Assembly (NCBI RefSeq): GCF_038049925.1
Contig: NZ_CP145809.1
Span: 1,736,001 to 1,800,000, forward strand
Direction: 5' to 3'
DNA length: 64,000 nucleotides
DNA from: Georgenia sp. M64
GTDB lineage: Bacteria; Actinomycetota; Actinomycetes; Actinomycetales; Actinomycetaceae
Made by a program: the position numbers and the translations under genes. Below, one piece after another: positions 1 to 64,000 of the stretch. The notes under the pieces are model-generated. The model was not told where the DNA came from, made no database searches, and saw nothing but the letters and a program-made list of their open reading frames with translations. Position 1 is the first letter of the stretch. Every line of letters begins with the position of its first letter.

Positions 1-1294
1 GCGCGGCGAAGCGGGAGAGCTGGTTGTTCAGGAAGAACCCGCCGACGGCCTGGGCGTCGCCGCCGCCCCAGAAGCTCGTGATCGTGTTGGTCATCGAGAC
101 CATCAACCCGTCGGCGTCGACGACCGTGATATGGGTCGTGTTGCCCGGGACCAGGTCCGCGGCGCCGGCGACGTTGTCCGACCCGAACACTTCGGCGGAC
201 GCGGCGGAGGTCGTGATGTCGTCGGCGAGGTCGGCGTTCCTGGCCTGGTCGGTGAGCTCGTCGACCGGGACGTCGACGAACGCGGGGTCTCCGAGGTGCT
301 GCGCGACCGACCCGTCCGCGACCAGCCAGCTGTTGGAGAGCGTCTCGACGTAGTCCGCCGAACCCGGTTCGGTGCCGGCGATGCCCATCGCCTCGGCGAC
401 CTGGAGCATCTGGACGAGGGCCACGCCGGGCAGGGCCGGGGCGGCCGAGACGATCTCGTAGTCTCCGACCCTCCCGCGGACCGGCTCCGAGCGGACCACG
501 TCGTACGCGGCGAGCGAGGCGAGGTCGATCCCGTCGACGTCGTCGAGCCGGTCGGCAATCGAGCCGGTGTAGAAGCTTTGTGGCCCGTCCTCGGCGAGGA
601 CGGTGAGCGTCTCCGCGAGCTCTTCTTGGACGAGCTCGTCGCCCGCGCCCAGGGGGAAGATGCCTCCGAGGCCGTTGAACTGCCGCTGGTCGGAGACGGC
701 GGCCGGTCCGTAGTCGCTGCGCATCCGCAGGGCGAGGAAGTCCGAGATCGGGAAGCCGTCGGCGGCGAGGTCGATCGCGGGCTGGACGAGCTGTGCCCAG
801 TCCAGTCGGCCGTGGTCCTCGTGGAGGGCGGCCATACCAGCGACGAACCCGGGGATGCCGGTTCCGGACTCGGGGATGGTGCCGTCCTGGGCGACGACCT
901 CCCGATAGTCGTAGTTCAGCGGCTCGCCGCCCGTGGATGCCACGATCGCCGACCCGCCGCCGCCGACCCCCGATGCGAACGGCTCGACCACCGACACCGC
1001 GAACGCTGCGGCGATCGCCGCGTCGACCGCGTTGCCGCCGCCCGCCAGCACGCTCATGCCCGCCTCGACCGCTGCCGGATGCGCCGCACTGACGGCTTGG
1101 TTCACCAACGCCGATGGGGACTGCGTCGTCGGTCCCGGGCTCGTCGGCGGCTCCGACGCGTTGGGGGCGGCTGAGGGTGCGGGGGCTGGTGTCGGCGAGG
1201 GCGCAGGGGCCGGTGTCTGGGAGCATCCGGCCACGAGGGCGAGGGCGAGCGCCGCGCCGGCGGCAGGGACAGATCGGCTCAGGCGGGCTAGCAA
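1..1294 (-). CDS. ggt: gamma-glutamyltransferase lipoprotein, 3'-truncated by window edge
   Basis: Gamma-glutamyltranspeptidase (Ntn-hydrolase) that cleaves or transfers gamma-glutamyl groups from glutathione-like substrates outside the cell. The reverse strand is open from 1294 to the window edge. It starts at a TTG seven bases behind GAGGAGG and encodes a signal peptide with a lipobox (LVAGC, about residues 21-25) and a Pro/Ala-rich linker. Family signatures follow: AGGGNAVDAAIA, VEPFASGVGGGGS, and near the edge the autoprocessing site NTTHITVVDADG, whose first Thr after NT would be the nucleophile. About 430 codons are visible; the rest of the small subunit lies outside. The start is inferred from the ribosome site, because no ATG gives the lipoprotein leader. 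Confidence 0.9.
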   Translation of the reverse strand, partial: MLARLSRSVPAAGAALALALVAGCSQTPAPAPSPTPAPAPSAAPNASEPPTSPGPTTQSPSALVNQAVSAAHPAAVEAGMSVLAGGGNAVDAAIAAAFAVSVVEPFASGVGGGGSAIVASTGGEPLNYDYREVVAQDGTIPESGTGIPGFVAGMAALHEDHGRLDWAQLVQPAIDLAADGFPISDFLALRMRSDYGPAAVSDQRQFNGLGGIFPLGAGDELVQEELAETLTVLAEDGPQSFYTGSIADRLDDVDGIDLASLAAYDVVRSEPVRGRVGDYEIVSAAPALPGVALVQMLQVAEAMGIAGTEPGSADYVETLSNSWLVADGSVAQHLGDPAFVDVPVDELTDQARNADLADDITTSAASAEVFGSDNVAGAADLVPGNTTHITVVDADGLMVSMTNTITSFWGGGDAQAVGGFFLNNQLSRFAA

Positions 1295-1403
1295 CGGGTT
1301 TCCTCCTCTGCGCAGCTCACGACGCCGAGACTGCAGAGCGTCTCGTGACGGGCGGCGACGGTTGATGGTCGGCATGGGATCCGGAATGGGGATCCTGGGC
1401 GGG

Positions 1404-2621
1404 TTACCGGGAGGCAGAAAGTCGTCCGGGAGCGGCCGACCGCTGGGTGAGGATCTCGCCGAGCCCGTCCGGGGCGTTCGCCTCTCTCCACGGCGGCCGG
1501 AGCAGCCGTTCAAGCGGTCCGCGGTCGAAGTTCCGGCGCCACCAGGTCGCGAAGATCAGTGCTGAGGCGCTCAGGGCGAGGCTGATGGCGATGCCCTCGG
1601 CGAGGACGTGAGGCTCGGGCCGGACGAGCAGATCGAGAACCAGGAGGTGGGCCACGTAGATCGTCAGTGCCAGCTGTCCCGCGGCGACCAGCGGCCGCAG
1701 TCGGCGTTCCACAACGGTGCCGGCTCGCAACAGCAGACCGAGGACGAGGACACCGCTCCCCGTGCCACTGATCAACCAGAGCGGCATCTGTGAGTGGGCA
1801 ACCGAGGTCACCAGTCGGTCGAACCCGACGGCCTCTGCTGGATCACCCTGCCATGCGACCAGGACCAGAGACACAGCGCGACCGATCACTGTCGCAAACG
1901 CACCGAACAGGATCATCCGGTGCTGAAGGGCCCGGTCAGCCAGATCGAGTCGGCCCAGCCACATGCCGAGCAGGAAAGGCCCGGCCCACGTGATGACGGG
2001 ATAGGGGCTCGAGAGAAGTACGTTGTGCAGGATCTCAGACGGCGAGTCGGCAGCCGTCGCCGACCGGACGTCCCAGGTGACCCCCTGAATCCTTTGCAGA
2101 CCGATCCATGCGACTGGGCCAAGCACGGTGAGCGCGACGGCAAGAAGCCCGACGACGCGGCTGCCCGCGCGAACCAGCGGGATCGCGATGACAAACAGCA
2201 GGGCGTAGGTCGGCAGGATCACGCTGACGCCGTGGTCCAGCAACTGAAGCGCAAGCCCTCCCGCCATGAGCAGGCCCGCGCGCCAGAGCAGGGTGGACCA
2301 GGGTAGGCGGCCCCCCGGCAGACGGGCCCGCCTCGTGAGAAGCGAGATGCCCACCCCGGCGAGGAGGACGAACAGGAGAGAGGCTCGCCCGAGGGGAAGC
2401 CGGTAGAGGACCTCGGCGATGCTGTCCCCGCTGCGCGGGCCGACGTTAACGACGATCATGCCTATGACGGCGAGGGCGCGGGCGGCGTCGATCGCCGCGA
2501 CCCGTCCACGCCCATGGGAGGGCGGTGAGCTGATGGGGGCCGCGGGGGCCGGTCTGACTGCCGTCACCAAGATTCCGATCTCACTGTGGCACGAGGAGCT
2601 GCGCCTGCTAGGGGCGGGCAC
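1404..2621 (-). CDS. DUF418/YeiB-type multi-pass membrane protein
   Basis: Integral membrane protein of about 405 residues. The N-terminal AIDAARALAVIGMIVVNV resembles the first helix of heparan-alpha-glucosaminide acyltransferase-like (DUF1624) proteins. The C-terminal QLALTIYVAHLLVLDLLV followed by WWRRNFDRGPLERLLR is the DUF418 (YeiB) ending. Roughly ten hydrophobic stretches lie between. Proteins of this class are thought to be acyltransferases for envelope sugars, but the substrate is unknown. The first ~40 residues are not family-like, so translation may begin at a GTG near 2567. The ggt gene lies ~110 bp downstream on the same strand, so the two may be cotranscribed. Confidence 0.75.
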   Translation of the reverse strand: MPAPSRRSSSCHSEIGILVTAVRPAPAAPISSPPSHGRGRVAAIDAARALAVIGMIVVNVGPRSGDSIAEVLYRLPLGRASLLFVLLAGVGISLLTRRARLPGGRLPWSTLLWRAGLLMAGGLALQLLDHGVSVILPTYALLFVIAIPLVRAGSRVVGLLAVALTVLGPVAWIGLQRIQGVTWDVRSATAADSPSEILHNVLLSSPYPVITWAGPFLLGMWLGRLDLADRALQHRMILFGAFATVIGRAVSLVLVAWQGDPAEAVGFDRLVTSVAHSQMPLWLISGTGSGVLVLGLLLRAGTVVERRLRPLVAAGQLALTIYVAHLLVLDLLVRPEPHVLAEGIAISLALSASALIFATWWRRNFDRGPLERLLRPPWREANAPDGLGEILTQRSAAPGRLSASR

Positions 2622-2899
2622 CGATGGGCCTTCTTGTCCGAGTGCCGCAGGGTGTCTCCGAAGTGCATGCTTCTCGCACGCGAGGTTGGGCGGCAGCGGG
2701 ACACGCCTGTCCGAACGCCGGGTTGCGATCCACAGGGAGCCACGCTAGCTGCACGGCCCACCTGTGTCACATTTTGGTAACGGCCTTCATTGCTTCTTCA
2801 TACCCGGGCTCGTCCTCGCCGGCACCCGCGGGCCGTACGGAGGGTGGACAAGGGATGTGGTTATCGACACGCGACACGCAGGGCCTGCCGGCGGTGGTC

Positions 2900-2994
2900 T
2901 GTTGGCGGCCACGGGAGACTGCCCGGAGGCGGCCAGATAGCTGCCCGGTGGCGGTCGTGAGAGTTGCCCGCTGACGGTCATGGGATCTGCCCGA
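2900..2994 (+). repeat. IS21 left end with subterminal repeats
   Basis: The left terminus begins TGTTGGCGG and holds four CTGCCC-type blocks, three of them embedded in variants of CTGCCCGGTGGCGGTC. These are the likely IstA binding sites. The innermost block, around 2975-2994 (GGTCATGGGATCTGCCC), matches the corresponding block of the right end almost exactly. Confidence 0.8.
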
Positions 2995-3090
2995 CACGAC
3001 ATTCCTGCCCTGCCGCGCTGACGCGGTTCGGGGCCCCTCCTCGGGTGCGATGGCGGTGCTGAAGCGCCCATCGCCCCGAGGAGGGACAAC

Positions 3091-4623
3091 GTGAAGTCTG
3101 CCGAGGAGATCATGGAAATTCTCGAAGCGTTTGATCTGACTGGTTCGTACAGGGACGCCGGCGAGCTCGCCGGGGTCTCCCATCACACCGTCGCCCGATA
3201 CGTCGCCGCTCGTGACGCGGGACGGTTGAGCGAGAGGCCGGCGGCCCGTCCGCAGCTGATCGATGAGTTCTTGCCCAAGGTCGAGGAGTGGGTGGACAAG
3301 AGCAACGGCAAGATCCGCGCCGACATCGCCCATGACAAGCTGGTTGCCCTGGGATTCACCGGGTCGGAGCGGACAACCCGCCGGGCGGTCGCGGCGGTGA
3401 AGAAGGCTTACCGGCAGGGCAGGGCCCGGGTGCATCGGCCCTGGGTCACCGAGCCGGGGCTGTGGTTGCAGTACGACTTCGGTGACGGCCCGGTCATCGA
3501 CGGCGCGCGGACGGTGTTGTTCTGCGCGTGGCTGGCGTGGTCGAGGTTCCGGGTCGTGCTGGCGATCAGGGACAAGACGATGCCGAGCGTGTTCGCCGCC
3601 CTGGACCAGGTCTTCCGGGTTCTGGGTGGGGTGCCGACGTATGTGCTGACCGACAACGAGAAGACCGTCACCGTCGAGCACATCGCCGGGATGGCGGTGC
3701 GGAACCCGCAGATGGTGGCCTTCGCCCGGCACTACGGGGTCAGCGTGCTCACGTGCGAGCCGGCCGACCCGGCAAGCAAGGGCGGGACGGAGGCCACGGT
3801 CAAGGTCGCCAAGGCCGACCTGGTCCCGAAGGAGACGAACCTGCTGCCCGGTTACGCCTCGTTCGCCGAGCTCGAGGCGGCCTGTCAGGCGTTCACCGAT
3901 CTGGTCAATCACCGGGTCCACCGGGTCACCCGGCGGGTCCCGGCGGAGATGCTGGCCGAGGAACGCGCCCGCCTGCATGCCCTGCCGGCGGCCCCGCACA
4001 CGGTCGCGTTCGGGCTGACACGGCAGGTGCCGGCGAACTCCCCGATGGTGACCTTCGAGGCCGGGCAGTACTCCGTGCCGCATCACCTCCTCGGGGAGAG
4101 GGTGTGGGTCCGCACCTACGGCGCCGGGCCTGGGGAGCAGGTCGTCATCGTCCACGCCGGCGAGTCCGGCCCGGTCGAGGTCGCCCGCCACGCCCGCGCC
4201 ACACCGGGCTCCCCGAGCATCGACGACGCGCACTTCCCGCCCGCCCCGGCCGGTGCCCTGGAGCGCCGGCCGCGTCCGAAGAGCGCCGCGGAGATCGAGT
4301 TCCTCGCCCTGGGTGACGGGGCCCGGCTCTGGCTGAGCGAGGCCGCCGCGGCCGGCACGACGAAGATGCGGGTCAAGATGGCCGAGGCCGTCGCCCTGGC
4401 CAAGCTCTTCGATCCCGGTGAGGTCGACTGGGCCCTGGGCCACGCCGCCGTCCACGCCCGCTTCGCCGAGGCCGACCTGCCCTCGATCCTGAACCACGCG
4501 GGCACGAGCGACGGTGAGGTCCACCGCGCCGGGGAGGACCGCTCCTTGACCCAGGGCACCGCCGGCTGGGCCGCCCTGGGCCAGCAACCGCCCGCCAGCC
4601 CCGGCGTCGAGGAGGTGGCCTGA
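3091..4623 (+). CDS. istA: IS21 transposase IstA
   Basis: DDE transposase that binds the multiple terminal repeats and catalyses strand transfer together with IstB. The protein has 510 residues. It has an N-terminal helix-turn-helix (GSYRDAGELAGVSHHTVARY, about 17-36), then the retroviral-integrase-type core with candidate acidic residues in LQYDFGDG (about 130), VLTDNEKT (about 190) and KGGTEATVK (about 232). A GTG start follows GAGGAGGGA by about six bases. The stop overlaps the istB start (TGATG), so the two are translationally coupled. No frameshift or internal stop is seen. Confidence 0.93.
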   Translation: MKSAEEIMEILEAFDLTGSYRDAGELAGVSHHTVARYVAARDAGRLSERPAARPQLIDEFLPKVEEWVDKSNGKIRADIAHDKLVALGFTGSERTTRRAVAAVKKAYRQGRARVHRPWVTEPGLWLQYDFGDGPVIDGARTVLFCAWLAWSRFRVVLAIRDKTMPSVFAALDQVFRVLGGVPTYVLTDNEKTVTVEHIAGMAVRNPQMVAFARHYGVSVLTCEPADPASKGGTEATVKVAKADLVPKETNLLPGYASFAELEAACQAFTDLVNHRVHRVTRRVPAEMLAEERARLHALPAAPHTVAFGLTRQVPANSPMVTFEAGQYSVPHHLLGERVWVRTYGAGPGEQVVIVHAGESGPVEVARHARATPGSPSIDDAHFPPAPAGALERRPRPKSAAEIEFLALGDGARLWLSEAAAAGTTKMRVKMAEAVALAKLFDPGEVDWALGHAAVHARFAEADLPSILNHAGTSDGEVHRAGEDRSLTQGTAGWAALGQQPPASPGVEEVA

Positions 4624-5432
4624 TGACCACCACGACCACACGCACGAGCGTGCCGGCCCTGGGAGTGCCGTCCGCGCCGCCGCTACCCGGCGACCTCGAG
4701 GCCCTGCTCCGCCGGCTGCGCCTGCCCCACATCCGCCACCAGGCACCCGAGGTCATCGCCACCGCCAAGGCCCAACGCTGGGAACCCGTCGAGGTTCTAC
4801 GGGCCCTGTTCGCCGAGGAGGCCGCCGGCCGGGACCGGGCCTCCCTGGCCACCCGCCGGACCGCGGCCGGGTTCCCCACCGGCAAGACGTTCGACGCCTG
4901 GGACGAGGCCGCGTCCTCGATCCCGGTCCCGACCCAGCACGCGCTACGGACCCTGGAGTGGGTCCACCGCAAGGAGAACCTCGTCGTCTGCGGGCCGTCG
5001 GGGACCGGGAAGACGTTCCTGCTCGAGGCCCTGGGGCACCAAGCCGTCGAGCAAGGCCTGCGGGTCTCGTGGTTCACCCTCGAAGACCTCGGCGCCCTCC
5101 TGCGCAGGCACCGCGCCGACGACACCGTCACCAAGGCCATCGCGAAGGTGCTGCGCGCCGACCTCGTGGTCGTCGACGACATCGGCCTCCTCCCGGTCGC
5201 CACCGACGCCGCCGAGGGCCTCTACCGCCTCGTCGACGCCGCCTACGAGAAACGAGCCGTCGCGATCAGCTCCAACCTCCACCCCGCCGGGTTCGACGAG
5301 CTCATGCCCAAGACCATCGCCACCGCGACCGTCGACCGGCTCCTCCACCACGCCCACGTCTGCCAGACCAGCGGCGAGTCCGTCCGCCTGTCCCAGGCCC
5401 TCTCCGGTCGAGGAGTGACGCCCTTGGCCTGA
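4623..5432 (+). CDS. istB: IS21 helper ATPase IstB
   Basis: AAA+ ATPase related to DnaC that assists IstA in target choice and transposition. It has 269 residues: an N-terminal helical IstB domain (LEALLRRLRLPHIR), Walker A GPSGTGKTF at about 125, Walker B DLVVVDDIGLL at about 180, and the sensor region VAISSNLHPAGF. The ATG overlaps the istA stop by one base. The gene ends about 25 bp before the right-end repeat array. Length and motifs are those of a complete family member. Confidence 0.93.
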   Translation: MTTTTTRTSVPALGVPSAPPLPGDLEALLRRLRLPHIRHQAPEVIATAKAQRWEPVEVLRALFAEEAAGRDRASLATRRTAAGFPTGKTFDAWDEAASSIPVPTQHALRTLEWVHRKENLVVCGPSGTGKTFLLEALGHQAVEQGLRVSWFTLEDLGALLRRHRADDTVTKAIAKVLRADLVVVDDIGLLPVATDAAEGLYRLVDAAYEKRAVAISSNLHPAGFDELMPKTIATATVDRLLHHAHVCQTSGESVRLSQALSGRGVTPLA

Positions 5433-5457
5433 CCACCCGGGCCGGTGATGGCCAGCC

Positions 5458-5554
5458 CCTGGGCAGATCCCATGGCCATCACCGGGCAGATCCCGTGACC
5501 GTCACCGGGCAGGTCTCACGACCGCCCCTGGGCAGTTCCCACTGTCCCTTGACA
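5458..5554 (-). repeat. IS21 right end with subterminal repeats
   Basis: Read on the minus strand the end begins TGTCAAGGGACAGTGGG and carries four CTGCCC blocks, with GGCGGTCGTGAG, GACGGTCACGGG and GATGGCCATGGG between them. This mirrors the left end block for block. Confidence 0.8.
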
Positions 5555-5590
5555 GTGGTCCCCGACCTTGCTTGCCTCCCTACGGGCAGC

Positions 5591-5860
5591 TTACGGTCCG
5601 ACAGGGGAGCCACAACTCTTGTGGGTTGGCGGGTCAGGCGACCGATAGGTGGCGACGCTCATGTTTGTCTGCTGGTGCATCGGCCGAGCGGTCCTCACCT
5701 GATCAAGTGGACAGCTACGACGGCTGTTGCCCGGAGCGCCCGCTTCTCCGTGTGCCGTGGTCAGGCCGGCATCGGTGCGCTGACAGATCCGGGCGCGTTC
5801 GAAATCGGCGAGGGCCGCGAAGATCTGGAACATCACCCGTCCCGCTCAAATGTCATGGTG
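5591..5860 (-). pseudogene. serine recombinase (resolvase/invertase) remnant
   Basis: The minus strand around 5760-5836 encodes MFQIFAALADFERARICQRT, close to the FHIFAALAEFERDLIRERT helix of Tn3-type resolvases and invertases. No catalytic serine domain is present upstream, and after about 30 residues the reading frame loses family likeness (…GLTTAHGEAGAPGNS). The IS21 copy lies immediately downstream, so a decaying recombinase tail was probably its target. I can see only the E-helix region clearly. Confidence 0.6.
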
Positions 5861-6164
5861 GGGTGCAGTTGACGGTATGCCAGGTCCGCATGATCAAGTC
5901 CGGGTGCCGCAGCGCCCCGCGCCTCGCGCACCGTGGTGACGGTCCGGTGCCCGACTGCGGCGGTGCCTCCACGCCGACGATGCGTATGAGCCGGCTGACC
6001 TGGCCCCCGGTCAACCTCCAGGCCCTTGTGGCGGGCCGGCGTGCCAGAGCCTGTGCCCCCGGCCGGACAGGGCAACGACCCCGCTCCGTCGGCGTTGGGT
6101 GGCGCCAGCGCGGCCGCCCGCGCATCGTGTACGTGACTAGGCGCAGCCGGATAAGGAGGTACAG

Positions 6165-6473
6165 ATGACTTACGACGAGCGGGTGGAGGGTTGGGTGGTC
6201 GACATGGCTTGCCTGCGTCGCTACGCGTTGGCTGAGTACCGCGCCCGAGCGATGGAGCATTCGACGGAGTGCGCGCTGATGGGCCACTGCGTGGAAAGCG
6301 GGTATGGGGTTGTCGACGCTGTCGGTTCGTTGGTCGCTCTAGACACCGAAGCGACGCCGTACGTCGTCGCCGCGCTACGAGCCTGTAGTCAGGAAAGCGG
6401 TGTGCGTTTGCAGGTGGAGCGGCAATCCCGTCACGGGGAGATGATGACGACAACGGTCCGCCACATCACGTGA
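6165..6473 (+). CDS. small conserved-looking Cys protein, function unknown
   Basis: A 102-residue protein behind a very strong ribosome site (AAGGAGG, seven bases to ATG). Its core, VVDMACLRRY followed by MEHSTECALMGHCVESGYG, has the pattern V-D-x-x-C … H-[ST]-x-x-C-A-L-M-x-x-C-x-x-S-G-Y-G. I recall this pattern from a family of small exported proteins of unknown role. Here there is no signal peptide, so it looks cytoplasmic. Three cysteines in that pattern suggest metal or thiol chemistry, which is inference. It stands alone between the resolvase remnant and a transposase remnant. Confidence 0.7.
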   Translation: MTYDERVEGWVVDMACLRRYALAEYRARAMEHSTECALMGHCVESGYGVVDAVGSLVALDTEATPYVVAALRACSQESGVRLQVERQSRHGEMMTTTVRHIT

Positions 6474-6479
6474 CATCCG

Positions 6480-6629
6480 CCGAACGCGCTTGTCTACGCC
6501 GCAACATGGCAGGTGCCGCAGGGCCGCGCCGTGCTTGCGTTCGCGGATGCGGTGGTCGATGGCGATGTCGGTGCGGTGGCGGTACCAGGCCTTGACGTGT
6601 CGGACCGACGGTGACACGGCGGCCAGCAC
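6480..6629 (-). pseudogene. transposase remnant (IS1380/IS4-like C-terminal piece)
   Basis: The minus strand reads VKAWYRHRTDIAIDHRIRER followed by KHGAALRHLP. It resembles the stretch around the last catalytic acidic residue of IS1380-like transposases (W-x-R-x-R-T-x-I-E…K-x-G-x-x-L-R-H-L-P). Only about 45 codons are recognisable; the expected Glu after the Ile is replaced. No terminal repeats were found. This is a fossil, supporting past insertion activity here. Confidence 0.45.
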
Positions 6630-6870
6630 TCACGCCAGGGAGAACCGGCGTGCTCAGGACCGTCGGATACGTAGCCATCGCCGTGCTCGCGGTCGTGGTG
6701 ATCACCACGACCGCCGGATCTGTAGCAGCCTCGGTAGTCCTCAGCACGGTCCTGGCCGCGTTGTGGCCATCGTCCCGACCCTCGAGCGCGACACCGCCGC
6801 CCTCTACGATGCAGCGGACCTCATCGATGGTCGCGCGCACCGTTAACTGTAAGACCGGGTCAGACCGGCC

Positions 6871-8397
6871 TCACTCCGGAGAACGCGGTAGCAGAGGGCT
6901 CGTAGCCGGTCCGTGGAGGACCGCCCCGTCGTAGTTGAATCGCGAACCGTGGCAGGGGCAGTCCCAACTTTTCTCGCCGTCGTTCCAGGCGACGTCGCAC
7001 CCCATGTGTGTGCACACGGCCGAGACCATGTGCAGTTCGCCCTGTTCGTCGCGGTAGGCAGCTGTCCGTTCGCCGCTGACATCGAGGACGGCCGCGTCAC
7101 CAGCTCGCAGGTCCTGAAGGGAACCGGTCGGCGCACCGCCCACCCGGTCCTTCACCCACGTCTTCGCGACATGGAGGTTGTGTTTGGTGAACCCCTTGCC
7201 TGGCAAGGAGGTCTCGGCGCGGCGAGCGTCGAACGTGGCCGCCCAGGGGTTGTGTTCACCCACGATGAGGTCGCGGATGAGTATCGCGGCGGCGGTGCCG
7301 TTGGTCATGCCCCACCCGTCGTACCCGGTCGCGGTGTAAATACGATGCGACCCGGGGGCGATGAACCCGACAAACGGGACGTGGTCCGGCGTGCTGGTCT
7401 CCTGCGCGGACCAGTGGTTGCGGAACTCGGTGACCCCGAACCGTTCCTGCGCCCACTGTTCCAGCCGCACCCACCGCTCGGCGCTGTCGGTGACATGCCC
7501 GACCTCGTGGCCCTCGCCCACCACGATCAACAGCTTTTCCCCACCGAGCGTGGCGCTGCGGGTGGAGTGGGTGGGCGAACCAACGTTAATCGTCATCCCC
7601 GCGGGGACCCCGTCCGGGAGCACCCCGGCGATCCCGTACGAGCGGCGTGCGCTCAGCTGAGCGAACTGCCCGCCCCGGTCCAAGAACGGGTACTGGGTGG
7701 CGACGACGACGTGCGCGGCCGAGAGACACCCGGCGGTCGTGTCAACCTGGCACACGCCGCCGTCCTCATCGACGTCACGGGCCCGCACCCCCTCGATCAC
7801 GGTGCCGCCCTCACGGACGAACGTCTCGGCAAGAGCGGCGAGGTACCGCCCGGGGTGGAAATGCGCCTGATTTTCGAAGGTCACCGCTGCTGCCACCGGG
7901 AACGGCACCGGCGCCTCGTGGCCGAGTGAGACCGGCAGCCCGATCCGCTGCGCGACATCGGCCTCCTTCTGGATCTGTTCGACCTCATCCTCGCGCTCGG
8001 CGTAGATGATGTGCGGGTGTCCGTGCTCGAGCATGCAGTCGGTACTCAGGGAACGGGCGAGGTCCAGGAGCTGGCCGAATCCGGCAACGTTGGCCTGGGC
8101 ATACGCTGCAGCGGCGTCCAGACCAAGGCCCTGCTCGATCGTCGAGTAGAGCGTTTTGTGGCCGAAGGTGACCTTGACCGTGGAGGCCGTGGTCACTGAC
8201 CTGCCGACCTGCTCCGCCTCCACCACGACCACCCGCAGCCCGGCTCGCTGCAGCAGAAGCGCGGCCGTGATCCCGGTAATGCCTGCACCGATGACGACGA
8301 CGTCGGCTGGGACGTCTCGAAACGCGGTGGAGCCGAGATCAGGCGGAGACATCGTCTCCACCCACGGCGAGAGGTGGCGTCCGGCGCGAACGGGCAT
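6871..8397 (-). CDS. FAD-dependent oxidoreductase with C-terminal Rieske domain
   Basis: A 508-residue soluble flavoprotein. A Rossmann FAD site (VVVIGAGITGITAALLLQRAG, about 27-47) opens a DAO-type oxidoreductase domain that ends with YTATGYDGWGMTNGTAA. A Rieske 2Fe-2S domain follows, with ligands CTHMGC (about 462) and CPCHGSRF (about 480). The family couples amino- or hydroxy-acid oxidation to one-electron transfer; the natural substrate is unknown. The chosen ATG lies behind AAGGAG at good spacing, and the longer upstream reading is Ser/Arg-rich noise. The DUF305 gene lies ~80 bp upstream on the same strand, so the two may form an operon. Confidence 0.85.
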   Translation of the reverse strand: MPVRAGRHLSPWVETMSPPDLGSTAFRDVPADVVVIGAGITGITAALLLQRAGLRVVVVEAEQVGRSVTTASTVKVTFGHKTLYSTIEQGLGLDAAAAYAQANVAGFGQLLDLARSLSTDCMLEHGHPHIIYAEREDEVEQIQKEADVAQRIGLPVSLGHEAPVPFPVAAAVTFENQAHFHPGRYLAALAETFVREGGTVIEGVRARDVDEDGGVCQVDTTAGCLSAAHVVVATQYPFLDRGGQFAQLSARRSYGIAGVLPDGVPAGMTINVGSPTHSTRSATLGGEKLLIVVGEGHEVGHVTDSAERWVRLEQWAQERFGVTEFRNHWSAQETSTPDHVPFVGFIAPGSHRIYTATGYDGWGMTNGTAAAILIRDLIVGEHNPWAATFDARRAETSLPGKGFTKHNLHVAKTWVKDRVGGAPTGSLQDLRAGDAAVLDVSGERTAAYRDEQGELHMVSAVCTHMGCDVAWNDGEKSWDCPCHGSRFNYDGAVLHGPATSPLLPRSPE

Positions 8398-8479
8398 GTA
8401 TCGCTCCTTTGGTCGGCGGCTGTCTTCGGTCAGCGTTGCCCGAACCCTGTCGGATGGTGGACGAACGGGCTGTCCAATG

Positions 8480-9082
8480 TCACTCCGGTGCGCAGGTGCG
8501 GTCGGCGGCGACGTCGAAGTCCGGGACCGGGCGAGCCTCAAGCTCCGCTTGCGTAGTCACCACGCCGTTCTCCCGAATGTCCTCAATGAGCCAGTCCATC
8601 TCGTCGATCTCGCGGCGCTGTGCCTCGCTGATCTCCACGGCGAGCTCGCACACCCGGACGTCGGACAGCTGGGAACGCTCGGCACGGGTGATGGCCAAGG
8701 AGTGGTGCGGGATCATCGCCTGCATGAAGTCGTTGTCAGCCACCGTGGTCTGACTACGGTCCAGGAACACCGCTCCGCCGAACAGCAGGACGCTGACGGC
8801 CACGATCGCCACGTTAGCCTTGGTGTTCTTGTACATGTTCAGCATCCAGGCCAGCATGACCAGCCCCATGGAGCCGCCCATGGCCAGCGCCATGAACACC
8901 CGGCTCTCGCTGAAGCGGACGTGGCTCCACTCCCATGAGCCGACGAACATCACCCAGTACATGACGACCATCGCCGTCAAGATCATCGCCGCGAACCGCA
9001 GGTACATCTTCTTCGTGTGGCCGGACCTGTCTCCGCCGTTGTCGTGCTCCGCGTCAGATCCGTGCTGCTGACTTGTGGACAC
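8480..9082 (-). CDS. DUF305 membrane-anchored protein (copy 1)
   Basis: About 200 residues. A hydrophilic His-containing N-terminus is followed by three hydrophobic segments (YLRFAAMILTAMVVMYWVMF, MGLVMLAWML, VAIVAVSVLLFGGAVFL). Then comes the DUF305 motif FMQAMIPHHSLAI, the His-His pair of this family, and a Cys in RVCELAVEIS and TCAPE. DUF305 proteins often accompany copper and other metal resistance genes; their biochemical role is unsettled. GTG at 9082, seven bases behind GGGAAGGAG, is preferred over the ATG at 9103. A close paralogue lies at 12420-13052 on the same strand. Confidence 0.82.
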   Translation of the reverse strand: MSTSQQHGSDAEHDNGGDRSGHTKKMYLRFAAMILTAMVVMYWVMFVGSWEWSHVRFSESRVFMALAMGGSMGLVMLAWMLNMYKNTKANVAIVAVSVLLFGGAVFLDRSQTTVADNDFMQAMIPHHSLAITRAERSQLSDVRVCELAVEISEAQRREIDEMDWLIEDIRENGVVTTQAELEARPVPDFDVAADRTCAPE

Positions 9083-9663
9083 TAGGGGCTCCTTCCCAGA
9101 CATCGTCACAGACGCCGCACCGGCTATGGCGCAGCTGGATGCCACCGACGTTATGGGAGCTCCCGGCCGAGCGCACGTGGAGCGGGGGCCAGGCTGGCAT
9201 CGGTCTCTGATCAAAGAGCCAACGACGGACACACGGAACGAGCTCGAGGGCTACGGCAGCGGGTCGGTCGGCCTGGCCGACGACCGCTACCTCTCCAACG
9301 GGCGGCCGTCACCGCAAGGACGTCGGCTCCTCGCCGGGGAGTACGACCCGCCGAACGGGGACTCTCGGTAACATCCGCCTGGTGTTCTCCTACGGCGGCC
9401 TGGGCGATGCATCCGCCGGGATCAAGGTTCTTGCTCCGGTCGAGAAGGTGCTCGAGCTGTCCTGCCAGTCGGAGCGCGACACAGCCGGCAGTGGAGGAGC
9501 AGGAGAAACGAGCCTGGCGGTGACACGGCCGACACGCCCGAGAACCACGCCGAGCGCTTGTCCGATCGCGTGGCGCACACTTGCGCCTGCGGCACCCGCC
9601 CGCTAAAGAGGAGTCTCCTGATGTCTCATCGCATCAGATTGCAGCAGCCGGAAGCGCGATCGA
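9083..9663. other. gene-free stretch
   Basis: No convincing coding region is seen in about 580 bases upstream of the first DUF305 gene. Short open frames here have no recognisable motif. Near the end, AAGAGGAG followed by ATG at 9621 opens a frame that closes in the wrong register relative to the IF2-N-like gene at 9664. This suggests the true start of that gene was lost by a frameshift. Confidence 0.5.
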
Positions 9664-10236
9664 GTGCGCGTCAGGGACCTCGCGGCGGAGCTGAATGTGC
9701 ATCACCGGGAGGTGATTACGTTCCTCCGCTCGATCGGCGAGTACGTCCCCTACGAGCTAAGTCTCGTCGAAGCGCCGGTTACCCGCACGGTGCGTGACCA
9801 GTTCCTCGTCGACCCGAGGGTGACGTTGACACCCACAGCCGCGCCGGACGCGGTGATTGTGGTGCCAGTGAGCACAACGGAGGGACTTTCGGCACCGATG
9901 AGGCGTGCGCACCGGGAGAACAATCCGTTTACGGGGGTCCTCAGTCAGTTCTCGCCGCGGCGCGAGCAGATCGACCGACGGGTGCCGCCGAATGGTCGCT
10001 ACGCGACGCATACGCCGAGCAACGAGCCGGGCGACTACTCAGCTGAGCGGCCACGCTGCCGGACGCAACTGACGGTCGAGAATCTTGCGGCCTCGGTCGT
10101 AGCGCGTGGTCGTTCTCGGGGTCGGCTAGTGATCCTTCGGCGCGCTACTGAGGATGTGGCAGATGTCGTTGTCTGTGCAGTCGGCGGGGTCGAGCAGGTG
10201 GCTGTGCTCGCGGATTGCTTCGAGCTCGGCCTGTAA
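9664..10236 (+). CDS. protein with IF2 N-terminal-like domain
   Basis: The first ~50 residues, VRVRDLAAELNVHHREVITF then LRSIGEYV … VEAPVTRTVRDQF, match the small N-terminal domain of translation initiation factor IF2 (VxELAKELGVxxKEV … GEFVKxAxSxxExPVxRxLR). Nothing of the IF2 GTPase follows. The rest is low-complexity and runs into the antisense merR gene, so the true C-terminus is unclear and may be frameshifted. The GTG start has no good ribosome site; an upstream ATG at 9621 with a good site is out of frame. Free-standing IF2-N proteins occur in actinobacterial accessory regions; their job is unknown. Confidence 0.5.
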   Translation: MRVRDLAAELNVHHREVITFLRSIGEYVPYELSLVEAPVTRTVRDQFLVDPRVTLTPTAAPDAVIVVPVSTTEGLSAPMRRAHRENNPFTGVLSQFSPRREQIDRRVPPNGRYATHTPSNEPGDYSAERPRCRTQLTVENLAASVVARGRSRGRLVILRRATEDVADVVVCAVGGVEQVAVLADCFELGL

Positions 10237-10545
10237 TGCGGCAAGGTGTCTGATTCGTGTCCGGACGTCAGCGAGCTTGGTGTCGATGAGCGTGGCCACG
10301 TGCGCGCAGGGCACGGTCCCGTCATCGCGGAGGTCGATGATGCTGCGGATCTCGGAGAGGGTGAGCCCGGCAGCCTGTGCCACGTTGATGAAGCGCAACC
10401 GGACCAGCGTGGAGTCGTCGTAGACCCGGTAGCCGTTGGCGCCCCGTTCGGCGTCGGGCAAGAGGCCCTTGCGCTCGTAGAACCGGACGGTCTGGCTGGT
10501 CACGCCGACAGCCTCGGCAAGCTCACCGATCAACATCTCGTCCAT
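10126..10545 (-). CDS. MerR-family metal-responsive regulator
   Basis: A 139-residue regulator with an N-terminal winged HTH (MLIGELAEAVGVTSQTVRFY, ERKGLLPDAERGANGYRVYD), a long dimerisation helix, and cysteines at 80, 123 and 129 (VPCAHV; DCTDNDICH). Cys80 matches the conserved metal-sensing Cys at the start of the dimer helix in MerR/ZntR-type proteins. The C-terminal Cys-x5-Cys would supply the other ligands. It is transcribed away from the thioredoxin-fold and flavoprotein genes, with a MerR-type operator between. The metal is not determinable; the set is compatible with mercury or another soft metal. Confidence 0.85.
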   Translation of the reverse strand: MDEMLIGELAEAVGVTSQTVRFYERKGLLPDAERGANGYRVYDDSTLVRLRFINVAQAAGLTLSEIRSIIDLRDDGTVPCAHVATLIDTKLADVRTRIRHLAALQAELEAIREHSHLLDPADCTDNDICHILSSAPKDH

Positions 10546-10555
10546 CCTCCACCCC

Positions 10556-10586
10556 TTGACCTTCTACCACGGTACAAGGTTTAGCG
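10556..10586 (+). promoter_or_regulatory. MerR-type operator/promoter
   Basis: TTGACC (10556-10561) and a weak -10 TTAGCG (10581-10586) are separated by 19 bp, the over-long spacer characteristic of MerR-activated promoters. The dyad ACCTT-N12-AAGGT (10559-10580) sits inside the spacer. The next gene's ATG (10595) is eight bases past the -10, so its message would be nearly leaderless. Confidence 0.7.
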
Positions 10587-10594
10587 TCGCGGGC

Positions 10595-10906
10595 ATGGAC
10601 GTCTCCTTGTTGTACTTCGAGAACTGCCCGAACTGGCGGATCGCCGACCAGCGGCTGGCCGTGATCGCCGCCGAGCGCCCGGATGTCGTGGTGAGCCGTC
10701 ACCGCGTCGAGACGGTGGAGGAGGCCGACCGGGTGGGGTTCCATGGCTCGCCGAGCATCGTGGTCGACGGTGTCGATGTCTTCGCCGAGCCGGGCGCCGG
10801 GGTTGGGCTGTCGTGCCGGGTCTACTGCACGCCCGACGGCCTGGCGGGCGCACCGACGATGGAGCAGCTCCGGGCAGCGCTCGGGCGTGACAGCGGAGGG
10901 GCGTGA
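10595..10906 (+). CDS. thioredoxin-fold protein with N-terminal CPNW motif
   Basis: A 103-residue cytoplasmic protein beginning MDVSLLYFENCPNW. It belongs by eye to the small thioredoxin-like 'DF family' whose active-site Cys (sometimes selenocysteine) lies after the first beta strand. GFHGSPSIVVDGVD is the cis-proline strand, and GLSCRVYC adds two more cysteines. It is the first gene behind the MerR-type promoter, and its stop overlaps the flavoprotein gene by one base. A role in thiol or soft-metal handling is inferred. The ATG at 10595 is chosen because upstream codons would overlap the operator. Confidence 0.72.
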   Translation: MDVSLLYFENCPNWRIADQRLAVIAAERPDVVVSRHRVETVEEADRVGFHGSPSIVVDGVDVFAEPGAGVGLSCRVYCTPDGLAGAPTMEQLRAALGRDSGGA

Positions 10907-12258
10907 TGATGCACGGCCATGACTTGATCGTGATCGGAGCGGGCATGGCCGGCGTCGCGGCGGCGAACAAGTGCGCTGCCGCGGGCTGGAGGGTCGCGAT
11001 CGTCGACGCGCTGCCCTACGGCGGCACGTGCGCTCTGCGCGGGTGTGACCCGAAGAAGATCCTGCGTCGCGGTGCCGAGATCATCGACAGCGCCCGGCTG
11101 ATGCGGGGCAAGGGCATCGACGATGCCGACCTGTCGATCAACTGGGCCGACCTGATCAAGCACAAGCACGGCTTCACCGACACCGTGCCGAGAAAGACCG
11201 AGGACGGCCTCGCCCGCAACGGCGTCGACACGCTCCACGGCCGGGCCCGGTTCACGGGCGCGAACAGCATCGCGATCGGCGGCACCACCTACGAGGCGGC
11301 ACACTTCCTGATCGCCGCCGGCGCCCGGCCCCGGCCGCTGGACTTTCCCGGCGACGAGCACCTGGTCGACAGCACCGGCTTCATGGAGCTTCCCGAGCTG
11401 CCGGAGCGGATCTTGTTCGTCGGTGGTGGCTTCATCTCCTTCGAGTTCGCTCACATCGCGGCGCGCGCGGGCAGCACGCCGGTCATCCTCGACCGCGGGC
11501 CGCGGCCGCTCAAGACCTTCGACCCCGACCTCGTCGAGCTCCTCATCAGTCGCGGCGCCGACGCCGGGATCGAGCTGTGGCGCTCCACCACGGTCACCGC
11601 GATCGAGAAGTCCGACACCGGATTCAAGGTGAGCATCGAGCGATCCGGCCAACCCGAGACGGCGCAGTTCGACCTCGTCGTGCACGGCGCGGGCCGGATA
11701 CCCGACCTGGCCGGCCTCGACCTCGACGCCGCCGGTGTCGAGTGGGACGAGCGCGGAGTGCGCGTCGCCGCCCATCTGCAGAGCACCACCAACCCGGCGG
11801 TCTACGCCGCCGGCGACTCAGCCAACAGCCCCGGGATGCCGCTGACACCGGTCGCGGTGTTCGAGGGCAAGGTCGCCGCGTCCAACATGCTCAAAGCCAC
11901 CACCACCATCCCCGACTACACAGGCGTCCCCACGGCGGTCTTCACCATCCCGGAACTGACGCGGGTGGGAATGCTCGAGCAAGAGGCTCGAGACCAGGGC
12001 ATCGACATCGACGTCCGCTACCACGACACCAGCGGCTGGTACTCCAACTACCGGATCGGTGAGACCGCCGCAGCCACCAAGATCCTCATCGACAGGTCCA
12101 CTGACCGGATCGTCGGCGGACACCTCCTCGGCCCCGAGTACGGCGAAGTCATCAACTTCGTCGGCCTCGCCATGAAGCTCCAACTCACCACCCGGCAGCT
12201 GAGGTCCATGACCGCCGCCTACCCCACCGTCGGATCAGACCTCGGATCCATCCTCTGA
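10906..12258 (+). CDS. MerA/lipoamide-dehydrogenase-like flavoprotein disulfide reductase
   Basis: A 450-residue pyridine-nucleotide disulfide oxidoreductase. It has an FAD site VIGAGMAGVAAANKCAAAGW, redox-active Cys pair in GGTCALRGCDPKK, NAD(P) site FVGGGFISFEFAHIAARAG, and FAD motif AVYAAGDSA. It lacks an N-terminal HMA domain and the C-terminal Cys-Cys of true mercuric reductase. The usual catalytic His-x4-Glu of the dimer interface (HAHPTxxE) reads TAAYPTVGSDL, so classic dithiol or Hg(II) reduction is doubtful. Starts at 10903 (GTG), 10906 or 10909 all sit behind GGAGGGG. It is cotranscribed with the thioredoxin-fold gene under the MerR promoter. Confidence 0.83.
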   Translation: MMHGHDLIVIGAGMAGVAAANKCAAAGWRVAIVDALPYGGTCALRGCDPKKILRRGAEIIDSARLMRGKGIDDADLSINWADLIKHKHGFTDTVPRKTEDGLARNGVDTLHGRARFTGANSIAIGGTTYEAAHFLIAAGARPRPLDFPGDEHLVDSTGFMELPELPERILFVGGGFISFEFAHIAARAGSTPVILDRGPRPLKTFDPDLVELLISRGADAGIELWRSTTVTAIEKSDTGFKVSIERSGQPETAQFDLVVHGAGRIPDLAGLDLDAAGVEWDERGVRVAAHLQSTTNPAVYAAGDSANSPGMPLTPVAVFEGKVAASNMLKATTTIPDYTGVPTAVFTIPELTRVGMLEQEARDQGIDIDVRYHDTSGWYSNYRIGETAAATKILIDRSTDRIVGGHLLGPEYGEVINFVGLAMKLQLTTRQLRSMTAAYPTVGSDLGSIL

Positions 12259-12419
12259 CCCCGGCAATCCTCGAGTTCGCGGCCAGAACCATCTCTGCTG
12301 CCAGGCCCCGCCCCGGTCTCCACCATCACGTCTGATGCCCCGCCATGAGTGCTATCTGACTCTGCTGCGCTGCACCCGATCTCCCCACCAAGATCCGCGC
12401 CGGTGTCACGGGAGACCGG

Positions 12420-13052
12420 TCACGAGCTGGTGCACTCGCGCTCTGCCGGCTCCTCGTACTCGGGCACCGGCCGGGCCTGCGCCTCCTCGGCGGTCGCGGC
12501 CACCCCGTTGCGCTCGATGTCCTCGATCAGCCAGTCCATCTCGAAGATCTCCCGGCGCTGCGCCTCGCTGATCTCCACCGCCAGCTCGCACACCCGCACG
12601 TCCTCGATGCCGGCCCGCTCCGAGCGGGTGATCGCCAGGGAGTGGTGGGGGATCATCCCGCGCATGAAGGCGGTGTCGTCCACCGTGGCCTGGCTGCGGT
12701 CGAGCGCGGCCCCGCCGCCGAGGAGCAGGAGGCTCACGGCGACGACGGCGACGTTGGCCTTGGCGCTCTTGTACATGTTGAGCATCCAGGCGAGCATCAC
12801 CAGCCCCATCGCCCCGCCCATGGTGATCGCCATGAACACCCGGCTTTGGCTGAAGCGGATGTGGCTCCACTCCCACGAGCCGACGAACATCACGAAGTAC
12901 ATGACGACCATCCCGGTGAGGATCATCGCCGCGAACCGCAGGTACATCCCCTTGCCGTGGGACTGCCCGTGCCCCTCGTGGGACTGCCCGTGTGCCTCGC
13001 CGTGTGTGGTCTCGTCGGATCGGCGGTTGTCATGGTGCGACATTTCGGACAT
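12420..13052 (-). CDS. DUF305 membrane-anchored protein (copy 2)
   Basis: A 210-residue paralogue of the 8480-9082 gene. It has the same three membrane segments and the motif FMRGMIPHHSLAI. The N-terminus is longer and His-rich (HGEAHGQSHEGHGQSHGKG), a likely metal-binding tail facing one side of the membrane. RVCELAVEIS and a terminal ECTSS retain the two cysteines of copy 1. The start ATG lies about nine bases behind GGAGGAGG. Two copies bracketing the MerR-controlled genes suggest duplication within the accessory segment. Confidence 0.83.
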   Translation of the reverse strand: MSEMSHHDNRRSDETTHGEAHGQSHEGHGQSHGKGMYLRFAAMILTGMVVMYFVMFVGSWEWSHIRFSQSRVFMAITMGGAMGLVMLAWMLNMYKSAKANVAVVAVSLLLLGGGAALDRSQATVDDTAFMRGMIPHHSLAITRSERAGIEDVRVCELAVEISEAQRREIFEMDWLIEDIERNGVAATAEEAQARPVPEYEEPAERECTSS

Positions 13053-13893
13053 GGGACGCCCCTCCTCCGTTTACGGTCTGACCCGCTCCATCATTGACCT
13101 CGGACGCCGCGGCGCAACCCGGCCCGGCGAAACCGGCGCCGCGCGGGCGTCGACACGCGTCCGGCGCCGCGGAGATCAGCGCAGCGCGTATACCCGCGCC
13201 CAGTGGCGCTGTTGTTCCGCAGACCCGCCCGCGCACCACCCGCGAGATCAGGGTGACGTCTTGGATCGCCGCGGGAAACGGGCGACGGTCACCAGCGTTT
13301 CGGCGTGGTTGCCTTCAAGGTCGGCAATCCTGTCGAAGTCGAGGCGGAAGATCTCCTCATCGGAGGAAGATGCTGAGGTCCTTGCGGCGGCGCCGCGCGG
13401 TGGGGAAGTTCGGACCTTGACGATGCAGGTGGCGACGAGGTGGGCGACGTCGCAAAGGGGCCATGAGGTGGGGCAGCCCGTCCGCGCCACGTCCGTGGGT
13501 GTGGGCGCGCAGGTGGTTGCAGATGTCGACGGCGATGAGTGTGCCGACGCAACGCGGGGTTCTTCTAGGCGGATCTACGTTCTGGTCACGGACTTCGAGA
13601 CTGGCCACCCGACTGCAGCAAGGTAGCGGAGTAGCCGGGGCAAGACGGTTCCGGTGCGCCGGCCGCTAGAGTGGATGATGGAGCCGCCGCCTGGCGACCA
13701 ACATCGAGTCGGCGGTTCCACAAGCGGTTCGAGAGTGGCGGTCATGGGGCATTAATGGGGCAAAAACTGTCGCCCCCAGTCCTGCCTGACCGGCCTCGCT
13801 CGTACGGCCACCAAGAGCAAACGCGCAGGTCATCTCCCCTGTTCGGGCTTACTCGGCTTCGGTCGAACCTCGTCAAACCGGGGTCGATCTCCG
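13053..13893. other. gene-poor stretch ahead of the attachment-site scar
   Basis: No intact gene. A decayed SnoaL-like piece (separate entry) lies at 13262-13560. Around 13744-13764 two ATGGGGCA octamers occur close together on the plus strand (ATGGGGCATTAATGGGGCA). They could be arm-type integrase sites, judged only from position next to the tRNA fragment. Confidence 0.45.
13262..13560 (-). pseudogene. possible SnoaL/NTF2-like remnant
   Basis: On the minus strand DEEIFRLDFDRIADLEGNHA resembles the VDIFRLxDGRIVEHWD signature of SnoaL-like proteins. The preceding VAHLVATCIVKVRTSP resembles their DLVVxHxxVxxxP strand. An upstream piece (HGRGADGLPHLMA) looks like DGxDGLRAFLA but in another frame, so at least one frameshift is needed. 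The fold assignment is tentative. Confidence 0.3.
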
Positions 13894-13927
13894 CAAGGGG
13901 TCGCAGGTTCAAATCCTGTCAGCCCGA
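13894..13927 (+). other. 3' fragment of tRNA-Pro (attachment-site scar)
   Basis: The T-arm GCAGG-TTCAAAT-CCTGT followed by the acceptor strand CAGCCCG and discriminator A is the 3' end of an actinobacterial tRNA-Pro. Upstream bases cannot fold into the D and anticodon arms, so only about 34 nt of tRNA are present. Such 3' fragments are left where an integrative element recombined with the tRNA gene. The intact gene must lie outside the window. If it is to the left, the island spans the metal/redox cargo. Confidence 0.75.
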
Positions 13928-13990
13928 CCGCGAAGTCCCGGAAACTCAAGGGTTACCGGGAGTTCTGAGGTTGTGAGACTTGACCCGGTC

Positions 13991-14012
13991 ATCGAAAACC
14001 CATCGAAAACCC
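13991..14012 (+). repeat. two adjacent 11-bp repeats beside the att scar
   Basis: ATCGAAAACCC occurs twice with no spacer, about 64 bases past the tRNA-Pro fragment. The A-rich repeats contrast with the GC-rich surroundings and could be recombinase or excisionase binding sites. Confidence 0.5.
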
Positions 14013-14110
14013 CTCCCTGGAACCGGCCTGGCCGCAGGGGTGCCCCGGCTGGTGGCCGACCGTGGCGGTCGTCGCCGATCGGCTGGGGGAGGCTGGCACA
14101 CCTGCGGGGT

Positions 14111-14345
14111 ATGGACACCGACGATGTGACCAGTGGCAACCCGTGGAGCCTGGAGCCCTTGCTCGACGTGAACGACCTGGCCGCGTGTCTGCGCGTTCCG
14201 GTCGCCACCGCTTACGACTGGCGCACGAACGGCAGGGACCGCGGGCGTACCGGTTCGGCAAGCACCTGACGTTCGCGGTCTCGGACGAGCCCTGCGCCGA
14301 GGTGCTGCGGGTCTGTCGACGCCGCGTCACGTTGCGCCGGGCAGG
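14111..14345 (+). pseudogene. excisionase-like HTH gene broken by a one-base deletion
   Basis: Starting at ATG 14111 the frame reads LLDVNDLAACLRVPVATAYD then WRTNGR, an excisionase-type MerR-like HTH. It then stops at 14269. Adding one G in the run at about 14233-14236 restores RGPRAYRFGKHLTFAVSD, the expected continuation. The tail after SD no longer looks like the family, so a second lesion is likely. Its position ~180 bp from the tRNA fragment fits an element recombination module. No integrase is visible. Confidence 0.7.
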
Positions 14346-14365
14346 CGGCCAGGTACGGGCATCAG

Positions 14366-14396
14366 AGCGGCTCTCCCCGGTGCAGGGAGAGCCGCT
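14366..14396 (-). terminator. hairpin after the secreted-protein gene
   Basis: AGCGGCTCTCCC and GGGAGAGCCGCT pair perfectly (12 bp) around a 7-base loop, nine bases past the stop codon of the 14405-16210 gene. There is no clear U-tract, as is common in high-GC actinobacteria. Confidence 0.7.
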
Positions 14397-14404
14397 TCGC
14401 GTGC

Positions 14405-16210
14405 TTACCGCCTGGGGGTGAGCTTGAGGAGCTGCCAGCCGCCTTCGGGCCGGTCGTCGGTGGGGTCGGTCATGAGGTTCATGGGGTTGGCCATGCCGAG
14501 GAACAGGCCGTCCTCGTCGTCGGCGACCATGGTGCGGATGCCGTAGCTGGCGTAGTTGCCCACGCCGTCGGTGCGTTCGCGCCGTGCGGCGGTGGTGGCG
14601 TCCGGGAAGCGCCACAGGTCTGCCCCGTAGAGGTCATCCGGCGCGGGGACGTCGGAGAGGTTGAGCACGCCCTCGGCGCCCTTGGCGAGCAGGTAGCTCC
14701 AGTCCATCGTGCCGACGTAGAGGTCGTCACGGTAGACGCCCATCGTCCAGGTGTAGTTGTTGAAGAAGTTCCCAAAGCCCGAGGCGCCGTAGAGCGGCAG
14801 GGTGCCCATGTTGTTCGGCGCCAGCGTCCACGTCTGGCCGTCGTAGACGGGCAGCGCAGCCGAGCCGTACAGCAGCTCGATGGTGGGGGAGGCGGTGTCA
14901 AGGCCGTCACCCCGGAAGATGCTGATCGCCCGGTGGGAGCCGAGCGCGTTGGCCAGCTCGGCGGCGTCGGAGTCCCAGGGGCCGTAGACGTCGGTGTGGC
15001 CCAGGGCCGCGGTGAAGGGCACGTGCATGGTCCCCCAGTAGAGCTGGCCCTGGAAGGAGACAAGGGCACCGCCCCCGTAGGTGGCGGCGGTGACGGGGTC
15101 GGGTTCGTAGTCGCCCGCGGTCCATACCTGCTGCCAGACGGACCCGGTGTCGAGGACACCGGCCGCGCCGTCGCTGATCGGCGGGCTCATGTACAACGAG
15201 GCGTTGTCCGCGGCGGGCCAGGTGGAGACGTACAGGCGGCCCTCGTGCTCGGCGATCTCGGCCGGCTCGCTGGGGACGGTGCCCACGGAGACGTACTGGA
15301 AGGGGTCGGCGGCGGTGCTGCCGGTGTAACGCAGCACCTGGCCGCCGTTGCCGGCCCGGACGCCGGTGTAGAGGTGCCCGTCGACCTCGACCCACTTGCG
15401 GATGTTGGTGAAGCCGGGGAGGGACTCGCTGCCGACGTAGCCGCCGTCGGTGTCGAAGACGAAGACGTTGAGGTAGCTGCCCATGCCCGGGCCGGCGAAG
15501 AAGACTCGGTCACCGATCGACCCGGCGGAACGGATGCCGATGGTGGAGCTGAGCCTGGCCTTGCCGGCCGGGTCAGTGTCCGGGATGGCCAGCTCGGTGA
15601 GGGTGCCGGTGGCCTGGTCGTAGCGGAAGAGGTCGGCGGGTCGCCAGTCGCCCAGAGTCGGTGGGAGCGTGACACCGGGTGTCCAGCTCGTGCGGAAGCT
15701 GGAGGCTTCGCCCTCACACACCCATGAGTCGTTGATCACGGGGCTGGTGCTGCGGAGGTAGCTGCTGAAGACCAGGCAGACGATGTTCGGGCCGGTGCCG
15801 AACCACAGGTCGTCCCCGGTCTTGGTCAGCCCCCAGACGTAGGCCTGGTTGACCTTCGTCTGGCTGCCCTCCGGGCACACGAGGTTGCCTTCGGCGTCGT
15901 ACGTCCCCGCGGGGTAGGGCTCCCCGACGCCGGCGAAGCACTCGTCGGGTGCGGCGGCGGCGAGCAGGCGGCTCTTGAGCACCGGTGCCTGGGACTTCGC
16001 AGCCCTGTCCGGCTCAGGACCCTTGACGGGGTTCGCCGTCCCGGCCTCACGGTCCCAGTGGCGCTGAAGGGTCGTCACCTGCTCCTGCGCGCTCGGCTCT
16101 CCCGAGCCTTCTGCCGTCGTGGCGCCGGCTGTGGGCGCCAGCAGCGCCAGCGCTGCACCGAGACCTGCGACGACCAGGGCGGGGGACCCCCGCCGCGCGA
16201 ACCAGCTCAT
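14405..16210 (-). CDS. secreted repeat-like protein, probable beta-propeller, function unknown
   Basis: About 601 residues with a Sec signal peptide (MSWFARRGSPALVVAGLGAA … TAGA). The mature part holds recurring beta-strand blocks: AYVWGLTKTGDDLWFGT, FRYDQATGTLTEL, VEVDGHLYTGVRAGNGG, AEHEGRLYVSTWP, VSFQGQLYWGTMH, GVYRDDLYVGTMDWSY, DDEDGLFLGMANP. The alternation of G-x-L-Y-x-G-T strands suggests a propeller of about six blades. The start at 16210 has GAGGAG at good spacing. No catalytic signature is recognised; a surface-binding or polysaccharide-related role is possible but unproven. A hairpin terminator follows. Confidence 0.7.
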   Translation of the reverse strand: MSWFARRGSPALVVAGLGAALALLAPTAGATTAEGSGEPSAQEQVTTLQRHWDREAGTANPVKGPEPDRAAKSQAPVLKSRLLAAAAPDECFAGVGEPYPAGTYDAEGNLVCPEGSQTKVNQAYVWGLTKTGDDLWFGTGPNIVCLVFSSYLRSTSPVINDSWVCEGEASSFRTSWTPGVTLPPTLGDWRPADLFRYDQATGTLTELAIPDTDPAGKARLSSTIGIRSAGSIGDRVFFAGPGMGSYLNVFVFDTDGGYVGSESLPGFTNIRKWVEVDGHLYTGVRAGNGGQVLRYTGSTAADPFQYVSVGTVPSEPAEIAEHEGRLYVSTWPAADNASLYMSPPISDGAAGVLDTGSVWQQVWTAGDYEPDPVTAATYGGGALVSFQGQLYWGTMHVPFTAALGHTDVYGPWDSDAAELANALGSHRAISIFRGDGLDTASPTIELLYGSAALPVYDGQTWTLAPNNMGTLPLYGASGFGNFFNNYTWTMGVYRDDLYVGTMDWSYLLAKGAEGVLNLSDVPAPDDLYGADLWRFPDATTAARRERTDGVGNYASYGIRTMVADDEDGLFLGMANPMNLMTDPTDDRPEGGWQLLKLTPRR

Positions 16211-16524
16211 GACCGATCTCCTCGTCGGAGCGTCCCGCGCCGAGGGCGGTGTCGGGGACCCGCCACCTGCATCCCTCACCGCCGGTTCAGCGGTGCGCGG
16301 GATCATCCCCACCTCACCGCCCGCCGACGGTCCGTCACAAGGGGCGAACGTCCCCGCCAACCCCGCAGACCTCCGACATCAGGTGTGTGAGCGTGGCGGA
16401 TACAAGCGGTGCGAGCGTGGCGGGTACGAGCGGCCAGTCCGGTGTCACGTCGTACCGCGACCCGGGTGCTCGGTCGCGGTGCGGCCGGCCTCCTGGTCTG
16501 CCCCGCGGTCGGCGGTTCGCTGGA
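16211..16524. other. intergenic, contains a 24-bp tandem repeat
   Basis: No gene is seen between the secreted protein start and the acetyltransferase stop. At 16389-16432, GAGCGTGGCGGATACAAGCG is followed after GTGC by GAGCGTGGCGGGTACGAGCG, two imperfect copies with a 24-bp period. The promoter of the secreted-protein gene should lie in this stretch; I could not pick its boxes. Confidence 0.5.
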
Positions 16525-17133
16525 TCAGCTCCTGGAGGACTCGAAGCCCGTCGCTCGGACGAGCTTGGCCGGCACGCCGGCGACGATCGTGTGGGCCGCT
16601 ACGTCCTTGGTGACGACGGCACCAGCGCCGACGACGGCCCCGTCACCGATCGTGACGCCCGGGACGACTGTCACGGCCGCGCCGAGCCACACGTTGTGAC
16701 CCATGACGATCGGCGCCGGGGTCATGTCTGCTCGCCGGTCGGGGTCGAGCCTGTGGTTCAGGGTGGTCAGGGTGGTGCCGTGGCCGATGAGTGTGCCGTC
16801 TCCGATCGTGATGCCGCCGGTGTCCTGGAAGCGGCAGCCGATGTTGATGAAGACGTTCCTGCCGATGGTCAGGTTCTTGCCGAACTCGCTGTAGAACGGT
16901 GGGAAGAGCGTGACCGACTCGTCCACCTCGGTGCCGGTGAGCTTCGTCAGCAGGGCTCGCACCTCCTGGGGTGTGCGGTAGCCGGTGTTGAGCTCGGCGA
17001 CGATGCGCAGCGCCTCCTGGGCGGCACCGTGCATGAACCGGTGGTGCTCCGAGCCGCCCTCGATCAGTGCGCCGCGGTTCACGTGGTCGAGGAAGTTCTT
17101 GAGCTCCGTCGTGGGCGGTGGCAGGTCAGTCAT
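16525..17133 (-). CDS. sugar O-acetyltransferase (Maa/LacA-like)
   Basis: A 202-residue left-handed parallel beta-helix acetyltransferase transferring acetyl from acetyl-CoA to a sugar hydroxyl. An N-terminal mac domain (RFMHGAAQEALRIVAELN) is followed by hexapeptide repeats: GKNLTIGRNVFINIGC, IGDGTLIGHGTTL, the catalytic-His strand TTLNHRLDPD, then GHNVWLGAAVTVVPGVTIGD and GAVVGAGAVVTKDV. The ATG overlaps the end of the cyclophilin-like gene by eight bases, indicating translational coupling. The substrate is unknown. It closes a three-gene minus-strand run with the lipoprotein and dehydrogenase genes. Confidence 0.88.
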   Translation of the reverse strand: MTDLPPPTTELKNFLDHVNRGALIEGGSEHHRFMHGAAQEALRIVAELNTGYRTPQEVRALLTKLTGTEVDESVTLFPPFYSEFGKNLTIGRNVFINIGCRFQDTGGITIGDGTLIGHGTTLTTLNHRLDPDRRADMTPAPIVMGHNVWLGAAVTVVPGVTIGDGAVVGAGAVVTKDVAAHTIVAGVPAKLVRATGFESSRS

Positions 17134-17716
17134 CCTGCACCGCGATCGTGGCCGTGACAGGACCGTCCATCTCGGAGATGCGCTGCGCGGCGTCCCCGTC
17201 GAGCCGGCCGAGGATGACGATGCCGGGGAAGAAGGACTGGTCGCCGTAGTAGAGGACGAGATCGTTCCCCGGCGCGTAGTAGCCCACGTCACCCACGTCG
17301 GGGTCCGCGCCGTCAGGTTGACCGGCCAGGGAGACCGGTGACGGGAGGGGCCCGGTCTTCTCGACCCCGCCGTGGTCGATCATGTCCAGCGTCACCGGCA
17401 GCAGAGCGGCCAGGTCGCCCGCAGCGGCACTCTCGGAGAGGGTGGCCCGGAAGTGCTGCTCGCCGATGGTGATGTCGATCCTCATCTGGTTCTCCTCCTC
17501 GGGCGCGGAGCCCGGAGCCGGGCTGGTGTCGCGGCTGCTGGCCGTGTCGCTCGGGCCGGTACCCAGGGGCGTTGCTGCCCGACCGCTGATCGGACCGGTG
17601 GACCACGGTGCAGCGCCGCCAGGGGCACCAGCACAACCGCCGGCCACGCCGACGGCAGCGGCGAGTACCACGGTCATCAGCGCCCGAGGCGCGGTCGTCG
17701 AAGACATCGGGTTCAT
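17126..17716 (-). CDS. cyclophilin-like-fold lipoprotein
   Basis: 196 residues. The N-terminus MTVVLAAAVGVAGGCAG is a lipoprotein signal with the lipobox Cys at about 28. After a Pro/Ser/Thr linker comes MRIDITIGEQHFRATLSESA … ALLPVTLDMIDH … GDVGYYAPGNDLVLYYGDQS, the pattern of the Cyclophil_like2 domain. Such domains lack the proline-isomerase active site, and their function is unknown. The gene lies 18 bp downstream of the zinc dehydrogenase stop, same strand, and its stop overlaps the acetyltransferase start. The three probably form one transcript. Confidence 0.78.
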   Translation of the reverse strand: MNPMSSTTAPRALMTVVLAAAVGVAGGCAGAPGGAAPWSTGPISGRAATPLGTGPSDTASSRDTSPAPGSAPEEENQMRIDITIGEQHFRATLSESAAAGDLAALLPVTLDMIDHGGVEKTGPLPSPVSLAGQPDGADPDVGDVGYYAPGNDLVLYYGDQSFFPGIVILGRLDGDAAQRISEMDGPVTATIAVQDD

Positions 17717-17734
17717 GAGGTTCCTGCGGTGTTG

Positions 17735-18754
17735 TCAGAGGGTGAGCAGGACCTTGGTGGCGGTGCGCTGGTCCATGGCCTCGTAGCCCTCGGCGGCTCT
17801 CTCCAGGGGGAGGGTGAGGTCGAGGACCTTGCCCGGGTCGATCGTGCGGTCCCAGATGAGCCGGATCAGCTCGGGCAGGTACTGGCGGACCGGGGCGGGG
17901 CCGCCGTGGATGTGCACGCCGGCCATGAAGAGGTCCTCGCCGGGGATTGCGACGTCGTGGGAGACACCCACGAACCCGACGTGACCGCCGGGCCGGGTGG
18001 AGTGGATCGCCTGCATCATGGCCTCCTGGGTGCCGACCGCCTCGACGACCGAGTGCGCCCCGAGCCCGCCGGTGAGCTCCTTGACCTTCGCGACACCGTC
18101 GTCGCCGCGCTCCTCGACGATGTCGGTTGCCCCGAACCCGCGAGCCAGCGCCTGGCGGTCGGCGTGGCGGCTGAACGCGATGATGCGCTCGGCGCCGAGC
18201 TGCTTGGCCGCCAGGATCCCGAGCAGGCCGACGGCGCCGTCACCGACGACCGCGACCGTCTTGCCAGGTCCGGCCTCGGCGGCGACGGCGGCGAACCAGC
18301 CGGTACCCAGCACGTCGGAGGCCGCCATCAGGGACGGGATGAGGTCGGGGTCGGGCATCGAGGGGGTCGCGACGAGGGTGCCGTCGGCGAGCGGGATGCG
18401 GGCCAGCTCGGCCTGGGTGCCGATGGTGCCCATGAGCACCCGGTGCACGCAGTAGGCCTGGTACCCGGCCCGGCAGATCTCGCAGGTGTTGTCCGAGGCC
18501 CAGAAGGACCCGACCACGAAGTCACCGACCTTGACGGTGCGCACGGCGGAGCCGACCTCCTCGACGACGCCGACGTACTCGTGGCCCATCACCTGGTGGT
18601 CGACCGGCTCGGCTCCGCGGTAGGGCCACAGGTCACTGCCGCAGATGCACGTCGCCGACAGGCGGACGATCGCGTCCGTCGGCTCGACGATCCTCGGGTC
18701 CTCCCGGTCCTCGACGCGGACGTCCCCGGGCCCGTGCATGACAACCTGACGCAT
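17735..18754 (-). CDS. zinc-dependent medium-chain alcohol dehydrogenase
   Basis: 339-residue NAD(P)-dependent MDR dehydrogenase. It has catalytic zinc ligands CICGSDLWPY and GHEYVGVVEEVG, a partial structural-zinc lobe (NTCEICRAGYQAYC), and Rossmann motif VAVVGDGAVGLLGILAAKQLGA. The ATG follows GAGAAGGAGCG at normal distance. Its upstream region (18773-18881) is duplicated at 21244-21354 in front of an MmyB-type regulator. A shard of a second copy of this gene survives beside that repeat, so the gene and the regulator were probably once divergent neighbours. The substrate is unknown. Confidence 0.88.
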   Translation of the reverse strand: MRQVVMHGPGDVRVEDREDPRIVEPTDAIVRLSATCICGSDLWPYRGAEPVDHQVMGHEYVGVVEEVGSAVRTVKVGDFVVGSFWASDNTCEICRAGYQAYCVHRVLMGTIGTQAELARIPLADGTLVATPSMPDPDLIPSLMAASDVLGTGWFAAVAAEAGPGKTVAVVGDGAVGLLGILAAKQLGAERIIAFSRHADRQALARGFGATDIVEERGDDGVAKVKELTGGLGAHSVVEAVGTQEAMMQAIHSTRPGGHVGFVGVSHDVAIPGEDLFMAGVHIHGGPAPVRQYLPELIRLIWDRTIDPGKVLDLTLPLERAAEGYEAMDQRTATKVLLTL

Positions 18755-18772
18755 CTGTGGCGCTCCTTCTCG

Positions 18773-18881
18773 TCGTTCCCTCGCGAGGCGTCGGGCCCCG
18801 CGACATCGAGTGAACCCCCCACCGAGGAGGGGTGGAAGGCACTGTCGATGGGTGCACTCACAGGACACCCCTTACCGCTCC
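18773..18881. repeat. 109-bp duplicated promoter segment, copy A
   Basis: Directly upstream of the zinc dehydrogenase. It shares about 85-90 percent identity by eye with 21244-21354, including the exact 27-base core around GGAAGGCACTGTCGATGGGT and the strings CCACCGAGGAG and CACAGGACACCCCT. It probably contains the divergent promoter and operator. Confidence 0.8.
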
Positions 18882-19833
18882 GGCGTCCCTCGGTCCATTC
18901 GTCGCGCTGAGGTTGGCCGGGGTCGTGCGTGCGGCGCCGCTGCCACGCCGACCCGCATCGTGAGCTCGCCGCAAAGCAGCTCTGAAATCAGTCGAGTTGA
19001 CATTTCAGGGGATATGCGGCCATTTGTCATGGGAGAAGTCAGAAAGCGCGCGAGGCGCGAGAGCTACGGTGAGTGACCGGACTTGTCGTGGGCCTTTAGG
19101 GGTCGCCATCCGAGGTATCACTCGGCGAATTCACCGACATCGAGCCGTATGGCACCGGCTCCAGGCACCTCGGGTCCATTGGGGAAATCTGCGGAACGGA
19201 TATTCCCGCAAGTGAGCGGTCCCTCGGAATCACGTGGCGGGCGGTGACAGCTCGGCCTGAAATCCGAGCACGCGTCTGGAGCGCTGTCCGCTCCGCCGCC
19301 GGGCGAGTAGGTGGACTTCCGCAGCCAGTTGCGGACGACGTCGTCCGAGCGGATGCCTCTCAGTTCCCAGTCCGCCTCGCCGGTGGCGGTTTCAGCCTGA
19401 TTCCGGAGAAGGCCGGCGGTGCCCACCGGAGGGGAGCGTGCCAGGGTGATGAGGCGTGCAGGAGGGGCGGCGCCGGCCGCGGCGACGGCGGCGGTGGCGT
19501 CCGCCCCGAAGGCCTCAGCGCCCCGGCCAAGAGGGCGGTCATGCCGCGCACTTCCTCACGCTTGCGCCCATCGTGTCCTTTCGCGCCCATCGTACGGAAT
19601 TCGTCCCGCTGGTCGGACGGTTCTCCGCCGTATGGAGATCGGGGTTTGCGAGAAGTGTCACGATATAAGGGATGAAGACCCCATACCGTCTCAATCGATC
19701 GAGGTCCCGGTATGTTTTTGGAAACTCTCGCCCGCATATGAGCCGGGTCTTGCGCGGCGGAATAGGCAGGTCCACACTTCTCATATCGCGCCCGAAAATG
19801 TGACGGTGCACACAAGTGAGTCGGAGGTAGCTC
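18882..19833. other. long gene-poor stretch before the haloperoxidase
   Basis: About 950 bases with lower GC than the neighbours. It holds a dyad CTGAAAT-N13-ATTTCAG (18982-19008), which could be an operator, and a possible DUF397 remnant (separate entry). The last 150 bases, rich in A/T, should carry the haloperoxidase promoter. No intact gene is seen. Confidence 0.5.
19118..19345 (-). pseudogene. possible DUF397 remnant
   Basis: The minus strand reads NWLRKSTYSPGG near its start and FPNGPEVPGAGAIRLDVGEFAE-stop at its end. These resemble the W-x-K-S-S-Y-S-G and P-x-G-P … F-x-x-F segments of small DUF397 proteins common beside actinobacterial XRE regulators. The middle is not family-like, so the piece is degenerate. 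Tentative. Confidence 0.3.
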
Positions 19834-21174
19834 GTGGTGAGCGTGAGCCGTCGCGGTTTCCTTGGTGGCGTACTCGTGGCAGGGGCTGGTGCGTGGTCAT
19901 CGGGCGCCGTCCCGGCGTTCGCAGCCCCCGCGGCCGCCCCGAGCGTCGTGGCCGGGGCTCCCGGCGCTGTGGCCATCCAGTGGAACCTCATCGCCCAGAA
20001 CGCCCTCCAGGCGCCGATGACGATGGCTTCCACGGCCATGGCGGGCTTGAGCATGCCGAAGGCTTTCGTGATCCTCTCCTACGCCCACGCGGCGATGTAC
20101 AACGCGGTGGTCGCGATCGAGGGTGGTTACCAGCCCTACATGGTGGCGACGACGGCGCCCGACGGTGCATCTGCGCCGGCGGCGGCCGCCGCTGCCGTCC
20201 ATGCCGTGCTCATGAACCACCTGCCGGCGCAGAAGGACATGCTCGACATGGAGCTCTGGGACACGCTCCAGGCCCTGGGGTCCACGAGTGGAGACCGGGC
20301 CAAGGGCGCGGCGGTGGGCCGGGCTGCCGCTGCGGCGATCCTCGCCCTGCGGGCCGGGGACGGGTTGGACAAGGCCGACACCTACACGATTCCCACCGCC
20401 GCTCCAGGGGTGTGGGAGCCGTTCCCCACGCCCACCACGCCGGCTCTCGACCCGTGGGTCGCCGTCATGAAGCCCTTCGTGATGACCGGCGCGTCGCAGT
20501 TCCGCCCCGGACCGCCACCGAGACTCGGCAGCCGCACGTACGTCCGGGACCTCGAAGAGGTCCGGTTGATGGGCGCGGTGGACAGCGCCGCGCGCACCCC
20601 GGAGCAGACGGAGATCGCGAAGTTCTGGCAGACCAACGGCGTCATCCAGTACAACGAGATGTTCCGGACGGTTGCGGGGCAACGGGGACTGGGGCTGCTG
20701 GAGGCGGCCCGGTTCTTCGCCATGGGCAACCTCATCGGCACCGACGCCATGGTGGCGGCCTTCGACGCCAAGTACCACTACGAGCTCTGGCGCCCCTGGA
20801 CGGCGATCCGCAAGGCGGACCTGGACGGCAGCCCGGCCACCGCGCCGGATCCGACCTGGATGCACCTCGCGATGCTGCCCAACCACCCCGAGTACGTGGC
20901 GGCGCACACCACCTTCGCGTCCGCCATCGCGGAGATGCTGACCGCGTTCCTCGGGACCCGGTCCATCGGCATCTCCCTCACCAGCACCACCACCGGGATG
21001 ACACCGACGACCAACACCTACGACACCGCAGAGGACCTGCGCAGCCAGGTCATCAACGCCCGGACCTGGGGCGGCCTGCACTACCGCAACTCCTCCGTCG
21101 TCGGGAACGACGTCGGCCGTCGCATGGCCGCCTACGCCCTCAAGAACCACTTCAAGCCGGCGGGCCGCCGCTGA
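19834..21174 (+). CDS. Tat-exported vanadium-dependent haloperoxidase (PAP2 superfamily)
   Basis: 446 residues. The N-terminus SRRGFLGGVLVAGAGAW is a twin-arginine signal with an AFA-AP cleavage region. The C-terminal half carries the vanadate-binding signature: KYHYELWRPWTAIR (Lys and Arg), PNHPEYVAAHTTFASA (His), and RTWGGLHYRNSSVVGNDVGRRMA (Arg and catalytic-loop His). Such enzymes use peroxide to oxidise halides, or act as acid phosphatases. GTG start behind CGGAGGTAG. It stands alone between two copies of a promoter repeat, implying insertion between a dehydrogenase and its regulator. Confidence 0.88.
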   Translation: MVSVSRRGFLGGVLVAGAGAWSSGAVPAFAAPAAAPSVVAGAPGAVAIQWNLIAQNALQAPMTMASTAMAGLSMPKAFVILSYAHAAMYNAVVAIEGGYQPYMVATTAPDGASAPAAAAAAVHAVLMNHLPAQKDMLDMELWDTLQALGSTSGDRAKGAAVGRAAAAAILALRAGDGLDKADTYTIPTAAPGVWEPFPTPTTPALDPWVAVMKPFVMTGASQFRPGPPPRLGSRTYVRDLEEVRLMGAVDSAARTPEQTEIAKFWQTNGVIQYNEMFRTVAGQRGLGLLEAARFFAMGNLIGTDAMVAAFDAKYHYELWRPWTAIRKADLDGSPATAPDPTWMHLAMLPNHPEYVAAHTTFASAIAEMLTAFLGTRSIGISLTSTTTGMTPTTNTYDTAEDLRSQVINARTWGGLHYRNSSVVGNDVGRRMAAYALKNHFKPAGRR

Positions 21175-21199
21175 GGACGGCGGGTCCGCGGTCGCCCCA

Positions 21200-21243
21200 C
21201 GAGCCGTATCCGCGTGCGCGGGCCGGCTCGGCCTGGGTGCCGA
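21200..21243 (-). pseudogene. shard of a second zinc dehydrogenase copy
   Basis: GGCTCGGCCTGGGTGCCGAT at about 21225-21243 matches the dehydrogenase coding strand at about 18408-18426 (encoding GTIGTQAE). It is fused directly to the promoter repeat at 21244. A deletion between coding and promoter sequence of a duplicated dehydrogenase gene would produce this junction. Confidence 0.6.
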
Positions 21244-21354
21244 TCGTTCCTTCGCGAGCATTCGGCCCCCGCGACCTCCAGTGACCGCCCGCCACCGAGG
21301 AGCGGTGGAAGGCACTGTCGATGGGTGCACCCACAGGACACCCCTCACTGCTCC
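21244..21354. repeat. 111-bp duplicated promoter segment, copy B
   Basis: Second copy of the segment at 18773-18881, same orientation, 34 bases upstream of the MmyB-type regulator. It contains the palindrome GGTGCACC (GGTGCACT in copy A). Confidence 0.8.
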
Positions 21355-21387
21355 ACGCCCGGCCGGGTGCGGCCTAGGCTCGACGGC

Positions 21388-22296
21388 GTGGACAGCCGCA
21401 ACGACGTTCGCCACGAGGTCCGTGAGTTCCTCACCACCCGCCGTGCCCGGATCACCCCGGAGCGGGCCGGGCTCCCGGTGACCGGCAACCGCCGGGTCCC
21501 GGGGCTGCGGCGCAGTGAGGTCGCGACCCTCGCCGGCCTCAGCGTGGAGTACTACGCCCGCCTCGAGCGCGGTCAGATCGCCGGCGCGTCGTCCGGGGTC
21601 CTGGAGTCGCTCGTGCGGGCGCTGCAGCTCGACGAGACCGAGCGCGCCCACCTGTTCGACCTCGCCCGGGCGGCCGACGGCATCCCCACCTCCGGTCGGG
21701 CCAGGCGCCGTGCCCCGGGCAGGGCGGCATCCCGGCTCAGTTTGCAGTGGACACTCGAGGCCATCACCGGCGGAGTCGCGTTCGTGCGGGACCCGCACCA
21801 GAACCTCCTCGCCACCAACACCCTGGGGCGCGCGTTCTACTCGCCCGTCATCGGCGACGGCGGCCGGCCGCCGAACCTGGCCCGCTTCCAGTTCCTCGAC
21901 CCCGCCTCACGCGACTTCTACCCCGACTGGGACCTGTTCGCCGAGATGTGCGTCGGCATCATGCGCGCCGAGGCGGGCCGCGACCCGCACGACCCCGTCC
22001 TCCAGGAGCTCGTCGGCGAGCTCTCCACCCGCAGCCCGACGTTCAGGCGGCTGTGGGCCGACCACGACGTCCGCACGCACGGCACCGGCACCAAGAGGTT
22101 CCACCACCCCGTCGTCGGTGAGCTCACCCTCGCCTACGAGGAGCTCGCCATCACCGCCGAACCGGGCCTCGCGCTCCTCGTCTACACGGCCGAGCCCGGG
22201 TCGCCGTCAGCCGAGCGGCTCGGCCTCCTCGCCTCGTGGGCGGCGCCGGCTCAGACGGCAACACCCGCCCCGCGGACCACCCCGAACGACCAGTAG
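21388..22296 (+). CDS. MmyB-type XRE transcriptional regulator 1
   Basis: 302 residues. An N-terminal Cro/CI-type HTH (RVPGLRRSEVATLAGLSVEY, YARLERGQ) is followed by the MmyB ligand-binding PAS-like domain with the family block DPASRDFYPDWDL … TRSPTFRRLWADHDVRTHGTGTK … GELTLAYEEL. GTG at 21388 lies seven bases past a TAGGCT -10, so the mRNA is leaderless. A cupin gene follows after 11 bp. The duplicated segment in front holds the probable operator. Family regulators often control a divergent SDR or dehydrogenase gene; here that partner was probably the dehydrogenase now at 17735-18754. Confidence 0.88.
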   Translation: MDSRNDVRHEVREFLTTRRARITPERAGLPVTGNRRVPGLRRSEVATLAGLSVEYYARLERGQIAGASSGVLESLVRALQLDETERAHLFDLARAADGIPTSGRARRRAPGRAASRLSLQWTLEAITGGVAFVRDPHQNLLATNTLGRAFYSPVIGDGGRPPNLARFQFLDPASRDFYPDWDLFAEMCVGIMRAEAGRDPHDPVLQELVGELSTRSPTFRRLWADHDVRTHGTGTKRFHHPVVGELTLAYEELAITAEPGLALLVYTAEPGSPSAERLGLLASWAAPAQTATPAPRTTPNDQ

Positions 22297-22307
22297 AGGG
22301 AACTGAC

Positions 22308-22721
22308 ATGCAGATCACCCGCAGCTCCGCCGCCACCGCCAGGGGCCCCGCCGACTGGTTCACCGGGGACGTGTACATCGACGCCGTCGCAGCCGCCCCG
22401 CCCCCGTCGCGGGTGACCGCGAACCTCGTGCACTTCATGCCCGGTGCCCGCACCCACTGGCACCGCCACCCCCTGAGCCAGACCGTCTTCGTCACCGAGG
22501 GCATCGGCCTGTGCCAGCGCCGCGGGGGACCGGTCGAGGTCATCCGCCCCGGCGACCGGGTCCTGTTCGAGGCCGACGAGGAGCACTGGCACGGCGCCGC
22601 CCCCAACCGGCTCATGGTCCACCTCGCCATCAACGAGGGCGACGACGAGCACGACGTCGTCCAGTGGCTCCAGCCGGTCACCGACGACGAGTACTCCGCC
22701 GCGCCGACCGTCACCGACTGA
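22308..22721 (+). CDS. cupin-domain protein
   Basis: A 137-residue single cupin. The motif GARTHWHRHPLSQTVFVTEG has the two His and Gln/Glu-type ligands of cupin motif 1, and EHWHGAAPNRLMVHLAI gives the motif 2 His. It resembles the carboxymuconolactone-associated cupin proteins often found beside MmyB regulators. The enzyme role is not known. ATG lies behind AGAGGGAAC, 11 bp after the regulator stop, so they are one operon. Confidence 0.82.
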   Translation: MQITRSSAATARGPADWFTGDVYIDAVAAAPPPSRVTANLVHFMPGARTHWHRHPLSQTVFVTEGIGLCQRRGGPVEVIRPGDRVLFEADEEHWHGAAPNRLMVHLAINEGDDEHDVVQWLQPVTDDEYSAAPTVTD

Positions 22722-22833
22722 GGCGGACCCGGCTGGTCCCCTTGGCGTCCATGACCGCAGGGCGGACGCCCACCCCGGCTCGCCGCTGAGGAGCGTCACC
22801 GCACGCTCCCAACCGTCGCAGAGGGCAGGGCTG

Positions 22834-23652
22834 CTACTCGTCGTCGGTGCTTCGGCTGAGCTCCTCGAGCGTGTCGACCTCGGTCGCTGATGCGCGGGCG
22901 TCGGCGCGGAACCCCTCGAGGGCGTCGCTTCCGAGAATCAGGAGCTTCGGCGGGGTGTCGAGCTCCGTGGCGGTGAGGATGGCCGCGGCGGCTCTGCGGG
23001 GTGAGCCCTTCTGAGGTCCGAGCGCGGAGGTGCCGGACCGGCCGAGGATGCGGTCGTACGCCTCGATCTGCTGCTCGGTGCGGTCCGCCGACCGTCCGCG
23101 GAAGTCGGTGCGGAACGAGCTGGGCTCGACGACCATGACCCGCAGCCCGAACGGCTCGACCTCCTTGCGGAGGGCCCCGGAGAGGCCCTCCAACGCTGCC
23201 TTGGCAGCCGAGTAGTAGCCGCCTCCGGGGATCTGCACGCGGGCGCCGATGGAGGAGATGTTGACGATCAGCCCACGCCCTCGAGCCCTCATGCCGGGCA
23301 GCACCGCCCTCATGAGCGTGACCGGGCCGAAGAAGTTGGTGGCGAACAGACGCGAGACCGCGTCGTCCTCACCTTCCTCGACGGCAGCGGTGTATCCGTA
23401 GCCGGCGTTGTTGACGAGGACGTCGATGCCGCCGAGACGGCGCTCGGTCTCCGCCACGGCTTCGCGGATCGCGGCGGCGTCGGTGACGTCGAGGGGCAGG
23501 GCCGCGGCGGTGTCCGGATACGCTGCTACGAGAGCGTCCAGGGTCGAGGGGGTGCGGGCGGTCGCGGCGACTCGATGACCGGCAGCGAGGACGCGTTCGG
23601 CCAGCGCTCCGCCCAGGCCGCTGGAGGCGCCGGTGATCAGCCAGGTGCTCAC
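22834..23652 (-). CDS. short-chain dehydrogenase/reductase
   Basis: 272-residue classical SDR: cofactor site TGASSGLGGALAE, NNAGYGY, catalytic Ser in IVNISSIGA, and YYSAAKAALEG with catalytic Tyr/Lys. It is very close in layout to the gene just upstream, so they are probably a tandem duplication. The GTG start overlaps the upstream stop (GTGA), giving translational coupling. The long C-terminal tail (LLILGSDALEGF) is typical of the oxidoreductase subgroup that binds NADP. Substrate unknown. Confidence 0.87.
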   Translation of the reverse strand: MSTWLITGASSGLGGALAERVLAAGHRVAATARTPSTLDALVAAYPDTAAALPLDVTDAAAIREAVAETERRLGGIDVLVNNAGYGYTAAVEEGEDDAVSRLFATNFFGPVTLMRAVLPGMRARGRGLIVNISSIGARVQIPGGGYYSAAKAALEGLSGALRKEVEPFGLRVMVVEPSSFRTDFRGRSADRTEQQIEAYDRILGRSGTSALGPQKGSPRRAAAAILTATELDTPPKLLILGSDALEGFRADARASATEVDTLEELSRSTDDE

Positions 23653-24503
23653 CGGTCGCGCGTCCCGTCGGGTCGGGTCGGGTAGTCGGTCGTGGTGCTG
23701 AGGCGGGCCCAGGCGTCGATCTCGTCGAGGCGGCTCTGCAGCTCCTCCCGCACGATCGCGACGGCGTCGGACCCCAGCAGGAGCCGGAACGGCGCCTCGT
23801 CGGCCTCGACGGTGTCGATGATGACGTGCGCGGCGCGGGCGGGGTCGCCCGGCTGGGTGCCGTGACTGTGGTCGTGCTCCTTGCGGCGACGCCCGGCGGT
23901 GTCGGCGTAGTCGGCGATGACGGTGCGGGACTGCATGAGGGAGCGGCCGGAGAAGTCCGTCCGGAACGCCCCGGGCTCGAGAACGAGCACGCGGATCCCG
24001 AGCGGACCCACCTCCCGGTTGAGCGCGTCCGAGACGCCCTCGAGAGCGGCCTTGGTCGCGGTGTAGTACCCCGATGCGGGGTTGGAGCGCGGCGCGCCGA
24101 TCGAGGAGACGTTGACGATGGTCCCGGCGCGGCGGGCGCGCATCTGCGGGAGGACCTGCTTGATCAGCTCGACGGGTCCGAAGAAGTTCGTGGCGAACAG
24201 CTCGTCGACCTCGTCGACGGCGGCCTCCTCCACGGCGGCGCGGAAGCCGTGGCCCGCGTTGTTGACCAGCACGTCGACCGCGCCGAACCGGTCGGTGGCG
24301 GTGCGCACCGCGTCGGCGACCTGGTCGCGGTCCCTCACGTCGAGGGCGACGGCGAGCGAGGTCTCGGGATGCTCGTCGACGAGCGGCTGGACGGCTGCGA
24401 CGTCACGTGCGGTGAGGACCGCGTTGTGTCCGCGTGCGAGGACAGCTTCTGCCAGAGCGCGTCCCAGGCCGCTCGAGGCGCCGGTGATGAGCCAGGTCGT
24501 CAT
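23649..24503 (-). CDS. short-chain dehydrogenase/reductase
   Basis: 284-residue classical SDR: TGASSGLGRALAE, NNAGHGF, IVNVSSIGAP, YYTATKAALEG. The ATG at 24503 sits behind AAGGAGATG; an in-frame ATG three codons earlier is also possible. It forms an overlapping pair with the SDR at 22834-23652. Both lie downstream of a third SDR, flavodoxin and aldo/keto reductase on the same strand, a gene set that MmyB-type regulators commonly control in actinobacteria. Confidence 0.87.
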   Translation of the reverse strand: MTTWLITGASSGLGRALAEAVLARGHNAVLTARDVAAVQPLVDEHPETSLAVALDVRDRDQVADAVRTATDRFGAVDVLVNNAGHGFRAAVEEAAVDEVDELFATNFFGPVELIKQVLPQMRARRAGTIVNVSSIGAPRSNPASGYYTATKAALEGVSDALNREVGPLGIRVLVLEPGAFRTDFSGRSLMQSRTVIADYADTAGRRRKEHDHSHGTQPGDPARAAHVIIDTVEADEAPFRLLLGSDAVAIVREELQSRLDEIDAWARLSTTTDYPTRPDGTRDR

Positions 24504-24581
24504 GATGTGCATCTCCTTGTACTCGAGCGTGGTGAGGTCGTGGGCGATGCCGCGGCGGCGGGCGCCGCCGGCGGAGTCGTG

Positions 24582-25313
24582 TCAGAGCTGCGTGGCGGGG
24601 CGCAGGAGGATCTCGTTGATCGCCAGGTGCCGCGGCCGCTGCACGGTGAACGCGATGATCTCCGCGACGTCGTCGGCGGTCACCGTGGCCTCGCTGTACA
24701 GCTCGTTCACGGCGGCGCTGGTGGCCGCGTGCGTGATGTGCGTCGGGAGCTCGGTGGCGACGACGCCGGGCTCGACGAGGGTCACACGGACATCGGGGAG
24801 GAGCTCCTGGCGAAGCGACTCGGACCAGCCGTTGATGGCCCACTTGGTGGCGGCGTAGACACCGTTGCCGGCGCGAGCCGTGCGGCCGGCGACCGACGAG
24901 ATGTTGATGATGTCGCCCCCGCCGTCGACGAGCTGGTCGAGAAACACCTCGGTGGTCGTGAGCGCGCCGAGGAGGTTCACGTCCACCATGCGGCGGTAGT
25001 CCGCACGCTGCTCCGAGGCGAACGGGCCCAGGAGCATGATGCCGGCGTTGTTGACGAGGATGTCGACCCGGCCGAGCTCCTCGCGGACCTGGTGCGAGGC
25101 GGCCACCAGGGCGTCCCGGTCGGTGACGTCGGCGGTGATGGCGAGAGCGCCTTCGCCGAGCTCGCGGGCGATGGCCTCGACCCGCTCCGCGCGCCTGGCG
25201 AGGAGCGCCACCTTGAAGCCCAGGCCGTGGAAGGCACGGGCGGTGGCCTCGCCGATCCCGGACGAGGCGCCGGTGACGAGGGCGATCCGGCTGCTGCGCT
25301 GCGTGGGGTTCAT
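24582..25313 (-). CDS. short-chain dehydrogenase/reductase
   Basis: 243-residue classical SDR: VTGASSGIGEATAR, NNAGIMLLGP, INISSVAGRTA, VYAATKWAING. The C-terminus VQRPRHLAINEILLRPATQL is typical of YdfG/NADP-type SDRs that reduce small beta-hydroxy acids and aldehydes. The ATG is behind GGAAGGGAA; about 87 upstream in-frame codons are Arg/Ser-rich and not coding-like. About 80 bp separate it from both the SDR below and the flavodoxin above. Confidence 0.86.
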   Translation of the reverse strand: MNPTQRSSRIALVTGASSGIGEATARAFHGLGFKVALLARRAERVEAIARELGEGALAITADVTDRDALVAASHQVREELGRVDILVNNAGIMLLGPFASEQRADYRRMVDVNLLGALTTTEVFLDQLVDGGGDIINISSVAGRTARAGNGVYAATKWAINGWSESLRQELLPDVRVTLVEPGVVATELPTHITHAATSAAVNELYSEATVTADDVAEIIAFTVQRPRHLAINEILLRPATQL

Positions 25314-25392
25314 GAGAGTTCCCTTCCTTCTTCGGTAGTGATCGCTGTCCCGCGGCCCGTTGCGTGGCCTTCCGCGGTGGTGAGAGGGGCGG

Positions 25393-26064
25393 TCACAGGC
25401 CGATGCGGCGGAGCCACGCCTCGACCTCGGTGCGTGCGGCCGTGGCTTCCTCGCCCCGGACGGCGAGACCGTCGCCGATCGTGGCCGCGGGACAGAGCTC
25501 GGCGTAGTCGCGAGCGACTCCTCCCATGCCGCTGACCGCGTAGGTGACGAACGGATGGATGGTCCGACCGGCAAGATCTGCGCCGTCGACGAAGGTGCGC
25601 ATGATCATCGGGGTCTGCACGTTCCACACCGGGCTGCCGAGCAGCACGGTGTCGTAGGCGGCCAGGTCCGGGAGCGGGTTCGCAATCGCGGGGCGGGCGT
25701 CGTCCTGCTCCTCCCGCACGTTGCGCGCGACCGTCTCCTCGTAGCTGTGCGGGTAGGGATCCGCAGCCTCGATCCGGTAGACGTCGACGTCGGCCGCGGC
25801 GGCGATCATCTCGGCGACCACCTGCGTGTTGCCGACGTCGAGGTCGATCCGGTCGCCGTAGTAGTAGTTCTCGCCCGGCCTCGAGAAGTACGCCAGGAGC
25901 GTGCGTCCCGGCCCGCTCGGCGTCGGGGAGGTCTCTCGGGCGCGTTCGGTGTCACCGGGGTCGGGCAGGGGTCTCTCCGTTCGTGGGGTGCACGCAGACA
26001 CGATCCCGGCCAGCAGGCCGGAGCCGAGCAGCAGGCCGCCGGTGAGGAAGGTGCGGCGTTCCAT
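25393..26064 (-). CDS. exported flavodoxin-fold lipoprotein
   Basis: 223 residues. The N-terminus MERRTFLTGGLLLGSGLLAG followed by IVSAC combines a twin-Arg-like start with a lipobox Cys at about 25, so it is probably a surface lipoprotein. The flavodoxin domain follows: TLLAYFSRPGENYYYGD (FMN phosphate loop), NTQVVAEMIA, and VLLGSPVWNVQTPMIMRTFV. FMN-binding electron carriers of this type partner with nearby reductases. A (CCGA)n tract lies just upstream of its ribosome site (AAGGAGAAAC). It is probably cotranscribed with the aldo/keto reductase 100 bp upstream. Confidence 0.83.
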   Translation of the reverse strand: MERRTFLTGGLLLGSGLLAGIVSACTPRTERPLPDPGDTERARETSPTPSGPGRTLLAYFSRPGENYYYGDRIDLDVGNTQVVAEMIAAAADVDVYRIEAADPYPHSYEETVARNVREEQDDARPAIANPLPDLAAYDTVLLGSPVWNVQTPMIMRTFVDGADLAGRTIHPFVTYAVSGMGGVARDYAELCPAATIGDGLAVRGEEATAARTEVEAWLRRIGL

Positions 26065-26079
26065 CGGGTGTTTCTCCTT

Positions 26080-26115
26080 CCGACCGACCGACCGACCGAC
26101 CGGCCGACCGGCCGG
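26080..26115. repeat. (CCGA)n tetranucleotide tract
   Basis: Five perfect CCGA units followed by CCGG/CCGA variants, 36 bases in all. It starts only about 15 bases upstream of the flavodoxin start, adjoining its ribosome-binding site. Length changes here would alter the spacing between promoter and ribosome site rather than the reading frame. Confidence 0.75.
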
Positions 26116-26164
26116 CTCGCCGGCGGGCGGGAGCAGGTGCTCCTGGTCCCGCCCGCGCGGATGC

Positions 26165-27043
26165 TCAGGCCTCGGGGATCGGCATGCCGTAGTTCTCGAG
26201 GGTGATGGAGTCCGGCTCGGGGCCGCCGCGCACGCCGGTGTCGAGGGCGTCGATCTGAGCGACCTCGTCGGCGGTGAGCTCGAAGTCGAACACGTCGAAG
26301 TTCTCGGCGATCCGCTCCGGCTTCGTGGACTTGGGGATCACCTGGATGCCGTTCTGGATGTGCCAGCGCAGCATGACCTGGGCGGCGGACCTGCCGTACT
26401 TCTCGCCGATCGTGAGGATCACGGGCTCGTCGAAGCTGCGCCTCGCCGACTGGCCGTAGGAGGTGATGCCACCGATGGGCGACCACGCCTGGGTGAGGAT
26501 GCCGTGCTCCGCGTGGAGCGCCTGCAGCTCCTTCTGCTGAAAGTACGGGTGCAGCTCGATCTGGTTCACCGACGGGACGACCTCCGTCTGCTCCAGCAGC
26601 TGGGTCAGGTGCTCGGGCATGAAGTTGCTGACGCCGATCGCGCGCACCTTGCCGTCGGCGAGCAGCTTCTCCAGCGCCTTGTACGCGCCGACCGTGCGGG
26701 CGAAGGCGGACGGAAGCGCCTGGTGCAGGATCAGCAGGTCGATCTGCTCGACGCCGAGCTTGCCGGCGCTCTTGTCGAAGGCGTGGAGCGTCTCGTCGTA
26801 GCCGTAGTCGCTGATCCAGATCTTCGTCTCGATGAAGATCTCGGAGCGCGCGACACCGGACTCGCGGATGCCCTGCCCCACCTCGCGCTCGTTGCCGTAG
26901 GCGGCGGCCGTGTCGATGTGGCGGTAGCCGGTCCGCAGGGCGGCGGCCACGGCGGCGACGGTCTCCTCCGGGGGAGTCTGGAAGACGCCGAGGCCGATGG
27001 CGGGCAGCTCGACGCCGTTGTTCAGGGTCAGTGAAGTGGTCAT
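26165..27043 (-). CDS. aldo/keto reductase (AKR5-like)
   Basis: 292-residue NADPH-dependent TIM-barrel reductase. The catalytic tetrad is visible: Asp and Tyr in DTAAAYGNE, Lys in ETKIW, His in LLILHQ. Cofactor loop IPKSTKPERIAENFDVF is present. The ATG at 27043 lies six bases after TACGGT on the minus strand, so it is probably leaderless. The promoter faces that of the MmyB-type regulator 2 across a long dyad. It is the first gene of the five-gene redox cluster running down to 22834. Confidence 0.88.
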   Translation of the reverse strand: MTTSLTLNNGVELPAIGLGVFQTPPEETVAAVAAALRTGYRHIDTAAAYGNEREVGQGIRESGVARSEIFIETKIWISDYGYDETLHAFDKSAGKLGVEQIDLLILHQALPSAFARTVGAYKALEKLLADGKVRAIGVSNFMPEHLTQLLEQTEVVPSVNQIELHPYFQQKELQALHAEHGILTQAWSPIGGITSYGQSARRSFDEPVILTIGEKYGRSAAQVMLRWHIQNGIQVIPKSTKPERIAENFDVFDFELTADEVAQIDALDTGVRGGPEPDSITLENYGMPIPEA

Positions 27044-27078
27044 GACGTCACCGTAGGCGCGGTGCTCGAGCGAGTGAG

Positions 27079-27135
27079 AGTCACCAGCATTCACCCCCAC
27101 GCCGAGGCTCTGCCCGGGGGTCAGTGCTGGTGACT
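27079..27135. promoter_or_regulatory. long bipartite dyad between divergent genes
   Basis: AGTCACCAGCA (27079-27089) and TGCTGGTGACT (27125-27135) are perfect inverted repeats. Four bases inward of each are CCCCC (27094-27098) and GGGGG (27116-27120). The whole is symmetric about 27107, between the aldo/keto reductase promoter and regulator 2. It is the probable operator of that regulator. Confidence 0.75.
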
Positions 27136-27172
27136 GCCACCGAGGCCGCTCGTCGGGCTAACGTCGATCGCT

Positions 27173-28105
27173 ATGGACACCAGGCGCGAGGTTCAGGAGT
27201 TCCTCACGGCACTTCGCGGACGCATCACACCCGAACGGGCCGGCCTCACCGTCTTCGGCGGAGAACGACGCGTGCCCGGGCTCCGCCGTGAGGAGGTCGC
27301 CCAGCTGGCCGGTGTGAGCACCGCGTACTACACACGCATGGAGCGCGGCGACCTCGGTGGTGTCTCCGAGAGCGTGCTGTTCGCGCTCGTGAGTGCCCTC
27401 CAGCTCACCGACGCCGAGACGCAGCACCTGTTCGACCTCGCCCGCACCGCGGGTCCGCGTCGCGCCCCGCGACAGCGGCCTGCAACCCGCGTGCCCGCGG
27501 CCGTCGCGCAGCTCGTCGACGCCATGAGCGACGTCCCGGCCGTCGCTCTCTCGCGGCTGGGCGATCCCGTGGCGTCCAACCGTCTCGGTCGAGCGCTCTT
27601 CCCGCACCTGTTCCCGACCGGTGCCGCGCCGGTGAACACCGCCCGCTACATGTTCCTGGACCCACGCTCCCGCGACTTCTACCCCGACTGGGACGTCGTC
27701 GCGCGCGACTCGGTCTCGTCCCTGCGGCTGCTCGTCGGCCACGACCCCAGTGACCGCGCCCTCGCAGCACTCGTCGGCGAGCTCGCCACGCGCAGCGACG
27801 AGTTCCGCACCTGGTGGGGAAGCCACACCGTCCGCGCCCACAGCGCGGGGACCAAGCGCATCAACCACCCCGTCGTGGGCGAGGTCGCGCTCACCTACCA
27901 GTCCCTCGCGGTGCAGGCGACGCCGGGGCTCTCGGTCGTGACCTATCTCGCCGAGCCCGGATCGCCGTCGGCCGATGCCCTCGACCTCCTGCGCAGCTGG
28001 GCAGCGGAACCCGCGTCGTTGCACCCTGCGATCCCAGGAGTCGATCGCAACGACCACTCGGCGCCACGGTCCGTCGCGGGCGAAGCGCTGGACCCGCGCG
28101 GATAG
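27173..28105 (+). CDS. MmyB-type XRE transcriptional regulator 2
   Basis: 310 residues and a paralogue of the 21388 gene. HTH RVPGLRREEVAQLAGVSTAY, then the MmyB domain block DPRSRDFYPDWDVVARD … TRSDEFRTWWGSHTVRAHSAGTK … EVALTYQSLAV. ATG lies eight bases after TAACGT, so probably leaderless. It diverges from the redox cluster and probably represses or activates it through the dyad at 27079-27135. The C-terminal ~30 residues extend beyond the family end. The ligand is unknown. Confidence 0.88.
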   Translation: MDTRREVQEFLTALRGRITPERAGLTVFGGERRVPGLRREEVAQLAGVSTAYYTRMERGDLGGVSESVLFALVSALQLTDAETQHLFDLARTAGPRRAPRQRPATRVPAAVAQLVDAMSDVPAVALSRLGDPVASNRLGRALFPHLFPTGAAPVNTARYMFLDPRSRDFYPDWDVVARDSVSSLRLLVGHDPSDRALAALVGELATRSDEFRTWWGSHTVRAHSAGTKRINHPVVGEVALTYQSLAVQATPGLSVVTYLAEPGSPSADALDLLRSWAAEPASLHPAIPGVDRNDHSAPRSVAGEALDPRG

Positions 28106-28356
28106 TCGGTCCCCGGACCCGCCAGCCGTCGCGGCGGGAGTGCACTCCAGGCGGCGACGTGTTGCTCCGCAACCTGGGGTGCGATGCCGACCTCGAGGTG
28201 GAACCGCCGGCGCGGGGTCCCGTGCTCGTCGGCGTCCCCGAACCACAGGTTCGGTACCCGTCGCGTGGCGTCGAGGATCTCGTCGCCGAGGGACCCGTGG
28301 CCCTGCGCCTCGGCGTCGCCGGTCAGCTGGGCGGCCCGCTCCGGGGTGACGGTCAT
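28106..28356 (-). pseudogene. VOC/glyoxalase-like gene remnant
   Basis: The minus-strand frame begins MTVTPERAAQLTGDAEAQGH and continues to VPNLWFGDADEHGTPRRRFH, LEVGIAPQVAEQHVAA. This closely resembles glyoxalase-like proteins (VPNLWFxxxDxHETPRQRxHLDVWVxPEVAxxRIAAxLAAGG). After about residue 72 the frame turns to Pro/Arg noise, so the C-terminal half of the domain is lost by frameshift or deletion. The upstream 7-bp repeat array lies directly before its start. Confidence 0.6.
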
Positions 28357-28370
28357 CGGGTACGCCGTGT

Positions 28371-28410
28371 CGACGCCCGACGCCCGACGCCCGACGCCCG
28401 ACGCCCGACG
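28371..28410. repeat. heptamer repeat (CGACGCC) x5.7
   Basis: Five perfect tandem copies of CGACGCC plus a partial one. A 7-bp unit shifts frame with each copy gained or lost. It sits between the decayed glyoxalase start and the palindrome in front of the ABC transporter. Confidence 0.85.
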
Positions 28411-28425
28411 GCGCCGGCTGACCGA

Positions 28426-28457
28426 GACCTCGGCATGACATCTGTCATGCCGAGGTC
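28426..28457. promoter_or_regulatory. perfect 32-bp palindrome upstream of the ABC/two-component operon
   Basis: GACCTCGGCATGACA and TGTCATGCCGAGGTC are perfect 15-bp arms around a 2-base centre (TC). The core TGACA-N2-TGTCA looks like a homodimer binding site. It lies 49 bases before the ATPase start and is a good candidate operator for the DesR-type regulator encoded at the end of the same operon. Confidence 0.75.
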
Positions 28458-28506
28458 GTGATTCCCGGCACTACTGCCGCAGCACCCGGGGGATGAGCAT
28501 GGATTC

Positions 28507-29460
28507 ATGACAACCACGCGGCAGCAGCACCGGGACCTCGCCACCAGCCACGACACGTCCGTCGTGGCCGAGCTGCTCGGTACCAGCAAGCAGTTCGGCA
28601 GGGGCCCGACGGCGGTCCAGGCCGTCAGTGGTCTCGACCTGGAGGTCCGATCGGGCGAGCTCCTGGCCATCCTGGGGCCCAACGGGGCCGGCAAGTCCAC
28701 GGCGATCGGCATGCTGACGGGCCTGACGGCACCGACGTCGGGACGGGCGCGGCTCTTCGGGCGCGACCCCCGCGACGTGCGGGCGCGGCGGCGTCTCGGC
28801 GTGATGCTCCAGGCCTCGGGCGTACCGGAGACGCTGCGGGTGCGCGAGCTGCTCACCCAGTTCCGGGGCTACTACCCCGATCCCCTCCCCATGGCGCAGA
28901 TCGTCGCCGCGGCCGGCCTCGACGGGCTGGAGGGCCGGATGTTCGGTGAGCTCTCCGGAGGCCAGCAGCGTCGCGTGCTGTTCGGGATCGCTCTGGCGGG
29001 TGACCCCGACCTCGTGGTGTTCGACGAGCCGACCACCGGCCTGGACGTCGAGTCTCGGCGGGGCCTGTGGGCCACGTTGCGCGACCTCGGCCGGTCGGGG
29101 CGCGGTGTGGTGCTCACGACGCACTACCTCGGGGAGGCCGACGCCCTCGCGGACCGGATCGTGGTGATCGACCACGGTGTCGTGCTCGCCCAGGGCGGGC
29201 CCGCAGAGATCAAGGCCCGGGTACCGGGGCGACGGGTCCGTGCCAGGACCTCCGTGAGCCTGGCCGTGGCACGGCACTGGAGCGGCGTGGCACGCGCCTC
29301 ACGCGAGGGTCCCTGGCTCGAGCTGCTCGCCGCGTCCGCCGAGCCCGTGCTGCGCGCCCTGCTCGACCTCGACCGCTCGGCCACCGAGGTGACCGTCACC
29401 GAACCAAGCCTCGAGGAGGCCTTCCTCGCCCTGACCCATGACATGGAGGACGCACGATGA
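28507..29460 (+). CDS. ABC transporter ATPase (ABC-2 exporter)
   Basis: 317-residue ATP-binding subunit of a DrrA/YvfR-like exporter: Walker A LGPNGAGKST (about 58), Q-loop VMLQASG, signature ELSGGQQRRV (about 157), Walker B DLVVFDEPTTGLD (about 165), H-loop LTTHY. A C-terminal extension follows (LEEAFLALTHD). It is the first gene of a four-gene operon; its stop overlaps the permease start (ATGA). The substrate is unknown; related systems export drugs, lipids or antimicrobial peptides. Confidence 0.93.
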   Translation: MTTTRQQHRDLATSHDTSVVAELLGTSKQFGRGPTAVQAVSGLDLEVRSGELLAILGPNGAGKSTAIGMLTGLTAPTSGRARLFGRDPRDVRARRRLGVMLQASGVPETLRVRELLTQFRGYYPDPLPMAQIVAAAGLDGLEGRMFGELSGGQQRRVLFGIALAGDPDLVVFDEPTTGLDVESRRGLWATLRDLGRSGRGVVLTTHYLGEADALADRIVVIDHGVVLAQGGPAEIKARVPGRRVRARTSVSLAVARHWSGVARASREGPWLELLAASAEPVLRALLDLDRSATEVTVTEPSLEEAFLALTHDMEDAR

Positions 29461-30272
29461 CCACCCCGACAGCGGTACGGATGACGACCGACGGCGAGAT
29501 GACCCGAACGAGCACCGCGAGGATCTACGTCACCGAGGCGCGACACGAGTTCCTCAAGCTGATCCGCATCCCCATCTTCGCCGTGAGCACGATCGCCCTG
29601 CCGGTGATGTTCTACGTGCTGTTCGGGTTGGCCTTCGGTGGCGGCGACGACGCCGGCGGGGTCGGCAGGAGCACCTACATGCTGGCGACCTACGGCACCT
29701 TCGGGGTCATCGGTGCGGCTCTGTTCGGCTTCGGGGTCTCGGTCGCCGTCGAACGCGGGCAGGGCTGGATGCGACTCAAGCGGGTCTCGCCGATGCCTCC
29801 GCAGGCCTACTTCGTGGCCAAGGTCGTGATGAGCACGACCGTCGCGGCTCTCATCATCGGGGCCCTGTTCACCCTCGGGGCCACGCTCGGTGGTGTGCGC
29901 ATGCCTATCTCCCAGTGGAGCAGCCTCGCCCTCGTGCTCCTCGTCGGGGCGCTGCCGTTCTCGGCCATGGGTCTGGCCTTCGGCTACCTCGCGGGCCCGA
30001 ACTCCGCCCCGGCCATGCTGAACCTCGCCTACCTGCCGATGGCGTTCGCCTCGGGGTTGTGGATCCCCATCGACCAGCTGCCCGCCTTCGTGCAGGGGAT
30101 CGCCCCAGCACTCCCGCCCTACCACTTCGCCCAGCTCGCCCTGGGCACCGTCGGTGCCGCGGAGGGCGGATCCCCGGTGCTGCACGCCATCGTGCTGCTA
30201 GCGTTCACGGCGTTCTTCCTGACCGTCGCCGCGTGGGGATTCCGGCGCGACGAGGGACGGACCTACGGATGA
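29457..30272 (+). CDS. ABC-2 type permease
   Basis: 271-residue integral membrane subunit with six hydrophobic spans: IFAVSTIALPVMFYVLFGLAF, MLATYGTFGVIGAALFGFGV, and the ABC-2 family core … PNSAPAMLNLAYLPMAFASGLWIPIDQLP. The last hydrophobic segment is VLHAIVLLAFTAFFLTVAAW. Its start overlaps the ATPase stop. Pairing with the ATPase and a following DesK/DesR-type pair matches YvfRSTU-like arrangements. Confidence 0.9.
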   Translation: MTTPTAVRMTTDGEMTRTSTARIYVTEARHEFLKLIRIPIFAVSTIALPVMFYVLFGLAFGGGDDAGGVGRSTYMLATYGTFGVIGAALFGFGVSVAVERGQGWMRLKRVSPMPPQAYFVAKVVMSTTVAALIIGALFTLGATLGGVRMPISQWSSLALVLLVGALPFSAMGLAFGYLAGPNSAPAMLNLAYLPMAFASGLWIPIDQLPAFVQGIAPALPPYHFAQLALGTVGAAEGGSPVLHAIVLLAFTAFFLTVAAWGFRRDEGRTYG

Positions 30273-30316
30273 GGCGCACCCGATGAGCCAGAGCCCGCCG
30301 CACCCCCACCGTTGAC

Positions 30317-31426
30317 ATGCGCTACGTCTGGCTGGTCTACCTCGGTGCGCTGTTCTACCAGCCCGTGTTCAACCCCACGACCGACGCCCTGGACTGGCTC
30401 GCTGTCGCGGTGCTGATCGCCGTGTTCCTGCCGATCTACGCCGCGACGTTCCGGGCTCGCGGCGACCGGCAGATCCTCGTCCTCATCGCGGCCCTCGGCG
30501 TTCTGGCCCTGGCCGGGTCGCTCGTCAACAGCGGGGCCGGCGTCTTCGCCATCTACGCGGCAGCCGTCGCCAGTCGCCTGCACCCGGTTCGTCGGGCCGT
30601 CCAGGTGATCGCCGTCCTGGTGGGACTGCTCCTCCTGATCTTCGTGATCTCGCCGGTCCCGATGCCGTGGCGGCTGGCGGCGCTCGGCCCCGCGGTCTTC
30701 TTCACCCCGGTCGTCGGGGCGACGAGCATCTTCGACGCGGAACGCCGCCGGGCGAACCAGCGTCTCCTGCGTGCCGATGCGGAGATCGAGCGGCTGGCGA
30801 CCATCGCGGAACGGGAGCGGATCGCGCGGGACCTGCACGACCTGCTCGGGCACACGCTGTCGGTCATCGTCCTGAAGTCCCAGCTGGCCGCCCGGCTGGT
30901 GCGCGTCGACCCGGACCGGGCAGCGGTCGAGGTCGAGGACGTCGAGAAGATCAGCCGCGAGGCCCTGGACGAGGTGCGCGCCGCGGTCGCCGGCTACTGG
31001 ATCCGTGGCCTCGGCGCCGAGCTCGACGGGGCACGGGTGGCGCTGAAGGCCGCGGGCGTCGAGGTCGAGGTCCGGGCCGATCACACCGATCTGCGTCCCG
31101 AGCAGGAGTCTGCCCTGGCCATGGCGCTGCGCGAGGCCGTGACCAACGTGGTGCGTCACGCCGGTGCCCAGCACGCCGCCATCAGCATCACCACGGACGG
31201 GACCGGGGTCCGGCTGGAGGTGAGCGACGACGGCCGCGGCTACGCGGGGCTGCCAGGGTCCGGGATCACCGGCATGCGCGAGCGGATCGCCGCCGTCGGT
31301 GGGATCGTCGAGGTGGGCAGGCCGGATGTCGACGACGACCGGCACGGGACCGTCGTCCAGGTGCGGGTGCCCCGGGCGGGTGTGCCGCACGACGGGCACC
31401 AGGCGGGGGAGCGGGGTGGGCGATGA
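30317..31426 (+). CDS. DesK-type sensor histidine kinase
   Basis: 369 residues. Four to five N-terminal membrane spans (WLAVAVLIAVFLPIYAATF, ILVLIAALGVLALAGSLVNS, VQVIAVLVGLLLLIFVISPV, WRLAALGPAVFFTPVVG) are joined by a coiled segment to a HisKA_3 domain with phospho-His in ARDLHDLLGH (about 175). The HATPase domain has EAVTNVVRHAGA and DDGRGYAGLPGSGITGMRER. There is no large extracytoplasmic domain, so it probably senses the membrane itself. The stop overlaps the response regulator start (ATGA). Confidence 0.9.
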   Translation: MRYVWLVYLGALFYQPVFNPTTDALDWLAVAVLIAVFLPIYAATFRARGDRQILVLIAALGVLALAGSLVNSGAGVFAIYAAAVASRLHPVRRAVQVIAVLVGLLLLIFVISPVPMPWRLAALGPAVFFTPVVGATSIFDAERRRANQRLLRADAEIERLATIAERERIARDLHDLLGHTLSVIVLKSQLAARLVRVDPDRAAVEVEDVEKISREALDEVRAAVAGYWIRGLGAELDGARVALKAAGVEVEVRADHTDLRPEQESALAMALREAVTNVVRHAGAQHAAISITTDGTGVRLEVSDDGRGYAGLPGSGITGMRERIAAVGGIVEVGRPDVDDDRHGTVVQVRVPRAGVPHDGHQAGERGGR

Positions 31427-32028
31427 CGATCACCGTGGTCCTGGCCGAGGATCAGCTCATGGTCCTCGGTGCCCTCAGCACCCTCCTGGGGCTGGAGCCC
31501 GACATCACCGTGGCCGGCACCGCCACCGACGGCGAGGAGGCCGTGCGCCTGGTCGAGGCGCTGCGGCCCGACGTCCTGCTGACGGACATCGAGATGCCCA
31601 GGATGAGCGGGCTCGAGGTCGCCGCCGAGGTCCGACGACGGGGCCTGAGGTCCCGGGTCGTCATCCTCACCACGTTCGCCCGGAGCGGGTACCTCCGGCG
31701 GGCGCTGGACGCCGGCGCCGTCGGCTACCTGCTCAAGGACGCGCCGGCCAGCGCCCTGGCCCAGGCCGTCCGCGACGTGCACGCCGGAGGCCGCGCCATC
31801 GACCCCCAGCTCGCGGCCGACGCGTGGGGCGAGCCGGACCCGCTGACCGACCGGGAGCGCCGGGTCCTGCGCCTGGCCGGCGACGGGCTGGCCAACGGCG
31901 AGATAGCGGAGCAGCTCCACCTCTCCGAGGGCACGGTGCGCAACTACCTGTCCGAGGCGATGAGCAAGCTCGGAGCCCCCAACCGGATCGCGGCGGCCCG
32001 CAAGGCGCGGGACCGGGGATGGCTGTGA
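31423..32028 (+). CDS. DesR-type response regulator (NarL/FixJ family)
   Basis: 201 residues. The receiver has acidic pocket AEDQ, phosphoacceptor Asp in DVLLTDIEMPRMSG (about 54), Thr in VVILTTFA and Lys in YLLKDAPA. The C-terminal LuxR-type HTH has LTDRERRVLRLAGDGLANGE and LHLSEGTVRNYLSEAMSKLG. It is coupled to the kinase by a 4-base overlap. It probably binds the 32-bp palindrome at 28426-28457 to control its own operon, by analogy with similar systems. Confidence 0.92.
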   Translation: MTITVVLAEDQLMVLGALSTLLGLEPDITVAGTATDGEEAVRLVEALRPDVLLTDIEMPRMSGLEVAAEVRRRGLRSRVVILTTFARSGYLRRALDAGAVGYLLKDAPASALAQAVRDVHAGGRAIDPQLAADAWGEPDPLTDRERRVLRLAGDGLANGEIAEQLHLSEGTVRNYLSEAMSKLGAPNRIAAARKARDRGWL

Positions 32029-32100
32029 CCTTCCTGGGCGAGGACCTCGTCGGGCACCTCGGGCTCCTGCCGCACGCCGGGCGCCGATAGGCTGGGCCCT

Positions 32101-32541
32101 GTGAGCGAGTCGTCGTCGGTCGGTCCCAGCGCGGCGTCGGTCGAGGAGTTCATCACGACCAACGACCCCGACGGGTCCCTGGCGAGGCTCGACGCCGTCA
32201 TCACCGCGGCCCTCCCCGGCGCCACCCGGGTGCTGTGGCAGGGCGTGTCCTGGGGCGGCACGGACCAGTCGATCATCGGCTACGGGATGATCGAGCAGCC
32301 GCGGCCGAGGGGCCGGACCGCCGAGTGGTTCCTCATCGGCCTGGCCCGGCAGAAGAGCTACCTGAGCCTCTACGTGAACGCGGCCGAGGACGGTGCGTAC
32401 CTGTCCAGGACCTACGGTCCGCGGCTCGGGAGGACGAAGGTCGGTTCGGCGAGCGTGTCGTTCCGCTCGTCCGACGACGTCAACCTGGGTGTCCTCGACG
32501 AGCTCGTCCGCCACGCCGGGCGACTCGTGGACTGGTCGTAG
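32101..32541 (+). CDS. DUF1801-family protein
   Basis: 146 residues with the YdhG/DUF1801 layout: VEEFITTNDPDGSLARLDAV, LPGATRVLWQGVSWGG, WFLIGLARQKSYLSLYV, and DDVNLGVLDELVRHAG. Members have a TATA-box-binding-like fold and unknown function. The GTG start lies seven bases after a TAGGCT -10, so it is leaderless. It stands alone, 72 bp after the response regulator. Confidence 0.8.
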   Translation: MSESSSVGPSAASVEEFITTNDPDGSLARLDAVITAALPGATRVLWQGVSWGGTDQSIIGYGMIEQPRPRGRTAEWFLIGLARQKSYLSLYVNAAEDGAYLSRTYGPRLGRTKVGSASVSFRSSDDVNLGVLDELVRHAGRLVDWS

Positions 32542-32616
32542 GCCCCGGACTCGCGGACTGGTCGTCGGCCCCGGCCGACGACAGCGGGGTCGCCGGACTC
32601 TCCCGCGCAGTGGCGG

Positions 32617-33384
32617 TCAGGCGACCACGACCTCCACGCCCGCCTCGTCCAGGGTGCGCCGGTCGTCGGGGCTGATGCCGGAGTCGGTGACGAGCACGTC
32701 CACGTCGGCGATCGCCAAGAACCGCTGCGACGACTCGACGCCGATCTTGCTGGAGTCGGAGAGCACGACCGTCCGTCGCCCGGCGGCCGCGATGGCGCGC
32801 TTGGTGGCGGCCTCGTCCCGGTCGGGGGTGGTCAGCCCGTACGTCGTGCTCAGGCCGTTCGTCGCGAGGAACGACACGTCGGCCCGGATGTCGGCGAGGG
32901 CCGCGACCGTGTCGGCACCGACGGCGGCGTGGGTGGTCCGGCGCACCCGGCCGGGGAGCAGCACCAGGTCGATGTAGGGCAGGCCGGCCAGCCGGGCGGC
33001 GATCGGGACGGCGTGGGTGACCACGGTCAGCCGGTGGTCCCGGGGCAGGATCGCGGCCAGCCGGACCGTGGTGGACCCCGCGTCGAGGATGATGGTCGAC
33101 CCCGGCGGTGGGAGCAGGGACAGCGCCGCGGCGGCGATCTGGTCCTTGGCGGCGGTGTTGGCGACGTCCCGCTCGGTCAGTCCCGGCTCGACGACGGCGA
33201 GCGAGCTCGCCGGGACGGCGCCCCCGTGCACCCGCCGGACGAGACCCAGGCGCTCGAGCGCCGAGAGGTCTCGCCGGACGGTCTCGGTCGTCACGGAGAA
33301 CTCCTCCGCCAGCTCCACGACGGAGGACCGGTGCTGCCGGGTGATCACCTGGGCCATGGCGTGCTGGCGTTCCTCGGCGTACAC
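32617..33384 (-). CDS. DeoR-family repressor
   Basis: 255 residues. The N-terminal HTH (EERQHAMAQVITRQHRSSVV, ELAEEFSVTTETVRRDLSAL) is the DeoR signature. The C-terminal DeoRC sensor domain (ILDAGSTTVRLAAIL … ADVSFLATNGLS) binds phosphorylated sugars. GTG start behind AAGGAG. Lying downstream of the polyol dehydrogenase and near the mannitol PTS, it is the probable repressor of both. The inducer is presumably a sugar phosphate made by the PTS. Confidence 0.88.
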   Translation of the reverse strand: MYAEERQHAMAQVITRQHRSSVVELAEEFSVTTETVRRDLSALERLGLVRRVHGGAVPASSLAVVEPGLTERDVANTAAKDQIAAAALSLLPPPGSTIILDAGSTTVRLAAILPRDHRLTVVTHAVPIAARLAGLPYIDLVLLPGRVRRTTHAAVGADTVAALADIRADVSFLATNGLSTTYGLTTPDRDEAATKRAIAAAGRRTVVLSDSSKIGVESSQRFLAIADVDVLVTDSGISPDDRRTLDEAGVEVVVA

Positions 33385-33559
33385 CGGCGCTCCTTGGTGG
33401 GATGCGGGACAGGGCGCCGCTCCCGCGGCGCCCGTCCTCTGGGTCTCTGTGGGGTTGTCCCCGGATCCTGCCACCCGGGCAGGATCCGGAGGGGACCGTC
33501 CGCCGACGTGTCGCGGTCGGGCGGTCAGGTCGTGCAGATCGGACAGGTCGGTCGGGCCG

Positions 33560-34606
33560 TCAGGGCTCGACGGTCACCTTGATCGCCTCGCCCTTGGCCA
33601 CGATGTCGAAGACCGACATGACCTCGGCCAGCGGGACGTGCCGGGTGATGAGGTCCTTGACGGGCACCTGGCCGGTCGAGATGTACTCCAGCGCCCGCTT
33701 GTTGTGGTCGGGGGAGGAGCCGTTCGCGCCGTGGATGTGCAGCTGGCGGTAGTGGACGAGGTTGGAGTCGAGCTTGATGTACGGGTCGGTCTTGGGCAGT
33801 CCGCCGAAGAAGGAGATCCGGCCCTGCCGTGCGGCCATGGCGACGGCCTGCTCCTGGGTGACGTTCGCCGGCGTGGCCGTGATGACGACGTCCGCCCCAC
33901 GGCCACCGGTCAGCCGCATGATCTCCTCGACGACGTCGACCTTCGAGGCGTCGATCGTGTGGTCGGGGGAGACGGCGTCGGCCGACATCTGCAGCCGCTC
34001 GGCGTTGACGTCGACGAGCACGACGGTGCCGACCTTGTGGACACCGCGGGCGATCCGCACGTGCATGCACCCGATCGGGCCGGCGCCGAAGATGACGGTG
34101 AAGTCCCCCTCCTCGATGCCGAGCTGCTCCTGGGCGTTGATCGCGCAGGCGAACGGCTCGGCGGCCGAGGCCTCGTCGAACCCGACGTTGTCGGGGATGC
34201 GGTTGAGGCCGTCGACCTTGAGGACCTGCTCCGGCACGATCATGTACTCGGCGAACCCGCCGTCGTACTGGTAGCCGACGGAGGTCTGGTTCTGACAGAC
34301 CTCCATCCACCCCTTGCGGCACTCGTGGCACTCCCCGCAGGGGACCGCGGCAATGCACTGCACGCGGTCGCCGACCGCGAACCCGCCCAGCGCGTCGGCG
34401 CCGACCTCGACGACCTCGCCGGCGACCTCGTGGCCCATCGTGGTCTCGCCGGTGATGTTGACGTGCCCGTTCTTCTTGATCTTGACGTCGGTCCCGCACG
34501 TCGAGCAGTTCTTGACCTTGATCTTCACCTCGGCCGGGCCGCACTCGGGCTCGGGGACGTCGACGAGCCGGACGTCTTCGGGGGCGTAGAAGCGCAGTGC
34601 CTTCAT
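33560..34606 (-). CDS. zinc-dependent polyol dehydrogenase (MDR family)
   Basis: 348-residue sorbitol/threonine-dehydrogenase-like enzyme. Catalytic zinc: CSTCGTD and GHEVAGEVVEVG. Structural zinc: four Cys in PCGECHECRKGWMEVC. Rossmann site VIFGAGPIGCMHVRIARG. It diverges from the mannitol-type PTS gene. No MtlD-family mannitol-1-phosphate dehydrogenase is in the window, so this enzyme may oxidise the polyol phosphate the PTS delivers. That is inference from context. The ATG has GGAAGGAATC upstream. Confidence 0.88.
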   Translation of the reverse strand: MKALRFYAPEDVRLVDVPEPECGPAEVKIKVKNCSTCGTDVKIKKNGHVNITGETTMGHEVAGEVVEVGADALGGFAVGDRVQCIAAVPCGECHECRKGWMEVCQNQTSVGYQYDGGFAEYMIVPEQVLKVDGLNRIPDNVGFDEASAAEPFACAINAQEQLGIEEGDFTVIFGAGPIGCMHVRIARGVHKVGTVVLVDVNAERLQMSADAVSPDHTIDASKVDVVEEIMRLTGGRGADVVITATPANVTQEQAVAMAARQGRISFFGGLPKTDPYIKLDSNLVHYRQLHIHGANGSSPDHNKRALEYISTGQVPVKDLITRHVPLAEVMSVFDIVAKGEAIKVTVEP

Positions 34607-34673
34607 CGTGATTCCTTCCTTGGCATTCCGATGGGGCCCACAGTAGCCGCCTCGATGGTCGAACGCCACAGGT

Positions 34674-34695
34674 TCGGGCATGAAAGTCTGCCCGA
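34674..34695. promoter_or_regulatory. dyad in the PTS/dehydrogenase divergent region
   Basis: TCGGGCA and TGCCCGA form a perfect inverted repeat with an 8-base spacer, just upstream of the PTS -35 box and close to the dehydrogenase promoter. It is a candidate DeoR-family site. Confidence 0.55.
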
Positions 34696-34699
34696 GTGG

Positions 34700-34729
34700 T
34701 TGGCAACTGACCCGATCATGATGTTTACT
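34700..34729 (+). promoter_or_regulatory. candidate PTS promoter
   Basis: TTGGCA (34700-34705) and TTTACT (34724-34729) with an 18-bp spacer. It is embedded in a second dyad, CCCGATCA (34711-34718) with TGATCGGG (34743-34750), which would let a repressor cover the -10 and start site. Confidence 0.5.
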
Positions 34730-34750
34730 GGGCACCACTGCGTGATCGGG
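34711..34750. promoter_or_regulatory. second dyad overlapping the PTS promoter
   Basis: CCCGATCA and TGATCGGG are perfect 8-bp inverted repeats 24 bases apart, spanning the proposed -10 and transcription start of the PTS gene. Confidence 0.5.
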
Positions 34751-34779
34751 GTCAATGACGTCTCCTCGGGAGGATCCGA

Positions 34780-36732
34780 ATGTCCACCACTACAACAGCC
34801 GCACCACGCGCCGGAGCGCGCGTGCACGTCCAGAAGTTCGGCACGTTCCTGTCCAACATGGTGATGCCCAACATCGGCGCGTTCATCGCGTGGGGTCTCA
34901 TCACAGCGCTCTTCATCGAGGTCGGCTGGCTGCCCCAGCTGGGCATCGGCGACGACCCGGGCAGCTGGGTCGCCGAGATCGGCGGGTGGGGCGACTCCAC
35001 CAGCGGCGGCATCGTCGGCCCGATGATCACCTTCCTGCTGCCGATCCTCATCGGCTACACCGGCGGCAAGATGGTCTACGACACCCGCGGTGGCGTCGTC
35101 GGGGCCATCGCCACCATCGGCGTCATCGCCGGCACCGACATCCCCATGTTCATGGGCGCGATGATCATGGGCCCGCTCGGCGCATGGACCATGAAGCACA
35201 TCGACGCGATCTGGGACGGGAAGATCCGGCCCGGCTTCGAGATGCTGGTCAACAACTTCGCCGCCGGCATCTGGGGCGCGGTCGTGGCCACCTTCGGCTT
35301 CTTCATCATGAGCCCGATCGTCACCTGGCTCAGCGACCGGCTCGGCTCCGGCGTCGACTTCCTGGTCTCCAACGGCGTGCTGCCGCTGACCTCCGTGGTC
35401 ATCGAGCCGGCCAAGATCCTGTTCCTCAACAACGCCATCAACCACGGTGTGCTCACGCCGCTCGGCACGGCCGAGGCCGTCGAGCAGGGCAAGTCGGTGC
35501 TCTTCCTCCTCGAGGCGAACCCCGGCCCGGGGCTCGGCCTCCTCCTGGCCTTCTCGCTGTTCGGCCGCGGGATGGCCAAGGCCTCCGCGCCCGGCGCGGC
35601 GATCATCCACTTCTTCGGCGGGATCCACGAGATCTACTTCCCGTACGTCCTCATGAAGCCGAAGCTGATCATCGCGATGATCGTCGGCGGCATGACCGGC
35701 GTCTTCCTCAACGTCCTCTTCGGCGTCGGGCTGCGCGCCCCGGCGGCCCCGGGCTCGGTCTTCGCCGTGTACGCCCAGGTGGCCAGCGAGAACATCTTCG
35801 GCGTGACCGTCGCGATGGCCGGCGCCGCCGCGGCCTCCTTCGCCGTCGCCGCGCTCCTGCTCAAGACCGACCGCTCCACGGACGAGGGCGACCTCGTCGC
35901 CGCCACGGCCGACATGGAGGCGATGAAGGGCAAGAAGTCCGTCGCCTCGACCGTGCTCGGCGCCCGCGCGGCCGCCGGCGGGGAGATCCGCAGCATCGTC
36001 TTCGCCTGCGACGCCGGCATGGGCTCCTCGGCCATGGGCGCCTCGGTGCTCCGCAGGAAGATCCGCGACGCCGGCCACCCCGAGGTCACGGTGACCAACG
36101 CGTCCATCGCCAACCTCAGCGACACCTACGACCTCGTCGTGACGCACCAGGACCTCACCGAGCGGGCTCGCCAGCGGACCCCCTCGGCCACCCACGTCTC
36201 GGTGGACAACTTCATGAACAGCCCCCGCTACGACGAGATCGTCGCGATGCTCGGGGCGGGCTCCGGGGCCGCGGCAGCGGCGGACGACGACGTCGTGGCG
36301 GACGCGGTCCTCACCGACGACTCCATCGTCCTCGACGGCACCGCCGCCACGCGCGACGAGGCCATCACCGAGGCGGGCCGGCTGCTCGTGGCCAGCGGCG
36401 CCGTCGACCCGTCCTACGTCGACGCCATGCACGAGCGGGAGACGTCGGTCTCGACCCACATGGGCAACGGCCTCGCCATCCCGCACGGCACGAACGAGGC
36501 CAAGTCGTCGATCCACCGGACGGCGATCTCCTTCGTGCGCTACCCGCGGGGCATCGACTGGAACGGCAAGCCGGCCGAGTTCGTCATCGGCATCGCCGGC
36601 ACCGGCAACGACCACCTGGGCCTGCTACGGAAGATCGCGGGGGTCTTCACCGACCCGGGGCAGGTCGAGCTGCTCCGTTCGGCGACCTCGACGGCGCAGG
36701 TGCGCGAGATCCTCGAGGGTGCCCGGGTCTGA
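34780..36732 (+). CDS. mtlA: mannitol-type PTS transporter EIICBA
   Basis: 650-residue single-chain PTS permease that takes up and phosphorylates mannitol or a similar hexitol. EIIC (about 20-350) has FLNNAINHGVLTPLG, with the NHG signature, and FFGGIHEIYFPYVL. EIIB (about 395-490) has the phospho-Cys at about 410 in FACDAGMGSSAMG. EIIA (about 505-650) has the phospho-His at about 569 in GLAIPHGTNE. Gram-positive proteins often split EIIA; here all three domains are fused. HPr and enzyme I must be encoded elsewhere. Start behind TCGGGAGGATCCGA. Confidence 0.92.
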   Translation: MSTTTTAAPRAGARVHVQKFGTFLSNMVMPNIGAFIAWGLITALFIEVGWLPQLGIGDDPGSWVAEIGGWGDSTSGGIVGPMITFLLPILIGYTGGKMVYDTRGGVVGAIATIGVIAGTDIPMFMGAMIMGPLGAWTMKHIDAIWDGKIRPGFEMLVNNFAAGIWGAVVATFGFFIMSPIVTWLSDRLGSGVDFLVSNGVLPLTSVVIEPAKILFLNNAINHGVLTPLGTAEAVEQGKSVLFLLEANPGPGLGLLLAFSLFGRGMAKASAPGAAIIHFFGGIHEIYFPYVLMKPKLIIAMIVGGMTGVFLNVLFGVGLRAPAAPGSVFAVYAQVASENIFGVTVAMAGAAAASFAVAALLLKTDRSTDEGDLVAATADMEAMKGKKSVASTVLGARAAAGGEIRSIVFACDAGMGSSAMGASVLRRKIRDAGHPEVTVTNASIANLSDTYDLVVTHQDLTERARQRTPSATHVSVDNFMNSPRYDEIVAMLGAGSGAAAAADDDVVADAVLTDDSIVLDGTAATRDEAITEAGRLLVASGAVDPSYVDAMHERETSVSTHMGNGLAIPHGTNEAKSSIHRTAISFVRYPRGIDWNGKPAEFVIGIAGTGNDHLGLLRKIAGVFTDPGQVELLRSATSTAQVREILEGARV

Positions 36733-36834
36733 GGTCCGGCGGGCCAGTCGCCCGTGTCCCTCGCCCGCCGGCCGGCGTCGTCGCGAACGCGACGGCGTCG
36801 GCCGGCTCGGTGTCAGCCGCCGGCGGCTGGTCAG

Positions 36835-36874
36835 GGCCCGCGGTCCGGTGTCGCCGGGCCGGACACCGCGGGCC
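36835..36874 (+). terminator. GC-rich hairpin after the PTS gene
   Basis: CCCGCGGTCCGG pairs with CCGGACACCGCGGG around a short loop, with one 2-base bulge, about 105 bases past the PTS stop. No U-tract follows. The rest of 36733-37034 shows no gene. Confidence 0.5.
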
Positions 36875-37034
36875 GTCCACAATCCGATGACGGCGCACCT
36901 CGCCAACCGGCCACCACACCGAACAGCAGCGACCGCGCCACCTCCCGAGGACAGATCGGCCTGGTGCTCGTGGCACGTCGGGACGCGCCCAGTACGGGAG
37001 CTCTCGTCGACAGTCTCGTCAGTCCGTCGGCCGC

Positions 37035-37775
37035 TCAGGTCACCGGCGCGATGGACCCGAGCACGGCGCCGCCGTCGACGGCGAGCTCGGCGCCGGTCAT
37101 GAACGACGACTCGTCGCCGGCCAGGAACAGCACCGCCGCCGTCACCTCCTCCGGTCGCCCGAAGCGGGGGATGCGTTGGGTCTCGACCATGCTCGTGTCC
37201 AGGCCGGCGGTCATCGGCGTGGCGATCGGGCCCGGGTGGATCGAGTTGACGCGGATCGTGGGCCCGAGGTCGAGCGCGGAGGCCTTGGTCAGCCCGCGCA
37301 CGGCCCACTTCGATGCCACGTACGGGGCGATGCCCGCGTAGCCCATGAGCCCAGCGGTCGAGGAGATGTTGACGATCGTGCCGCCGCCCGCGGCCTTCAT
37401 CCCGGGCGCCACGGCGTGGATGCCCAGGAACACTCCGCGCAGGTTGACGGCGACCGTCCTGTCGAAGTCCTCGACCGAGACGGCGTCGACGGCACCGAAG
37501 ACGACGATCCCCGCGTTGTTGACCAGGACGGTCACCGGGCCGAAGGCCTCTTCTGCCCTGGTCAGAGCCGCGGACCACGAATCTGGGTCCGTGACGTCGA
37601 GGCGCACGAACACCGCGGCGTCGCCCAGCTCCGCCGCGAGCGCCTCGCCCTCGTGGTCGAGCACGTCGCCGATGACGACCCGTGCTCCCTCCGCGGCCAG
37701 AGCGCGGACGTGGGACTCGCCCATGCCTCGAGCGCCGCCGCTGACCAGCGCCACCTTGCCCTCGAACCTGCCCAT
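37035..37775 (-). CDS. short-chain dehydrogenase/reductase (hydroxysteroid-type)
   Basis: 246-residue classical SDR: SGGARGMGESHVRAL, NNAGIVVFGA, IVNISSTAGLMG, YVASKWAVRG, and a C-terminus TGAELAVDGGAVLG. GGARGMG rather than GASSGIG and the DVLDHEG segment resemble 20-beta-hydroxysteroid dehydrogenase-like SDRs. ATG behind CGGAGACG. It is a lone gene; the long unspaced upstream frame is not coding-like. Substrate unknown. Confidence 0.87.
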   Translation of the reverse strand: MGRFEGKVALVSGGARGMGESHVRALAAEGARVVIGDVLDHEGEALAAELGDAAVFVRLDVTDPDSWSAALTRAEEAFGPVTVLVNNAGIVVFGAVDAVSVEDFDRTVAVNLRGVFLGIHAVAPGMKAAGGGTIVNISSTAGLMGYAGIAPYVASKWAVRGLTKASALDLGPTIRVNSIHPGPIATPMTAGLDTSMVETQRIPRFGRPEEVTAAVLFLAGDESSFMTGAELAVDGGAVLGSIAPVT

Positions 37776-38006
37776 GACGTCTCCGTCCGACCGGACTCCG
37801 TCGTCCGGCCACTCTCGGCCGCCTGAGCCTGCGGGTCGCGGGCCAGCTCGGCCCCGTTGAAGGTACAACTGACGCTACGCGCGCGCGCCGGGACCGGCCC
37901 GGGACGTACGTCCCCGGAGACCAGCGGACCGTCACGCGAACCGGCTGACCACCGACCGGGGAGCGGTTCGCGCGGACAGGTGGTGGACCAGCCGCGTCCG
38001 GGCACT

Positions 38007-38789
38007 GTGCGGGTGCTGACGCGCGTGGCCGTCGGCTGGTACCTGCTCGCGGTCCTCTGCGTGCCCCGTGGTCGCCCTCGGCATCGCCTTCGCCCTGCTG
38101 ACGCGCCCGCGGGAGAGACCGGCGAGCTGCTGCCCCTCCTCGCCTCAGGGGTGCTGCTGCCCCTGGCGCTGACCTTCCTGCCCAACAACTGGTGGGAAGA
38201 GGTCGCCTGGCAGGGGTTCGTCCAGGCCCGCCTGCAGGACCGCAGGGGTCCCGTCATGGCGGCCGTGCTCACCGGCGTCCTGTTCGCCCTGCAGCACATC
38301 GCCCTGGTCGCAGGAGCCGACCTCGTGAGCGCCGTCGTGCTGATGCTGGTCCGAGTCGTCCTCGCCATCCCGTTCCGGTTCCTGACCGGCTGGGTGTACA
38401 TCCGCACCTCGAGCCTGTTCCTGGTCGGCCTGCTCCACGCCATGAGCAACGCCGTAACCGGCGGCAGCGGCTTCCACCCCGGCCTGCTCGCCCGGCTCTA
38501 CCCCGAGCAGCAGGTCGCGACGACGGCGCACCTCTTTGCCTTCTTCGCGCTCGGCCTCGTCGTGCTCGCCGTCACCAGGGGCCGCCTCGGCAGCCGGAGT
38601 CCGGTCGGCTCGCTCGAGGCAGCGCCCGAGCGACTCGCCGGCCCCGGCACTCACAGCCGGTCACCGCTGACGACTCGACCGGCGACCGGCGACCGGGGAC
38701 GGGGGACGGCGAGCACGACGGCGCCACCACGCGGCGGGGGCCGGTCCACGTCCGCCGAACCGGTCGGTCCGGTCCGATCTCCCGGGTGA
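38007..38789 (+). CDS. CPBP-family intramembrane protease, with frame-shifted internal stretch
   Basis: Glutamic intramembrane protease of the CPBP (Abi) family: motif 1 NNWWEEVAWQGFVQARLQ, motif 2 GVLFALQHIAL, motif 3 GLLHAMSNAV. Before motif 1 the frame reads VLCVPRGRPRHRLRPADAPAGETG, which is highly basic where a membrane helix is expected. One base out of register the same DNA reads VVALGIAFALLTRPRE. So two compensating indels (about 38066 and 38115) seem to have scrambled roughly 16 codons. The true N-terminus is uncertain; GTG 38007 is a guess. The protein may be inactive, or the sequence may contain errors. Confidence 0.65.
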   Translation: MRVLTRVAVGWYLLAVLCVPRGRPRHRLRPADAPAGETGELLPLLASGVLLPLALTFLPNNWWEEVAWQGFVQARLQDRRGPVMAAVLTGVLFALQHIALVAGADLVSAVVLMLVRVVLAIPFRFLTGWVYIRTSSLFLVGLLHAMSNAVTGGSGFHPGLLARLYPEQQVATTAHLFAFFALGLVVLAVTRGRLGSRSPVGSLEAAPERLAGPGTHSRSPLTTRPATGDRGRGTASTTAPPRGGGRSTSAEPVGPVRSPG

Positions 38790-38802
38790 CTAGGCTCGCG
38801 AG

Positions 38803-39792
38803 ATGGAGCTCCTCCGGGAAGCGGTGGACGAGGTGGCCGAGCGCACCGGGTTCTCGGGTGTGGTCCGTCTCGACCGCCAGGGTCGGACCGAGTTCTCCGT
38901 GGCGTACGGGTTCGCGGACCGGGCCCACGGGATCCCCAACTCGCCCGAGACACTGTTCGCGACCGCGAGCGGGTCGAAGAGCTTCACCGCCCTGGCGGTC
39001 ATGGCCCTGGTCGAGCGCGGGACGCTCGACCTCGCCACGCCTGCGCGGTCGTTGCTGGGCCCGGACCTGCCCCTGGTGGCGGACGACGTGACGATCGAGC
39101 TCCTGCTGGCGCACCGGTCCGGGATCCGGGACTACCTCGACGAGGACGCCCTGGGCGACGTCAGCGAGTACGTCATGCCCGTACCTGTGCACGAGCTCGC
39201 GACGACCGAGCAGTTCCTGCGGGTGCTCGGCGGGTGCGACGCCGTGTTCCCGGCCGACGAGCGGTTCGCGTACAACAACGGCGGCTACGTGCTGCTCGCG
39301 CTGCTGGCCGAACGGGCGAGCGGCGTCGGCTTTCATGAGCTGGTCCGCTCACTGGTCTGCGAGCCGGCGGGCATGGTCGACACGAGCTTCCTGCGGTCCG
39401 ACGAGCTGCCCGGGCGGGCCGCCCGCGGCTACCTCGCCGTCGACGGCCTGAGGACGAACGTGCTCCACCTTCCCGTGCTCGGGAACGGTGACGGGGGAAT
39501 CTACTCGACGGCCGCTGACCTCACCGCCTTCTGGGACGCCTTCTTCGCCGGCCGGATCGTCTCGCCGGAGCGGGTCGCGCAGATGGTGCAGCCGCGCAGC
39601 GTCTGGGCGGAGGGATCCAGGCGCTACGGCCTGGGGTTCCACCTCGGCGCGACCAGCGACAGGGTGTGGCTCGAGGGTCACGACGCGGGGGTGTCCTTCG
39701 TCAGCCAGCACCTGCCGTCGTCGTCGACCACCTACACCGTCGTCTCGAACTGGTCGGAGGGCGCCTGGCCCGTCGTCGACCTGCTCGGGTGA
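38803..39792 (+). CDS. serine hydrolase, class C beta-lactamase/DD-peptidase fold
   Basis: 329 residues. The SxxK motif is in FATASGSKSFTALA (about 60), the Tyr-x-Asn motif is FAYNNGGYVLLALLAE, and the third motif region is LEGHDAGVSFVSQ, with His-Asp-Ala-Gly in place of KTG, as in esterase-like members. There is no signal peptide, so it is cytoplasmic and more likely an esterase or peptidase than a resistance enzyme. Start ATG six bases past TAGGCT, leaderless. Confidence 0.87.
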   Translation: MELLREAVDEVAERTGFSGVVRLDRQGRTEFSVAYGFADRAHGIPNSPETLFATASGSKSFTALAVMALVERGTLDLATPARSLLGPDLPLVADDVTIELLLAHRSGIRDYLDEDALGDVSEYVMPVPVHELATTEQFLRVLGGCDAVFPADERFAYNNGGYVLLALLAERASGVGFHELVRSLVCEPAGMVDTSFLRSDELPGRAARGYLAVDGLRTNVLHLPVLGNGDGGIYSTAADLTAFWDAFFAGRIVSPERVAQMVQPRSVWAEGSRRYGLGFHLGATSDRVWLEGHDAGVSFVSQHLPSSSTTYTVVSNWSEGAWPVVDLLG

Positions 39793-39862
39793 CGGCCCCG
39801 TCGCTCACCTCGGTATACCCGGGGGAAACCCAGCGCGCGCACGACGCTCGTAGGCTCGCCCC

Positions 39863-40288
39863 ATGACCTCACGGCGAGTGCTGGTCGCGGTCTCGGCTGC
39901 TCAGCTGGCGGCGGGGGCAGCGGGGCAGATCATTGCTCTGCGTGAGGGCCGGTCCTTCGACATCGACCTCCTGGGTTGGCGTGGATCTCCCGAGCGGGTG
40001 GGCCGCGACTCGTGGCTGCTCGGGACCGGCTTGTCGGCTCCGGTCCTGATGCTCTCGGGCCAGGCCGTGACGACCGTCCGTCTGGCGGCGGGGCCCAGCC
40101 GTGGCGCGACGCGGGTCCTCGGGTCGCTGGGCGCGATGATGACGTGCGGGTACCTCATCGAGAAGGAGGTCCGCGGCGCGCTGTCGCCGGCAGGCTGGAA
40201 CCCGACGACGACGCCCGTCGCTGCGGCGGGGCTCACCCTCGCCGTCACCATGGCCGTCCTGGGCCTGCGGCACGCGTCCAGCAGCTGA
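39863..40288 (+). CDS. small four-helix membrane protein
   Basis: 141 residues with hydrophobic segments at about 5-25, 52-70, 82-98 and 118-135. No domain is recognised. DIDLLGWRGSPERVGRDSWLLGTGLSAP and MMTCGYLIEKEVRG are distinctive soluble patches. Leaderless start, six bases after TAGGCT. It precedes a second small membrane protein on the other strand and the heliorhodopsin. Function unknown. Confidence 0.65.
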   Translation: MTSRRVLVAVSAAQLAAGAAGQIIALREGRSFDIDLLGWRGSPERVGRDSWLLGTGLSAPVLMLSGQAVTTVRLAAGPSRGATRVLGSLGAMMTCGYLIEKEVRGALSPAGWNPTTTPVAAAGLTLAVTMAVLGLRHASSS

Positions 40289-40358
40289 TGCGCGAGCACA
40301 CCCGCGAGCCCTCACGGCGGGCGGTCGAGCCGGGGCCGCGAGAGCCCGCAGGGCGCTC

Positions 40359-40739
40359 TCAGCGGTGGGCGCGCGCGTGGCTGCGGGCGCCGAACATGCC
40401 GGCGTGATCCACCAGCTCGACGGCCCACACCACGAGGAGCAACACCATGAACACGCCCAGGAGCGCACCAGCGACCGCTGCCTCAGCCCAGATCAGCGCG
40501 GCGACGCCCAGCGCCAGCGTGACACCTGCGAGGGCGATCTCGGCCTTGCCGAGGTTGTCGAGACCGTCACCGCTGCGGATGACGAGGAAAGCGGCGACGC
40601 CCAGGACCAGTCCGATGGCCGACATGCCGCGAGGGTCCTGGACGAACGGCATCTCGCCGCGGACGAGGTAGCCGACGTAGGGCACCGCGATGAGTGCGAT
40701 GAGAACGGTGGCGATCAGGTCTCGTGCTCCGAGCTTCAT
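40359..40739 (-). CDS. small four-helix membrane protein
   Basis: 126 residues, four hydrophobic segments: LIATVLIALIAVPYVGYLV, GLVLGVAAFLVI, IALAGVTLALGVAALIW, and VFMVLLLVVWAVELV. The C-terminal DHAGMFGARSHARAHR is a cytoplasmic basic tail. No domain is recognised. ATG behind ACGAGGGAGGG. It diverges from the heliorhodopsin gene, so the two may share regulation. Function unknown. Confidence 0.65.
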   Translation of the reverse strand: MKLGARDLIATVLIALIAVPYVGYLVRGEMPFVQDPRGMSAIGLVLGVAAFLVIRSGDGLDNLGKAEIALAGVTLALGVAALIWAEAAVAGALLGVFMVLLLVVWAVELVDHAGMFGARSHARAHR

Positions 40740-41029
40740 GAGAAGCCCTCCCTCGTTGTTGTTGGGTGGAGACCAGGTGCCGAGGGCGATGGGCGCGACA
40801 TCGCCTCGCCGAGAGGCGAGGTGCGCCCCGGGGCTCGTGACGGTCATGACCCGGTGGCCATGGACATGCCCCTCGCGGACGACTTCATCCTCACGCTAGG
40901 TCCGCCGTTCGAGGTCGGCGAGAGGCGATGGTCCCTCCCGACAGACGCAGGCGATCAGCCGGCAACCACCTCGCAGAACAGCCCCGCCCGTTCGAGGACG
41001 AGCCCGGCCGGCGGGTGGGACCATCAGGC

Positions 41030-41803
41030 ATGGAAGGCCGGTTGAACAAGGCGGACGGCAGCCAGATCAGATCTCTGCGTCGAGCGAATGCAGGAGCAGC
41101 GGTACTGCATGCGGTCCAGGCCGTCGCCGTACTCGTGCTCGCCACGGAGTTCGCCCTTCCGGTGACCGCGAGCTACATGGCCGGTCCGCCGGGTACGCCG
41201 CCCTCGGAGCCCGTGGTTCTCCTTGACATCGCCACCGGCGCGGCGGTCGCTGGGTTCCTGGCCCTGTCCGCGCTGGCGCACCTCCTCGTGTCCACGGTGT
41301 GGTGGCGCCGGTACGTCGCTGACCTGCGCCGCCAGCGCAACCCGGCGCGGTGGGTGGAGTACTCGCTCTCGTCGTCGCTGATGATCGTCCTGATCGCCCA
41401 GCTGGTCGGCATCTCGGACGTGGCCGCCCTGCTGGCCCTGTTCGGCGTGAACACGGCCATGATCCTGTTCGGCTGGCTGCAGGAGCGCTACGAGCGCCCC
41501 GGCGGCGGCTGGCTGCCGTTCGTCTTCGGGTGCGTGGCCGGTGTGGTCCCGTGGGTGGCGATCACCGTCTACCTGCTGTCGCCCGGCTCGACGTCGTCGG
41601 CCTCACCTCCTGGCTTCGTCTACGGCATCTTCGTGTCCCTGTTCGTCTTCTTCAACGCCTTCGCCCTCAACCAGTGGCTCCAGTACCGCGCCAAGGGGCG
41701 GTGGCAGGACTACCTGTTCGGTGAGAAGGCCTACATCGTGCTCAGCCTGACCGCGAAGTCGGCCCTGGCGTGGCAGGTCTTCGGCGGCACGCTGGCTGCG
41801 TGA
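41030..41803 (+). CDS. heliorhodopsin
   Basis: 257-residue seven-helix retinal protein of the heliorhodopsin family, inserted with its N-terminus inside. Key residues are in place: Schiff-base Lys243 in IVLSLTAKSALAWQVFG (helix 7), counterion Glu110 in RWVEYSLSSSLMIVLIAQ (helix 3), and His27 and His84 of the cytoplasmic polar cluster (VLHAVQ; ALAHLLVST). The basic N-terminus NKADGSQIRSLRRANA precedes helix 1. Function in cells is unsettled; members are slow-cycling sensors rather than pumps. No carotenoid cleavage (blh) gene is in the window. The start is chosen by length; the ribosome site is poor. Confidence 0.88.
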   Translation: MEGRLNKADGSQIRSLRRANAGAAVLHAVQAVAVLVLATEFALPVTASYMAGPPGTPPSEPVVLLDIATGAAVAGFLALSALAHLLVSTVWWRRYVADLRRQRNPARWVEYSLSSSLMIVLIAQLVGISDVAALLALFGVNTAMILFGWLQERYERPGGGWLPFVFGCVAGVVPWVAITVYLLSPGSTSSASPPGFVYGIFVSLFVFFNAFALNQWLQYRAKGRWQDYLFGEKAYIVLSLTAKSALAWQVFGGTLAA

Positions 41804-41975
41804 CCGTCGCGTCGACGAAGCACGGCGTGGTCGACCGGGTGGCGGGAAGGGCGGCCCGGCGGGGAGACGCGGCCCAGTAGTGTGGAAGGCGGTCGCGGCG
41901 CCTCGAAGGAGGCGGGACGCGGCACGTCCGTGCACGGGGCGGTCGGCTCACTGCCGACCGGGGAAGGAGCGGATC

Positions 41976-42752
41976 GTGGAGACCTGGGCCACCCAGGAGG
42001 AGCTCGGCCGGCGTCTCGGGGTCGACACCCAGGCTGCCGGAGAGCTTCTCGTGACTGCTGGACTGAAAATGGGCCGGGAGGCCACCCCCGACGCGCTGGC
42101 GCGCGGTCTCGCGGCGCCGGACGTCTCGCCGCTCGGCCGACCGTTCGTCCGTTGGCAGGCGGCGGAAGTCCTCCCGCTCCTCGAGCCACTGGCGCGGCGC
42201 CTCGAGGCGGCGCCGACCGTCCCGGCCGCCCGCCGGTCCAGCACGCCTGCCAAGCGTCGCCCCGCTGCCACCCGTGCGCCGGCCACCCGGCCGCCTGCTA
42301 CCGCGCCGGTAGCCGGCACGACCTTCGACGCAGTGATCGCGGTGCACGCCGTCGCCGACCCGGACCCGGGCCCGACCGGCTGGGCCTACATGAACCAGCG
42401 CACCAGGGTGACCACGACGGGTGCGATGCCGTACGCGACCGGGAAGGAAGGCGAGCTGCGCGCCGTCCTGCACCTGCTGGACCACGCACCCTCAGAGGCC
42501 CATCTCCTCATCAGGACCGACTCCGAGCACCTCGTGAAGGTCGCGACGGTGTGGGGCCCCACCTGGCAGCGCAACGGGTGGAAGCAGCGCGACGGGCAGC
42601 GCCCGGAGAACCTCGACCTCGTCGAGCCGCTCCTGACCACCATCGCGAAGAGGGCCGGCCGCGCCAGGTTCGGGCTGGCCGACAGCGGAGACGAGTTCAT
42701 CGTGGCCGCGAGCCGAAGTGCGCTTGAGGCCGCGCACGAAGAGAGCTCCTGA
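41976..42752 (+). CDS. RNase H-like protein with N-terminal extension
   Basis: 258 residues. An N-terminal ~90-residue part with a possible winged-helix (ATQEELGRRLGVDTQAAGEL) is joined by a Pro/Ala/Arg linker to an RNase HI-like domain. Recognisable blocks are GELRAVLHLLDHAP (metal-ligand Glu), LLIRTDSEHLVKVATVWG (Asp70-type), and WQRNGWKQRDGQRPENLDLV (substrate loop). The first catalytic Asp of the TDG motif appears replaced by His (IAVHAV). The last Asp may be in DSGDEF. Nuclease activity is doubtful. GTG start behind GGGGAAGGAG. It lies 172 bp after the heliorhodopsin gene, same strand. Confidence 0.7.
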   Translation: METWATQEELGRRLGVDTQAAGELLVTAGLKMGREATPDALARGLAAPDVSPLGRPFVRWQAAEVLPLLEPLARRLEAAPTVPAARRSSTPAKRRPAATRAPATRPPATAPVAGTTFDAVIAVHAVADPDPGPTGWAYMNQRTRVTTTGAMPYATGKEGELRAVLHLLDHAPSEAHLLIRTDSEHLVKVATVWGPTWQRNGWKQRDGQRPENLDLVEPLLTTIAKRAGRARFGLADSGDEFIVAASRSALEAAHEESS

Positions 42753-42856
42753 CCGAGTCGCCGGCCGGCGGGGCATCCGAGGCGGTCGAGATCGCCCCGG
42801 CACGACGACCTCAATGACGGGTCCCCGGCAGCCGTGGCGCCCTGGCCGAGCAGTTC

Positions 42857-44290
42857 CTAGGGGTGCGTCGTCATGCCCAGAGCGGCACGGGCCAGGGCGG
42901 CGGCCACGGGGCTCATGCGGCGATGCTCACGCCGCACCGCCGGTTCGGGGGAGAGGTCCAGGAGCACGCCGTAGACGTTGCGGTCGTACGTGCGCACGGC
43001 GTGCTCGTCCACCACGGTGCCGTCGGAGTAGCGGTAGCCCAGGTCGGTCAGGGTTGCGGCGACCTGGCTCAGCGGCAGCACCTTGTCCTCGCCGACCGCT
43101 GCGTACGCCAGCACGAGCAGGTCGGCGTCGCGCTCGAACTCCCGACCCTCGCGCGGCCTCAGTCGCCCGGCGAGGTGCTCGAACAGCGCTCGCGGGTCCA
43201 CGTGGGCCGCGGCACCGGCCCTGGTGAGCACGAGCCGGCCCCTGTGCTTGCGCAGCAGGCCCAGGTGGCGAATGAGCGACTCGCGGAAGGCGGCCACCGG
43301 CCAGGTCAGGTCCTCACGGTTGGCCTTGCCGATCCACCCCGCCATCCCCGGGACCAGGGGTGCGAGCGCCTCGACATCGGCCGGCTTGAGGTAGCCGGCC
43401 GCCGTGAGCGGGATCCCGTCGGAGGCGGCGCGGTCGAGCACCCACAGGTGCGGGCGCAGGACGGCGGCGATCTCCGCGGTGGAGGGCCCGGGCGCCGCTG
43501 GATCGAGGGAGGCCAGGCGGTGGGCCAGGTCGTCGGTGCCTGGCCCGGCGACGAGCTCGAGCACCGGGAGCAGCTCGAGCAGCCGCCGCGGCAGTCCGCG
43601 CTGCCGGAGGACGTAGTACGGCCGGGTGAGGCGGGCGTTGACATCGGCAGGGTCGAAGTAGGCCGGGTCGTCCAGCACCTCAGCAAGGGACTCCGCGTCC
43701 CGGATCGAGCCCGAGTCCTCCGGCGGTGCGCCCCGGTGACCGCCGACGCACGCGGCCGGGGGAGCGGTGGTGCGCGGGTGGCACACCTCCTCCAGGCGCA
43801 GCGTCAGGTCCCAGCTGTCGCCGTAGTCGTAGACGTACCGCAGCACGTCGCCCGGCTCGCCCATGGTCTCGTCGAGGCGGACCAGCTCCTCCGGCGTGCC
43901 GCCGTCCTCGTTCTCGGGGTCGTCCACGTCGTACGGGCACAGGAACGCCTCGCCCCGCGGGTCCCAGACGTCGTCGGCGCCGAGCACGAACCGGTGCAGG
44001 TGGGAGTCGGTCCAGGAGAAGGCGTCCTGCAGGACCTGGTGGACGACGTCGAGCGTGAGATCCGAGCGCACGTCGAGACGCCGCCAGATCGGCGGTGCCG
44101 CGTCGTTGAGGTCCACCCGGAGCCGGAACACGGCCGGTTCGGGCCGGGCCGGGCGCCGGCGCGATTCCACCGGCTCAGCGGCGGCCTGGCCGGCCTGGGT
44201 GAGGACCTGCCCGGTCAGCGCCCGCAGGTCCTCCAGGCCCATGCCGTCGATCATCGCCTGGAACCGGCGGAGCACCTCGTCCTCGCTCAC
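42857..44290 (-). CDS. pRiA4b ORF-3-like protein
   Basis: 477 residues. Residues about 45-230 form the plasmid pRiA4b ORF-3 domain: VFRLRVDLNDAAPPIWRRLD, LHRFVLGADDVWDPRGE, YVYDYGDSWDLTLRLEEV, then a His/Cys-containing PRTTAPPAACVGGHRGAPPED segment broken by an insertion. The C-terminal half is mostly helical with no known domain. GTG start about seven bases after TACGGT on the minus strand, leaderless. The domain is widespread in mobile and chromosomal contexts; its role is unknown. Confidence 0.83.
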   Translation of the reverse strand: MSEDEVLRRFQAMIDGMGLEDLRALTGQVLTQAGQAAAEPVESRRRPARPEPAVFRLRVDLNDAAPPIWRRLDVRSDLTLDVVHQVLQDAFSWTDSHLHRFVLGADDVWDPRGEAFLCPYDVDDPENEDGGTPEELVRLDETMGEPGDVLRYVYDYGDSWDLTLRLEEVCHPRTTAPPAACVGGHRGAPPEDSGSIRDAESLAEVLDDPAYFDPADVNARLTRPYYVLRQRGLPRRLLELLPVLELVAGPGTDDLAHRLASLDPAAPGPSTAEIAAVLRPHLWVLDRAASDGIPLTAAGYLKPADVEALAPLVPGMAGWIGKANREDLTWPVAAFRESLIRHLGLLRKHRGRLVLTRAGAAAHVDPRALFEHLAGRLRPREGREFERDADLLVLAYAAVGEDKVLPLSQVAATLTDLGYRYSDGTVVDEHAVRTYDRNVYGVLLDLSPEPAVRREHRRMSPVAAALARAALGMTTHP

Positions 44291-44469
44291 GGGCGCCACC
44301 GTACCTGCCTCCAGGGCCGAGCTTCCGCGTGTGCCAACAGCCCGTCGGACGGAGCGGCACGGAGTACGGTCGAAAGACACAGCAGGGACGGACGCCGAGC
44401 TGCGCGGGTCCTCGTCACGACGCGGCCCGTCACGGCGACGGCGTACCCACGACGGCGAAGGGACTCCAC

Positions 44470-45546
44470 ATGCGCGCTGCCCGCTACCACGGCCGAGGGG
44501 ACATCCGGATCGAGGAGCTGCCGGAGCCGGAGGTGAGGCCCGGCGAGGTCGGCATCGACGTCGCGTGGTGCGGCATCTGCGGGTCCGACCTCCACGAGTA
44601 CCTGGAGGGCCCGATCTTCGTGCCGGCGCCAGGCCACCCGCACCCGCTCTCGGGCGAGTCGGCACCGATCACGCTGGGTCACGAGTTCTCCGGGGTGGTC
44701 TACGCCCTGGGCGAGGGCGTGGACGACATCGAGGTGGGCCAGCACGTCGTCGTCGAGCCGTACATCATCCGCGACGACGTCGACACCGGTCCGCAGAGCA
44801 AGGACTACCACGTCTCGCCGGACATGGGCTTCATCGGCCTGTCCGGCAACGGTGGCGGCCTGGGCGAGAAGGTCTCCGTCAAGCGCAGGTGGGTCCACCC
44901 GATCGACAACGACGTGCCGCTGGACGAGGCGGCGCTGCTGGAGCCGCTGTCCGTGGGCTACCACGCGGTGGACCGGTCCGGTGCGAAGGCCGGGGACTTC
45001 GTGCTGGTCGGTGGCGCCGGCCCGATCGGCCTGCTCACGGCCGCGGTGCTCAAGGCGAAGGGCGCCACCGTGGCGGTGACCGAGCTCAGCGAGCTGCGCC
45101 GGCAGCGTGCCCTCGACACGGGCGTCGCCGACCACGCGTTCGACCCCACGCAGGTCGACGTCGTCGAGGAGGTCAAGCGGCTGACCGGCGGACAAGGGGC
45201 CGACATCGCGATCGAGGCCACGAGCGCCCAGCCGGTGCTCGACACGCTCATGAACGCGCTACGGCCCACTGGTGTCCTGCAGGTGGTGTCCATCTGGAGC
45301 AAGCCGGCGTCCGTCGACCTCTTCCAGCTGGTCATGAAGGAGATCGACGTGCGCGGCTCCATCGCCTACGTCAACAACCACCCCGACACCATCGCGCTCG
45401 TGGAGTCCGGCACGATCGACCTCAAGCCGTTCATCACCGGCAAGATCGGTCTCGACGACATCGTCGACAAGGGTTTCGAGACGCTCATCCATCACAACGA
45501 GACCGCCGTGAAGATCCTCGTCTCCCCGTCGGGGAAGGGGCTCTGA
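44470..45546 (+). CDS. (R,R)-2,3-butanediol dehydrogenase-like MDR enzyme
   Basis: 358-residue zinc dehydrogenase. It has catalytic zinc CGICGSDLHEYLEGP and GHEFSGVVYALGEG and Rossmann site VLVGGAGPIGLLTAAVLKAKGA. FVPAPGHPHPLSGESAPIT and the stretch SVKRRWVHPIDNDVPLDEAALLEPLSVGYHAV are characteristic of butanediol/acetoin dehydrogenases. The structural-zinc lobe is replaced by a Gly-rich loop (GLSGNGGGLGEK). It would interconvert acetoin and butanediol with NAD. No acetolactate decarboxylase is in the window. ATG behind GAAGGGACTC. Confidence 0.87.
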   Translation: MRAARYHGRGDIRIEELPEPEVRPGEVGIDVAWCGICGSDLHEYLEGPIFVPAPGHPHPLSGESAPITLGHEFSGVVYALGEGVDDIEVGQHVVVEPYIIRDDVDTGPQSKDYHVSPDMGFIGLSGNGGGLGEKVSVKRRWVHPIDNDVPLDEAALLEPLSVGYHAVDRSGAKAGDFVLVGGAGPIGLLTAAVLKAKGATVAVTELSELRRQRALDTGVADHAFDPTQVDVVEEVKRLTGGQGADIAIEATSAQPVLDTLMNALRPTGVLQVVSIWSKPASVDLFQLVMKEIDVRGSIAYVNNHPDTIALVESGTIDLKPFITGKIGLDDIVDKGFETLIHHNETAVKILVSPSGKGL

Positions 45547-45627
45547 GGCGGCGCGGTCGGCCTACGTCGGGGGCCGGAGGGGATCGTCGTCTCCTTGGCC
45601 GAGTGCATCGGTTGAGCGTCGACGGGC

Positions 45628-46254
45628 TCAGGCCGTGCGCGTGAACGTGAGGTGGGTGACGCCGGAGGGGGAGGAGACCGCCTCGATGGCGTAGGAGTCC
45701 TCAAGGGCCTCCAGGCCGTCCCAGAGGCGGACACCGCGGCCGAGGACGATCGGTACCTGGACGAGGTGCATGTGGTCGATGAGCCCGGCGGCGAGGCAGT
45801 CGCGGACGACGGTGGGCCCGCCGCCGATCCGGACGTCCTGGCCGTCGGCTGCCTGACGGGCGGTCTCGAGTGCCTCGGCCGGGGAGGTGTCGATGAAGTG
45901 GAACGTGGTGCCGCCCTCCATGGCGACCGGCGGGCGCGTGCGGTGGGTGAGCACGAAGGTCGGCGTGTGGAACGGCGGGTTCGGGCCCCACCAACCCGTC
46001 CAGTCCGGGTCGTCCTGCCAGCCGGGCGGACCGAACTTGTGGGCGCCCATGATCTCGGACCCGATGCCGGGGCCGTGGCGCTGGGCGAAGGCGTCGTCGA
46101 CCCCTGCGGTTCCACCCTCGTGCCAGAAGCGGGTTGCCAGCATCCACTCGTGCAGTCGCTCGCCGGCGTGGCCGAACGGTGCCTCGGCGGACTGCGGCTC
46201 ACCGGTGGCGAAGCCGTCGAGGGAGATGGACATGTTGTGGACCCTGACTGCCAT
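45628..46254 (-). CDS. dihydrofolate-reductase-like RibD C-terminal family protein
   Basis: 208 residues of the RibD_C/DHFR-like family found as single genes in actinobacteria: VRVHNMSISLDGFATGEPQ, FVLTHRTRPP, GQDVRIGGGPTVVRDCLAAG, and LIDHMHLVQVPIVLGRGVRLW. The layout is NADPH-binding reductase; the substrate is unknown and it is not a true folate DHFR. ATG behind CGAAGGAGCG. It lies convergent to the butanediol dehydrogenase gene. Confidence 0.86.
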   Translation of the reverse strand: MAVRVHNMSISLDGFATGEPQSAEAPFGHAGERLHEWMLATRFWHEGGTAGVDDAFAQRHGPGIGSEIMGAHKFGPPGWQDDPDWTGWWGPNPPFHTPTFVLTHRTRPPVAMEGGTTFHFIDTSPAEALETARQAADGQDVRIGGGPTVVRDCLAAGLIDHMHLVQVPIVLGRGVRLWDGLEALEDSYAIEAVSSPSGVTHLTFTRTA

Positions 46255-46365
46255 CGCGCGCTCCTTCGTCGGTGCCTGCCGGCCTCCTGGTCGCACCCCA
46301 AGGTAGCGGGGGCGTCAGACACCGCCCGGCGCTGCGACCACGACGCGAGGTCTACCGTTGCGACC

Positions 46366-46560
46366 ATGTCGAGCCGTCCGAAGTTCCAGACCACCCGATC
46401 CGACGACCAGTCGCACACCTATGACGGCCCGCTGAAGTTCAGGGCCTCCTGTGAGCGGTGCTCCCAGCCGCGCAACAGGCACTGCGGGTCCTGCAAGGGC
46501 TGCCCCGGTTACCACGCGGCGGCCTGCCGGTACGACTCCGCGCAGCCGACCGAGCGCTGA
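46366..46560 (+). CDS. 64-residue cysteine-rich protein
   Basis: Small cytoplasmic protein with six cysteines clustered in SCERCSQPRNRHCGSCKGC and CRYDS: C-x2-C-x7-C-x2-C-x2-C-x7-C. The first two CxxC pairs look like a zinc-knuckle or ribbon. The preceding TTRSDDQSHTYDGPLKF is hydrophilic. The ATG is preceded by a TACCGT-like -10 within seven to eight bases, as for leaderless genes. No family was recognised. It ends two bases before the stop of the next gene on the other strand. Confidence 0.55.
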   Translation: MSSRPKFQTTRSDDQSHTYDGPLKFRASCERCSQPRNRHCGSCKGCPGYHAAACRYDSAQPTER

Positions 46561-46561
46561 C

Positions 46562-46759
46562 TCAGGCGACGCGGACGTACTCCGCGTCCCGGGCCAGCAG
46601 CGCCAGGGCGTCGCGGTCGTCCGCGTCGTGGAGCTCGCCGTCGCACGTCCTCAGCACGCAGGAGCGGCCGCGGCTCACCCCTCGGAACGTGAGCAGCAGG
46701 AACTGGTCGAGCGGGACGCCCAGGGTGTGGGCGGCGAGGACGGTGATGCTCGGGTCCAT
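46562..46759 (-). CDS. 65-residue hypothetical protein
   Basis: Small acidic protein, MDPSITVLAAHTLGVPLDQF … LRTCDGELHDADDRDALALLA, with a ribosome site GGGAGATGG ahead. No domain is recognised. It is convergent with the Cys-rich gene at 46366-46560, separated by a single base. Composition and ribosome site support a real gene, but the case is modest. Confidence 0.45.
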   Translation of the reverse strand: MDPSITVLAAHTLGVPLDQFLLLTFRGVSRGRSCVLRTCDGELHDADDRDALALLARDAEYVRVA

Positions 46760-46998
46760 CGTGATCCATCTCCCGGCCCGGCGGGGTCGCCGCAGAGCCC
46801 GTTCATCTCGGTGGCCGACGGGTCGCGCCGACCACCTCCATCGTCCCGCGCGGCGAGGGCAGGCGCAGCGGACCTTGGTGCCGGGCGTCGTGCAGGCCGA
46901 CATCCGGGTCCCCACCCGCAGGCCAGGGCGACACCGAGCTCGGCGGCGGCGTCGGTGACGCTGAGCCGTCCCCGGTCCCGCACGGGGCTGGGTCGAGG

Positions 46999-47466
46999 TC
47001 AGCCGTCCAGCGGAAGGCGCAGGATGACCTCGCCGTCGGGGTCGAGGTCTCCTCTCGGGACGAACCCGAGCCGGGCGTAGAAGCCGGCCGGGCCGCCCTC
47101 GCCCGGGACGTGGCTGGTGAGCACCTCGGTGCCGCCGTGGGCGCGCACGAGCTCGACGACCTGCCGCACGACCTCGCGGCCGTAGCCCGAGCGCTGGTGC
47201 CGGTGGTCGATGAGCAGCTTCCACAGGAACCAGGGTCCGTTGACCTCGGGCGGTCGAGGCTCGACGTCCCAGCTCAGCATGACGAACCCGACGGGGTGCT
47301 CGTCGGCGTAGACGGCCCGGAACCAGGGGTTGCCCTCCGGGTGGGCGGCGGCCTCCGCCAGTGAGTCCCGCACGGTGGTGACGAACCGCTCCTGGTCGCG
47401 CGTGATCTCCACCGCGAGGACGGACTCGTGGTTGTCCTCGGTGATCTCCCGCAGGGTGATCGTCAC
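46999..47466 (-). CDS. GNAT-family N-acetyltransferase
   Basis: 155 residues: ITLREITEDNHESVLAVEIT, VGFVMLSWDVEP, and acetyl-CoA-binding motif A LWKLLIDHRHQRSGYGREVV (R-x-x-G-x-G/A), then GFYARLGFVPRG. It is a spermidine-acetyltransferase-like GNAT (SpeG/Bltd type) by the start and the DxxxxGxGxxL variant. The GTG is about nine bases past a TACCGT-like -10, so probably leaderless. Substrate unknown. Confidence 0.85.
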   Translation of the reverse strand: MTITLREITEDNHESVLAVEITRDQERFVTTVRDSLAEAAAHPEGNPWFRAVYADEHPVGFVMLSWDVEPRPPEVNGPWFLWKLLIDHRHQRSGYGREVVRQVVELVRAHGGTEVLTSHVPGEGGPAGFYARLGFVPRGDLDPDGEVILRLPLDG

Positions 47467-48134
47467 GCCCGTCACGGTAGCCGAGCGGGTCGCCAGGTGA
47501 TCGACCTCCTGTCCACCGACCAGGAGGACGTCGTGAGGTTCTGCCGGGCCACGGGCGATGATGAGGATCCCCGCGCCGCACGCTCGCGGTCGCCGCCTGA
47601 CCGGCGCGGCAGCGTCCGGGACCTGTGTTGTCCGGCTGTTGGTGGTGCGGACATCTCGTCCGTTCTCGCGGTCTCGGTGTTCGGTCCGCTCCCTCGTGAT
47701 CGGTGGGCCAACAGCGGTGCATCGACCGGACGCAGGAGCCGCTTCGTCGAGCGCTACGTCGGCGTTCCCGACAGCGCGGCGGTGCCGTGCGGTGCACGTG
47801 CCGGTGCCGGCGCGGGGTACACGTGTCGGCGCGGACGGTCGACGCAGGCTCCGGTCTGCCGGTGAGTGGCGCAGGACGGGGCAGGTGTCCGGTCCGAGCC
47901 TGTTCGCGCAGATGCTGCGTGTGGGTCCCACGCCGGCTCACACCGGGTGGCGGCACGCGCGCCGCGGCCCCGCCGGGTGATCGCAGGACCCCGTCATCGC
48001 CCGGCGGACCGTCACGGTTCGCGCGGGGACGTGCCGTGCCACCAGGCGAGAAGGCGTCGCCCGGAGGGACGGCGAGCGTCTAGCCTGCGCCACGACGCCC
48101 CCGCCGCCAGGCCCGCCCGCCGGAAGGACCCACC
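47467..48134. other. gene-free stretch before the ABC importer
   Basis: About 670 GC-rich bases with no recognisable protein or RNA gene. The last ~60 bases contain GTCTAGCCTGC, a possible -10 (TAGCCT), and the ribosome site GGAAGGACC of the next gene. No T-box or tryptophan-responsive leader was recognised. Confidence 0.5.
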
Positions 48135-49130
48135 ATGAAGCGCCCCGCGCGCCTGCTCAGCTCCCTCACCGCCGCCGGACTCCTCCTCGCCGGGTGCGGC
48201 TCCGCCGACGGCGACGCCGAGCCCGCCGCGGACGGTACCGCCGTGGCCGGTGAGGCGGTCGAGATCGGCATCACCCAGATCGTCTCCCACCCGTCCCTCG
48301 ACGCCGCGCGGGAGGGCTTCAAGCGCGCGCTCGAGGAGAACGGGGTCGAGGCCACGTACGACGAGCAGAACGCCCAGGGTGACCAGTCCACCGCCACGTC
48401 CATCGCCAACACGTTCGCCACGGACGGCAAGGACCTCGTCCTGGCGATCGCCACCCCCACGGCGCAGGCCGCCGCACAGGCGATCACTGACGTCCCGGTG
48501 CTGTTCACCGCCGTCACGGAGCCCGAGGAGGCCGGGCTGGTGGACAGCTGGGAGACGCCGGGGGGGAACCTCACGGGCACCTCGGACCTCAACCCGGTCC
48601 GTGAACAGCTGGAGCTGCTGGTCGAGATCGCGCCCGACGCGGAGACGATCGGCATCGTCTACAGCTCCGGCGAGGTCAACTCCGAGGTGCAGGTCGAGCT
48701 CGCCAAGGAGGCGGCCGACGAGCTCGGCCTGACGATCGAGGAGGCCACCGTGAGCACCTCCGCCGAGGTCCAGCAGGCCGCCCAGTCCCTCGAGGTCGAC
48801 GCGTTCTACATCCCCACGGACAACGCCGTCGTCTCGGCGCTCGAGTCCGTGATCGCCGTCGCCGAGCAGCGCCAGGTGCCCCTCGTCGTCGGCGAGTCCG
48901 ACAGCGTCGAGCGCGGCGGCCTGGCCACCTACGGCATCGACTACGACAAGCTCGGCTACCAGACCGGGCTCATGGCCGTTCAGATCCTCACCGAGGGCGC
49001 CGACCCGGCCGAGATGCCGGTGGAGACGCTCGAGGAGCTCACCCTCGTCGTCAACAGCGGCGCGGCCGAGCGCATGGGCGTGAGCATTCCGCAGGCGGTC
49101 CTCGACCGCGCGGACACGGTCGTCGAGTAG
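48135..49130 (+). CDS. TrpX-like ABC transporter substrate-binding lipoprotein
   Basis: 331 residues, lipoprotein signal ending LLLAGCGSADGD. The mature region has the ABC_sub_bind pattern: EIGITQIVSHPSLDAAREGF, FKRALEENGVEATYDEQNAQ, IATPTAQAAAQAITDVPVLFT, and DAFYIPTDNAVVSALESV. Members bind aromatic amino acids (TrpX, TyrX) or related small ligands. Its stop overlaps the permease GTG by one base. The ligand is not deducible here. Confidence 0.87.
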   Translation: MKRPARLLSSLTAAGLLLAGCGSADGDAEPAADGTAVAGEAVEIGITQIVSHPSLDAAREGFKRALEENGVEATYDEQNAQGDQSTATSIANTFATDGKDLVLAIATPTAQAAAQAITDVPVLFTAVTEPEEAGLVDSWETPGGNLTGTSDLNPVREQLELLVEIAPDAETIGIVYSSGEVNSEVQVELAKEAADELGLTIEEATVSTSAEVQQAAQSLEVDAFYIPTDNAVVSALESVIAVAEQRQVPLVVGESDSVERGGLATYGIDYDKLGYQTGLMAVQILTEGADPAEMPVETLEELTLVVNSGAAERMGVSIPQAVLDRADTVVE

Positions 49131-50032
49131 TGGTCGTCGCCGTCGAGCTGGGCCTCCTCTACGCCGTCATGGCGCTGGGGGTCTATCTCACCTTCCGGAT
49201 CCTCGACTTCCCCGACCTCACGGTCGACGGGTCGTTCACCACGGGCGGTGCGACGGCGGCCATGCTCATCATCTCCGGCACCCCGCCGCTGCTCGCGACG
49301 GCGGCGGCGGGTGTGACCGGACTGGCCGCCGGGGTCATCACCGGCGTCCTGCACACCAAGGGCAGGATCAACGGCCTCCTCGCCGGCATCCTCACCCAGA
49401 TCGGGCTGTACTCGATCAACCTGCGGATCATGGGCGGCAAGGCCAACCTGCCGCTGCTGCGCGAGGAGACGCTGTTCACCCCGCTGCGGGACTCGGCCCT
49501 GCTCGGCACCGCGGTCGCCGTCGGCATCTTCACCGTCGGCGCCCTCCTCCTCAAGCTCGTGCTCGACTGGTTCCTCCACACCGACACCGGTCTGGCCATG
49601 CAGGCCACGGGCGACAACGAGGAGATGATCCGTTCCTTCGGCGTCTCCACGGACTTCATGAAGGTGCTCGGGCTGGCGCTGTCCAACGGGCTCGTGGCGG
49701 TGTGCGGGGCGCTCATCGCGCAGTACCAGGGCTTCGCCGACGTCGGCATGGGGATCGGTCTCATCGTCGCCGGTCTCGCGTCGGTCATCATCGGGCAGGC
49801 GATCGTGGGACAGCGGGTCATCCTGGTGGCCACGCTGGCCGTCGTCGTCGGCTCGGTGCTCTACCGCGTGGTCATCCAGGTGGCCCTCGGCGCGGGCCTG
49901 AACCCCAACGACATGAAGCTCATCTCGGCCGTTCTCGTCGTCCTCGCCCTCGTCCTGCCGCGCTGGTCGGTACTGCGGCGGTTCAAGCCGGCCCGGCGGG
50001 TGCGGGACGTGACCGTAGGGGCGGAGGCCTGA
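49130..50032 (+). CDS. TrpY-like ABC transporter permease
   Basis: 300-residue branched-chain-type permease (BPD_transp_2 superfamily) with eight or nine membrane spans: LLYAVMALGVYLTFRILDFP, DLTVDGSFTTGGATAAMLI, RINGLLAGILTQIGLYSINL, and GLALSNGLVAVCGALIAQYQGFADV. The motif ILDFPDLTVDGSF is typical of permeases paired with ABC_sub_bind proteins. GTG start overlaps the substrate-binding stop; its stop overlaps the ATPase start. Confidence 0.88.
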   Translation: MVVAVELGLLYAVMALGVYLTFRILDFPDLTVDGSFTTGGATAAMLIISGTPPLLATAAAGVTGLAAGVITGVLHTKGRINGLLAGILTQIGLYSINLRIMGGKANLPLLREETLFTPLRDSALLGTAVAVGIFTVGALLLKLVLDWFLHTDTGLAMQATGDNEEMIRSFGVSTDFMKVLGLALSNGLVAVCGALIAQYQGFADVGMGIGLIVAGLASVIIGQAIVGQRVILVATLAVVVGSVLYRVVIQVALGAGLNPNDMKLISAVLVVLALVLPRWSVLRRFKPARRVRDVTVGAEA

Positions 50033-50823
50033 TGCTCCACGTCGACGGCGTCACCCAGACCTTCTTCCCGGGCAGCGTGAACGAGCGGGTCGCGCTGCGG
50101 GAGGTGGGGCTCCGGCTCTTCGAGGGCGAGTTCGTCACCGTCATCGGGTCCAACGGTGCGGGGAAGTCGACGCTGCTCAACGTCGTCTCCGGAAAGCTCC
50201 GGCCGGAGGCCGGGAGGGTACGGATCGACGAGCGGGACGTCAGCCGGCTCGCCGACTTCCAGCGGGCCCGCTACATCGGCCGGGTCTTCCAGAACCCGAT
50301 GGCCGGGACGGCCCCGCACATGACGATCGAGGAGAACCTCGCGATCGCGTTCGAGCGTGGCCGTCGGCGCGGCCTGCGGCGCGGGGTGACGGGCGCGAAG
50401 CGGGAGCGGTTCCGCGAGGACCTCGCCAGCCTCGAGCTCGGCCTGGAGAACCGGCTGCGGGCGAAGGTCGGCCTGCTCTCCGGCGGTCAGCGCCAGGCGC
50501 TCTCCCTGCTCATGGCGACCTTCTCCGAGCCGCGCATCCTGCTGCTCGACGAGCACACCGCGGCTCTCGACCCGCAGCGCGCAGCCCTGATCTCCCGGCT
50601 CACCTCCGAGCTCGTCGAGCGCCACCGGCTGACGACGCTCATGGTCACGCACAACATGGAGCAGGCCCTGAGCATGGGCACGCGGCTCATCATGATGCAC
50701 GAGGGCCGCATCATCCTCGACGTCGACGACGCCCGGAAGTCGCGCATGAGCCCGGCCGACCTGCTGGCCGAGTTCGAGAAGATCAAGGGCGGCGGTCTCG
50801 ACGACCGCACCCTCCTGCAGTAG
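50032..50823 (+). CDS. TrpZ-like ABC transporter ATPase
   Basis: 263-residue ATP-binding subunit: Walker A VIGSNGAGKSTLLN, Q-loop VFQNPMAGT, signature LLSGGQRQALSL, Walker B ILLLDEHTAALDP (with Glu-His), and H-loop MVTHNMEQAL. The third gene of a tightly coupled importer operon (two one-base overlaps). Confidence 0.9.
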   Translation: MLHVDGVTQTFFPGSVNERVALREVGLRLFEGEFVTVIGSNGAGKSTLLNVVSGKLRPEAGRVRIDERDVSRLADFQRARYIGRVFQNPMAGTAPHMTIEENLAIAFERGRRRGLRRGVTGAKRERFREDLASLELGLENRLRAKVGLLSGGQRQALSLLMATFSEPRILLLDEHTAALDPQRAALISRLTSELVERHRLTTLMVTHNMEQALSMGTRLIMMHEGRIILDVDDARKSRMSPADLLAEFEKIKGGGLDDRTLLQ

Positions 50824-50914
50824 TACGGGTCCACGGCGCCCGAGAAGGACCTGGACCGCACGTCGCCCGGCGTCCGGTCGGACCCGCGTCCGAGCCCGGG
50901 GGCCGGACGGGAAC

Positions 50915-52801
50915 CTACCGGCCACGGGGCCCACCGGCCGCCCGTCGAGACGCCTCCAGCGCCCGGGCCAGGGACTCGGTGTCGTGCGGGCCCGTGTGCC
51001 GGGCCGCGCCGACGAAGAAGGTGGGCGTGCCACGCGCCCCGCTGGCCTCGGCGCTCGCCACGTCAGCCCGGACCAGGGCAGCGGTGTCCTCCTCGTCCAG
51101 GTCACGCAGGAAGGCCTCGACGTCCAGGCCGAGGTCCCGGGCGTACCCGGCGAGGTCGGCGAGGTCGAGCCGGTCCTGGTGCGAGAACAGCAGGTCGTGC
51201 ATCTCCCAGAAGTGGCCCTGCCGCTGCGCGGCGACCGCGGCACGGGCGGCCCGCTCGGCCCGGGGGTGCACGTCGACGAGGGGAAGGTGGCGGAAGACGT
51301 AGCGGAGGTCGTCGCCGAAGCGGTCCCGCAGCTCATCGGTCACCCCGGTGGCACGGGCGCAGAACGGGCACTCGAAGTCGCCGTACTCCACCAGCGTGAG
51401 GGGTGCGTCGACCGGGCCACGGATCTGGTCGCCGGCCGGGTCCACCGGCCGGTCGAGGAACCGGGGGAGGTCCGCGTCCGTCTGGCCGCGGAGGACGGCG
51501 GCGAGGCGGAAGACGGCCCAGCCGAGGGCGGTCGCGACCACGGCCGCGACGAGGACGCCGACCGTCGCCTGGTCGCGCAGCACCGGGTCGTCGAACGCGA
51601 GCCCGGCGATGAGGAGGGAGACGGTGAAGCCGATCCCCGACAGGGCTGCACCGCCCAGGACGTGCCCGAACCCCACGCCGGCGGGTAGGCGCCCCAGACC
51701 GGCACGGACCGCAGCCCAGGACGTCAGGCCCACACCGAGAAGCTTGCCGACGACGAGCGCCGCCACCACCGCCCACGTGAGGCGGGACGAGAGCGCCTCG
51801 ACGAGCACGCCGTCGCGCAGGTCGACCCCGGCGTTGGCCAGGGCGAACAGGGGCACCACGACGTAGCCGGTCCACGGGTGCAGGGTGGTCTGCAGCCGCT
51901 CGTTGACCGACACGGCGCGGACCAGGCCCAGGCGCGCGGACCGGCCGACCACGACGTCGGGAGACTGGCGGAACGCGCGGAACCGCACCGCCGCTCCCTC
52001 GACCAGGTCGCGTGCGGGCGGGTGGGCCGCCACCAGCAGGCCGCCGAGCATGCCGGCGATCGAGGCGTGAAGACCCGCCTGGACGGCGGCCACCCACAGG
52101 CCGAGGCCGACCGCGACGTACGGGGCCGCCCGCCACACGCCGAGCCGGCTGAACACCGCCAGCAGCGCCCCGAGGGCCGCCATGGCGACGAGTGCGGCCA
52201 CGTCGAGGGACTCGCTGTAGAACACGCCGATGACGCTGACGGCGACGATGTCGTCGATGACCGTCAGGGTGAGGAGGAAGACCCGCAGCTGGGTGGCGAA
52301 CGTGGGGCCCACCACGGCCAGGGCGCCGAGCATGAAGGCCGTGTCGGTCCCGATCACCACACCCCACCCGCGGGCCGCGTCACCACCCGGTGCCAGCGCG
52401 AGGAAGAGCAGCGCCGGGACGGCCAGGCCGCCCAGGGCGGCGGCCACCGGGACGGCGGCGCGCCGGAGGTCGGTGAGCTCACCGACCGAGAGCTCGCGCC
52501 GGACCTCCAGGCCGATGACGAAGAAGAACAGCGCCATGAGGCCGTCGTTGACCCAGTGGCCCAGATCCGTCGACAGCTCCCAGCCGGCCACCGAGACGCC
52601 CGCCTCGACCGCCCAGAACGCGACGTAGGCGTCGGACCACGGCGAGTTCGCCCAGGCCAGGGCGACGACGGTGGCCGCCAGCAGCAGCCCTGCGCTCCCG
52701 GCCTCCGTGCTGAGGAACCGCCGGGCCGGTGCCGACAGCTGGGCGAGGAGGGCGCGCCGACCCGCCCGGGTCTGCACCCGTCCCCGTGGGTCGGCCGACA
52801 T
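50915..52801 (-). CDS. nhaA: NhaA Na+/H+ antiporter fused to DsbA-like thioredoxin domain
   Basis: 628 residues. The first ~430 are a complete Nha[38 protein letters not shown], paired Asp in [20 protein letters not shown], and [20 protein letters not shown]. Residues about 440-628 are a DsbA/thioredoxin fold: [18 protein letters not shown] (redox CPFC about 476-479) and cis-Pro loop [11 protein letters not shown]. The fusion places a disulfide-active domain at the membrane beside the antiporter. Such fusions are known in actinobacteria, with unproven logic. It is the last of the run Lsr2/DUF421 on this strand. Confidence 0.9.
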
Positions 52802-52805
52802 CGTG

Positions 52806-52832
52806 ATGGTGGTGGTCGTGGTGGTGGTGGTC
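52806..52832. repeat. (GGT)n tract at the nhaA 5' end
   Basis: Eight near-perfect GGT units, TGGTGGTGGTCGTGGTGG type, between the nhaA start and the Lsr2 stop. A trinucleotide tract here does not affect either reading frame but could vary spacing upstream of nhaA. Confidence 0.6.
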
Positions 52833-52843
52833 GGACGGGGCCG

Positions 52844-53179
52844 TCAGTTGCCGGCCGCGCGGTACCTCTCGACCACGTCGGCGCTGATGCGTCCGCGCGG
52901 GCTCACGGTGATGCCCTGGCCCACCGCCCACGCGCGGACGGCGGCGGGGTCGAACCCCCGCTTCGTGGTGCTCGACGCCGACGTCCGGCGGATCCCCACC
53001 TTCCGGGCGGCCTCGAGGTAGGGCGCCAGCGACTTCTCGAAGGCGGCGACCTCGTCGTTGGTCAGGTCGACCCGGCAGAGCACGCCCTCGTAGGAGAAGT
53101 CGACCGACCGGCCCCTGCCGCGCTCGATGGGCCTGCCGGAGAGGTCGGAGACCAGCTCGGTGATCGTCTTCGTCGCCAT
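52844..53179 (-). CDS. lsr2: Lsr2 nucleoid-associated protein
   Basis: 111-residue xenogeneic-silencer: N-terminal dimerisation strand region VDFSYEGVLCRVDLTNDEV and C-terminal AT-hook-like DNA-binding domain ending AVRAWAVGQGITVSPRGRIS with the RGR motif. Lsr2 binds AT-rich DNA and is restricted to actinobacteria. ATG at 53179 is seven bases past TAGGTT on the minus strand, so leaderless. A TTG three codons earlier is possible. The IS and att-scar regions it might silence are >35 kb away. Confidence 0.93.
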   Translation of the reverse strand: MATKTITELVSDLSGRPIERGRGRSVDFSYEGVLCRVDLTNDEVAAFEKSLAPYLEAARKVGIRRTSASSTTKRGFDPAAVRAWAVGQGITVSPRGRISADVVERYRAAGN

Positions 53180-53184
53180 GGTCG

Positions 53185-53709
53185 TCAACCTAGCCTGCTC
53201 GGTGGTCCGTCGAGGCCGGCGAGGGCGCTGCCGTCACCGATCCTGTCGGCCGGGATGACGCTGAGGGTGCCGTCGCTCTCGAGGACGATCGCGGCGACCT
53301 CGGCCAGGGAGCCGGTACCGGTGCCGCGGACGGCCTGGCGCAGCTCGTCCATGGTGAGGCGCTGCTCGCGCATCGCCGCCGGGAGCGGCTCGCCGTCGCG
53401 CAGAACCAGGGTGGGTCCGGACGTCAGGGCGGACCGCAGACGCGGCCGCCGCGACGACGTCCAGGTCACGGCCAGCTGCAGGACCGCGAGGACGCCGAGA
53501 GCGAGCGCGCCCTCGCTCCACGAGATGTCCGAGCTGAGCAGGATGGTGGCCAGGGTCGATCCGAGCGCCACGGTGACCACGAGGTCGAAGGCGTTGAGCT
53601 TTGCCAGCGCCCGTTTCCCGGCGACGCGGAGCACGACGACGACCGTGACGTAGGCGGCCGTGCCGACGACGGCGATGCGGAGGAGGTCGGACCACGAGTC
53701 GAACCACAT
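53185..53709 (-). CDS. DUF421/YetF-like membrane protein
   Basis: 174 residues. Three membrane helices (LLRIAVVGTAAYVTVVVVLR, FDLVVTVALGSTLATILLS, ALALGVLAVLQLAVTWTS) are followed by the cytoplasmic DUF421 domain: SGPTLVLRDGEPLPAAMREQ, RLTMDELRQAVRGTG. Family function unknown. ATG at 53709. Five bases separate its stop from Lsr2's alternative start, so they may be linked. Confidence 0.85.
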   Translation of the reverse strand: MWFDSWSDLLRIAVVGTAAYVTVVVVLRVAGKRALAKLNAFDLVVTVALGSTLATILLSSDISWSEGALALGVLAVLQLAVTWTSSRRPRLRSALTSGPTLVLRDGEPLPAAMREQRLTMDELRQAVRGTGTGSLAEVAAIVLESDGTLSVIPADRIGDGSALAGLDGPPSRLG

Positions 53710-53854
53710 GCGGCCAGCCTCCCAGGGTCGCGAGCGACGTGCGGTCACCTCCGGGCCCTGTGTCACGGGAACGCCCCGATGTGAGCGCTAACCTGGCTCC
53801 GGACCCGGACAGGACGACGCCCGCGACGACGCAGGGCGAGAACGGAGCACTGCG

Positions 53855-55480
53855 ATGGAGCACCAGGACGAGGCACAGGCACAGATCCGTGCCGCGCTGA
53901 CCGAGGGGCGCACGGCGCTGGGGATCGAGCTGGGCTCGACGAACATCAAGGCCTCGCTCATCGGGCCCGACCAGGTCCCGCTCGCCAGCGGGAGCCACGC
54001 CTGGGAGAACGAGTTCGTCGACCGGGTGTGGACGTACTCCCTCGACGCGGTGTGGGCGGGCGTCCAGGCGGCCGTCGCGGCGGTGCTCGCCGACGCCGAG
54101 CAGCGCCACGGCGTCCGCCCCGCCACCGTGGGGGCGGTCGGCGTCTCCGCGATGATGCACGGCTACCTCGCCCTCGACGGCGGCGGGGAGCTCCTCGTGC
54201 CCTTCCGCACCTGGCGCAACACCAGCACCGGTGAGGCGGCCGCCGAGCTCACGGACGCGCTGGCCTTCAACGTGCCCCTGCGCTGGTCCGTCGCCCACCT
54301 GTACCAGGCCGTTCTCGACGACGAGCCGCACGTACCGCAGATCCGGTTCCTCACCACGCTCGCCGGCTACGTGCACTGGCGGCTGACGGGCGAGAAGGTG
54401 CTGGGCGTGGGTGACGCGTCGGGCATGTTCCCGATCGACCCCGCCACCGGTGACTACGACGCCGGGATGCTCGCCACGGTGGACCGACTGATCTCCTCGC
54501 ACGGCGCCGACGTCCGGCTCGCCGACGTGCTGCCCCGGGTCCTGCCCGCGGGCGGCGACGCCGGGACGCTCACCGACGAGGGGGCGGCCCTCCTCGACCC
54601 GAGCGGCACCCTGCGCGCCGGGGTGCCGCTCTGCCCGCCCGAGGGCGACGCGGGCACCGGGATGGTGGCCACCAACGCGGTGGCCCCGCGCACCGGCAAC
54701 GTCAGCGCGGGCACCAGCATCTTCGCGATGGTCGTCCTGGAGAGGGCGCTGGAGCGGGTGCACCACGAGATCGACGTCGTCACCACGCCGGCGGGCGACC
54801 CGGTGGCGATGGTCCACTGCAACAACGGGGCGAGCGAGCTCGGCGCCTGGGCCGGGATGCTCGGCGAGCTGGCCGCGGCGCTGGGGCACCCGGCCGAGCC
54901 GGCCGAGGTGTTCGGCGCCCTGCTGCGCAGCGCCCTGGAGGGTGAGGCGGACGGCGGCGGTCTGCTCGCCTACAACTACCTCTCGGGTGAGCCCATCACG
55001 GGGCTCGAGGAGGGCCGGCCGCTCTTCGTGCGCACCCCGGGCTCGCGCCTCACGCTCGCCAACTTCGCGCGCACCCAGGTCCTCGGCGTCTTCGCCACCC
55101 TCAGCCTGGGGATGCGGGTGCTGGCGGAGGAGGGGGTGGCCGTCGACTCGATGTTCGCGCACGGCGGCCTGTTCCGGACCGCGGGGGTGGCGCAGCGCCT
55201 GCTCGCAGCGGCGACGGGTGCGCCGGTGGCCGTCGGCACCACGGCGGGCGAGGGCGGCGCGTGGGGGATCGCGGTGCTCGCCGCCTACCGCCGGGCGGTC
55301 GCGGACGGCAGCGCGGGGGAGCGTGGCCTGGCGTCGTGGCTGACGGAGGAGGTCTTCGCGGACGTCACGCTCGACGTCGTCGAGCCGGACGCCGACGACG
55401 TGACGGGGTACGCGGCGTACCTCGAGCGCTACACCGCGGGGCTCGCGATCGAGCGGGCCGCCGTCGAGGCGGTCCACTGA
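53855..55480 (+). CDS. FGGY-family carbohydrate kinase
   Basis: 541-residue sugar kinase. FGGY_N: LGIELGSTNIKASLIGPDQV (phosphate loop), VGVSAMMHGYLALD, and FRTWRNTSTGEAAAELT. FGGY_C: NVSAGTSIFAMVVLE, CNNGASELGAWAGML and MFAHGGLFRTAGVAQRLLAA, GTTAGEGGAWGIAVL. It is most like the xylulokinase-related ATPase subgroup used for L-ribulose or similar sugars. Phosphorylates a pentulose or hexulose; which is unknown. Start behind AACGGAGCACTGCG. Convergent with the SDR at 55484. Confidence 0.9.
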   Translation: MEHQDEAQAQIRAALTEGRTALGIELGSTNIKASLIGPDQVPLASGSHAWENEFVDRVWTYSLDAVWAGVQAAVAAVLADAEQRHGVRPATVGAVGVSAMMHGYLALDGGGELLVPFRTWRNTSTGEAAAELTDALAFNVPLRWSVAHLYQAVLDDEPHVPQIRFLTTLAGYVHWRLTGEKVLGVGDASGMFPIDPATGDYDAGMLATVDRLISSHGADVRLADVLPRVLPAGGDAGTLTDEGAALLDPSGTLRAGVPLCPPEGDAGTGMVATNAVAPRTGNVSAGTSIFAMVVLERALERVHHEIDVVTTPAGDPVAMVHCNNGASELGAWAGMLGELAAALGHPAEPAEVFGALLRSALEGEADGGGLLAYNYLSGEPITGLEEGRPLFVRTPGSRLTLANFARTQVLGVFATLSLGMRVLAEEGVAVDSMFAHGGLFRTAGVAQRLLAAATGAPVAVGTTAGEGGAWGIAVLAAYRRAVADGSAGERGLASWLTEEVFADVTLDVVEPDADDVTGYAAYLERYTAGLAIERAAVEAVH

Positions 55481-55483
55481 CCG

Positions 55484-56263
55484 TCACACGAGGAGCGACT
55501 GCCCGCCGTCGATCCACACCTCGGTGCCGGTGATGTGGGCGGCTGCGTCCGAGGCGAGGAACAGCACGAGGTCTGCGACCTGCTGCGCGCTGCCGGGCCG
55601 GCCGTGGGTGAGCGGGATCTGACCCTCCGGGTACTCCACCGGGACCTGGACGTCGTCGAGGTCGCGCTGCTCGGTGTTGTCGTCGATCTCGGTCTCGATG
55701 GCGCCCGGGCAGATGACGTTGACGCGCACCCGGTCCTGGGCGAGCTCGACGGCCACCATCTTGGCGAAGGCCACCTGGCCGGCCTTGCTGCTGCTGTACG
55801 CGGAGGCGCCGGTGTTGCTGAACGTCCGCGTGCCGTTGATCGAGGACGTGATGACCACCGAGCCCCCCTGCCGCCGGAGCAGCGGGGCGGCGTACTTGAC
55901 CGTTATGAACGTGCCGGTGAGGTTGGTGTCGATGGTGGTGCGCCACTCGTCGACCGTCAGCTCGTCGAGCGGCGCCCACACGCCGTTGATCCCGGCGTTG
56001 GCGAGCACGACGTCCAGCCGTCCGAACCGCTCGTCGACCTGGTCGACGATGCCGGCCATGCCCGCCTCGTCGGCGACGTCCCCGCCCACCGCCATGCCGG
56101 TGCCCCCGGCGCGCTCGATCTCGGCGAGGACGTCGTCGGCGTGCTCCTTCCGGTGGCCGAGGACCACGACCGCGGCCCCGGCGCCGGCCAACGCAAGGGC
56201 AGACGCCCTGCCGATCCCCGAGCCGGCCCCGGTCACCAGCGCCACCTTGCCGTCGAGTCGCAT
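55484..56263 (-). CDS. short-chain dehydrogenase/reductase
   Basis: 259-residue classical SDR: VTGAGSGIGRASALAL, LANAGINGVWAP, VITSSINGTRTFSNTGASAY, and YSSSKAGQVAF. The extended C-terminus VYPEGQIPLTHGRPGSA and WIDGGQSLLV is found in glucose/ribitol-type SDRs near FGGY kinases. Convergent with the kinase, three bases apart. A partnership in sugar or polyol breakdown is suggested by adjacency only. ATG behind CAGGAGGCAC. Confidence 0.88.
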   Translation of the reverse strand: MRLDGKVALVTGAGSGIGRASALALAGAGAAVVVLGHRKEHADDVLAEIERAGGTGMAVGGDVADEAGMAGIVDQVDERFGRLDVVLANAGINGVWAPLDELTVDEWRTTIDTNLTGTFITVKYAAPLLRRQGGSVVITSSINGTRTFSNTGASAYSSSKAGQVAFAKMVAVELAQDRVRVNVICPGAIETEIDDNTEQRDLDDVQVPVEYPEGQIPLTHGRPGSAQQVADLVLFLASDAAAHITGTEVWIDGGQSLLV

Positions 56264-56331
56264 GCGTGCCTCCTGATCGTCCGAGCCACCAGGGTGGGGC
56301 GCGTCGTGCGGGTCGGCAAGCGGGAACCCGG

Positions 56332-56808
56332 TTACGACGCCGGCTGGAGCTCGCCGTCGCTCTCCGCCGTGCGGTCCCAGTCACGGGGGGTGAGGTCGGG
56401 ACGACGGTTCTCGTAGTCGCTGCCCAGGAGCGGCGACGAGATGAGCATGTCCGCCGTCGCGACGTTGCACGCCATCGGGACGTTCCACACGGCCCCGATC
56501 CGCAGGAGCGCCTTGACGTCGGGGTCGTGCGGCTGCGCCTCCAGCGGGTCCCAGAAGAAGACCAGCATGGTGATGCTGCCCTCGGCGATCCTGGCGCCGA
56601 TCTGCTGGTCGCCGCCGACGGGGCCCGAGAGAAAGCGGTGGACGGGCAGGCCGAGCTCGAACTCGAGCATCGTCCCGGTCGTGCCGGTGGCGTAGAGCTG
56701 GTGCTGGGCGAGGGTGCCTCGGTTGTACTCCGCCCAGCGCAGCAGCTCCACCTTCATGTTGTCGTGGGCGACGAGGGCGATGTGTCGGGGCTTGATGTTC
56801 GGGCTCAT
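56332..56808 (-). CDS. mgsA: methylglyoxal synthase
   Basis: 158 residues that convert dihydroxyacetone phosphate to methylglyoxal and phosphate. The family fingerprint is clear: [72 protein letters not shown], and [11 protein letters not shown]. Active-site Asp residues of the Asp-x-Asp-x loop ([16 protein letters not shown]) are present. ATG behind CCGGAGGAGC. Lies downstream of the SDR gene on the same strand. Confidence 0.93.
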
Positions 56809-57109
56809 GGCGAGCTCCTCCGGTCGAGCAGTGGTGCAGGACCGCCGCCGCGCCGTTGCAAGCGCCGTGGCACCAACACTGGCGCATGCCGGGCGGACTG
56901 TCACGAGTCGTGGCGCTGTCGTGCCCGGCGAACCATCGTCGTCCGTCGCTGACCTGCGCAGACGCCGCCGGAGGTGACCGAGGGCACGTACGCCGGGGTG
57001 GGACGACGTCGTCGACGCCGACGTCCCGGTCGTGTACGTCACCCAGGGACCGCGAATGCCGGACCCCCGCACCCCGGTGGTATCGGGCCTGTCCGACATG
57101 TGAGAACCG

Positions 57110-57138
57110 TTGACACCATGCGGACCGTCCCGCAAACT
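57110..57138 (+). promoter_or_regulatory. promoter for the polycysteine leader
   Basis: TTGACA (57110-57115, perfect -35), 17-bp spacer, CAAACT (57133-57138). The leader ATG is seven bases on (57145), so transcript and translation should begin at nearly the same base. Confidence 0.7.
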
Positions 57139-57144
57139 CGACAC

Positions 57145-57234
57145 ATGTCCACGGCCCGGCCTCTGAACTCGCTCTCCGCGAGCTCCGTCGACGTCTCGTC
57201 GATGTGCCGTTGCCTGTGTCGAATGTGCCGCTGA
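57145..57234 (+). CDS. leaderless polycysteine leader peptide (putative attenuator)
   Basis: 29-residue short [23 protein letters not shown] then CRCLCRMCR and a stop. Four of the last nine codons are cysteine. The ATG lies six bases past the -10 box (leaderless). Polycysteine leaderless uORFs are known in mycobacteria and relatives, where ribosome stalling at Cys codons when cysteinyl-tRNA is scarce changes downstream RNA folding and raises operon expression. The next 170 bases contain several possible hairpins (CCCCTCAG/CTGAGGAG near 57246-57264; GGCATGACGCC near 57273) before the gene at 57404. Confidence 0.75.
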
Positions 57235-57403
57235 CCTCTCGCGTCCGGTCCCCTCAGCTCTGAGGAGCCCCAGGCATGACGCCTGGACCGCGTGGACCCT
57301 ACCGCTGCATCGCGGCGCACCCCGACACCGCAGGACCTGGCAGGAACCAGGGCGCCCGGCGTCGGCCCGGACCAGTGCATCACCGAACGCCGAAGGAATC
57401 GAC

Positions 57404-57667
57404 GTGTCGAACCCCAGCCGTACCGACGTCCTGCCCATCCAGGAAGTGGTCGCCAAGGCCTCCCCGAGCGCGTGGCTCGACGGCCTCGTCCTCTCCAGCC
57501 GTCCCGCTGAGCTCACCGTCGTCCTGCTGGACGGCGGCGTGCGGACGCTGACCACCGGGGCCGGCGCGCCCGTGGGCGAGCCCGTCGCCGTGCACCCCGT
57601 CGCCGAGCTCGTCGCGGTCGGCGGGGTGTGGTTCTCGGCGCGAGCCGAGGTGATCGTCGAGGCTTAG
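57404..57667 (+). CDS. 87-residue protein, likely under cysteine attenuation
   Basis: Small all-beta-looking protein: [60 protein letters not shown]. No domain is recognised, and it has no cysteine itself. GTG start behind GAAGGAATC. It is the first gene past the polycysteine leader, 169 bases downstream of the leader stop. Its stop overlaps the stop of the copper-storage-like gene on the opposite strand by four bases, so the two transcripts may collide. No further gene follows on this strand for 1.5 kb. Confidence 0.6.
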
Positions 57668-58068
57668 GCGCTCGTCATCGACGACATCATCGACGAGCAC
57701 GCCTCGACCATCGCACGGCACGCCATCGCGCAGATCCGGCAGTGCTCGGACATGGCGGCGTGCGTCTCGCACTCCGCCGCGCAGGCCTCGCCCATGCTCA
57801 TGCAGGCCGATGTCATCGCGGTCATGACGGTCATGTCGTAACCGGTCGGCCGCATCATCATGCGCATCATCGCCGTCGCGACGTCGGCGGTGTTGGTACA
57901 CATGGCGGCGCAGCGCCCCATGCCCTCGCCCGCATCGGCGTCGGCGCACATCGTCGCCGCCATCGCCGCCGCGGAGCACGCCTCGATGCACTGCTGCATC
58001 ATGGGCATCTCCATGCCGGCCTTCTCCGCCATCGGCATGGACTTCATCATGTCGGCCATCATGTTCAT
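57664..58068 (-). CDS. Csp-like four-helix copper-storage protein
   Basis: 134 residues, extremely rich in Met, Ala and Cys (12 Cys). Cys pairs line the helices: MQQCIEACSAAAMAATMC, GRCAAMCTNTADVA, TSACMSMGEACAAEC, EHCRICAMACRAMVEAC. This is the four-helix bundle of copper storage proteins (Csp; DUF326), which fill the bundle core with Cu(I). There is no signal peptide, so cytosolic Csp3-type. The N-terminus MNMMADMMKSMPMAEKAGME is Met-rich. A perfect 32-bp palindrome lies 18 bases upstream of the start. The gene is tail to tail with the putative cysteine-attenuated gene. Confidence 0.88.
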   Translation of the reverse strand: MNMMADMMKSMPMAEKAGMEMPMMQQCIEACSAAAMAATMCADADAGEGMGRCAAMCTNTADVATAMMRMMMRPTGYDMTVMTAMTSACMSMGEACAAECETHAAMSEHCRICAMACRAMVEACSSMMSSMTSA

Positions 58069-58085
58069 CGCAGCTCGCCCGCCCT

Positions 58086-58117
58086 CGTCGTCACGTGACC
58101 TCTGTCACGTGACGACG
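58086..58117. promoter_or_regulatory. perfect 32-bp palindrome upstream of the Csp-like gene
   Basis: CGTCGTCACGTGAC and GTCACGTGACGACG are perfect 14-bp arms about a CTCT centre. Each arm also contains the self-palindrome TCACGTGA. It lies 17 bases from the start codon, where the promoter or start site must be. It is not the G-tract palindrome typical of CsoR sites. Confidence 0.8.
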
Positions 58118-58164
58118 TTACGCCGGGCGTGATCCGCCACGCCAGAGGGCGGTTTGCCCGGAAC

Positions 58165-58848
58165 CTACGGTGTGAGCTCGACGTCCTCGCCGCGGAGCAG
58201 GGCCCGGAACCCGTCGTCCTGGACCGTGACGTCCCGGAGCACGAGACCCTCGGGCAGTCCTTCGAGCTCGTGCTCGATGGTGACGAGCTCGCGCACGAGC
58301 GCGGCGAGGGCACCGGAGAGGAAGGACGGGCCGCCGACGTCGATGGAGAGTGGCTCGACGACGAGGCGGCCGTCCTCGACCTCGACCGTCCCGGTGGCGA
58401 CGACGGGGAGCTCCCGGCCGAGGACCTCCACGGTCCGGACGACGCTCGCCTGGCCGCCGTCGGCCTCGCGCACGGTGGTCCCCTCGCCCAGCTCGGCCGC
58501 GACGACGTCGAACGGCACGGTCGCCTCGAGGGTGAGCCTCGCCGCGACGATCCGCTCGTCGCTCGTGACCACGTCCCGGCCGACGGCGGTCACGTCGAGG
58601 AACGTCGAGCCCGCGGCCGTGACGGCGCCGGCGTCGAGGGTGAGGTCGCTCAGCCACACCTCGTCCTCGCGGAGGTCGGCCGGTGGGCCGGTGGCCGGCG
58701 ACCCGGCGCCCGGCGCCGGCGGGGCGGGGTCCCGGTCGTCGCGGGCCGGCTCGGTCACCGCCCACCACGCGAGGACCAGACCGAGCGCCAGGACGAGGAG
58801 CATCGCCGTGGCGCCGATGAGCCAGTCCTTCACGCGTGCCCGGTCCAT
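58165..58848 (-). CDS. DUF2993 (LmeA-like) membrane-anchored protein
   Basis: 227 residues. N-terminal membrane anchor LIGATAMLLVLALGLVLAWW (about 11-30), Pro-rich linker, then a DUF2993 lipid-binding beta barrel: DVWLSDLTLDAG … TFLDVTAVGRDVVTS … FLSGALAALVRELV. DUF2993 proteins in actinobacteria handle mannan-lipid precursors (LmeA in mycobacteria). The start at 58848 is set by the anchor. Confidence 0.75.
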   Translation of the reverse strand: MDRARVKDWLIGATAMLLVLALGLVLAWWAVTEPARDDRDPAPPAPGAGSPATGPPADLREDEVWLSDLTLDAGAVTAAGSTFLDVTAVGRDVVTSDERIVAARLTLEATVPFDVVAAELGEGTTVREADGGQASVVRTVEVLGRELPVVATGTVEVEDGRLVVEPLSIDVGGPSFLSGALAALVRELVTIEHELEGLPEGLVLRDVTVQDDGFRALLRGEDVELTP

Positions 58849-59246
58849 CCGCACAGTCTGGGGGGTCGGCGGCCGGCCCGCCGCCCGGCGGCGCAAGCCG
58901 GACGCGCCACGGAGCACCTCGCCGGCCCCGCACCACCGGCGGGGCGGTAGGATGACGCTGCACAGACGCGCAGTCGGGACGCCGGGAACGGACGGACCGG
59001 TGCCGGACCGTCGACCCGGCGAGCTGCCGTCCGTGGCCGGCCCCTGACCGGGGGGCCGGAGCGTTCTGCCCTGCGGGGACGAACAGATCATGGTGGGCCG
59101 CCCGCGACCGTCACGTCGATCTCCCGAGATCCGTGCGGCGGGGTCACCACCGCAGGCGGCCGGCCAGGCCGCTCGAGTCGACGGTTCCCGGGCAGCGGGT
59201 CCCCGTGGGTCCCTCACCCCGGCCGTCAACGCAGGAGGAGCACCGA
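58849..59246. other. long leader before the SNF2 gene
   Basis: About 400 bases without a gene. A probable promoter lies near 58944 (GGTAGGATGACG). The rest looks like a structured leader, with a strong hairpin GGCCGGCCCC-TGACC-GGGGGGCCGG at about 59036-59060 and several smaller ones. No known riboswitch class was recognised. Confidence 0.45.
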
Positions 59247-61376
59247 GTGGCGCAGAGAGCCCAGCGACAGTCCGGCACGCGCCGTCCCCAGCGCGACCAG
59301 CGACGCGCCCGCCACCACGACAACGAGGGCATCATGCCGGTGCTCGCCCGCCTCGTCCGTGAGGTCGAGGCGTCCGTCCAGCGCGGCCGGGTGGTGCCCT
59401 CGGTGCGTTCGAAGTTCCAGGTGGTGGCCCTGCTGGTGCGCGAGGAGCGGGCCCGCCTCAAGGCGGAGACGACCCTCCCGGAGGCCCGGCGCGCCGAGGA
59501 GCTCAAGCGCCTGGACGGCATCGCGGGGATCCTGGCCCGGACCGCGGTGCGTGACTCCTCCCTCATGGCGCTGCTCGACGACGACGCGGTGGTCTCCGAC
59601 GCGGCGAAGGAGCTCCGGCGCGAGCTGCTGCAGGGCCTGGGCGTCGAGGTCGAGCCCGACGAGGACGACGAGCCCGAGGCGGTCGAGACCGCGGCGACCG
59701 CACGGCGGGTGGTGCCGCAGTCGGTCGTCTCGCGCCAGCTCGCCAACCCCTTCCTCGCGCCCGACTACTCCGCCGCCGGACGGCGGGCCGTCCGGCCGCG
59801 ACGCCTCGCCGGCTGGGAGCTGCTCGGCCCGCTGTTCCGATCCTTCGAGCTGGGTGGGGCGTCGTCCTGCATGGACCTGCCCGAGCCGTCGCCGGTGCGC
59901 CTGCCGGGCGGCCTGGAGCTCATGCCGCACCAGGCGCGGGTCGTCGCCGCGGCCGCGGCGGGGCACCGCACCTTCCTCCTGGCCGACGAGCCGGGCCTGG
60001 GCAAGACGGCGCAGGCGCTGCTCGCCGCGCAGGCCGCCGACGCCTACCCGCTCCTCGTCGTCGTGCCCAACGTCGTCAAGACGAACTGGGCCCGGGAGGT
60101 CGGGCTGTGGACGCCCCACCGGCGGGCCACGGTCGTCCACGGTGACGGGCACACCGTCGACGCGTTCGCCGACATCGTCGTCGTCAACTACGAGGTGCTC
60201 GACCGGCACGTCGGCTGGCTGGGCGACCTGGGGTTCCGGGGCATGGTGGTCGACGAGGCGCACTACATCAAGAACAAGAGGTCGCAGCGCTCCCAGCACG
60301 TCCTGGAGATCGCCGAGCGGATCCGCTTCCGCACCGGCAACCCGCTGCTCATGGCACTGACGGGCACCCCGCTCATCAACGACATCGAGGACTTCCAGGC
60401 CATCTGGGAGTTCCTGGGCTGGATCGACGACAAGAAGCCGCTCGGCGAGCTCATGGCCGCGCTGGAGGAGACGGGTCTGACGCCCGCCGACCACGAGTTC
60501 TACGCCGCGGCGCGGGCGGCGGTCATCGACCGGGGGATCGTGCGCCGGCGCAAGATCGACGTGGCCGCCGACATCCCGGCCCGCCGGGTCGCCGACCTGC
60601 CTGTCGAGCTCGACGGGGAGGCCGGCCGCTCCGTCCGGGCGGCCGAGCAGGCCCTGGCCCGGCGCCTCGTGCGGCGGTACGACATGGCGCTCGAGGCGCG
60701 GCACGGCGCCGAGGTGGTCGAGGGCCTCGACCTCGAGCTCGTCCGCCAGGTCGCCCGGTGGGAGCGCAACGACAAGGCCGCGGCGAAGTCGGACGAGAAC
60801 GTCTTCTCCATGATGCGACGCATCGGCGAGGCGAAGGCGGGTCCCGCGGCGGACTACGCCGCCCAGCTGGTGCGCAGCGTCGGCAAGGTGGTCTTCTTCG
60901 CCAAGCACATCGACGTCCTCGACGCCGCGGAGGAGACCTTCGCCCAGCGCGGGATCCGGTACGCGTCCATCCGGGGCGACCAGACGGCGTCGGCCCGGCA
61001 GAAGCACATCGACGCGTTCACGAACGACCCCGACGTCGCCGTCGCCGTCTGCTCGCTCACGGCCGCGGGGGTGGGGATCAACCTCCAGGTCGCGTCCAAC
61101 ATGGTGCTCGCGGAGCTGTCGTGGACCGACGCGGAGCAGACCCAGGCCATCGACCGCATCCACCGCATCGGTCAGGCGGAGCCCGTCACCGCGTGGCGGA
61201 TCATCGCCGCGCAGACGCTCGACGCCAAGATCGCCGAGCTCATCGACGCCAAGGCGGGCCTCGCCGCCCGGGCGCTGGACGGGTCGGACGAGGAGATCGG
61301 GTCCTCGAGCGACGTCCAGCTCGACGCGCTCGTCGCCCTCCTCACCGACGCGCTCACCGAGCGCGCCGCCGGGTAG
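59247..61376 (+). CDS. SNF2-family DEAD-like helicase
   Basis: 709 residues. An acidic/basic N-terminal ~200 residues with no known domain is followed by an SNF2 core: motif I LLADEPGLGKTAQALL (about 247), motif II MVVDEAHYIKNKRSQRSQ (about 333), motif III ALTGTPLINDIEDF, motif V TAAGVGINLQ, and motif VI QAIDRIHRIGQ (about 630). Bacterial SNF2 enzymes move or strip proteins on nucleic acid. There is no SWIM domain. GTG start behind CAGGAGGAG. It follows a long structured leader. Partners not seen. Confidence 0.92.
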   Translation: MAQRAQRQSGTRRPQRDQRRARHHDNEGIMPVLARLVREVEASVQRGRVVPSVRSKFQVVALLVREERARLKAETTLPEARRAEELKRLDGIAGILARTAVRDSSLMALLDDDAVVSDAAKELRRELLQGLGVEVEPDEDDEPEAVETAATARRVVPQSVVSRQLANPFLAPDYSAAGRRAVRPRRLAGWELLGPLFRSFELGGASSCMDLPEPSPVRLPGGLELMPHQARVVAAAAAGHRTFLLADEPGLGKTAQALLAAQAADAYPLLVVVPNVVKTNWAREVGLWTPHRRATVVHGDGHTVDAFADIVVVNYEVLDRHVGWLGDLGFRGMVVDEAHYIKNKRSQRSQHVLEIAERIRFRTGNPLLMALTGTPLINDIEDFQAIWEFLGWIDDKKPLGELMAALEETGLTPADHEFYAAARAAVIDRGIVRRRKIDVAADIPARRVADLPVELDGEAGRSVRAAEQALARRLVRRYDMALEARHGAEVVEGLDLELVRQVARWERNDKAAAKSDENVFSMMRRIGEAKAGPAADYAAQLVRSVGKVVFFAKHIDVLDAAEETFAQRGIRYASIRGDQTASARQKHIDAFTNDPDVAVAVCSLTAAGVGINLQVASNMVLAELSWTDAEQTQAIDRIHRIGQAEPVTAWRIIAAQTLDAKIAELIDAKAGLAARALDGSDEEIGSSSDVQLDALVALLTDALTERAAG

Positions 61377-61386
61377 CGGCGCGGCG

Positions 61387-62538
61387 TCAGCGTCGCGCCA
61401 GGGCGCCGGCCATGCGCTCGACCGCCTGCTCGAGCAGCGGCCGCGGCAGCGCGAAGTTCAGGCGCACGAAGCCCCGGCCGGCGCGGCCGCACGCCGCGCC
61501 GTCGGTCAGCGCCACGTCCGCCTCGTGGAGGAAGAACTCCTGGGGCGACGTCAGTCCCAGCGTTCGGCAGTCGAGCCAGGCCAGGTAGGTCCCCTCCGGC
61601 GGGATGTAGCCGACCTCCGGCAGGCGCTCGGCGAGCAGGCGGCGCAGCAGCGTCTCGTTGCCCCGCAGGTACTCCTTGACCTCCGCGAGCCACTCCCGTC
61701 CCTGGTCGTACGCGACCGTCGCGGCGATCGCCCCGAGGGTTCCCGTGAGGTTCTGGGTCCGGCCGCCGACGGCGTCCCACCGCTCGAGGTCGGCATCGGC
61801 GGTGAGGACGAGCTGCCCGCACTTCAGGCCGGGCATGTTCCAGGCCTTGGAGGCCGAGGTCGCGGTGATCGTGTGGCCCGCCGCGACGGGCGAGACGTCG
61901 GCGTAGGGCAGGTGCCGGCGTCCCGGGCCGACGAGGGGCGCGTGGATCTCGTCGGCGAAGACCCGGCCGCCGTGGCGGGCGACGAGCTCGGCGACGGCGA
62001 GAAGCTCGTCCCGGTCGAACACCCGCCCGGTGGGGTTGTGCGGGTTGCACAGGACGAGCAGCTCCCCGCCGGCGGAGAACGCGGCGTCGAGCGCCTGGAG
62101 GTCGTGGACGTACCGGCCGTCGACGACGCGGAGCGGGACCTCGAGCACCTCCCGGCCCAGCACCGGTGGCAGGGTGAGGAACGGCATGTACGCCGGCGTG
62201 GGCACGATGACGGGCGAGCCCGGGGAGGTGAAGTGCTCGACGGTCGCCTGGAGACCGGCGAGGACGTCCCCGACCGGCCGGACCCGGTCCGGCTCCACGG
62301 CCCAGCCGTACTCCTCGAGCATCCACCCGGCGGTGGCGCGGGCCATCTCCTCGGCCACGCCGCGCGAGACGTACCCGAGCTCGCCGCGCTCCACCGCCCG
62401 GAGCAGGGCGGCCGTGACCGGCGGTGCCGTCCCGAAGTCCATCTCGGCGACGAACGCACCGATCTTCCCGGGGTAGCGCGTCCACTTCTCGCTGGACGCG
62501 GCCCAGTCGGCGGAGAGGTCGTCGAGGGGGTGAACCAT
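61387..62538 (-). CDS. MalY/PatB-type PLP-dependent C-S beta-lyase
   Basis: 383-residue class I aminotransferase-fold enzyme (cystathionine beta-lyase, cysteine-S-conjugate lyase). PLP Lys is in ATSASKAWNMPGLK (about 225), with Asn/Asp ligand in VLCNPHNPTGRVF and DEIHAPLV. C-terminal RLNFALPRPLLEQAVERM carries the carboxylate-binding Arg. Cleaves cystathionine to homocysteine or cysteine conjugates to thiols. Diverges from the MetZ/MetB gene, a sulfur-metabolism pair. The ATG at 62538 follows TCGGCAT-type weak context, possibly leaderless. Confidence 0.88.
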   Translation of the reverse strand: MVHPLDDLSADWAASSEKWTRYPGKIGAFVAEMDFGTAPPVTAALLRAVERGELGYVSRGVAEEMARATAGWMLEEYGWAVEPDRVRPVGDVLAGLQATVEHFTSPGSPVIVPTPAYMPFLTLPPVLGREVLEVPLRVVDGRYVHDLQALDAAFSAGGELLVLCNPHNPTGRVFDRDELLAVAELVARHGGRVFADEIHAPLVGPGRRHLPYADVSPVAAGHTITATSASKAWNMPGLKCGQLVLTADADLERWDAVGGRTQNLTGTLGAIAATVAYDQGREWLAEVKEYLRGNETLLRRLLAERLPEVGYIPPEGTYLAWLDCRTLGLTSPQEFFLHEADVALTDGAACGRAGRGFVRLNFALPRPLLEQAVERMAGALARR

Positions 62539-62737
62539 GGCGCCATGTCTACGCCGCCCGGCTCAGGGCCGGCCGGGTGTGCCAACCGGTGGAACGCCGT
62601 CGTGCTGGGCCGCCGCCATCCGGGAAGATCACGGTGGCCCAGGCGTGCGCCGACGATCTGCGGTAGGGCTCACGCGCGAGCCGCGGGCGGGTGGACACCC
62701 GCGGGCCGCCCGCACCACCCCGACCACGGAGGACGAC

Positions 62738-64000
62738 ATGCCCGAGCTGCCCCAGCCAGCCATCGACCCGGCTGGCCTGCGTCCGGCCACCCTGGCCGTG
62801 CGGGGCGGGCAGTACCGCAGCGCCTTCCAGGAGACCTCTGAGGCGCTCTACCTCACCCAGGGCTACGTCTACGACCGGGCCGCCGACGCCGAGGCCGCCT
62901 TCGCCGAGGAGATCGAGCGCTACACGTACTCGCGGTACGCCAACCCCACGGTGACGACGTTCGAGGAGCGCCTCGCGCTCATCGAGGGCGCGGAGGACTG
63001 CTGTTCCACCGCCTCGGGCATGTCCGCCGTGTTCACCACCCTGGCGTCGCTCGTCTCGAGCGGTTCCCGGATCGTCGCCGCCCGGGAGCTCTTCGGCTCC
63101 TCGCTGGTCGTCCTCGACGACGTCCTCGGACGCTGGGGCGTGCGCACCGACTACGTCCGCGGCACCGACCTCGACCAGTGGGCCCGCGCCCTGGCCACCC
63201 CGGCGGACGTCGTCCTCCTCGAGTCGCCCTCGAACCCCATGCAGGACGTGCTCGACCTCCCGGAGATCGCCCGCCTCGCCCATGCGGCGGGCGCCGTCGT
63301 CGTCGTCGACAACGTCTTCGCGACGCCGGTCCTTCAGCGCCCGCTCGAGCTCGGCGCCGACGTCGTCGTGTACTCCGCCACCAAGCACATCGACGGGCAG
63401 GGCCGGGTCATGGGCGGGGCGGTGCTCGGCAGCCGTGACCTCGTCCGTGGACCGTTGCAGCAGATGGTCCGCAACACCGGACCCACGCTCGCCCCGTTCA
63501 ACGCCTGGGTGCTCACCAAGGGCCTGGAGACGATGGCGCTGCGGGTGCGGGCCCAGAGCGCCGCCGCGCTCGACCTCGCCACGTGGCTCGAGGAGCAGCC
63601 GGGGGTGGCGTCCGTGCGGTACCCGTTCCTGGCCTCCCACCCGCAGCACGCGCTGGCCCGCGCGCAGATGAGCGGCGGCGGGACCGTGGTGACGATGACC
63701 CTCGAGCGCTCGGGCGGCGACGACGAGCACGAGAAGGACCGCGCCTTCGCCTTCCTCGACGCCCTGCGCGTCATCGACATCTCCAACAACCTCGGCGACG
63801 CGAAGTCCCTCGTCACCCACCCGGCGACGACCACGCACCGCCGCGTCGACCCGGCGGTGCGCGCGGAGCTGGGCATCACGGCGACGACGGTCCGCCTGTC
63901 CGTCGGCCTGGAGGACGTCGAGGACCTGCGCGAGGACCTCGACGGCGCGCTGGCGGTCCTCCGCGGCGGCGACCGTCCCCGCGCAGCGGCGAAGATGGAC
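62738..64000 (+). CDS. O-succinylhomoserine sulfhydrylase/cystathionine gamma-synthase (MetZ/MetB-like), 3' end cut
   Basis: PLP-dependent gamma-synthase, 421 codons visible with no stop by the window edge. N-terminal ALYLTQGYVYDRAADAEAAF and SRYANPTVTTFEERLALIEG; PLP site YSATKHIDGQGRVMGG (Lys about 213); and FNAWVLTKGLETMALR. The phrase Y-x-x-x-x-NPT and the -TKHIDGQGRVMGG site match MetZ-type sulfhydrylases, which make homocysteine from O-acylhomoserine and sulfide. ATG behind GGAGGACGAC. Only a few residues should be missing. Confidence 0.9.
   Translation, partial: MPELPQPAIDPAGLRPATLAVRGGQYRSAFQETSEALYLTQGYVYDRAADAEAAFAEEIERYTYSRYANPTVTTFEERLALIEGAEDCCSTASGMSAVFTTLASLVSSGSRIVAARELFGSSLVVLDDVLGRWGVRTDYVRGTDLDQWARALATPADVVLLESPSNPMQDVLDLPEIARLAHAAGAVVVVDNVFATPVLQRPLELGADVVVYSATKHIDGQGRVMGGAVLGSRDLVRGPLQQMVRNTGPTLAPFNAWVLTKGLETMALRVRAQSAAALDLATWLEEQPGVASVRYPFLASHPQHALARAQMSGGGTVVTMTLERSGGDDEHEKDRAFAFLDALRVIDISNNLGDAKSLVTHPATTTHRRVDPAVRAELGITATTVRLSVGLEDVEDLREDLDGALAVLRGGDRPRAAAKMD

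Follow-up and report, generated by a model that had tools for sequence, protein, structure and literature searches.

A conserved leaderless-type, cysteine-rich uORF upstream of a small protein gene paired with a Csp3-like copper-storage gene: a candidate cysteine-responsive leader in Georgenia and Cellulomonas

When considered from the point of view of their leader regions, the genes of bacterial cysteine metabolism offer several precedents for the locus described here. Cysteine-rich upstream open reading frames (uORFs) have been reported in front of cys genes in mycobacteria (PMC4633059, PMC1262725) and, as far as the available portions of these reports go, leader peptides carrying runs of Cys precede cys/cbs operons in Mycobacterium, Propionibacterium acnes and Bifidobacterium, with the authors of the 2005 study proposing Rho for the cys leaders (PMC1262725). 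A related group is formed by the polycysteine leaderless uORF attenuators of mycobacteria (Canestrari et al. 2020, Mol Microbiol 114:93, as presented in the accessible text of PMC9094748, PMC13236596 and PMC9031893). Finally, the DUF2946 protein CruR of Bordetella is described, in the accessible sections of its report, as sensing copper through a CXXC motif and as carrying a C-terminal RAPP arrest motif (PMC9426467).

The leader under consideration occupies positions 57110-57403 of the window, i.e. the whole 64,000-nucleotide stretch of Georgenia sp. M64 that was analysed, and precedes a gene for a small protein, termed p87 here. It shares with the Cys-run leaders, as these appear in the available text of PMC1262725, Cys codons near the stop codon and the lack of a terminator hairpin, but differs from them in having some conserved local hairpins, another target and interspersed Cys codons. 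With the mycobacterial attenuators, within the same limits of the sources, it has in common a leaderless-type uORF, Cys codons by the stop codon, an untranslated gap and a separately initiated downstream gene, whereas the Cys codons are here interspersed (CxCRMC), with only the CxxC universal, and the target is a small Csp3-linked protein rather than a known cysteine-metabolism operon. What it shares with CruR is a CxxC-containing peptide encoded ahead of a gene related to copper, although CruR, according to what is available of PMC9426467, is a long protein with the RAPP arrest motif, encoded in an operon with a TonB receptor. The best reading of 57110-57403, and in our judgement one with somewhat better than even chances, is that of a cis-regulatory leader that controls p87 by cysteine-responsive attenuation.

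An earlier, sequence-only reading of this DNA had described TTGACA, a 17-bp spacer and a -10 box ahead of the ATG of a 29-codon ORF ending in CRCLCRMCR, and these elements are present as described, with the reservation that the -10 box is weak. The putative promoter of the uORF transcript (57110-57138, forward strand) consists of the -35 box TTGACA (57110-57115), the spacer (57116-57132) and the -10-like hexamer CAAACT (57133-57138), which agrees with TATAAT at three of six positions; a consensus scan of 56800-58200 called no promoter. The uORF itself (57145-57234, forward strand) comprises 29 codons, four of them for Cys, and a TGA (57232-57234), and its ATG at 57145 stands 35 nt past the first base of TTGACA, which is where a leaderless mRNA would begin. 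This layout recurs in all 30 homologous loci at which the uORF could be read: TTGACA, starting 35-37 nt before the ATG, and ACTCG are found in 30/30, and an A at -11, a T at -7 and the CG that follows are common to every one of them. A second in-frame ATG, 27 nt upstream of 57145, is shared by the window with 15 further loci (16/30), but since it is missing in the other 14, the start common to all 30 is the one at 57145. Of ORFs that begin with ATG and have at least four Cys codons among their last ten codons, the window contains one and its dinucleotide shuffles (n=60) contain 0.08 on average; none of the 60 shuffles held an ORF of this type with TTGACA at the right distance. The conservation in 30/30 loci is stronger evidence for a real uORF than this shuffle control; it refutes the notion of a chance ORF, for which no supporting point was found and whose probability is next to nil. 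No tRNA gene was found in the window, nor any Rfam match at the gathering threshold. A methylglyoxal-synthase-like gene (PF02142; 56332-56808, reverse strand) lies upstream of the uORF transcript and is divergent from it.

Relatives of p87 were sought by protein search and by profile search, and were found in 7 of the 9 genomes of the window's genus, in 12 of 213 of its family, in 40 of the 396 making up the order sample and in 27 of 81 genomes of Cellulomonas, a genus assigned to a different family, 26 of these 27 being convincing and the 27th match (G614/L078; E=2.6e-4 over 28 columns, without a Csp match) being treated as false. Loci of the window's type number 31, namely four from the window's genus, 26 from Cellulomonas and that of C. 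aerilata (L008), with duplicate loci counted once (L007 is the same as L026, and L001-L004 together with L012 repeat L014-L017). The uORF was read in 30 of these, the remaining locus (L057, genome G617) having only 70 nt of upstream sequence before its contig ends. Throughout the 30, the order is TTGACA, ACTCG, ATG, a uORF of 24-32 codons, TGA, 98-193 nt and p87. Across loci, the ATG and the tail of the uORF stay in one frame despite differences of up to 8 codons in the length of the intervening stretch; the N-terminal part is variable, and one group has it shortened by seven or eight codons.

The tail, by contrast with this N-terminal part, is well conserved (57205-57234, forward strand). Its core, TGTCGAATGTG at 57217-57227, is kept in 28/30 loci, and both the Cys codon TGT and the rare Arg codon CGA are kept at the DNA level. 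As a peptide, it shows CR[MP]C in 30/30 and C-x-C-R-x-C in 26/30, CxxC alone being universal. The sequence-only reading had left the fate of the Cys codons in relatives to comparison, and with the CxxC pair kept in 30/30 the objection that they might lack conservation falls away. Its label of a polycysteine uORF is apt only in part: the ORF is of the leaderless type, looks cis-acting and has conserved Cys codons, but these are not contiguous, being interspersed in 28/30 uORFs, that of the window included, and forming a CCC only in L026 and L058, which end in CRMCCC. The uORFs of two species (L014, L015) have just two Cys. Codon usage in the tail is equally uneven, as the first Cys codon of the CxxC is TGT in 30/30, TGT makes up 74 of the 93 uORF Cys codons (versus 11 of 65 across 29 gene-like ORFs in the window), and at position -4 CGA encodes 26 of the 28 Arg residues, against a share of 5.6% among the Arg codons of those ORFs. 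Although shared ancestry inflates these codon counts, the RNA or the codon choice seems to be constrained in the tail besides the peptide.

Two alternative explanations have to be weighed at this point. According to the first, the uORF encodes a small Cys-rich protein acting in trans, e.g. as a metal carrier for Csp, the copper-storage protein encoded next to p87. Motifs such as CxC and CxxC typically serve as ligands of Cu(I) or Zn(II), and the locus is part of a copper-storage module; however, the N-terminal part of the peptide varies while the DNA of the tail is frozen, synonymous sites included, which fits cis action better, and a trans-acting product is accordingly rated as very improbable. 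According to the second, the rare TGT and CGA codons and the Arg-rich tail make the uORF a constitutive translational brake or arrest peptide, which would set p87 via termination or reinitiation without any sensing of cysteine. The conserved rare codons, with the above excess of CGA at position -4, agree with such a brake, and so does a compensatory change in a hairpin involving the GA of the uORF stop codon, one pair of which is C-G in 8, G-C in 6 and gapped in 3 of 17 sequences. Yet gaps interrupt the hairpin in three loci, L014, L015 and the window's own (L017), and it is Cys rather than other residues that is kept in 30/30 at two positions; we thus consider a constitutive brake unlikely.

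The distribution of the tail pattern shows how closely the leader is tied to its gene. With up to three mismatches allowed, 22 of the 81 Cellulomonas genomes have the pattern, each a single time, and 21 of these matches lie just upstream of p87; the 22nd (G617) lies on a separate short contig, in a genome whose p87 contig is truncated. The reversed pattern, used as a control, gave no match in the 81 genomes, and apart from the G617 contig fragment the tail pattern was not seen away from p87 in any of them. It misses four of the 26 p87-bearing Cellulomonas genomes (G268, G481, G602 and G635), where more than three bases differ and the uORFs were read directly. The leader is conserved, real and, within the genomes searched, specific to p87.

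The stretch between the uORF and p87 is a C-rich leader of 169 nt (57235-57403, forward strand) with predicted hairpins at 57252-57265 and 57270-57286. C exceeds G in 30/30 leaders (mean 45% versus 31%), a composition that is compatible with Rho-dependent polarity, yet is no evidence for it. Local helices, followed over 38 pairs in 17 of the 30 sequences, have 88.4% of cells paired (84.1% in shuffles), 24 cells changed on both sides (9.5 in shuffles) and a covariation score of 0.137 (0.096 in shuffles), counts that are biased and partly circular because the structure was taken from one of the 17 members. By the measure of further pair types the helices are no better than shuffles (287/500), and the consensus fold of 21 species (set B) has almost no energy (-2.3).

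The sequence-only reading had also pointed to a search for competing hairpins in 57235-57403; such hairpins, which would relay stalling to the ribosome-binding site, were not borne out. The pairing of the tail is no better than in shuffles, and no terminator was found. The candidate Shine-Dalgarno sequence of p87, GAAGGAA (57392-57398, forward strand), has purine-rich GGAG/GGAA counterparts near the same place in the alignment. Compared by duplex energy with dinucleotide shuffles, the pairing of the uORF tail with the region of the ribosome-binding site gave a mean z of -0.35, with 4/30 loci at p<=0.05; with the region from -40 to +15 the values were 0.0 and 2/30, and with the whole leader -0.31 and 3/30, whereas a control segment paired better than the tail (mean z -0.8, 7/30). 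Masking of the tail moved the predicted opening energy of the Shine-Dalgarno sequence in no consistent direction, with 12 of the 30 lower (easier) and 7 higher (harder). A switch based on pairing of the tail with the ribosome-binding site or with the leader, which looks attractive in single MFE folds and at some loci (L055, L061), was therefore rejected, the control segment having done better. The search for intrinsic terminators found no terminator-like site in 56800-58200.

The presumed target, p87 (57404-57667, forward strand, GTG start), encodes a protein of 87 residues which is predicted to be a small beta-barrel with one helix (AlphaFold2, mean pLDDT 89). Its earlier description as Cys-free and devoid of a known domain holds, given that it has no Pfam match at E<=1 and a single NCBIfam match far under the cut-off (11.9 of 615 bits). 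A Foldseek search of the PDB found no solved structure matching it at E<=0.001, and the best match of its profile among PDB sequences has E=0.5. The literature covered, from which subscription papers were mostly absent, yielded no paper on this uORF, on p87 or on the p87/Csp pairing. The absence of Cys from one protein of this size is unremarkable in these genomes (fewer than one is expected), the point being instead the contrast between two groups of homologs: p87 of the uORF type has no Cys in 30/30 and no internal Met in 27/30, whereas the homologs of the other type have at least one Cys in 34/34 counted (mean 2.9). As a weak argument, a Cys-free, Met-poor p87 suits a protein needed in a shortage of sulfur amino acids. 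The idea that the uORF is a detached N-terminal segment of p87, a part in which the non-uORF homologs have Cys, was rejected, since a uORF profile reached at most 3.1 bits with 30 real N-termini, as against 9.6 bits with 600 shuffled ones.

The biochemistry of the Csp3 copper-storage proteins is well studied. The gene that faces p87 (57664-58068, reverse strand) encodes a Met/Cys-rich, Csp3-like cytosolic copper-storage protein of 134 aa, of which 12 are Cys and 31 Met; it is convergent with p87, and the two stop codons overlap by 4 nt. The assignment rests on the profile of this partner's family, which matches solved Csp3 proteins (PDB 6q6b, 5arm; best 6q6b, E=2.1e-27). Scans with the window's Csp as a single protein are weak, with no Pfam match and TIGR04401 (Csp1) below its cut-off (19.7 of 100 bits), and DUF326 is above its cut-off only in the homolog L022. 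Convergence with csp is seen in 31/31 loci of the uORF type, with stop-to-stop gaps of -8 to +77 nt and overlapping stops in 13, and in 28/34 other p87 loci, the exceptions being L054 and five loci with a SAM-IV riboswitch. The partner differs from the known Csp3 proteins in belonging to a Met-rich subtype, which is found in the 81 Cellulomonas genomes only alongside p87: this subtype (E<=5.4e-49) occurs in exactly the 26 p87-bearing genomes, and a Csp3 with a weaker match (best E between 6.2e-27 and 6.6e-22) in 16 others, all of them without p87. The profile was derived from Csp proteins linked to p87, and part of the gap in E-values follows from this choice; the co-occurrence does not. To judge from these genomes, p87 and the Met-rich Csp look like one module.

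Some further features of the csp genes may be recorded here. In the 81 Cellulomonas genomes, the two kinds of Csp3 exclude each other, the Met-rich kind with p87 (26 genomes) and the weaker-matching kind without it (16 genomes). Upstream of the window's csp (58068-58135, reverse strand) there are tandem GTCACGTGAC palindromes which, among the csp loci compared, are present only in the window and in its nearest relative, G001. Inspection by eye also revealed a GGCGTA(A/G)CGTCG-like element upstream of csp in the loci of the uORF type, with looser forms elsewhere, that is possibly the -10 box of csp.

The sequence-only reading had proposed p87 as a new target of cysteine control; p87 is indeed not a known cysteine-biosynthesis enzyme, but its copper-storage partner had been missed, and this partner raises the main rival to cysteine attenuation. 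In this rival explanation the uORF acts as a copper or thiol-redox sensor, with Cu(I) or oxidation acting on the nascent CxxC, altering arrest or termination and hence p87. The conservation of CR[MP]C in 30/30, even where M is replaced by P and CGA by CGC (L028, L075), would suit such a sensor, as would the tie between its target and a Csp3-like copper-storage gene and the precedent of CruR in Bordetella, as far as the accessible report of it extends (PMC9426467). However, the CxxC ends one or two residues before the stop codon and should therefore still be in the ribosome exit tunnel, whereas CruR is long and, in the same part of that report, has its arrest motif at 139-142, and the 30 uORF peptides contain no RAPP motif. 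Moreover, conservation of the tail at the nucleotide level alone can account for most of the conservation of the CxxC, and SAM-IV control of p87 homologs points toward sulfur. Copper or redox sensing of this kind thus appears improbable, albeit as the foremost competitor of cysteine attenuation.

The links to sulfur come from two sides. In five genomes, three of them from the window's genus (G002, G003, G007) and two from its family (G016, G105), a SAM-IV riboswitch directly precedes a p87 homolog, which suggests that members of the p87 family are under sulfur-metabolite control elsewhere. At these loci (L018, L019, L021, L024 and L025, with L005 and L006 being the same loci as L018 and L019), the p87-family gene has an N-terminal Cys motif and ..GH, and the fetched stretch contains no csp. 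In Cellulomonas, a Cys-rich uORF was found in 9/9 of the fetched nitrite/sulfite-reductase-cysH regions (L079-L087), ending in CCCPR.. in 8 and in CCPAQS in 1, with TGT as the last Cys codon in 9/9; their starts lie about 205-265 nt ahead of the stretch that matched the reductase, and may be GTG or ATG. They are of the kind reported for mycobacterial cys genes (PMC4633059, PMC1262725). The gene beside cysH has PF01077 and PF03460 above the cut-off in L079 and NCBIfam equivalogs below their cut-offs, and its identity as a sulfite reductase is presumed from its neighbour. Uniting the reductase uORF with that of p87 are the genus and the position of the Cys codons shortly before the TGA, but in the former the Cys codons are contiguous and the target presumably serves sulfur assimilation, whereas in the latter they are interspersed. 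Such CC- or CCC-ending uORFs before Cellulomonas reductase genes indicate that Cys leaders occur in this group and, together with SAM-IV on homologous genes, make control by sulfur more likely for p87. Matches to PF01507 (APS/PAPS reductase) were found in none of the nine genomes of the window's genus (G000-G008), as against 14/14 in the control; assimilatory sulfate reduction thus seems to be missing there, and a dependence of the window's organism on reduced sulfur is probable. The proposal that p87 stands in for lost sulfate assimilation was rejected for want of a clear link in Cellulomonas, where a strong CysH match was found in 17/26 genomes with p87 and 36/45 without it, counted over 71 of the 81 genomes (ten were left out for low completeness or contamination, or as G614 and G616) and with weak partial matches (G416, G577, G626, G627) taken as lacking.

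In the cysteine attenuation favoured here, transcription would start at or beside the uORF ATG, and ribosomes would translate the uORF as a leaderless mRNA. A shortage of cysteinyl-tRNA would slow them at the Cys codons shortly ahead of the stop codon, and p87 would be expressed; with ample cysteine, the uORF would be completed fast and p87 would be kept low. Candidates for the relay from stalling to p87 are Rho-dependent polarity in the C-rich leader and refolding of the local hairpins. As p87 would act together with the adjacent Cys/Met-rich Csp3-like protein, the leader may couple cysteine supply to a copper-storage module. Several observations weaken this reading: the Cys codons are interspersed, and p87 is partnered by a copper protein instead of a sulfur enzyme; L014 and L015 have only two Cys, fewer than the reductase leaders; Arg and the exact codons TGT and CGA are kept as well, although a plain counter of Cys needs neither; and the locus combines a weak -10 box with the lack of a terminator, of pairing between the tail and the ribosome-binding site and of a clear link to CysH loss.

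A broader variant, to which we give a low but appreciable probability, regards the uORF as a co-translational thiol/copper sensor. Its frozen Cys-Arg-X-Cys tail would read either cysteine or the Cu(I)/thiol state and would switch p87 as the dedicated partner of the Met-rich Csp3-like store; and because p87 transcription runs antisense toward csp, with stop codons overlapping in 13/31 loci, an open leader could spare sulfur by lowering the Cys/Met-rich store.

If correct, these considerations would mean that sensing of cysteine (or of thiol/copper) by leaderless uORFs reaches beyond cysteine biosynthesis to copper storage. The locus offers Csp3 a candidate partner gene, in perfect co-occurrence with one subtype in one genus, together with a putative regulatory input. 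In addition, Cellulomonas provides a natural contrast between a contiguous CCC leader before the reductase and a CxCRMC leader before p87.
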